Positions 1 to 25,625 of a stretch of DNA of 25,625 nucleotides are shown here, in pieces. A model generated the notes under the pieces. The model was not told where the DNA came from, searched no databases, and saw only the letters and a list, made by a program, of their open reading frames with translations. The position numbers and the translations under genes were made by a program. The DNA comes from a virus: positions 1 through 25,625 of IMG/VR virus record IMGVR_UViG_3300007754_000381, one strand, 5' to 3'. How positions within the stretch are numbered: position 1 is the first letter of the stretch; the number at the start of each line of letters is the position of its first letter.

Positions 1-135
1 CAACACCAAGTCATGTAAATTAACTGTACTTTTAGAAGTACTAAACTTATCATAAGTTTCTATCTCATAGTGTTTTTCAAAACCACCTTTAATCGCAGTT
101 CCTACATAACCTTGTCCTATTATTCCTATTGTCAT
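1..135 (-). CDS. Nucleotide-sugar dehydrogenase, N-terminal fragment (cut by window edge)
   Basis: Only the first 45 codons are inside the window. They read MTIGIIGQGYVGTAIKGGF and onward, the Rossmann dinucleotide-binding start (GxGYVG) of the UDP-glucose/GDP-mannose/UDP-ManNAc dehydrogenase family. These enzymes oxidise the C6 hydroxyl of a nucleotide sugar to a uronic acid using two NAD+. The ATG at 135 overlaps the TGA of the preceding gene as ATGA, so it is translationally coupled to the sugar cassette. The active-site cysteine and the substrate lie outside the window. Another NAD-dependent sugar enzyme with the same first strand is possible. The GxGYVG motif is seen directly; the substrate is unknown. 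Confidence 0.72.
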   Translation of the reverse strand, partial: MTIGIIGQGYVGTAIKGGFEKHYEIETYDKFSTSKSTVNLHDLVL

Positions 136-923
136 CCTAACAATTCCTCAAATGTCATTCTCTCAAATCTTTTATCTGCTGGATTTCTATCTGATACTAT
201 TTTTATATCAATACCTCTCTTTACTGACCAATCATAAAATTCTTTTGTACTTTCTATTGCTTCAATTAACTCACCATCTTGTGGTTGAGTTCCTTTCTCA
301 TCATCATAAACTTCTTTAGATGACTCATCTGACACAAAGTGTTGACTACTATCCCACTTCGCATATGGGTCTCCAATATCCCAACCAATTGTAATTATCT
401 TTTTACAACCTAACAAAAGTGGTATTGGAAACGCTAATTCATAAGTTAATCCTGGGCCCCACTTTATCTCTACTCCATGTCTAAAACTAAATAGATTATC
501 AAACTCACGAGTTGCTGCTGTAGTCTGATGTTGCATCGTAAATGGTGGATTTGAAACTGGTACAAATATATCCATTGGATGCATTGATGCGAACTCCAAA
601 TGTTCTTTAAAGTATGACTTTGCTAAAGCATATACAACTATAGTATTATCAGTAACATACTTAGTCTTTTTATGATTCCAAGTATTCAATAAATGAAAAT
701 CTACACACTCTCCTACATAATCATAACTATGTTTTATTGAACATACTAATTTGTCGGACAAAAAATCATTTAACTTCTTCTTATCATGTGTTCCTAAACT
801 CGGTCCCGCGGTGACATAATACGCCGTTTCATCTTTATAGATATCCTTTAAGTAGAAAAGTCTTTCTTCAATAGAACCTAAAGTATTTATATGTCTTTTT
901 ATATCTGGTGTTTCTTTTTTCAT
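132..923 (-). CDS. MptE/DUF115-like protein of the surface-glycan cassette
   Basis: A 263-residue soluble protein with no signal peptide or membrane segment. Two landmarks are visible: VTAGPSL at residues 37-43, and a block near 156-185 starting GPGLTYELAF and ending IITIGWDIGD. This G-x-GPS...G-x-D layout is typical of the 6-hydroxymethylpterin-pyrophosphokinase MptE-like (DUF115) family and of GT42 sialyltransferase-like proteins. Members often sit in flagellin or surface glycosylation loci and may transfer nonulosonic acids. The same layout recurs in the gene at 5774-6619. The start codon overlaps the stop of the epimerase gene as ATGA, and its own stop overlaps the dehydrogenase start. 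Family assignment is from motif memory, not a search. A role in transferring or modifying an acidic sugar is inference. Confidence 0.5.
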   Translation of the reverse strand: MKKETPDIKRHINTLGSIEERLFYLKDIYKDETAYYVTAGPSLGTHDKKKLNDFLSDKLVCSIKHSYDYVGECVDFHLLNTWNHKKTKYVTDNTIVVYALAKSYFKEHLEFASMHPMDIFVPVSNPPFTMQHQTTAATREFDNLFSFRHGVEIKWGPGLTYELAFPIPLLLGCKKIITIGWDIGDPYAKWDSSQHFVSDESSKEVYDDEKGTQPQDGELIEAIESTKEFYDWSVKRGIDIKIVSDRNPADKRFERMTFEELLG

Positions 924-1903
924 TTCCAGAACTCATATAATCCAACATCTAATTCATATTCTTCCCACTTAAACTGTTCTCTATTTGGTTGATGTTTAGC
1001 CCACTCCCACATTTTTGTAAGACCATCATTCAAATTTGTCTTATGTTCAAAATCTAACAATTCTACAGATTTCCTATACGTTGAATATGCACTATGAACC
1101 TCATGTCTCTTTTCTAATTTTACTATTTTGCCTCCACCCATAACTTCAATTAAAGTATCTGCGGCTTCTCCAATACTTACATTAGTTATTCCACCAAGAT
1201 TTATAATCTGTTTACTAGCCCGATCATCGACTCCCGCTTTCCAAAGTGGTTCTACTGAATCACCAATATATGAAAATGCTCTCCTTTGTGTGCCATCACC
1301 AAAAATAGTAATTGGTTCTCCATTCAAATGTTTATTCATCCATATACCTAAAACATTTCTATATTTATCCCAAATATTTTGTTTTTCTCCATAAACATTA
1401 TGTGGTCTAATAATACACCAATCCAATCCATGTTGTTCACCAGCTATCTGTATATCTCTCTCACATGCCATCTTAGCAATTCCATATGGGTCTATTGGTT
1501 GAGGTGCATATATTTCTTTAAATGGTGCTGTATTATTTCCATATACTGCCATAGATGAAGTAAATACTAATCTACTAATACCATATTTTATTGAAAGTGT
1601 AACCAACTTAGAAGTAGTGACCAAATTATTTTTATAATTAAATTGTCTAACAAATGGGCTTAATCCTTCTGCCGCATAAGCAGCAAAATGATAAACTATA
1701 TCAAAATTATATGTTTCAAATAACTTTTCAATATCATCATCCAATATATTATAATCATAAAAATTTACTAAATTATTAACATGGTCTTTATAACCACCAC
1801 TCAAATCATCTATTCCAACAACAGTGTGTTCTGTATTAGCAACAATCCAATCTGCTAAATTAGATCCTAATAACCCTGCTATTCCTGTAATTAACACATT
1901 CAT
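920..1903 (-). CDS. NAD-dependent sugar epimerase/dehydratase (extended SDR)
   Basis: An extended short-chain dehydrogenase/reductase of 327 residues acting on a nucleotide sugar, in the GalE/WcaG/RmlB-like group. Residues 6-13, TGIAGLLG, are the GxxGxxG NAD-binding loop. FAAYAA (73-78) is the usual HxAA-like strand end, and S116/S117 with Y140-G-I-A-K144 give the Ser-Tyr-Lys catalytic set. RPHNVYG at 166-172 is typical for the substrate domain. The start is placed at the ATG at 1903, because it forms an ATGA overlap with the preceding glycosyltransferase stop and has GGGAG eight bases upstream. A start at 1918 would add five residues ahead of the Rossmann strand. Exact sugar specificity (4-epimerase, 4,6-dehydratase or reductase) cannot be read from these motifs. 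Confidence 0.88.
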   Translation of the reverse strand: MNVLITGIAGLLGSNLADWIVANTEHTVVGIDDLSGGYKDHVNNLVNFYDYNILDDDIEKLFETYNFDIVYHFAAYAAEGLSPFVRQFNYKNNLVTTSKLVTLSIKYGISRLVFTSSMAVYGNNTAPFKEIYAPQPIDPYGIAKMACERDIQIAGEQHGLDWCIIRPHNVYGEKQNIWDKYRNVLGIWMNKHLNGEPITIFGDGTQRRAFSYIGDSVEPLWKAGVDDRASKQIINLGGITNVSIGEAADTLIEVMGGGKIVKLEKRHEVHSAYSTYRKSVELLDFEHKTNLNDGLTKMWEWAKHQPNREQFKWEEYELDVGLYEFWK

Positions 1904-2727
1904 TCTAACAACTCCCATCCTTCTACCTTTTGAAATTTATGAAAAGAACCAAGTAGGTCTGTTCTTTCTTGTTTATAATCGGAGTATCCATCCTTTAGTA
2001 ATAATTTAGAATCATAAGTCATATTTTTAGCTGGAGTAGATTCATATCTAAATACTCTATACTTATTTTTTAACATAAATGTAGAAATATATCCATCACC
2101 TATAGTTTTAGTTGGTTCTTTTTGTAAATATGATGATATAATATTTTCTTTAATCATATAATATTGAAACATTGGTAAAGATTCTATAACATCTTCATCT
2201 ATTTTATTATATTTTTCACTAAAATGAAGCCCAGATTGATAGTAAGGTACTGTACCTTTTATACACCTCAAATTTGAGGGTCTGCACACTCTATCATATT
2301 TGTAAGCATTTTCTTTAAGTTCTTCTTTAGTTTGGTGATGTAAATCTGTAGAAAATCCCATTCCCCCTAAATCTTTATGTTCATCAAAATATGTTTCAAA
2401 CCTTTTAGTCCAACATTCCCCTAGATTAGGAGGTATCACATCCCCATCTGATATTATAATATAATCTAACTTGGTTTTAGATAGCACATCCTTTACTACC
2501 TCACGCATTGAGTTAAATATATAATTACCTTTCATAAAATAACATTTATCTATATTTCCTTTAGAGTAATGCTCTTTTAAATCCTTTCTCATACTGTCTG
2601 AATTCGAACTTAAATTATCAATAGCTATTATTATATTTTTATCTCTATCTATAGTTTGTAATAAACCTTCTATAACTCTATTTACCATTTCTTTATGTTT
2701 ATAAAATTGAATAAATATTCCGTTCAT
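1900..2727 (-). CDS. Family 2-like (GT-A) glycosyltransferase
   Basis: A 275-residue protein with a GT-A-like layout. An N-terminal strand MNGIFIQFYKH is followed by helix and strand, and IISDGDVIPP around residues 91-100 carries a D-G-D motif that would bind the divalent metal and nucleotide sugar. No transmembrane helix is seen, so it is probably cytoplasmic. It sits between a 53-residue small gene (ATGA overlap at its start) and the epimerase (ATGA overlap at its end), which argues that it acts in the same glycan pathway. Donor and acceptor are unknown. GT2-like assignment rests mainly on the DxD context; a non-GT2 GT-A family is possible. Confidence 0.62.
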   Translation of the reverse strand: MNGIFIQFYKHKEMVNRVIEGLLQTIDRDKNIIIAIDNLSSNSDSMRKDLKEHYSKGNIDKCYFMKGNYIFNSMREVVKDVLSKTKLDYIIISDGDVIPPNLGECWTKRFETYFDEHKDLGGMGFSTDLHHQTKEELKENAYKYDRVCRPSNLRCIKGTVPYYQSGLHFSEKYNKIDEDVIESLPMFQYYMIKENIISSYLQKEPTKTIGDGYISTFMLKNKYRVFRYESTPAKNMTYDSKLLLKDGYSDYKQERTDLLGSFHKFQKVEGWELLE

Positions 2728-2885
2728 AGTTTTATCCTCGCTATACCTTCATAAAGACTGCTTCGTTCAGAAGCAATTATTAATTCCACACCTTTTGATA
2801 GTAACCATTTATATAAAGGCTTTGATGCTTTACAAGTAGCGTCTACTTCCCAATTTAAAATGTACCAGGGTTTATCAACTTTCAT
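2724..2885 (-). CDS. Small protein of unknown function (53 aa)
   Basis: An open frame from ATG at 2885 to TGA at 2724 fills what would otherwise be the largest gap in the sugar cassette. The product begins MKVDKPWYILNWEVDATCKA and ends with GIARIKL. It is soluble, mildly basic and rich in aromatic residues near its N terminus. Its stop overlaps the next start as ATGA, and its ATG lies six bases after the upstream stop, exactly as in the flanking genes. That spacing is the main evidence that it is real. I do not recognise a family. It could be a small partner of the following glycosyltransferase or a remnant of a longer gene. Confidence 0.6.
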   Translation of the reverse strand: MKVDKPWYILNWEVDATCKASKPLYKWLLSKGVELIIASERSSLYEGIARIKL

Positions 2886-2891
2886 AACAAA

Positions 2892-4175
2892 TCATCCATT
2901 CGGGTTTAAACATATAAAAATAGCTCTATATCCACTTGAATACGCATTATATGCATAAGTAAGTTTAATTCTAGGAAACCATTTTTTTAGTGTTCCTTTA
3001 ATTTTACCTAATGATAAATTCATCTTAGGGTGATTAACTGGTGTTTCAAATACCACACAAAACTTAGTCATATCCTTAATTTTCTTCATAAATTTATCAG
3101 TTTCTTCCCCTTTTTCAAAATTAGGATATACTTGATGTAAAACTGAATTCATAATCACTATATCAAATTTATCTTTACTATTATAATTTTTAATATACTC
3201 TACTGCATCCCCATGTATAAATTCAATCTCATCAAATTTAAATATATTATTATTTATATCTACCGCAGTTTGATAATCTTCTTTTGTTTTTTCTATACCT
3301 ACCACTCTTTTAGCCCCGTGAACTACACTTTGAAAGCAAAAGAATCCTTGATTAGAACCAATGTCTAATACTGATGCATTATTTGTAAGTGTTATATATT
3401 GAAAATTCAATTTACGATATGAATCATATTCTTTACCACCACTACTATACCCTTTAAACTCATATCCATTATCAAATCTAAATCCTTCATATATACCTGC
3501 TCTATACCATTTAGGAGGACTCAGTCCCATGGCTTTATATCTTTCTAAAAATACATTATACAAATCTTCTAATTCATGAACCGATTTACCTCTAGAATTA
3601 AAACAATATCGTTCTGGAGCATGTCTAAATCTATGAAAATCAATTATTTTATCACCTATAAAATTTTTACCTGCTTTAAACCAACTTGTATCAGGTATTA
3701 ATCCATTTTCCAGTATTATTTTATTATATTTATCTAATAAAAATAAGGGTAATTGTAAATTTTTCCTAAGCATTTTTTTATCATTATCAGGCAACCAATC
3801 ATACTCGTCATAATCGTCTTTAGAATTGTCTTTACTAATATGTTCCATCAAAATCCATACATTATCATTTTCCTCATCATGCATTACATCATATATTTTT
3901 GGAAAAATTTCTAATTCTTTATTTTGAATGTACTTTAAATGATTAAACATCTCTTTTGGAGTTTCATACGCGAATTGGTCACGAGGTTTTCTATCAGGAT
4001 GTATAACTTTCACACCATACCGACCTTCGTCAATTGACAATTTAGTATATAGAGCATCCGCGCCTTTATTTATACCAGTGCTTACTTTACTACCATCTCC
4101 TATAAAAAATACTTCCAAATTATCTTTATTTTGTGATTTTATCTTAAAATCTTTTAATTTTAATTCGTTTTCCAT
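2892..4175 (-). CDS. Kinase-like domain fused to a SAM-dependent methyltransferase
   Basis: A 427-residue two-part protein. The C-terminal half is a class I SAM methyltransferase: VLDIGSNQGFF (residues 269-279) is motif I, VVGIEKT (291-297) ends strand 2 with the acidic residue that holds the ribose, HGDAVEY follows, and DIVIMNSVLHQV is motif IV. The N-terminal half resembles a protein or small-molecule kinase. It has a candidate Lys56 in YGVKVIHP, a hinge-like ILMEHI, and a late D-F in KIIDFHRF that could match the metal-binding DFG region, though the HxD catalytic loop looks degenerate. The start is the ATG at 4175, which shares one base with the preceding TGA; the TTG one codon earlier is less likely. 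A role in phosphorylating and methylating a glycan is plausible, as in methyl-phosphate capping enzymes of O-antigens, but is inference. Confidence 0.72.
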   Translation of the reverse strand: MENELKLKDFKIKSQNKDNLEVFFIGDGSKVSTGINKGADALYTKLSIDEGRYGVKVIHPDRKPRDQFAYETPKEMFNHLKYIQNKELEIFPKIYDVMHDEENDNVWILMEHISKDNSKDDYDEYDWLPDNDKKMLRKNLQLPLFLLDKYNKIILENGLIPDTSWFKAGKNFIGDKIIDFHRFRHAPERYCFNSRGKSVHELEDLYNVFLERYKAMGLSPPKWYRAGIYEGFRFDNGYEFKGYSSGGKEYDSYRKLNFQYITLTNNASVLDIGSNQGFFCFQSVVHGAKRVVGIEKTKEDYQTAVDINNNIFKFDEIEFIHGDAVEYIKNYNSKDKFDIVIMNSVLHQVYPNFEKGEETDKFMKKIKDMTKFCVVFETPVNHPKMNLSLGKIKGTLKKWFPRIKLTYAYNAYSSGYRAIFICLNPNG

Positions 4176-5068
4176 CAATCTAACTCATACATTTTTACGT
4201 TTCTTTCAGGTGTTCCCGCCCAACCTGGATATGCATATGTATCTGTAGTCAAATATTTATCTTGTTTTTCTAAACAAGGTCTAATGAACATGAATATTGC
4301 ATCTCGTGGTTCTGTTCCTGGTTTTGGACAACTTGCTCTATGATAAACATTGGGTGTAAGTATACCATAAGTTCCAGGAGGTCCTTCTAAATTTACCAAT
4401 TGCCATCCACTCTCCAATTTTTCTTTAATGACCTTTGGTGGAATCCTTGACGCGGGATATATTTGTGGTTTAATTGCATCTCTGTGAGGTGCCATTCTAT
4501 AAGAAGGTATAACTGGAACATCACCGTTTTCATCTATTAAAAACTTAAAAGCTCCACTATCCCCCGTAACCGTATTTAAATTGATAAGCATTTTCAAAAA
4601 TTCTGCAGGACAATCATCATAATGCCATTTCCATGACGAATCATACATTGAATCGTCCCACTCATTATCTGGTTGGTTATCCAAAGGTACATTTCTATAC
4701 ATATGGAAGAATTCTATCTTAGCATTACTTCCAAAAACTTCTCGCTCGACAATTGGCATTATCAATTCTAACAGTTCATAAATTTCATCTATACTTTTCC
4801 AATCATCCACTCTTATAGCATGTTTTGGTCCGACGTGACATCCACCATTATCTATGACTTTATCCATTTTTTTATGTATTTGAGATATCAAATAATCATA
4901 TCTCTCACTTTCCTCTTTTGAAAATGAATCTAATATATTTGTATCTGCTTTTAAATCATATAAAGAATCATATTTGCCCGTAGATGTTTCCCATTTTTCT
5001 CTACATAAATCGTAATGTTCTCTATATGTTTCTGGTTTATCTTGTTGTACTGAAGTATGTTGTATCAT
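4175..5068 (-). CDS. Phytanoyl-CoA dioxygenase-like Fe(II)/2-oxoglutarate oxygenase
   Basis: A 297-residue protein with the features of the PhyH-type Fe(II)/2-oxoglutarate oxygenases. WHYDD gives the H149-x-D151 metal pair, H243 in NVYHRASCP is the distal iron ligand, and an arginine shortly after (R255 or R263) could bind 2-oxoglutarate. Such enzymes hydroxylate or rearrange lipids, amino acids, sugars or small molecules, using O2 and 2-oxoglutarate and releasing CO2 and succinate. The ATG at 5068 has a good AGGAG seven bases upstream. It sits between the cytidylyltransferase and the kinase-like/methyltransferase fusion, so a sugar or glycan substituent is the likely substrate. Oxidation of a modified DNA base is a less likely alternative, because the family resemblance is to PhyH rather than TET/JBP. 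Confidence 0.72.
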   Translation of the reverse strand: MIQHTSVQQDKPETYREHYDLCREKWETSTGKYDSLYDLKADTNILDSFSKEESERYDYLISQIHKKMDKVIDNGGCHVGPKHAIRVDDWKSIDEIYELLELIMPIVEREVFGSNAKIEFFHMYRNVPLDNQPDNEWDDSMYDSSWKWHYDDCPAEFLKMLINLNTVTGDSGAFKFLIDENGDVPVIPSYRMAPHRDAIKPQIYPASRIPPKVIKEKLESGWQLVNLEGPPGTYGILTPNVYHRASCPKPGTEPRDAIFMFIRPCLEKQDKYLTTDTYAYPGWAGTPERNVKMYELD

Positions 5069-5078
5069 AATTTATCTC

Positions 5079-5771
5079 CTATTCCGTTTTAAATTTATTA
5101 TATAAAACTTCTCCGACTTCAAATTGCCAAGGATAATCAATATCAAAAACCTCTAACTCATCCATTTCAAATAAATCTGGATTTCCTTTGGTGAATGGTG
5201 CATCACCCATCCAAATTTCATCTTTAATAGTATCCATTCTTGATGCATAAAGACAATGTGCCGCCTCATAAGTGGTATCTACCATTTTAGTATTCATAAT
5301 AGTAAGTCCTTTAGGCCATTTTGTAATCATATCACCATTTTGATTCCAATAATATTGTTTCTTTCCTATAACTCCAAACAACCCATCTGAATCTGAATTA
5401 ATATACTTCTCAACAAACCCATCAATAGTTTCAGTTTTTAACAATGGTGTACATGCACTAATTAAAACAACATATTTATAAGGTAGTTGATCATGCCACT
5501 CATATATATTTGTCAATGAATTTTCACCATTTGCTGATTTCTCTGACCGATGATAGATATTCACACCATACTTTTCACATAAATCTACCAATTCCTTCTC
5601 ATATACTGAACAATAAAAATTCTCTTTTGGAATAATTTTAGAATCCAATACTTTCTGTATTCCTAAATCCATCAATGTAGTATCTGAAAATGGTTCTATC
5701 ATTTTACGAGGTACTCTCGTTGAATTTAATCTTGCTTGTATGATGAAACATACATCATTCATTGATTTCAT
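5079..5771 (-). CDS. CMP-nonulosonate cytidylyltransferase (NeuA/SpsF-type)
   Basis: A 230-residue nucleotidyltransferase of the CTP_transf_3 type, which activates a nonulosonic acid with CTP to give the CMP-sugar and pyrophosphate. QARLNSTRVPRKM at residues 12-24 is the nucleotide-binding loop (SpsF- and NeuA-like). SACTPLL near 105-111 is the usual core strand. VFDIDYPWQF near 208-217 holds the paired aspartates D210 and D212 that bind metal in NeuA. The length equals the family's single-domain form. It is two genes downstream of the NeuB-like synthase, the usual pairing for sialic or legionaminic acid activation. SpsF of spore-coat polysaccharide loci is an alternative name for the same group; the true sugar is not determined. 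Confidence 0.83.
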   Translation of the reverse strand: MKSMNDVCFIIQARLNSTRVPRKMIEPFSDTTLMDLGIQKVLDSKIIPKENFYCSVYEKELVDLCEKYGVNIYHRSEKSANGENSLTNIYEWHDQLPYKYVVLISACTPLLKTETIDGFVEKYINSDSDGLFGVIGKKQYYWNQNGDMITKWPKGLTIMNTKMVDTTYEAAHCLYASRMDTIKDEIWMGDAPFTKGNPDLFEMDELEVFDIDYPWQFEVGEVLYNKFKTE

Positions 5772-5773
5772 AA

Positions 5774-6619
5774 CTATATCAAATCTTTAATTTCTTCTGT
5801 TAATGGAAAATATTTTTTACTCCAAGTAGAACTAAAATTGTATTCTGAATTTTCTCCCAAATTGTAAAGTCTAGTATCATAATTTAATTCATTTAAAATA
5901 TAATTCCATAATTCTTCAAATTGTCCATAATAAATATCATAAGCGTTATGTTCGTTGACTTGATGTGGTAAATTAACCTTACCATCTTCAAAAGAATGTT
6001 CTATATTATTTTTATTTAAAGTTTTAGTTTTAACAGAAACTCCTGGGCATCCATCCATGCCGACTAAATAAATTTCTTTAGGTTTCATCTCTAATGCGAA
6101 CATTAACAATCTAGGAACACCGCCTAATTTACCATATATTCTAGTATTAAAACAACTAATTTTAGGATAATTTTCATATAATAATCTTAAATAAGTTTTT
6201 TCATTTTCCCATCTAGAATGTAATTCAAACATCAGTATTGGATTAAACTCATTTACATAATTTAAAAAGTCATCACTTTGATAATCCACCTCACCACCAA
6301 TAACTGCAATATCTACTTTCCTGTTCTTCAAATCTGAATTTAAATAAAAATGATTTAAAGAAAATATATAATCATATTCTAAATTATACCACTTAACTTC
6401 ATTTGTAGTAGGTCCAGCTCCAACAATTAATATTTTACTATCTTCAAATTTATCAAATTCATCCAAATGATTATATACTATATCAGAACTTTCCTTTAGA
6501 TTATTTGTAAATGGAAATAAACTTTTTAATTGTCCCGCAGAATGAGATTTGAACGGTGGTATATGTGAATAATAAACCTGCATATCTACATTACCATGAT
6601 CTTGATCAAAAAGACTCAT
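5774..6619 (-). CDS. Sialyltransferase-like protein (GT42/DUF115-like)
   Basis: A 281-residue protein whose motif order matches what I remember of the bacterial GT42 sialyltransferases (Cst-I/Cst-II). VGAGPTTNE at 66-74 corresponds to their AGNGPSLKE, SLNHFY at 87-92 to their CNQFY, and the block ending KEIYLVGMDG (about 181-190) to their KEIYLSGID. GT42 enzymes move sialic acid from CMP-sialic acid to galactose-like acceptors. The gene lies directly between the synthase (TAG then ATG, no spacing) and the cytidylyltransferase, the expected place for the transferase using their product. The start has GAGGGGATAG immediately upstream. The fold could instead be the related MptE/DUF115 group, and the catalytic histidine was not aligned with certainty. 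Confidence 0.6.
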   Translation of the reverse strand: MSLFDQDHGNVDMQVYYSHIPPFKSHSAGQLKSLFPFTNNLKESSDIVYNHLDEFDKFEDSKILIVGAGPTTNEVKWYNLEYDYIFSLNHFYLNSDLKNRKVDIAVIGGEVDYQSDDFLNYVNEFNPILMFELHSRWENEKTYLRLLYENYPKISCFNTRIYGKLGGVPRLLMFALEMKPKEIYLVGMDGCPGVSVKTKTLNKNNIEHSFEDGKVNLPHQVNEHNAYDIYYGQFEELWNYILNELNYDTRLYNLGENSEYNFSSTWSKKYFPLTEEIKDLI

Positions 6620-7474
6620 CTATCCCCTCAAATGTTTTCGTACTTTTTTCTCTGATTCAGTAACGTGAATACTACCATCTCCGCGAGCTTGTTCCAATTC
6701 TCTAATTCCACTCATTAACTTAAATAGTCCTTGTGGTTCAACCGATGATAACTGGTCTGACCCCCACATAGACCTATCAAGTGTTATATGTCTTTCAATA
6801 ACTGTTGCCCCTAAATAAACTGCCGCTACTGAAGTTCCCAATCTAAATTCATGACCACTATACCCAACTTCACAATTATATCTTTCTTTAAGTGTTGTTA
6901 TCGCACTTAAATTTAATTCTTCTATCGGTGCAGGATAAGTAGAATTACAATGTAATAAAACTATATCTCCCGCTACCTCATAATAAGGTTCTATAGTAAC
7001 CTTTGATTTAAGTAAAGAAACTGCATGATCTATTTCTTCCTCTGTACTCATTCCTGTACTTAAAATAACTTTTTTATCAGTATCCCTTGATGCTATAAGT
7101 AATTCATCATTAGTTAACATAGCTGATGGTATCTTTATATAAGGAATATCATACTGATTAAGAAATTCTAAACTATCCAAATCCCAGGGTGAAGCCGACC
7201 AATCAATATTTCGTTCTTTACAATATCTGTCTATCTCATCATATTCTTCTTTACCAAACTCTACTTTATATTTGTATTCCAAATAAGTCATTTTACCCCA
7301 CGGCGTTTTTCTTACTTTAGATTTCTCACCTTCAGGAACACAAACATCTGGATTTCTCTTTTGAAATTTAACTGAATCACATCCAGCCGCTGAAGCAATA
7401 TCTATCAGTCTTTTAGCTATATTCAAATCACCATTATGATTTATTCCTATTTCTGCTATGAAATATGTTTTCAT
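6620..7474 (-). CDS. Nonulosonic acid synthase (NeuB/SpsE-type), SAF domain absent
   Basis: A 284-residue synthase that would condense phosphoenolpyruvate with an N-acetylmannosamine-like or 6-deoxy sugar to a nine-carbon acidic sugar. The TIM barrel is complete: EIGINHNG (8-15), VKFQ (35-38), KIPS (114-117), LSTGM (138-142), HCNSTYPA (175-182), GYSGH (204-208) and ERHITLDR (227-234). The Mn-binding pair H208 and H229 has the same 21-residue spacing as in meningococcal NeuB. The protein stops at SEKKVRKHLRG, where typical members continue into a roughly 60-residue SAF (antifreeze-like) domain, so that domain is missing here. In dimeric NeuB the SAF domain helps cover the partner's active site. 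The start overlaps the preceding stop as ATGA. NeuB, LegI, PseI and SpsE cannot be separated from these motifs. Confidence 0.88.
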   Translation of the reverse strand: MKTYFIAEIGINHNGDLNIAKRLIDIASAAGCDSVKFQKRNPDVCVPEGEKSKVRKTPWGKMTYLEYKYKVEFGKEEYDEIDRYCKERNIDWSASPWDLDSLEFLNQYDIPYIKIPSAMLTNDELLIASRDTDKKVILSTGMSTEEEIDHAVSLLKSKVTIEPYYEVAGDIVLLHCNSTYPAPIEELNLSAITTLKERYNCEVGYSGHEFRLGTSVAAVYLGATVIERHITLDRSMWGSDQLSSVEPQGLFKLMSGIRELEQARGDGSIHVTESEKKVRKHLRG

Positions 7475-8211
7475 TTCATCAACCCTTCATATAATTCATT
7501 TTGTTTTACTTGTTTATCAATTGTCTTAGGATGATATAACGACAATTCTTCGTGTGGTGGTAGATGTGAATATGTTTTACAACCAGTTATTCTTTCGTGC
7601 ACTTTACCCTGCCAATATACATCTTCACTATTTCTAAATACTCGTGCTTGATAGTCGGGAGCATTAATTATTGGAACTTTATATTTTACGATGTTTTCAT
7701 CAACAATTAAGTCCATTTTTTTCAAAAGTTTATATTCTTCACTTTCAGTATCCATAATTTTTTCATTATAAAGTTCAAATGGTGCAGTTACTTTCCAACC
7801 CCATTGTTTTATATGTTGTTCTGTAATACCATCAACGGTGTTAATTCTTGGTAAATATATTAAATCGACATCGTTCATCTCAATTATTTGTGGTAATTGT
7901 TCCATCAATGTCTCGTGGGGCAACTCGTCTGCATCTAGATGCACAATATAGTCTCCCGAACACATTGATTTTGTATAATTTTTTAGGTCTGAAAAATTAC
8001 CATCAAATTTATATGGATGCCAACTAAATTCTCCATTAACTGAATGACTTCTTAGATACTCTTCAACACCTTTAGAACCATTATTAGAATCATAAGTGAT
8101 TACTATTTCGTCTTCTGTTCTTTTATTATCTAATAGAAATGTAACTAATTTTTGTATCTCTATATGTTCGCTGCAAACTGTTATAGCATATGACAAATTT
8201 ATTTTTTTCAT
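7471..8211 (-). CDS. Family 2 glycosyltransferase
   Basis: A 246-residue GT-A glycosyltransferase. LSYAITVCSEH at the N terminus is the usual first strand of GT2 enzymes. FDGNFSDLKN (69-78) and HLDADELPHE (91-100, with D93-A94-D95 as the metal-binding DxD) follow. WQGKVHERI near the C-terminal third resembles the WaaE/KdtX group, which adds glucose to a lipopolysaccharide core. No membrane helix is seen. Its start shares ATGA with the HNH endonuclease stop and its stop shares ATGA with the NeuB start, so it opens the sugar cassette. It probably transfers a hexose to the glycan that also receives the nonulosonic acid; acceptor and donor are inferred only from context. Confidence 0.78.
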   Translation of the reverse strand: MKKINLSYAITVCSEHIEIQKLVTFLLDNKRTEDEIVITYDSNNGSKGVEEYLRSHSVNGEFSWHPYKFDGNFSDLKNYTKSMCSGDYIVHLDADELPHETLMEQLPQIIEMNDVDLIYLPRINTVDGITEQHIKQWGWKVTAPFELYNEKIMDTESEEYKLLKKMDLIVDENIVKYKVPIINAPDYQARVFRNSEDVYWQGKVHERITGCKTYSHLPPHEELSLYHPKTIDKQVKQNELYEGLMK

Positions 8212-8795
8212 TGCTTACTCAAGTTCTCTTCCCAAGTAATAAATTGTAAGTTTTTTATATTACCAATTACTTCTGGTGGTATTTTATTCTCAAATCCACT
8301 ACTAATTGAAATAATATGGTCTAATTGATATCCACCAGTGATCCCACATAGTGTTCTTGGGTTGTCATAATTTTCTAATGTATGAATTGGTTGGTTTTCT
8401 GTAATTTGTCTTACCATAACATAATATCTTTTTTTATCTTCTTTCCAAGTACTCATATATTCATCATAACTTATACCCAATTTCTTCAAACGGGATCTTA
8501 CACCTGGATTATCTTTACCATATAACTTTGGCTGAACATTCATTTTACCTTTGTTCCACGGTTCTAGTTTACCTTCCAAATATAACTTTTTCTTTGTAGC
8601 ACTTTGTTTTGGATTTTTCTTCCCTCTCCAATGTCCCATATCAACATTCTTCATTGCTTTATACCACGCTTCACCAGTCAATCCTCTATTATCTCTACCT
8701 TTATCTGAACATTTCCTTGAACAAAACTTTCTGTGATTACATTTATAATCTTCAAATTCAACATCACAATTAAGACACTTTATTTTTATCTTCAT
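8208..8795 (-). CDS. HNH homing-type endonuclease with NUMOD3-like repeats
   Basis: A 195-residue free-standing homing-type endonuclease. CLNC (C7, C10) and FCSRKC (C25, C29) form a small zinc-finger-like element at the N terminus. HWRGKKNP and WNKGKMN are NUMOD3-type DNA-binding repeats. The HNH core reads LDHIISISSGF near 158-168 with D159-H160, then IPPEVIGNIKNLQF with N182, and N191 near the end. The start is the ATG at 8795, with GGAG seven bases upstream and directly before the zinc motif. An upstream in-frame ATG at 8843 would add 16 unrelated residues and overlaps the small basic gene. Such genes spread by cutting cognate alleles. The ATGA overlap with the next glycosyltransferase means it is inserted without breaking coupling. 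Confidence 0.87.
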   Translation of the reverse strand: MKIKIKCLNCDVEFEDYKCNHRKFCSRKCSDKGRDNRGLTGEAWYKAMKNVDMGHWRGKKNPKQSATKKKLYLEGKLEPWNKGKMNVQPKLYGKDNPGVRSRLKKLGISYDEYMSTWKEDKKRYYVMVRQITENQPIHTLENYDNPRTLCGITGGYQLDHIISISSGFENKIPPEVIGNIKNLQFITWEENLSKQ

Positions 8796-8916
8796 AATAT
8801 TTCTCCATACGGGCGGCTCTAAGTCGTTCCTTATTCTTTTCATAATGTTTTTTCTTAGCTATAAGGTTTGCGGCTCTTTTGGCTTCTATTGTTAGATGAA
8901 TTTTCTTTCTTCCCAT
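8770..8916 (-). CDS. Tiny basic Lys/Arg/Tyr-rich protein (48 aa)
   Basis: An open frame from ATG at 8916 to TAA at 8770, 48 codons, overlapping the HNH gene by 26 bases in another frame. The product begins MGRKKIHLTIEAKRAANLIA and continues with HYEKNKERLR and MEKYYEDKNK, so it is a short, highly charged helical peptide. The segment pattern Y-x-K-N-K-E...KYYExK is shared with the tiny gene at 24579-24719. Such sequences are common just before HNH or similar DNA-binding domains in phages and large viruses, so this may be a split-off DNA-binding arm of the endonuclease. No clear ribosome binding site precedes it. Function unknown; nucleic-acid binding is inference from charge. Confidence 0.5.
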   Translation of the reverse strand: MGRKKIHLTIEAKRAANLIAKKKHYEKNKERLRAARMEKYYEDKNKVS

Positions 8917-8962
8917 ATTAATAAGTATCAATTACTACAAAAAAATTACTACAAAAATATTA

Positions 8963-9439
8963 TTAATTTTCATATTCAAACTTCGATTCCAATGCTTCCT
9001 TTAAAGTATTTGATAATTTTATAGGCTCTTTATAGACTGGAGATTTTCTAGCTTTAACATAATCATAAGTTCTATATAGATTATTAGTTCTATTTAATGG
9101 TTTTAAATCTCTATAAAACCTTTTTATTTGAACCTCTCCTACATTTCCTTTAGTTTCTAATTTTAATCCATAAATCTTATTTCTAGCATCTACTAACTCA
9201 ATTTCTCCTATTTCCATTAAAAATTTTTCTATAACATCTCTGGGAACCAATGGTCTATTGCTTTCTTCTATTTTTAATCCAATCAAAAATCGTTTATCTC
9301 CTGATTTAGTTGGCACTTTCTGATCTTTGGCTAATACTAAAATTGAATGAGTTAGATTCTTTCTAGTTCTTTCATTTATATACTTAAAAGAAATTATATC
9401 TCCAGACTTTACTTTATGCCATTGCGTGATTACTTTCAT
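8963..9439 (-). CDS. Phage protein of unknown function (158 aa)
   Basis: A 158-residue basic, soluble protein beginning MKVITQWHKVKSGDIISFKY. The first half alternates short strands, with HSILVLAKD and FLIGLKIEES, and could be a small beta-barrel. The second half is lysine/arginine rich and helical (KRFYRDLKPLNR, YDYVKARKSP, LKEALESKFE). I do not recognise a family. It overlaps the 3' end of the zinc-ribbon gene by 26 bases, and the next ATG lies well inside the first strand, so 9439 is the only good start. The short stretch after its stop (8917-8962) is A/T-rich and marks the boundary before the HNH module. Position gives no clear role. Confidence 0.68.
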   Translation of the reverse strand: MKVITQWHKVKSGDIISFKYINERTRKNLTHSILVLAKDQKVPTKSGDKRFLIGLKIEESNRPLVPRDVIEKFLMEIGEIELVDARNKIYGLKLETKGNVGEVQIKRFYRDLKPLNRTNNLYRTYDYVKARKSPVYKEPIKLSNTLKEALESKFEYEN

Positions 9440-9875
9440 CTACATTTCCTTCTATTACTACTTCTATATATCGCAGTGCTTCATAAAATAATTGATAATT
9501 AAATTCTCTAGAATTATCCATATCTAATTCAAAATCATATCCTTTTCTCTCTGATTTAATATATTTAGCCGCTTCCCAACAATAACTACCCTCAAAAGTT
9601 TTTGGACTTTCTTTTGGATATACTACACCCTTTTTTGGAACATTTACTACTGAAGGATACCAATAAATTGACCTCTCTAAATCATATTGTTTTAAATCTA
9701 AAACTGTCTGCGGAGTATTTTTTAAATATTTTTTCATAAATTCTGAATCTTCTTTCATCCTGCTATCCGACATATATCCGCATCTAAAACACATATATGA
9801 TGAAAAATCTCCATGAGATTCCTCTATACACATTTTTTCAGCCTTACATACTGCACAAGTTACTTTCTTTTCCAC
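9414..9875 (-). CDS. Zinc-ribbon protein of unknown function, GTG start
   Basis: A 153-residue protein with two cysteine pairs near its N terminus, CAVC (C7, C10) and CFRC about 20 residues later, the pattern of a treble-clef or zinc-ribbon knuckle. The rest is aromatic and acidic, including LERSIYWYPSVV and YCWEAAKYIK, with no family I can name. The start is GTG at 9875: it lies one base after the preceding TAA, has AAGG a few bases upstream, and is the only start that keeps the first cysteine pair. The next in-frame ATG would remove it. A role in nucleic-acid or protein binding is possible but not shown. Confidence 0.65.
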   Translation of the reverse strand: MEKKVTCAVCKAEKMCIEESHGDFSSYMCFRCGYMSDSRMKEDSEFMKKYLKNTPQTVLDLKQYDLERSIYWYPSVVNVPKKGVVYPKESPKTFEGSYCWEAAKYIKSERKGYDFELDMDNSREFNYQLFYEALRYIEVVIEGNVDESNHAMA

Positions 9876-9876
9876 A

Positions 9877-11208
9877 TTACACCTTTTTCAGCTTTGGAAG
9901 TTTTATTTTAGTAGGTTCTGTATTAGAATCGCTAACCTTTTTAAGTTTAGGTAAATTCAGTTGTACCGCTTTCGGAAATTCTGGAACATATTTATCAAGA
10001 ATCATTCCTAATTTTTCTGTCATTTTCTGTCGAGTAAAATTTCTAGCATAAATTTTCTGTCTTTGAGATTTTTTACTATATTTTTTGTATTGTTTAAAAC
10101 AATTAACCAACTCTTTTTTGATCAAACCATAATCACAAGTAAACCATTGAGCTCCTTCTTGAAGTATATTATCTGGAAATGCATCTCTTGGAACTTCTGT
10201 TAATCTTCCTTTTAGAAGGGTAACGGCGTCCTTTTTAAGAAAATCTAAATGACCACTCCAATTACTAACCAACATAGGCTTTCCAGTAGTTGAAAATTCT
10301 AAAATAGGTCTACCAAATCCCTCTCCATGAGTAAACATAGTCATAGCTTTTACTTTAGGATGATTGTATAACGCATTCATCTGGTCATCTGTCAAATCTC
10401 CGTGTAATAAATACACTGGTGGTAACTTCTGTCCAGGAAATTGTTTTTTAATTTGATCAATTTTACCTAATACCTCGTGCCTATCAAGTACTGATGGAGT
10501 AGCACCACAGGTTTTTAATATAAGTGCTGGTTTATTTGGCTTTCTGCCAAAAGTCTCATAAAATATTTTAATTAATGCCCCAACATCTTTTCTATCATTA
10601 CCTAATCCACCCTGTAACCAATGACCTGTAAAAAAATAACAGAAATTTTCTTTAATTTTTGATAATTCCTCGTTTATCAAATCATCAGTTGTAACTTTTC
10701 CATAAATATTTTCATTGTAACCTTCAAACAAAACTTCTATTGGTTTTTCATTTCTTAATTCACCAACTTTTTCTTTAGTTTCTTCATTAGTTTTATCAAA
10801 TTTAGTATTAACAATCCCCTCCTTAGTAAATTCAGATGGAACTATATTTAAATCCATCCTATTTAACCCCTCTAACCATTCAGGTCTTACTGCGGTAAAT
10901 TCAGCCCCTGCGGTGATACCTATATTATATTTACCCCACGTCTCAAATTCATTTGGAACTACAATATGAATATGAAGTTCTGGTTGCTTGTCTAAATGTG
11001 GTTGTGGTAAATACCTTTCCAGTATTTTTCTATCTTCGGGATCATTTTCATCCAAAGCATTTTGTGGTGTTGATCCCCACCTAACTGGCATTATCTTTAC
11101 ATCATATAAATCTAAATCAATAAGTGAATGTACTATATCTCTTGCATGTGCCCCATATCCACTTCTTGTACCTACAGGTGCTGTAACTAAACAAACTGGT
11201 TTACTCAT
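9877..11208 (-). CDS. GT-B (GT4-like) glycosyltransferase with a duplicated C-terminal tail motif
   Basis: A 443-residue GT-B fold transferase. TRSGYGAHARDI at 14-25 is the glycine-rich acceptor-side loop, NIVPSEFTKEGI at 121-132 is the interdomain strand, and GEGFGRPILEFSTTGKP at 295-311 is the donor-binding E-x7-E-like region of GT4 enzymes. No membrane segment is present. The C terminus ends in LPKLKKV twice (420-426 and 437-443), an unusual basic duplicated tail. The start is set at the ATG at 11208, which overlaps the acidic protein's stop by eight bases and begins directly at the Rossmann strand. The frame stays open upstream to 11319, but that reads only antisense-like sequence of the acidic gene. 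Substrates are unknown: surface glycan, virion protein or modified DNA. Confidence 0.78.
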   Translation of the reverse strand: MSKPVCLVTAPVGTRSGYGAHARDIVHSLIDLDLYDVKIMPVRWGSTPQNALDENDPEDRKILERYLPQPHLDKQPELHIHIVVPNEFETWGKYNIGITAGAEFTAVRPEWLEGLNRMDLNIVPSEFTKEGIVNTKFDKTNEETKEKVGELRNEKPIEVLFEGYNENIYGKVTTDDLINEELSKIKENFCYFFTGHWLQGGLGNDRKDVGALIKIFYETFGRKPNKPALILKTCGATPSVLDRHEVLGKIDQIKKQFPGQKLPPVYLLHGDLTDDQMNALYNHPKVKAMTMFTHGEGFGRPILEFSTTGKPMLVSNWSGHLDFLKKDAVTLLKGRLTEVPRDAFPDNILQEGAQWFTCDYGLIKKELVNCFKQYKKYSKKSQRQKIYARNFTRQKMTEKLGMILDKYVPEFPKAVQLNLPKLKKVSDSNTEPTKIKLPKLKKV

Positions 11209-11578
11209 CTTCGTACCACTCATGCTCTTCCTCTTCAAATTCTTCTTCATAATCTCCACTACCATCAAATGTATATGTATCTGTATAACTATTTTGATAG
11301 TCGTCTGACATCCACACAAACTCCCCCTTGAAAGTAAAATCTAATTCTTCTTGCAATTTTGTAAGAAGAATCAAAACTTCGTTGGCATAATTATATCTCC
11401 ACGGGTCCTCATTATCTCCCATAAGAATAATATTACCATCTTCAACCTCTAATACTTCCCCTATTACATTCCATTCATTAGAATCTTCTGTAAATTCAAG
11501 AACTTTATCTACTCTATCTTTAGTTATTTTCTTACCATTACCTTCTAAATCAAAACTAAAACCATTATAATCACTCAT
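11201..11578 (-). CDS. Highly acidic small protein (125 aa)
   Basis: A 125-residue protein strongly enriched in Asp and Glu throughout, ending with a near-continuous acidic run (YEEEFEEEEHEWYEDE). The middle, GEVLEVEDGNIILMGDN and NEVLILLTKLQEELDF, suggests strands and one helix. It has no signal peptide. It sits between two GT-B glycosyltransferases with zero spacing (TAA then ATG) upstream and an eight-base overlap downstream, so it is likely made together with them. Possible roles are a partner of the transferases or a DNA-mimic protein that blocks a host DNA-binding defence. Neither can be told from the sequence, and I know no family. Confidence 0.68.
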   Translation of the reverse strand: MSDYNGFSFDLEGNGKKITKDRVDKVLEFTEDSNEWNVIGEVLEVEDGNIILMGDNEDPWRYNYANEVLILLTKLQEELDFTFKGEFVWMSDDYQNSYTDTYTFDGSGDYEEEFEEEEHEWYEDE

Positions 11579-12967
11579 TTATGCCTCATATAACTTAAAT
11601 TGTTTTCTTGGTGTCCACTTTTCAAAACCTCTATCCATATCTTCTATGAATCTCTCACTCATTCTCTTAGCTGAAAGACAAGTATCTTCTCTCAACATCC
11701 ACTCTCTACCTTCTAATCCAGCCTTATCTCTATCTTCTTTTGGTGTCTGATACCATTCATATAACTTTTCAGCGGCATCTTCAAAACTTGGTCTATCATC
11801 AAAAATATATGGTGTTGGAACTGAACCTTGTAATGATCGATTAGAAGGCCATATTGGTTTTGTCCAACTACCGTGAGTAAGTCGTGGATTATCTTTCCAC
11901 TTCTTTGCATCGTGTAAAGAATGTATATCTGTATAATCTTCTGCTGTCAATAATTTACCATCAAGTCTAAATCCACATTGGTCTTGCATACCACCCGTAA
12001 CATTTACTGTCATTGGAGTACCTGCCATTACTGATTCTGCTGTTCCTAGTCCAAATCCTTCGTTGGAAGCCAGATTAATAGTAACATCTGCAAAATTATA
12101 TAAATAATTTAAACATTCTGGAGTTAGTTTTTCCGTTGAAAATTTAACATTTTTTCCAGGTGCTACCGCATCTGCTACCGCCATCAAATCAGTTCCATTT
12201 TCATCAATTGGATTTGTATGCATTAACAATAAACATTTATTTCTTTTTTCTTCTGGAAGCATATCTACAAATGTACTGAATGATAGTATTACATCACCTG
12301 GTAATTTTCTACGAATATTTCTAGCGTTAAAAAATACTACAAATTCGTAATCTTCAACTGGGTGTTTACTTTCCGCCATAAACTTTTGATAACCGTTGTC
12401 ATCTCTAGGTAGAGGTTTAAAAACATCTTGATTTATTCCATGAGGAATATAAGTAACTTGCCAATCTTCGGGTGGTTCTTGATGCCAAACATTATTAACA
12501 ATATTTACAGTTTGTTTAGATATATTCATAATCAAATCACACGATTCATAATAAGGTTCATTCCACATTGGATAAGGTAAATCATCCCAAATGTTATAAT
12601 AAAAAATAGGTATATTAGACCGAATTTCATGTTCCATTTGATATAACCAAATCCAAAATCTTGGGTCTGTATAAATCATAATTGCGTCTGGCTTCTCTCT
12701 CTTTATTATTGCCCTAACTAGCTCTTGATCACCATAACCATCTGTTGGATAAATCATCAAGTATGGGTTTTTAATTTCAGGATGTGCTTGCCTTATATCA
12801 TCCCGCATATCAAACACTTTACCTGTGTCTGGATGTTTAATAGCTCCCCCTATTTGAACCCAGTCATAATGTTCAACAGTACCTAAAACAAACTCTTTCG
12901 AAACACAACCAACTCCAGATGACATTCTTAAATCATCCGAGAGTAATAATATTTTCTTTTTCTTCAT
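11579..12967 (-). CDS. GT-B (GT4-like) glycosyltransferase
   Basis: A 462-residue GT-B transferase. ILLLSDDLRMSSGVG (6-20) is the N-terminal Rossmann strand with the glycine loop. PHGINQDVF near 175-183 and FNARNIRRK (213-221) are the linker and donor-domain strand. NEGFGLGTAESVMAGTP (302-318) carries the two glutamates of the GT4 nucleotide-sugar site. The N-terminal domain is rich in Trp/Tyr (FWIWLYQ, YYNIWDDLPYPMW). It has no membrane anchor. It is the first of two transferases around the acidic gene and starts with an ATGA overlap from the ribbon-helix-helix gene, so a regulator and a sugar enzyme are in one unit. The substrate is unknown. Confidence 0.82.
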   Translation of the reverse strand: MKKKKILLLSDDLRMSSGVGCVSKEFVLGTVEHYDWVQIGGAIKHPDTGKVFDMRDDIRQAHPEIKNPYLMIYPTDGYGDQELVRAIIKREKPDAIMIYTDPRFWIWLYQMEHEIRSNIPIFYYNIWDDLPYPMWNEPYYESCDLIMNISKQTVNIVNNVWHQEPPEDWQVTYIPHGINQDVFKPLPRDDNGYQKFMAESKHPVEDYEFVVFFNARNIRRKLPGDVILSFSTFVDMLPEEKRNKCLLLMHTNPIDENGTDLMAVADAVAPGKNVKFSTEKLTPECLNYLYNFADVTINLASNEGFGLGTAESVMAGTPMTVNVTGGMQDQCGFRLDGKLLTAEDYTDIHSLHDAKKWKDNPRLTHGSWTKPIWPSNRSLQGSVPTPYIFDDRPSFEDAAEKLYEWYQTPKEDRDKAGLEGREWMLREDTCLSAKRMSERFIEDMDRGFEKWTPRKQFKLYEA

Positions 12968-13158
12968 AACATACTTCCTGAATGTTCTAATTTTTGATAT
13001 TCATCTATTTTCTGCTTAAACTCCACATCTGTGGTATATAAATCTAACGATCTATTAACCAGTTTTTGAAGTGTAAACTCTTCCTCTAAGCAAAACCTTT
13101 TAAATCTTTTATGTAGGCTTGCTAAAATTTTTACTGATGTTAATTTTAATTCATCCAT
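12964..13158 (-). CDS. Ribbon-helix-helix (Arc/CopG-like) DNA-binding protein
   Basis: A 64-residue protein with the size and pattern of the Arc/MetJ/CopG family. A short strand, LTSVKILASLH (6-16), is followed by two helices, KRFKRFCLEEEFTLQKLVNR and SLDLYTTDVEFKQKID, with the usual loop between. These proteins dimerise and insert the paired strand in the DNA major groove. A GGATGAG-like ribosome site lies before the ATG. Upstream, after a non-coding A/T alternating tract, nothing else intervenes, so this gene starts a transcription unit and may regulate itself and the clamp gene, which has the same 17-base element. Repression or activation is not known. Confidence 0.7.
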   Translation of the reverse strand: MDELKLTSVKILASLHKRFKRFCLEEEFTLQKLVNRSLDLYTTDVEFKQKIDEYQKLEHSGSML

Positions 13159-13178
13159 AATAATTTCTCATCCCATCC

Positions 13179-13215
13179 ATATATACATATATATAACATA
13201 TATATATAAATATAT
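13179..13215 (-). promoter_or_regulatory. Alternating A/T intergenic block upstream of the ribbon-helix-helix gene
   Basis: The 59-base gap between the SLOG gene stop and the ribbon-helix-helix start is one of the few true non-coding spacers in the window. It is almost pure A/T alternation with single interruptions. Positions 13179-13195 hold a 17-base string (plus strand ATATATACATATATATA) that recurs exactly at 19906-19922 upstream of the clamp gene. It is a candidate promoter and operator. I do not find a convincing T4 late TATAAATA box with correct spacing on the minus strand. Confidence 0.4.
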
Positions 13216-13217
13216 AC

Positions 13218-13619
13218 TTAATTTATAATAATAACCTTTTTATTAAATTTTTTAGCGTGTTTTAATGTATTGTGGGTTCCATTAGATTTAACTCCCTCTG
13301 GTATAAAACCTACAACCATATCACTATAGTCTGCTATCTCCGCGTTCCTTTCAAAATAATGCCATACCGCATAAGGTTTTCCATAATTAAAAGCTTCTCT
13401 AACACAATATTGATTATGTGGAAAATGCGCTGGTGGAAATTCTACATATCTTAAATCCAACTCCATTGATATCTGTTTAGCAAATTTATCTGCTCCATAC
13501 TTACATCCACCACTAACTATTTCTAATTTATCCCCAAATTGTTCTTTACATTGGAAAATAAATTCTTTCATTTTTATTTTATTATCGTATTTCCTACTAC
13601 CGACTATCGCCACTTTCAT
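13218..13619 (-). CDS. SLOG-superfamily (YspA/DprA-like) Rossmann protein
   Basis: A 133-residue protein with the cytokinin-activating-like/SLOG layout. VGSR (6-9) is the first phosphate loop, SGG (36-38) and GAD (42-44) the second, then RNAEIADYSD (91-100) and SNGT (112-115) near the C terminus, ending in a hydrophobic strand VIIIN. SLOG proteins bind nucleotides or nucleotide-derived ligands. The short YspA/DUF2493 type is common in phages and is proposed to sense or process such ligands, including in defence conflict systems. It starts at ATG 13619, overlapping the preceding gene by 23 bases. Its stop precedes the A/T-rich spacer before the ribbon-helix-helix gene. The specific ligand cannot be predicted. 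Confidence 0.75.
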   Translation of the reverse strand: MKVAIVGSRKYDNKIKMKEFIFQCKEQFGDKLEIVSGGCKYGADKFAKQISMELDLRYVEFPPAHFPHNQYCVREAFNYGKPYAVWHYFERNAEIADYSDMVVGFIPEGVKSNGTHNTLKHAKKFNKKVIIIN

Positions 13620-14043
13620 TATAATTTTGATCTGTCCTTTTTTGTATTTTTCTGGGTTTTGATACAGTTGTAAAACTTAAAATTTCATCAAAATGTTTAA
13701 TACCTTCTACAATTTTAGAATTATCAACATAAGAATATCTAAATCTACCATGAGAAATTTCATTTTCATATGTATATGGGAGTATATCAAACCAAATAAA
13801 ATCTTTTGATGTATTTTCGAAAGATGTTTTAATAACCGTTCTAAAATGTCGTCTAGATTCCCAATTTTTAATAAACTCTTTTAATTGACCCAAATCTGTT
13901 TTATCATTTTTAGCATACCACAAATATAAAGTTATAGGTGCCAAATTTTTAGTATATATTCTTTCTAATTCTTCTATATTGGTATTTAAATTTTCTATAA
14001 AATCTGGTAAATAAAATCTTAGGCTTACTCTCATTCTATTCAT
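13597..14043 (-). CDS. Phage protein of unknown function (148 aa)
   Basis: A 148-residue soluble protein, aromatic-rich (RVSLRFYLPDF, ITLYLWYAKN, DFIWFDILPYTYENE, GRFRYSYVDN) with a basic C-terminal tail (KPRKIQKRTDQ). It looks like an alpha/beta domain, but I recognise no family. Its ATG at 14043 shares one base with the nuclease stop, and its 3' end runs 23 bases into the SLOG gene. The tight coupling to the Cas4/AddB-like nuclease could mean a shared function in DNA processing; this is context only. Confidence 0.68.
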   Translation of the reverse strand: MNRMRVSLRFYLPDFIENLNTNIEELERIYTKNLAPITLYLWYAKNDKTDLGQLKEFIKNWESRRHFRTVIKTSFENTSKDFIWFDILPYTYENEISHGRFRYSYVDNSKIVEGIKHFDEILSFTTVSKPRKIQKRTDQNYNESGDSR

Positions 14044-14933
14044 TATTTAATCCCCACATCACAATATTCAGTTTGGTTAAATTCACAAAACCTACAAGTT
14101 TTTTTACTTGCATTTTTTAAATAATCTTTATGTTTATAAGAGTTCCCCTCAAATCCATCATTTAAAAAATCACTCAAATTTTTTACAACTTTATTTATAG
14201 ACGGTGTTCCATTAGCAGGAATAAATGATTGAACTCTTTTCTGAGGCCAATCTACTTTTTCATATAACTTTCTTTTAACTATAAAATATTCCACATCAAT
14301 TTTATCCATTGGTATATCAAACTGTTTTGAATAAAACTGTTTATACAACAACAATTGATCTGTTTTGTTCTTATCTGCTTTAGCCCACTTATTCCAACCC
14401 ATTGTAGAAGTCTTAATATCTATAATTTTGATTTTCTGATTTATCGTATTTTCAAGTACCAAATCTATAAATCCTCTAAAACCTACTTGATCTGTAAGTG
14501 GACAATCCAATTCAGTTTCAATACCTTTTAAAACCCATCCCTTTTTAGAAAAATAATCTCCACGCCGTTTCTTTAAAAAATCTAAAATTGCACAACCATC
14601 TTTCCAAAACTCTGTTAATTGATCAGGTGTAGTAAAGTGCTCTGACCCTTCTACCTTCATAATGTCAGAATATAATTTTTTCATTTTAGCCAACAACATA
14701 GTATTTAAATCTAACTCATTTGCAGCTTTAGCAGAAACCTCATAGATAGTCTTAACCCAAAACTGCATAACTTCATGCATTGATGTACCAAATAACGTAT
14801 GAATATTATCAGTAAAGGTAGATAACTTATCTATGTAATTTAACTTCCATCTATGAGGACATTGTGACCACATAGAATATTGAGAATAACTAACTTTTAG
14901 TGGTTCTGACACTCTATTTTCCCCACTTACCAT
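14043..14933 (-). CDS. PD-(D/E)XK nuclease of the Cas4/AddB type with Fe-S cysteines
   Basis: A 296-residue nuclease with the full RecB-family motif set. SYSQYSMWSQCPHRW (15-29) carries the first cysteine, C25. LFGTSMHEVM gives H53, ETELDCP and FRGFIDLVLE give the acidic residues including D157, KIIDIKTSTMGW gives D172-x-K174, and DQLLLYKQFY the Q193-LLLY motif. CRFCEFNQTEYC adds C280, C283 and C291. One N-terminal plus three C-terminal cysteines is the 4Fe-4S arrangement of Cas4 and AddB. Such enzymes cut single-stranded or end-processed DNA. In a phage it could serve recombination, end trimming or host-DNA breakdown. The first ATG at 14933 overlaps the Nmad1 gene by 20 bases. No CRISPR array is nearby. 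Confidence 0.86.
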   Translation of the reverse strand: MVSGENRVSEPLKVSYSQYSMWSQCPHRWKLNYIDKLSTFTDNIHTLFGTSMHEVMQFWVKTIYEVSAKAANELDLNTMLLAKMKKLYSDIMKVEGSEHFTTPDQLTEFWKDGCAILDFLKKRRGDYFSKKGWVLKGIETELDCPLTDQVGFRGFIDLVLENTINQKIKIIDIKTSTMGWNKWAKADKNKTDQLLLYKQFYSKQFDIPMDKIDVEYFIVKRKLYEKVDWPQKRVQSFIPANGTPSINKVVKNLSDFLNDGFEGNSYKHKDYLKNASKKTCRFCEFNQTEYCDVGIK

Positions 14934-15321
14934 TCTTTACAATAGTTGCCATAATTCCATAATTAGAAATGTCTAAATATGCATCTTCTAAAGGTTCATC
15001 TACGGCTGATTGTTTATCACCCATCAATAAGGTTTTTAATCTCTGGCATTTGTCATTAATCCTGAACCAAAGTCCTGTAAGTGATAGTTTGACTTCTTCG
15101 GGTGTTTGTAATTGTGTTCCAACACTTATATTACCAGGCCCGTAATCATGCTGTTTGTGTAAGAACAATTCGTATTGTTCTCTTTGGATCTTCTTAAACT
15201 CATTGGTCATTTCAGGCCATTCTTCTTCCATCAATGCTACAACATCACCACCATCGCCTGTTAAATACGAATTTATTTCTTTTTTTGTGCTAGATTCTCT
15301 TATAACTTTTGCTTTTTTCAT
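14914..15321 (-). CDS. Nucleotide modification associated domain 1 protein (DUF1599-like)
   Basis: A 135-residue protein. KQHDYGPGNI (56-65), RINDKCQRL (87-95) and DEPLEDAYLDISNYGIM (108-124) match the DUF1599/Nmad1 family as I remember it. The paired acidic residues are those of all-alpha nucleotide pyrophosphohydrolase-like proteins. The family is found in phages next to DNA- or nucleotide-modifying genes and was named for that association; its biochemical reaction is not firmly known to me. It is directly downstream of the clamp-loader small subunit gene and overlaps the Cas4/AddB-like nuclease. A part in nucleotide-pool control or base modification fits the neighbouring methyltransferase and ribonucleotide reductase, by inference. 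Confidence 0.75.
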   Translation of the reverse strand: MKKAKVIRESSTKKEINSYLTGDGGDVVALMEEEWPEMTNEFKKIQREQYELFLHKQHDYGPGNISVGTQLQTPEEVKLSLTGLWFRINDKCQRLKTLLMGDKQSAVDEPLEDAYLDISNYGIMATIVKNGKWGK

Positions 15322-15322
15322 T

Positions 15323-15748
15323 TTATAATCCCATTTGTTTTAATTCTTTATCTGTATATCCATATTTGGATACCAGTTCTCTAATTTGTTTTTTTGATAA
15401 TAGTTGTAAATAGTCTTCCGATTCGGATTGACTGATTTCGAAATATTCAGAAATTTTCTGAACAACTTGTGTATTATAAATAGGGTCTTTTTTCTTCTTA
15501 ATATATTTTAAATACTGTTTACCTTTTGGTAATACATTAGAATACACCAAATAAAGCTGGCGCGGTGCCAGCTTTAATTTCTGTATTTCATTAACAAAAT
15601 CAGTCCAATCCATTTTCATAGAAAGAAACCTATTAATCATATAATTAGACCAGGTTTTCTTATCTGATTCTGTTAGTGTGTTCCAATAATCTTTTGTTTG
15701 ATTAGTTGTTATTTGATTAATATGATCAAATAAACCTTTAGGTTTCAA
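15323..15748 (-). CDS. 62: Clamp-loader small subunit (T4 gp62-like), TTG start
   Basis: A 141-residue protein. The segment LPKGKQYLKYIKKKK (about 73-87) lines up with VPRGKRYGKW of T4 gp62, and the length and helical layout fit the small subunit that joins the gp44 ATPase ring to load the clamp. The C terminus, KQIRELVSKYGYTDKELKQM, also resembles gp62 ends. The only start that keeps the conserved N terminus is TTG at 15748, overlapping the zinc-ribbon gene by 11 bases with GGAAGG about ten bases upstream. This suggests translation coupled to the preceding gene. In T4, gene 62 follows 44 directly; here five genes lie between them. A 10-bp perfect hairpin sits within its coding region. Confidence 0.78.
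   Translation of the reverse strand: MKPKGLFDHINQITTNQTKDYWNTLTESDKKTWSNYMINRFLSMKMDWTDFVNEIQKLKLAPRQLYLVYSNVLPKGKQYLKYIKKKKDPIYNTQVVQKISEYFEISQSESEDYLQLLSKKQIRELVSKYGYTDKELKQMGL
15552..15576 (-). other. Perfect 10-bp GC-rich inverted repeat inside the clamp-loader small subunit gene
   Basis: TAAAGCTGGC at 15552-15561 and GCCAGCTTTA at 15567-15576 are exact reverse complements around the five bases 15562-15566. In the minus-strand mRNA this is a strong stem of 10 bp with loop ACCGC, followed by UUUGG. It codes for part of LKLAPRQLYLV. Its G+C content stands out in an AT-rich gene. It could be an RNA hairpin that affects translation or causes attenuation, but no long U-run follows, so simple Rho-independent termination is not well supported. 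Confidence 0.6.
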
Positions 15749-15983
15749 GTCCGCTACCTTCTAACAACTTTTTTGGAACTGTACCACAATTACCACAACT
15801 ATAGACTTGAATTGGAACTAATCCTTCTTGTCCAGATGGTGATAAAATTGCAGAAACTCGTTTGATAACATATGAAGTAATAAACAAATAATTATCACAT
15901 TCCTCACATTGTAAAGTATCTGCCTTTGATAAATCTACAGTTTCTTTAGGTTTAGATAAAGGTTTCATTGGTTTAGTGCTCAT
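15738..15983 (-). CDS. Small zinc-ribbon protein (81 aa)
   Basis: An 81-residue protein with two CxxC knuckles, CEEC near residue 26 and CGNC near residue 63, flanking a strand-rich middle (YLFITSYVIKRVSA, LVPIQVYSCG). This is a single zinc ribbon. Proteins of this shape and size, with the ending VYxCxxCGxV, occur in T4-like phages as I recall, but I cannot name a function. The basic-proline N terminus (STKPMKPLSKPKE) is probably disordered. It starts with an ATGA overlap, and the TTG start of the clamp-loader small subunit lies inside its last codons. A role in transcription or replication, for example as a small accessory subunit, is a guess from location. Confidence 0.7.
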   Translation of the reverse strand: MSTKPMKPLSKPKETVDLSKADTLQCEECDNYLFITSYVIKRVSAILSPSGQEGLVPIQVYSCGNCGTVPKKLLEGSGLET

Positions 15984-16174
15984 TTTACTTCCTCTGAAAA
16001 TACATTATCTGTTCTTACAATCAAATGTTGTACAATCTCATTAAAGAGTCCTCTTATTTTTTTCGATTTTTGTTTATCTGTAACTCCCAACAAATTGAAT
16101 AACTCGTTCTCCTTGTTCCAAATGAAGTCATCTCGTTCTATTGGTTTAAGGTCATTCATGTTTGATAATTTCAT
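15980..16174 (-). CDS. Small protein of unknown function (64 aa)
   Basis: A 64-residue mainly helical, charged protein beginning MKLSNMNDLKPIERDDF, with ENELFNLLGVTDKQKSKKIR and LFNEIVQHLIVR forming likely helices. GGAG lies seven bases before the ATG, and the stop overlaps the zinc-ribbon start as ATGA, so it is a real coupled gene. No family recognised. Its location between the histone-like gene and the clamp-loader small subunit gene suggests an accessory role in replication or transcription, without direct evidence. Confidence 0.66.
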   Translation of the reverse strand: MKLSNMNDLKPIERDDFIWNKENELFNLLGVTDKQKSKKIRGLFNEIVQHLIVRTDNVFSEEVK

Positions 16175-16186
16175 ATTATCTCCGTA

Positions 16187-16369
16187 TTATTTTGATTCTG
16201 ATATTGAAGCTTTACGATAATCTGTAACCAGTTTCTTAATCTCTCCAATATGTTTTCTAGCTCTACCACCTGCGGCTTTATTGCCCTTTTCAACGTGTGC
16301 TTCGTGATTTATATCAAATTCCTCGAAGTGTTCTTTGATTTTTGCGTGTAGTTCTTTAGCTGATGCCAT
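16187..16369 (-). CDS. Histone H1-like (Hc1 family) DNA-binding protein
   Basis: A 60-residue basic protein. EKGNKAAGGRARKHIGEIKK (positions 22-41), then TDYRKASISE, match the short Hc1-type histone H1-like proteins of Bacteroidota, whose hallmark is KGNKAAGTRARK followed by a helix and FRK. These chromosomal proteins bind and compact DNA. Length is close to the usual 58-60 residues of that subgroup; the long lysine tail of chlamydial Hc1 is absent. AGGAG lies upstream of the ATG with good spacing. It sits in the clamp-loader/ClpP stretch of the replication operon, so it may coat phage DNA, condense host nucleoid DNA or shift transcription. It is one of the few host-lineage clues in the window. 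Confidence 0.78.
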   Translation of the reverse strand: MASAKELHAKIKEHFEEFDINHEAHVEKGNKAAGGRARKHIGEIKKLVTDYRKASISESK

Positions 16370-16391
16370 TTTTCTTCTCCTGTTATTTTAT

Positions 16392-16994
16392 TTAAATGAT
16401 TTCGTCCACTAATCCGTATTTCAAACACGTTTTAGCATCCCACATCAAATCGTGTTTTAATATTTCGTTTAATTTTCTGACTGGAACTTTTGTATATTCC
16501 TTATATACATTTACAATTGTATCCATCATCAAATCTAAATTTTGTTTTTCATCTTGAAACTCTGAATATTTTCCCCAAAAGTTTGAAGATAATTGGTGTA
16601 TTAACATATATGAATTTCTTGAAATGTATCTTTTACTACCCACTACTGAAAGGAATGTTGCTGCACTTGCAGCAAAACCATCAACATAAGTATAAACTGG
16701 AACTTTACATCTCAATATTGTATCCATTGATGAAATACCTGAAGTGATTGAGCCACCACCTGAATTTATATATAAATGAATTGGGTAAGGTTCTACATCT
16801 AAATTATTTGCCATTGTAAAACTTCTTACTTGTAATTCACCTATCTTCTTATTTAATTCTACAGCACCATCTCTATGTACTCCAGAATAATAATAAATCT
16901 TATTTTCATGTACTCCTATATGTTTTTCTGTAGTTTCTTTATTTATTGCTTTCTTCACAGGAGGTTTTTTCTCTCCCCAATACTTTTCTTCCAT
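16392..16994 (-). CDS. ClpP-like serine protease (S14)
   Basis: A 200-residue S14 peptidase. PIHLYINSGGGSITSGISSM (71-90) is the oxyanion and strand region of ClpP. GFAASAATFLS gives catalytic S110, YMLIHQ gives H133, and KHDLMWDA gives D182, matching the E. coli S97/H122/D171 set (the H-D spacing is exactly 49). The C terminus KYGLVDEII is also canonical. The first 30 residues are a basic extension that could be a propeptide. No ClpX/ClpA ATPase is visible here, so it would need a host ATPase or act alone. The start shares one base with the clamp-loader gene stop (TAATG) and has AGGAG upstream. It may degrade host proteins, mature virion proteins or alter host Clp specificity. Confidence 0.88.
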   Translation of the reverse strand: MEEKYWGEKKPPVKKAINKETTEKHIGVHENKIYYYSGVHRDGAVELNKKIGELQVRSFTMANNLDVEPYPIHLYINSGGGSITSGISSMDTILRCKVPVYTYVDGFAASAATFLSVVGSKRYISRNSYMLIHQLSSNFWGKYSEFQDEKQNLDLMMDTIVNVYKEYTKVPVRKLNEILKHDLMWDAKTCLKYGLVDEII

Positions 16995-17926
16995 TATGTA
17001 ATTACTCCTAATAATTCTATTAACATTGCCATTGCGTTTATTTCTTTATCTACTACATGGGTATCAGATGATTCATATCTAGCAATAATCAAAATACATT
17101 CTGCTATATGACCCTTCCCATACGTATCTACTTCATCATATAATAATCTGAAAAAATCTGCAAAGTCTGTAACCTTTGCATCTGCCAGTATTTGTCTTAT
17201 TTCTGTAAATATTTCCTTTCTTGTTTTACTTTTAGTTTGTAATACTTTTAATAACTTTAATTTATAATCACTCAATATAATTTCTTGAGCATCTAATTTA
17301 AGTTCTCCTTTTACAACTTGTCTTTGTGAGGTATTTATAACTTTTCGTATATCAGGATATCCACCATTAATAATAGTTGCTATATCATCTACCTTAAAAG
17401 TTACATTCTCATTCTTTAATATATTTGATAAATGTACCGCTACTTCTTTCTTTGATGGTGGTATAATCTGAAATGATTGGCACCGTGATTGTATTGGGTC
17501 TATTATTCTCTCAACATAATTACAAGTTAGAATAAACCTACAATGTTTTGAGAATGTTTCCATTAAGTTACGAAGAGCTGCCTGCGCATTAGGTGTAATG
17601 TAATCACACTCGTCCAAAATAATCACTTTCATATCCTTAAATCCCATAGTGGATGCAAAGGTCTTCACTTTAGTTCTAACGGTATCTACATTATTCTCGT
17701 CTGATGCATTGATATACAGATAATCACAATCTATATTCTTCACAAGTAATTTGGCTAATGTGGTCTTACCTGTACCAGCTCTTCCATATAATAATAGATG
17801 TGGTAAATCTCCACTCTCCAAGTAAATGGATACCTTACTTTTTAGATGTTCGTTCCCAATGTAAGTTTCCATTGTTGAAGGTCGGTATCTTTCTACCCAT
17901 AACCCGTGATCTTCTTTTATAATCAT
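16994..17926 (-). CDS. 44: Sliding-clamp loader ATPase subunit (T4 gp44-like)
   Basis: A 310-residue AAA+ ATPase of the RFC/gp44 type, which opens the sliding clamp and loads it at primer ends. WVERYRPSTM near the N terminus is the classic RFC box. GRAGTGKT (48-55) is Walker A, ILDECD (with DECD at 105-108) is Walker B, FILTCNY is sensor 1, and SRC (147-149) carries the arginine finger that senses the neighbouring subunit. The start is the ATG at 17926, which forms an ATGA overlap with the methyltransferase stop; an in-frame TTG at 17944 lies inside that gene and is less likely. Its partners are gp62 (15323-15748), the clamp (19146-19871) and the polymerase. Confidence 0.93.
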   Translation of the reverse strand: MIIKEDHGLWVERYRPSTMETYIGNEHLKSKVSIYLESGDLPHLLLYGRAGTGKTTLAKLLVKNIDCDYLYINASDENNVDTVRTKVKTFASTMGFKDMKVIILDECDYITPNAQAALRNLMETFSKHCRFILTCNYVERIIDPIQSRCQSFQIIPPSKKEVAVHLSNILKNENVTFKVDDIATIINGGYPDIRKVINTSQRQVVKGELKLDAQEIILSDYKLKLLKVLQTKSKTRKEIFTEIRQILADAKVTDFADFFRLLYDEVDTYGKGHIAECILIIARYESSDTHVVDKEINAMAMLIELLGVIT

Positions 17927-19131
17927 ATTTTTTTCCAAATCCAAATTGGTTCAGCAAATAATCCTTCTTTTACTGGTAAGATATATTCTGGTTTTCTATT
18001 AGTTTCTTCTGTTACTTTAGCAGTTCCAGCTCCTATTGAATTAGGTCTTTTTGCCATCTCATAACCAATACAACCTTTATATTCACTATCTTTAAATGTA
18101 TCTAAAAAGTCGTTCATAGGATCACAAATAGATAACCATCCCTTTGTTTTCTTACCTTTACTCGATGCATTTACATCACTTATATTCACTAATAAATATC
18201 CACCAGTTTTAATACTACTCCATAAATTTTTCAATGTCTTCTGTAAGAAATCTGTATTCCAATCTTCAATAGACTTATATCTAACCCAACTTTGTGTATC
18301 ATCATAACTGTATCTCTCCACATTAAAATATGGTGGTGAAGTAAATACTAAATCAAAATAATCATCATATTGAGAAAAATCAAACTCCTCTGCTGGTGAA
18401 CAATGAAATTCTGATTTCCTCTCGTGTTCGAAAAATCCCAAGTGTTTCTCATAAAACTCTGATTGTTCGTTGTAAATAGGATGATTTTCTTTTCTTGGGT
18501 CTATTCCCACATAATGTTTCCCATAATCACTCGCGTAAAATCCTGCCAATCTATCACCCCAACCCATAGAAAAATCAAGTATATTCTCTGCCTTAAACAT
18601 ATCATAAATTGATTTTGCTACATTTGGTTTGAATTGAGAACATATATACTTACGAAGTCCAATACAAGACCTTAATGTTCCCCTATCTACCTTCTCAACC
18701 TCAAGTGTGAATAATGAACCTAACAAAGTATACATAAACTTTGGATTTCCCCAAGTCCTAACTGGACCTGGAGAAATAGTTCCATCTACTGACCACCTAT
18801 TATACTGTTGGAAATAATTACTAGCGTCATTTCCTCTATTTATCCTTCGTATAATTTTCTTAGTTAACGGCCATTTATACTCTGACCTTGCATACCATTT
18901 AGATTCTTTTAAATAATCGGGCCATTGAATACCTTTTAACTTCATAAAATCTTTATATGCATCTTTTATGGTCAACTCTTGAGTAGGTAATTCATATTCT
19001 TTCAAAATCTCTACGAGAGTTTCCTGAATATCTGGTCTATCAAAAGTTTCTTTTATGTACGCCCATTCCTTTTTATCTATTTTAAGGTAAGGCTCCATAT
19101 TTTTAAACTTATCAAAGTAATCTAAATACAT
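17923..19131 (-). CDS. DNA methyltransferase, SPPY type, with long N-terminal region
   Basis: A 402-residue SAM-dependent DNA methyltransferase. ILDFSMGWGDRLAG (184-197) is the SAM-binding motif I, YVGIDPR (207-213) is motif II, and DLVFTSPPYFNVE (260-272) contains the catalytic S-P-P-Y, the form seen in N4-cytosine and some N6-adenine enzymes. GGYLLVNISDV is a later core strand. About 180 residues precede motif I, more than in minimal enzymes, and include WYARSEYKWPLT and the basic stretch KKIIRRINRG. It would modify phage or host DNA, commonly against restriction. Placed between clamp and clamp-loader genes, where T4 has none, it forms an ATGA with the latter. N4 versus N6 specificity and target site are unknown. 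Confidence 0.85.
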   Translation of the reverse strand: MYLDYFDKFKNMEPYLKIDKKEWAYIKETFDRPDIQETLVEILKEYELPTQELTIKDAYKDFMKLKGIQWPDYLKESKWYARSEYKWPLTKKIIRRINRGNDASNYFQQYNRWSVDGTISPGPVRTWGNPKFMYTLLGSLFTLEVEKVDRGTLRSCIGLRKYICSQFKPNVAKSIYDMFKAENILDFSMGWGDRLAGFYASDYGKHYVGIDPRKENHPIYNEQSEFYEKHLGFFEHERKSEFHCSPAEEFDFSQYDDYFDLVFTSPPYFNVERYSYDDTQSWVRYKSIEDWNTDFLQKTLKNLWSSIKTGGYLLVNISDVNASSKGKKTKGWLSICDPMNDFLDTFKDSEYKGCIGYEMAKRPNSIGAGTAKVTEETNRKPEYILPVKEGLFAEPIWIWKKI

Positions 19132-19145
19132 TGATAACTATTTGA

Positions 19146-19871
19146 TTAATCTACACTTTGACTAGCAACTAAATTATAAATTGCCTCATAATTATCTACT
19201 TTAAACGAGGCTCTTGCCAATCCTTTACTCGAAATTTCCATACTCGCACTTTCACATTCTTTATTAGCCTGTAAAACTTTTGAGAACAGTTCCGCATTAA
19301 AGGATAATGGCCCTACATCACTAAAGGTATCAACCGATACAGGTAAATTAACCCTATTAGTATTAATAGCAGAATAATTAATAACAAATTTACAACTATT
19401 TGTATTTGCATCCGTCAAAACTGTAAAAGTTTCAGATTCTGCTAAAGCGTTTTTACCAGAAATAAATTTCGCAATAAATAAACTATCTATTTTTAACGAC
19501 AATTCAAACTCTGGAACACTTTTCATTTGAGGAACATCAGGAATGACCGATAAATCACTCAACATATAATTTACTGATGCATATGAATCTTCAAATTTAA
19601 CAGAAACCACTTTATCTTGTGATTTAACTACTGTTAAATTAATATCATCATTTAAAACACCTAATAAACTAGCAAGTTGTTTTGTATCATAAATTCCCAA
19701 CTGAACATCTTCAAATTGAAAAGTATCTAAAGTAACCTTTCCAAGTAAAGACTTATCCAAAGTAATAAATTCAGTAGTTAAAACTTCATCATTTACATTC
19801 CAAACAACCGAATTCACACTATCTCCAAGCGAATATTTACTTATAAACCTATCCAAATAAGCTTTATTCAT
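19146..19871 (-). CDS. 45: DNA polymerase sliding clamp (T4 gp45-like)
   Basis: A 241-residue acidic protein, close to T4 gp45 (228). It is built of repeated strand-rich halves (SLLGKVTLDTFQFEDVQLGIYD, then LKIDSLFIAKFISGKNA), as expected of the trimeric processivity ring. There is no catalytic motif in this family, so the call rests on size, fold-like pattern and position directly downstream of the polymerase gene and two genes upstream of gp44. The ATG is preceded by AGGAG. A 17-base A/T alternating element upstream is shared with the ribbon-helix-helix gene. The ring tethers the polymerase, whose C-terminal YTLERFF would dock on it; in T4 it also activates late transcription. Confidence 0.85.
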   Translation of the reverse strand: MNKAYLDRFISKYSLGDSVNSVVWNVNDEVLTTEFITLDKSLLGKVTLDTFQFEDVQLGIYDTKQLASLLGVLNDDINLTVVKSQDKVVSVKFEDSYASVNYMLSDLSVIPDVPQMKSVPEFELSLKIDSLFIAKFISGKNALAESETFTVLTDANTNSCKFVINYSAINTNRVNLPVSVDTFSDVGPLSFNAELFSKVLQANKECESASMEISSKGLARASFKVDNYEAIYNLVASQSVD

Positions 19872-19905
19872 TTTGTATCTCCTATATTACATTTATTAAT
19901 TGTTG

Positions 19906-19922
19906 ATATATACATATATATA
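19906..19922 (-). promoter_or_regulatory. 17-base A/T alternating element upstream of the clamp gene
   Basis: The plus-strand string ATATATACATATATATA here is identical to that at 13179-13195. It lies in the 74-base polymerase-clamp spacer, about 34 bases before the clamp ATG, after the polymerase stop. The clamp gene is therefore likely to have its own promoter or operator here. Given its low complexity, chance identity must be considered. Confidence 0.35.
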
Positions 19923-19945
19923 TATATCTATTTTATCTTCCAAAA

Positions 19946-22510
19946 TCAAAAAAATCTTTCTAAAGTATATCGTTCATCTACAGGTAAACCATATCCCATA
20001 GCATCATAAAACATTTTAATCTTCTTTTTAAGTGCTTGAGTATATAACTTATCAACATCTATATATTTTTTGATATAATCTAAAACTTCTGGTGGATCTT
20101 CATCCCCTTTATATGCTAAAACTGATAAACTAAGAGGATTTTGTTTTAAATAAACCCACTTAATTTTTTCTCCACCCACTATTTTAGAATATCTTTTCTT
20201 ATCATAATAATCTATCATATCATTATATGCTAAAGATGCCTTTACATGAACTGGTGTGGCCTTAGCATAATATGTTGATATTAATTTACCACCTACTGTA
20301 GTATCTTTATGTTGAAAATTTCTCTCATCTACATTTTTAATAAATTTACCTAATCGTTTAACTCCTGTGGGTGAAGCTATATCATCATAACTCATCGCCT
20401 TCATACCCTTTTTAAATGTAAAAATTCTTTCATCAATCTTTTCTTTAGGTACATTTGCCAATAAATCATCCAATACTTCTGATAATAAAGTCTTCATTCC
20501 TTTAGCAAAAGAACTTCTAACTGTATCCAATCCTTTAACGTGAGTTTTATTAACTTTTCTACCTTCCTCGTTAATAATTTTCATTCCATATCGTTTCTTG
20601 GTAATGAATAATGAACTCTTTGCAATAACCTCTTGTTTAATTTCAAAATAATGTTTATCTAAATTTAAAAATCTCTTGGCAAATAAATCATAACTCTGAT
20701 TCAAATACGCTTGAATCTCATCCGCAATATTAATAATATGTTGAGTCATCGTTGCTTCAGCACTAGTATCAATTCCTTTATGTCTTGCTTTAACCAACGG
20801 TGTGGCTGATGCGAAAATACTATCTGTATCTATGTAAATCACATAATCTTCATTTGTACCAAGTTCCTTATTATAATAATGATTTGTAATCTTCTTACTA
20901 AATTTAATCAAAGATTGTCCTGTCATTGTAGTTGCCTCTGCATTATCAATATCATAAAACCTAAAAACAGGTAATCCCAATACACCATACAATGAATTTA
21001 ACAAAATTTTCTGTAGATATTGTCGTCTATTAAAATATTGAAACTTTTTATCATTCCCATCTTCGTTAAATTGTTTAGCTAATTTTCTAAATTGTACTCT
21101 ATCGTCAAACCATTTACCAAGAATTGCTGGAATTAGTCCTACTTTATCCATTCTATATAATATCCCATTAGAACTAATTGAAACTTTAGTTTTTTCAAAA
21201 TACTCTTTTAATTCTGTTTCTGTCAACTTTCCTTTTTCTTTATCTCCTACCGTTATTGTATATGTTTTTTTATTATCTTTTTTAACAAATTCTTCGGAAT
21301 TCCAACCAACAACTTTACCAATTTTAGTATCTGGAGATATATTCAATGAACGAATAACACTTGGATACATTGATGTAATATCTAAATCATAAACCCACTC
21401 ATGTCTTCCTTGTATTGGGTCTTGAACATAAGCTCCTGCAAATTTATCACTACTTTTCCGTTTGTTCATCAAAGCTCTAGCCTTTTTGTTTTTATTTGGT
21501 ACAACCACATCTATTTTCTTACAATAAACTAAAATTGCTCCTTCTAAATAACGAGAACTTGCGTAAATATCTTCATATGATACATGACCAATATGACATA
21601 TACCTCGTGATATTTCAATATAATCTAATTTCTTATCTAACTCTACAACTATATGAACATCATTTAAGTTATATGCTACAAACCGTTTTCTATCATTCTC
21701 ATATAACTCATTAAGTGTTCCCTCATAAAATACTTTTGTTATTCCTATCTCATCTTCACCTACTGAATCTAATCTATAAGATGGTTTCAAACTCGGTGTA
21801 AACTTTTTATATAATGCTAAATAATCTAAACAACTAACTCCAGCTATTTCAAATCTCTGTCTATAATCTGAATATTTAACAACTCCTATTGGTGATAATA
21901 ACCCCGCAAACTCTTGACCTAATAATTGAAGTATTCTATTATACAAATACGGAATATCAAAATTATCTGTATTCCAGCCTGTAATAATTGTAGGTCTTAT
22001 CTCACAATATTTACCCAAAAATGCATTTAACATCTCAATTTCTGATTTAAATCTAAGTACAGTATTATTTCCATTTTTCAATATACCATCTTCTGATTTA
22101 ATCTCAAGTTTATTCTCTGGGTCTAAAACATAACAATAATATTCGTCTGTAAGACTATCCCATAATGCAATAGAAGTTATTTTATTCTCTGCCTTTGATG
22201 GTGATGGAAATCCTTGTGTAACCTCTACCTCGATATCAAAAACCATAGTTCTATGACCTACCGATGGTTCATCTGAATCTGTATATTGGTCTACTAAAGT
22301 TCTTGTAGTTGCTATTACATCAGATTCATATAAATTTTCATCATCTTTATCATATCTAAAAACCTTTTTTAGTCGAGTTCCATCAAGTGCAGTAAATTTA
22401 CCGTTCTTATCTTGTAAATAAGCATACCTTTTATATGGTGTTTTTCTATAACCTAATTTATCATCCCATATATGAATTGATCTTCCATCAAAATAGATAT
22501 TTTGATACAT
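19946..22510 (-). CDS. 43: Family B DNA polymerase (T4 gp43-like)
   Basis: An 854-residue replicative polymerase with 3'-5' proofreading, close to the 898 of T4 gp43. Exonuclease motifs are FDIEVE (D92, E94), GWNTDNFDIPYL (D185) and YNLNDVHIV (D284). Polymerase motifs are DLDITSMYPS (D375, with Y382), KILLNSLYG (motif B) and YIDTDSIF (D561, D563). All catalytic acids are intact, and no intein or split is present. The protein ends YTLERFF, like the clamp-binding tail of T4/RB69 polymerases. The ribosome binding site is weak, with GGAAAG about 15 bases upstream, after a short A/T-rich spacer. It lies directly downstream of the ribonucleotide reductase and upstream of the clamp. Confidence 0.95.
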   Translation of the reverse strand: MYQNIYFDGRSIHIWDDKLGYRKTPYKRYAYLQDKNGKFTALDGTRLKKVFRYDKDDENLYESDVIATTRTLVDQYTDSDEPSVGHRTMVFDIEVEVTQGFPSPSKAENKITSIALWDSLTDEYYCYVLDPENKLEIKSEDGILKNGNNTVLRFKSEIEMLNAFLGKYCEIRPTIITGWNTDNFDIPYLYNRILQLLGQEFAGLLSPIGVVKYSDYRQRFEIAGVSCLDYLALYKKFTPSLKPSYRLDSVGEDEIGITKVFYEGTLNELYENDRKRFVAYNLNDVHIVVELDKKLDYIEISRGICHIGHVSYEDIYASSRYLEGAILVYCKKIDVVVPNKNKKARALMNKRKSSDKFAGAYVQDPIQGRHEWVYDLDITSMYPSVIRSLNISPDTKIGKVVGWNSEEFVKKDNKKTYTITVGDKEKGKLTETELKEYFEKTKVSISSNGILYRMDKVGLIPAILGKWFDDRVQFRKLAKQFNEDGNDKKFQYFNRRQYLQKILLNSLYGVLGLPVFRFYDIDNAEATTMTGQSLIKFSKKITNHYYNKELGTNEDYVIYIDTDSIFASATPLVKARHKGIDTSAEATMTQHIINIADEIQAYLNQSYDLFAKRFLNLDKHYFEIKQEVIAKSSLFITKKRYGMKIINEEGRKVNKTHVKGLDTVRSSFAKGMKTLLSEVLDDLLANVPKEKIDERIFTFKKGMKAMSYDDIASPTGVKRLGKFIKNVDERNFQHKDTTVGGKLISTYYAKATPVHVKASLAYNDMIDYYDKKRYSKIVGGEKIKWVYLKQNPLSLSVLAYKGDEDPPEVLDYIKKYIDVDKLYTQALKKKIKMFYDAMGYGLPVDERYTLERFF

Positions 22511-22568
22511 TTATATTATAACTTTCCAATTTAACATATGTGAATATACGAATAAAAACCTATACAAG

Positions 22569-24566
22569 TCAAGTACTTTTTATCATTTCTCCTGGAATCT
22601 CACATTGATCAGAATTACAGAATTTGTCTATTTCTGCTTCTTCACCTTCAATACCTACAAAACTCAACCTACTTAATTTTTTTAATTTTTTATTATAAGT
22701 TTTCTCATCAATTGCTTCATATGGCATTTGTTTGTAAGCACCTAACTCATGTCTTGGTAAAAGTGATATACCTTTTAATCTATATTGGAAATAATTTAAA
22801 ACGTGTGGTAGTTCATCTGCTTCGGTTTCGGGGTCGAATGTTGCTGTACAACTTACTTGGTTATCTGCCCAATGTCGTTGTAAGAACGCGGCTAAACTGA
22901 ATTGTTCCCAAATCGAAAGTTCAGCCGCAGTTCTAATCCCCTCACCTACATCTACTGGAACTTCTACCACTACCGTACTGTCTTCTGAACCAAAAGCTGG
23001 TTCTACCGTATAACCTGCCCGTTTCAACGGGTCTAATAATTCTGAATGTTTAGATGCTCTAATTCTACGAATATAAAATCTACTTTCTGGATAATGCATT
23101 CCTGGTGTTGCTCCTACTAATAATGAAACAGTACCACTTGGTTTTACTGAAGTCGTTTTTATAGACTTCGGTACTGCAAACCAATCTGAATACATACAAT
23201 CCCATTCTTGAATAGTATCATATCCACTCTCTAACCATTTTCTTAATTCTTCCATTCCATGTTTAGTAATGAATTGTGCTACTCCACTAACACTACATCC
23301 AATTCTTCTATTTCTCAACATAACTCTGTTTGTATCACTCCAATGTGTTTTACCAAGTGTTACCGTCTTTGCATACAAATAGGCATATTTAAGTGTCCTT
23401 TGATAATCCTCTAATGAATCATGATTGGATGGAAACGTTTCTACCAAGCAGCACAATTCGTAACTCTCCAATGATTGCTCTAAACAGGGATTTCCACCTG
23501 CTACCCTATGGTCTTTATTATCACCACCATTTTGCATACGAGAAAATTGTCTCATATTCTCTAACCATGCAAATCCAGGTTCTCCATTATCATTAATTCT
23601 TTTACACACATCAGTATAATCCATACCGAGTTCTGCAAATATTGAGTTGTTTGAAGTCCAACCATATTGATCTCTGTGAGGATTTACTTCATAGTTTTTT
23701 AAATCCAAATACTCGTCATCATACGGGTCACCGAACACAATCTCTGCTGTCCGTCTTACGTTCCCTGCTACGACACATTTACCAATTAGGTTCATTATAT
23801 CTACAATTGTAGTTACTGTAATTGGACTATTTGTATTATTATCCAATACTTTTCTAATATCTTCGTGAACTTCTTGTAATGGTTCATGTCCACTTGACAC
23901 ACCACCAAATCCTTTAATTGGCTCTCCTTCTGCTCTAATCTTTTTGTAATCAAAAGTAACTGGGGCCGTTCCATGAAAATATGACTCTAACAACAATCTC
24001 AAACTTTCTACCCATCCTTCTCGTGTATCTGGAATCTCATAAACTTCTTCTTGTCTGTCGTTGTTAGGGCCTTTTATAAGTACATGGCCGGCCCCCTTTG
24101 TATCAAAACCAACTCCAACACCTAACATTGATGCATCCATTAAAAAACAAAATGGTTTCGAGTAATCGTCCTTTATTGTTGAAGTAGACACAAAGGCACA
24201 ATTATTTAATGCTGCATATAACTTCTTTTCTTCGGTGATTGGAGTTCCCATCGCCCACAAACCACGCCCTGGTGGTAAGAATTTCATATTAAATATTCTA
24301 TCATACATCTCTTGAGCTGATGCCTGAGCTTGCCAGGCATTCCAACCAAGTTGATGTTGATCAATCCAATTCTTTTGCATGGAATAAGTACCTTCTACAA
24401 CCCTACGAACTGTTTCCCACCATCTTTCATTTTTTCCATCTTCTTTAATACGAGAATATGTTCTCATATAAACTAATTCACCTAAACCGTTAAAACCAAA
24501 AGGTGGTCTTTTCCTCTTGTACTTATTTATAAAATTTTCCGATAACTTAAATTCCACGTGTAACAT
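22569..24566 (-). CDS. nrdJ: Monomeric class II (adenosylcobalamin-dependent) ribonucleotide reductase
   Basis: A 665-residue enzyme that reduces ribonucleotides (triphosphates in the known monomers) to deoxyribonucleotides using B12. PPFGFNGLGELVYMRTYSR (21-39) is the family start. C123 in NNCAFVST and C372 are the redox pair, and C361 in GGNPCLE with E363 is the thiyl-radical site. The C361-C372 spacing of 11 equals that of Lactobacillus RTPR (408/419). C650 and C655 near the end, five apart, equal 731/736. It is shorter than RTPR (739). ATG at 24566 has GAAGGG touching it; a GTG three codons later is better spaced and may be the true start. It makes nucleotides oxygen-independently but relies on cobalamin. 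Confidence 0.94.
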   Translation of the reverse strand: MLHVEFKLSENFINKYKRKRPPFGFNGLGELVYMRTYSRIKEDGKNERWWETVRRVVEGTYSMQKNWIDQHQLGWNAWQAQASAQEMYDRIFNMKFLPPGRGLWAMGTPITEEKKLYAALNNCAFVSTSTIKDDYSKPFCFLMDASMLGVGVGFDTKGAGHVLIKGPNNDRQEEVYEIPDTREGWVESLRLLLESYFHGTAPVTFDYKKIRAEGEPIKGFGGVSSGHEPLQEVHEDIRKVLDNNTNSPITVTTIVDIMNLIGKCVVAGNVRRTAEIVFGDPYDDEYLDLKNYEVNPHRDQYGWTSNNSIFAELGMDYTDVCKRINDNGEPGFAWLENMRQFSRMQNGGDNKDHRVAGGNPCLEQSLESYELCCLVETFPSNHDSLEDYQRTLKYAYLYAKTVTLGKTHWSDTNRVMLRNRRIGCSVSGVAQFITKHGMEELRKWLESGYDTIQEWDCMYSDWFAVPKSIKTTSVKPSGTVSLLVGATPGMHYPESRFYIRRIRASKHSELLDPLKRAGYTVEPAFGSEDSTVVVEVPVDVGEGIRTAAELSIWEQFSLAAFLQRHWADNQVSCTATFDPETEADELPHVLNYFQYRLKGISLLPRHELGAYKQMPYEAIDEKTYNKKLKKLSRLSFVGIEGEEAEIDKFCNSDQCEIPGEMIKST

Positions 24567-24578
24567 CCCTTCTAAAAA

Positions 24579-24719
24579 CTATTTATATTTATTTTCCCAA
24601 TATTTCTTAATTTTTTTATTAAGAATTGTATCCCTATTCTTATAATAATACTTCCGTTGTCGTGCCCTACGAGCTTCAATTTGCTCTTTTTTAGTAAAAT
24701 ATTTTCGAGGTCTAGCCAT
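24579..24719 (-). CDS. Tiny basic Lys/Arg/Tyr-rich protein (46 aa)
   Basis: An open frame from ATG at 24719 to TAG at 24579 lies between the helicase and ribonucleotide reductase genes. It begins MARPRKYFTKKEQIEARRAR and continues QRKYYYKNRDTILNKK, then KYWENKYK. Nearly half the residues are Lys, Arg or Tyr. AAGGA lies upstream. The pattern YYxKN...K-Y-(W/Y)-E-x-K is shared with the 48-residue gene before the HNH endonuclease. Similar short sequences are known next to HNH and other DNA-binding domains in viruses, so a nucleic-acid-binding role, or an endonuclease remnant, is possible. Function unknown. Confidence 0.55.
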   Translation of the reverse strand: MARPRKYFTKKEQIEARRARQRKYYYKNRDTILNKKIKKYWENKYK

Positions 24720-24828
24720 ACCCAATCCTTAATAAAAGTAGAGAGAAAATCTTTTTTATTTCCAATTTACTTTCCCAACCATAAATAAATACTATATATA
24801 TTCAGTTCTATCCCGAATATTTTAAAGT
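24720..24828 (-). promoter_or_regulatory. A/T-rich spacer downstream of the helicase gene
   Basis: This 109-base gap is the longest non-coding stretch in the window. It holds an A/T alternation (TATATATAGTATTTATTTAT read on the minus strand) around 24781-24800, and an AAGGA-like site before the tiny basic gene. A promoter for the basic protein/reductase/polymerase genes is plausible, but I cannot assign a clear -10/-35 or a T4 late box, and no terminator hairpin is evident. Confidence 0.35.
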
Positions 24829-25625
24829 TTATCCAAAATCAGTTAAGTTTTTTTTAGAAGTTTTTTCTTCTCCAATTTCTTCACTACTTTTATAATCTTT
24901 ATATTTATTCCTCAATGTTTGTTTCAAAAAATCTTCAGAATTTACCATTTTTTTCGTTGTTTCTTTCCCACTTAATGATGATGGTCTATGTACATCAATC
25001 CTACCAATATTAGTATTCATAGTAGCAGGATAGGTAATTCCATCCACACCAAACCTATTTTTAATCACGTGGAATCTTGCCGTATTCCCTACCTTATCCT
25101 CAATCTTTCTACTAACACTAACTACAAAATCTGAAGTCATCACTTTACTATATGCTTCTGCAACTTTACTGGCATCAATCACATCTTCGTCTAATGATGA
25201 ACGATTTGCTTGAGAGGCAGTCCATATTGGTATATCCATCTCTCCAGCTAATCCTCGTAGGTCTTCATAAATGTTTCCTAATTGATGTCTTAACTCTCTA
25301 CCACCACTAATATCTCTCATAATATCTGCATAATCTACTATAACGATATCTGGTCTAAACCCACTTAATTCTACTTGTTTTAAATGTGCATTTATAGTTT
25401 GTACTGATGCTGACCTTGTTGGAAAATATTTTATTAATAGTTTTCCCTTTACTTTCTCTAATGATTTCTTAACAGTTTCTTGTTGAAACTTAATTTCTCC
25501 TGTGGGTATTCCTGAAAATATAGTATCATATCTTAATCCAACATAAGATTGGTTTAATTCTAATGTGTAATGTATTGCGGTATTACCTCTTTTTATAGTC
25601 TCTGATACCAATCTCTGTAAACACC
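24829..25625 (-). CDS. 41: Replicative DNA helicase, DnaB/T4 gp41-like, C-terminal part (cut by window edge)
   Basis: The 3' part of a gene that continues beyond the window; 265 codons are visible. DIVIVDYADIMRD is the Walker B strand of DnaB-type RecA folds, IWTASQANRSSLDED the motif-3-like segment with the sensor Gln, and FHVIKNRFGVDG the arginine-finger and DNA-contact region (DnaB: KNRxG). Walker A and the N-terminal primase-binding domain would lie outside. The frame reads through to the edge, so the TTG at 25611 should not be taken as the start. The last 50 residues (NSEDFLKQTLRNKYKDY to TDFG) are a charged tail. It unwinds DNA ahead of the polymerase encoded just downstream. Confidence 0.83.
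   Translation of the reverse strand, partial: CLQRLVSETIKRGNTAIHYTLELNQSYVGLRYDTIFSGIPTGEIKFQQETVKKSLEKVKGKLLIKYFPTRSASVQTINAHLKQVELSGFRPDIVIVDYADIMRDISGGRELRHQLGNIYEDLRGLAGEMDIPIWTASQANRSSLDEDVIDASKVAEAYSKVMTSDFVVSVSRKIEDKVGNTARFHVIKNRFGVDGITYPATMNTNIGRIDVHRPSSLSGKETTKKMVNSEDFLKQTLRNKYKDYKSSEEIGEEKTSKKNLTDFG

Follow-up and report, generated by a model that had tools for sequence, protein, structure and literature searches.

A predicted kinase-type domain fused to a methyltransferase in a phage sugar locus, compared with the methyl-phosphate terminators of bacterial O-antigens

Beyond the phage candidates considered here, methyl-phosphate ends are, to our knowledge, known only from bacterial surface polysaccharides. 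WbdD of Escherichia coli O9a and Klebsiella pneumoniae O3, a methyl-phosphate chain terminator, combines a kinase and a class I methyltransferase in one protein encoded in a glycan locus, and the available text of its structural report gives the layout as methyltransferase, kinase and coiled coil (PMC3482155). A second, differently built maker of methyl-phosphate ends is the N-terminal methyltransferase-kinase of K. pneumoniae O7 ORF6, whose kinase part, according to the available text of its report, was unannotated until it was modelled (PMC11231755).

The DNA analysed here (the window) is a complete IMG/VR virus record of 25,625 bases. Its DNA polymerase is closest to that of Microcystis phage Mel-JY01 (44%) and next to those of cyanophages (~30%), similarities from which we infer a T4-like phage, perhaps of cyanobacteria. 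A gene with the WbdD-type combination of a predicted kinase fold and a class I methyltransferase lies on the minus strand within a glycan locus. Its open reading frame extends over positions 2892–4178 when counted from a TTG codon, and the plus strand is stop-rich there. The preferred start is an ATG at 4175 whose A is also the last letter of the TGA stop codon of the upstream gene at 4175–5068 (TGATG), and the span of 2892–4175 proposed, with no strand named, in an earlier sequence-only reading of the window is therefore exact, being an ATG-to-stop frame of 427 aa (428 aa from the TTG at 4178, which is residue 1 in the numbering used throughout). The open reading frame, the start/stop overlap and seven homologues confirm that the gene is real. 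Relative to WbdD the order of the domains is reversed, with the kinase fold first (residues 1–228, positions 3495–4178, minus strand, from the predicted model and its kinase structure matches) and the methyltransferase extending to the C-terminus (residues 229–428, positions 2895–3494, minus strand), and the coiled-coil ruler of WbdD is missing. ORF6, whose kinase part likewise came to light by modelling, also differs, having by its description in the available text the methyltransferase first, an AmiN-like kinase, a coiled coil and glycosyltransferase modules (PMC11231755).

Relatives of the fusion protein were found in other viral contigs. No match to it was obtained by tblastn in 50,697 public phage records, nor any relatives in those records with a second family member (L059) as query, in a single-protein scan of viral contigs or in two scans of bacterial genomes. 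Among 93 loci examined in all, some from the same contigs and 80 of them gathered with NeuB as bait, full-length homologues were present in seven loci besides the window's own, with an overall identity to the window protein of 34–39%. Three later viral scans with different peptide patterns from the fusion protein returned the same seven contigs, and one of the scans also matched L101 and L102 in the methyltransferase part only; therefore all seven, found in this way without the NeuB bait, still have NeuB and a CMP-sugar synthetase nearby. Pairwise identity of the N-terminal halves across the eight members ranges from 27 to 59%, and the N-terminal half is more divergent than the C-terminal half in 28 of 28 pairs. 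For dS of family pairs the program returned −1, which was taken as saturation.

The C-terminal half is confirmed as a class I SAM methyltransferase. Pfam Methyltransf_31 matches residues 265–373 (E 1.5e-10), fold matches extend from about residue 190 to 428, and SAM motif I, ASVLDIGSNQGFFCFQ, occupies residues 268–283 (positions 3330–3377, minus strand; Pfam and family alignment), in agreement with the SAM-binding half recognised in the sequence-only reading. The top solved folds were CmoB (Z 17.3), tied with WbdD (Z 16.5, 199 aligned, 21% identity). Comparison of the family profile of this half with WbdD of E. coli HS by hhalign gave E 3.6e-10 over 206 columns at 20% identity, and the matches to UbiG (79 columns, 9.8e-8) and CmoB (40 columns, 6.8e-6) were shorter and weaker; against a small profile of WbdD and mycobacteriophage sequences the match was limited to the central 91 columns (E 2.5e-10). 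The rank of CmoB, together with PHROG matches of which some are named tRNA methyltransferase, would be expected of an enzyme that methylates tRNA or another nucleic acid, carries an unusual N-terminal domain and has no connection with the sugar locus. Such an enzyme is very improbable here, since the fold match lies in the common Rossmann half, the sequence similarity to CmoB is confined to the columns given, the start codon of the gene overlaps the stop codon of the locus gene before it, and the same oxygenase-like gene adjoins it in seven of eight loci.

Methylation of phosphate by WbdD is lost in the variants H132A, H133A, R203A and Y16F, as described in the available text (PMC3482155). In joint alignments made in three MAFFT modes, the window family carries His, Gln and Arg at the positions of H132, H133 and R203 (8/8 each), and the E160 equivalent is also kept in all eight. 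In the window these residues are H348-Q349 (positions 3132–3137, minus strand), invariant in the family and aligned with WbdD H132-H133, and R418 (positions 2925–2927, minus strand), located in the β6-β7 hairpin and equally invariant, although less stable in single-sequence alignments. The counterpart of Y16 pairs with Y230 in one MAFFT mode only, and the equivalents of Y16, R31 and R36 move with the alignment method. When sequences were aligned one at a time, His and Gln held in 32 of 32 trials, the Arg was method-dependent and some controls also showed Arg. The trio of His, Glu and Arg at the H132, E160 and R203 columns was found together in 5, 5, 7 and 6 of the eight members in four single-sequence runs, and in none of 11 control methyltransferases in any of the four. 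The controls were eight methyltransferases of E. coli MG1655 and three from the loci (cmoM, cut at the end of its stretch, was excluded), chosen because the 11 non-family matches from a family-profile search of the loci hardly covered the C-terminal part. A methyltransferase acting on phosphate is thus suggested rather than settled by these alignments.

Fold searches with the full-length model listed methyltransferases only, and for this reason the N-terminal half was modelled alone. The AlphaFold2 model, built from eight sequences (m863c06639e5d; pLDDT 79.5, pTM 0.73), follows the order of elements in a kinase, with five N-lobe strands that include K57 on β3, an αC helix at residues 74–87 and a hinge strand at 106–112, followed by two helices, β6, a short β7/8 hairpin and then D180-F-H. 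Foldseek against the PDB placed kinases first (best E 4.6e-5), WbdD chains ranking 33rd and 49th; the matches listed were kinases, one of them (8otz_2) titled merely as a microtubule complex. VIA-align likewise listed kinases, the best at Z 9.9 with 145 residues aligned at an rmsd of 4.5, and Z 8 was reached by 41 of 998 chains. These Z values lie slightly above those of models without a clear match, and the agreement on one fold is the specific element. Most structure matches end near the DFG region, which points to a short C-lobe. The model therefore supports a divergent kinase-type fold; the sequence-only reading had claimed such a fold and named a non-kinase model as its refutation, and the model that was run matched kinases including WbdD. 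At the level of sequence, no match of the N-terminal half to any kinase was detected in Pfam, PDB profiles or WbdD: the best PDB profile was an unrelated cytokine (E 0.65), Pfam gave nothing for the window copy and weak unrelated matches for other members, and hhalign of the family N-terminal half with the WbdD kinase returned a probability of 0.1% over 22 columns.

The WbdD-like logic first proposed for this protein consequently stands in part. The methyltransferase half is related and some of its residues are kept, whereas the kinase halves share no detectable sequence kinship and their place in the protein is reversed. Because of that reversal, the missing coiled-coil ruler and the retention of only some phosphate-methylation residues, the window protein is not a member of the WbdD methyl-phosphate terminators.

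The short motifs noticed beforehand in the N-terminal half are all present, the VxK strand being YGVKVI with K57 (positions 4008–4010, minus strand; strand 54–59 in the models), the hinge-like ILMEHI residues 109–114 and the late DF motif IIDFH with D180. Residues K57, N172, D180, F181 and H182 are invariant in all eight members, so that the β3 lysine, the catalytic-loop asparagine and the DFG-type aspartate are each kept 8/8, and since this holds despite the low identity of the N-terminal halves the motifs are more than chance. N172 and D180 fit WbdD N356 and D369. The catalytic-loop region LIPDTSWFKAGKNFIGDKIIDFHRF (residues 160–184, positions 3627–3701, minus strand; family alignment) contains D163, W166, K168, N172 and D180. 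An acid directly follows β6 in 8/8, being Asp163 in the window protein but Glu in all seven homologues, at the place of WbdD D351, but on a longer loop; W166 and K168 are invariant, and 8–13 residues separate the acid from the Asn in place of the canonical 5. The K-x-x-N spacing of most members puts an invariant Trp where the Asp would be expected. An acid occupies the αC position in seven of eight members and a GxGxxG-like glycine loop is found in five, the window copy not among them. The loop had been judged weak beforehand, and a canonical HRD motif is indeed missing. In WbdD itself, D351E abolishes activity, according to the available text (PMC3482155).

These features bear on whether the N-terminal domain is an enzyme. 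It may serve, as a pseudokinase or an ATP-dependent scaffold, to recognise a glycan or nucleotide-sugar, with the methyltransferase O-methylating a sugar hydroxyl directly. The missing HRD aspartate, the longer loop and the lack of sequence kinship to kinases would fit such a role, as would the faster divergence of the N-terminal half in every family pair, which is expected of a recognition domain, the Gln in place of WbdD H133 and the TylF-family O-methyltransferase gene in the L059 locus. Against it stand the invariant equivalents of the ATP/Mg ligands, K57, N172 and D180, and the acid that directly follows β6 in every member. A pseudokinase is accordingly a real possibility, yet we favour, tentatively and with less than even confidence, a bifunctional kinase and phosphate-methyltransferase that works in the manner of WbdD. 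In this bifunctional protein the minimal, divergent kinase fold would bind ATP-Mg via K57, N172 and D180, with Asp163 (Glu in homologues) on the lengthened loop replacing the HRD aspartate, and would phosphorylate a hydroxyl of a terminal or near-terminal sugar in a glycan of nonulosonate type made by the phage. The C-terminal domain would then move a methyl group from SAM to that sugar phosphate, with H348, Q349 and R418 around the acceptor, to yield a methyl-phosphate-modified sugar by two-step glycan tailoring in a T4-like phage. The fusion protein probably decorates a glycan, and perhaps caps it with methyl phosphate as in O-antigens. We infer for it ATP binding, kinase activity, a phosphate as methyl acceptor and a glycan substrate, and the glycan itself would be placed on virion proteins or on the host surface. 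If a kinase fold without the canonical HRD works in this way, it would be an added solution to phosphotransfer.

The phage sugar-locus setting assigned in the sequence-only reading is borne out by the neighbouring genes, all on the minus strand. Upstream lie the 2OG-Fe(II)-oxygenase-like gene of cluster C4 (4175–5068; no Pfam hit in the window copy, with the L078 member matching 2OG-FeII_Oxy_3 at E 4.6e-4, below cut-off), a CMP-sugar synthetase-like gene (CTP_transf_3, 5079–5771; Pfam E 6.7e-17), an MptE-like (PF01973) protein and possible transferase (5774–6619; Pfam E 9e-5, below cut-off), a NeuB-family nonulosonate synthase (6620–7474; Pfam E 4.3e-77) and a family 2 glycosyltransferase (7471–8211; Pfam E 8.3e-6). 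On the other side are a weak family 2 glycosyltransferase-like gene (1900–2727; Pfam E 0.056, below cut-off) and an NAD-dependent sugar epimerase/dehydratase (920–1918; Pfam E 4.8e-45). NeuB, CMP-synthetase and oxygenase-like genes are present in all eight family loci, and in every locus except L029 the oxygenase-like gene adjoins the fusion gene (≤12 bases or overlap) in either order. No ABC exporter gene was seen among the ten window proteins scanned with Pfam. A possible HNH-type endonuclease gene (8208–8843; PHROG matches) also lies within the sugar cluster.

The NeuB and CMP-synthetase genes could also be cited for a kinase whose acceptor is a small precursor (of a nonulosonate, or an amino acid or alcohol), with the methyltransferase methylating the precursor elsewhere before transfer and no methyl-phosphate being formed. 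A fusion of a nucleotidyltransferase with an APH-type kinase (cluster C9), an arrangement that suits activation of small alcohols, lies near the fusion gene in five of eight loci (L078:16153–17739) and speaks for the same reading. The placement of R418 and H348 at phosphate-contacting positions of WbdD argues against it, and we regard it as improbable. Of the three loci scanned, L078 shows the C9 domains clearly, whereas in L041 and L091 they fall under the Pfam cut-offs; they hint at further phosphorylated substituents in the family loci. Also present in these and similar loci are a second NeuB of ~490 aa fused to a cupin domain in homologous loci (L078:12232–13695 and relatives; domain make-up checked in L078 only), which the window does not have, and two sulfotransferase genes in a similar phage locus (L049:12685–14354).

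In a sister phage (L014) a 2.2-kb stretch corresponding to window positions 1905–4136 is missing, as seen by blastn and gene order, and with it nearly all of the fusion gene and most of the gene at 1900–2727. The L014 matches flanking this gap abut within ~13 bases. Nucleotide identity is 92% over 129–1904 and about 75–87% elsewhere. The oxygenase-like and MptE-like genes have diverged (49–51%), whereas NeuB and the epimerase have stayed at 90%. Given so clean an absence, the fusion gene and the gene at 1900–2727 are variable cargo in the glycan locus.

A separate phage arrangement came to light in four mycobacteriophage records that were hit by tblastn with the L078 homologue as query. In these a small kinase (HRD-type motif, DWE) directly precedes a methyltransferase gene, with glycosyltransferase genes around, as in Minerva 15/16, Tweety 102/103 and Lucky2013 16/17 (L120:4495–5516, L119:4480–5525 and L103:5667–7383 are coordinates of such pairs); in Minerva and Lucky2013 the cluster comes after the major capsid gene. 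Searches with the kinase and with the methyltransferase each found 44 records, and the 40 kinase records among the matches listed all fall within the 44 methyltransferase records, which are closely related and therefore not 44 independent events. The pair resembles the window protein in setting a phage kinase beside a methyltransferase near glycosyltransferases, but differs in its separate genes, its canonical HRD-x-HPGN kinase and the full WbdD residue set of its methyltransferase. The methyltransferases match WbdD at E 3.7e-11 over 163 columns and keep Y16, R31, R36, H132, H133, E160 and R203 in 3/3 sequences (a single residue of one sequence fell into a gap in one of the two runs that aligned sequences singly). 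Their partner kinases match that of WbdD at E 3.2e-7; no relation was detected between these kinases and the N-terminal half of the window family.

Capsid glycosylation is reported in cluster F phages in the available text of PMC11256854. By its sequence the mycobacteriophage pair is a closer candidate for methyl-phosphate formation than the window family, on virion glycans, and a phage version of this chemistry, called unusual in the sequence-only reading, is perhaps less so because mycobacteriophages carry this separate, more WbdD-like pair. A literature search by titles and the starts of abstracts found no phage WbdD-type or methyl-phosphate glycan enzyme; a published mycobacteriophage glycan structure may exist. 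A broader and rather doubtful proposal is that phages make methyl-phosphate glycans with their own enzymes in two separately built forms, one fused and kinase-first in nonulosonate loci and the other the split, WbdD-like mycobacteriophage pair, that the cap protects or masks virion glycans, and that the fused form is a new kinase family with a Glu/Asp acid on a remodelled loop. If phages do make methyl-phosphate ends, the charged, blocked end of the glycan on virions could alter antibody recognition, adsorption and persistence, and, through the mycobacteriophage pair, the idea could be put to the test with laboratory phages of M. smegmatis. In Lucky2013 the methyltransferase occupies the N-terminal end of a larger gene product annotated as a glycosyltransferase (gene 17, L103:6157–7383), and related records annotate its equivalent as a methyltransferase.
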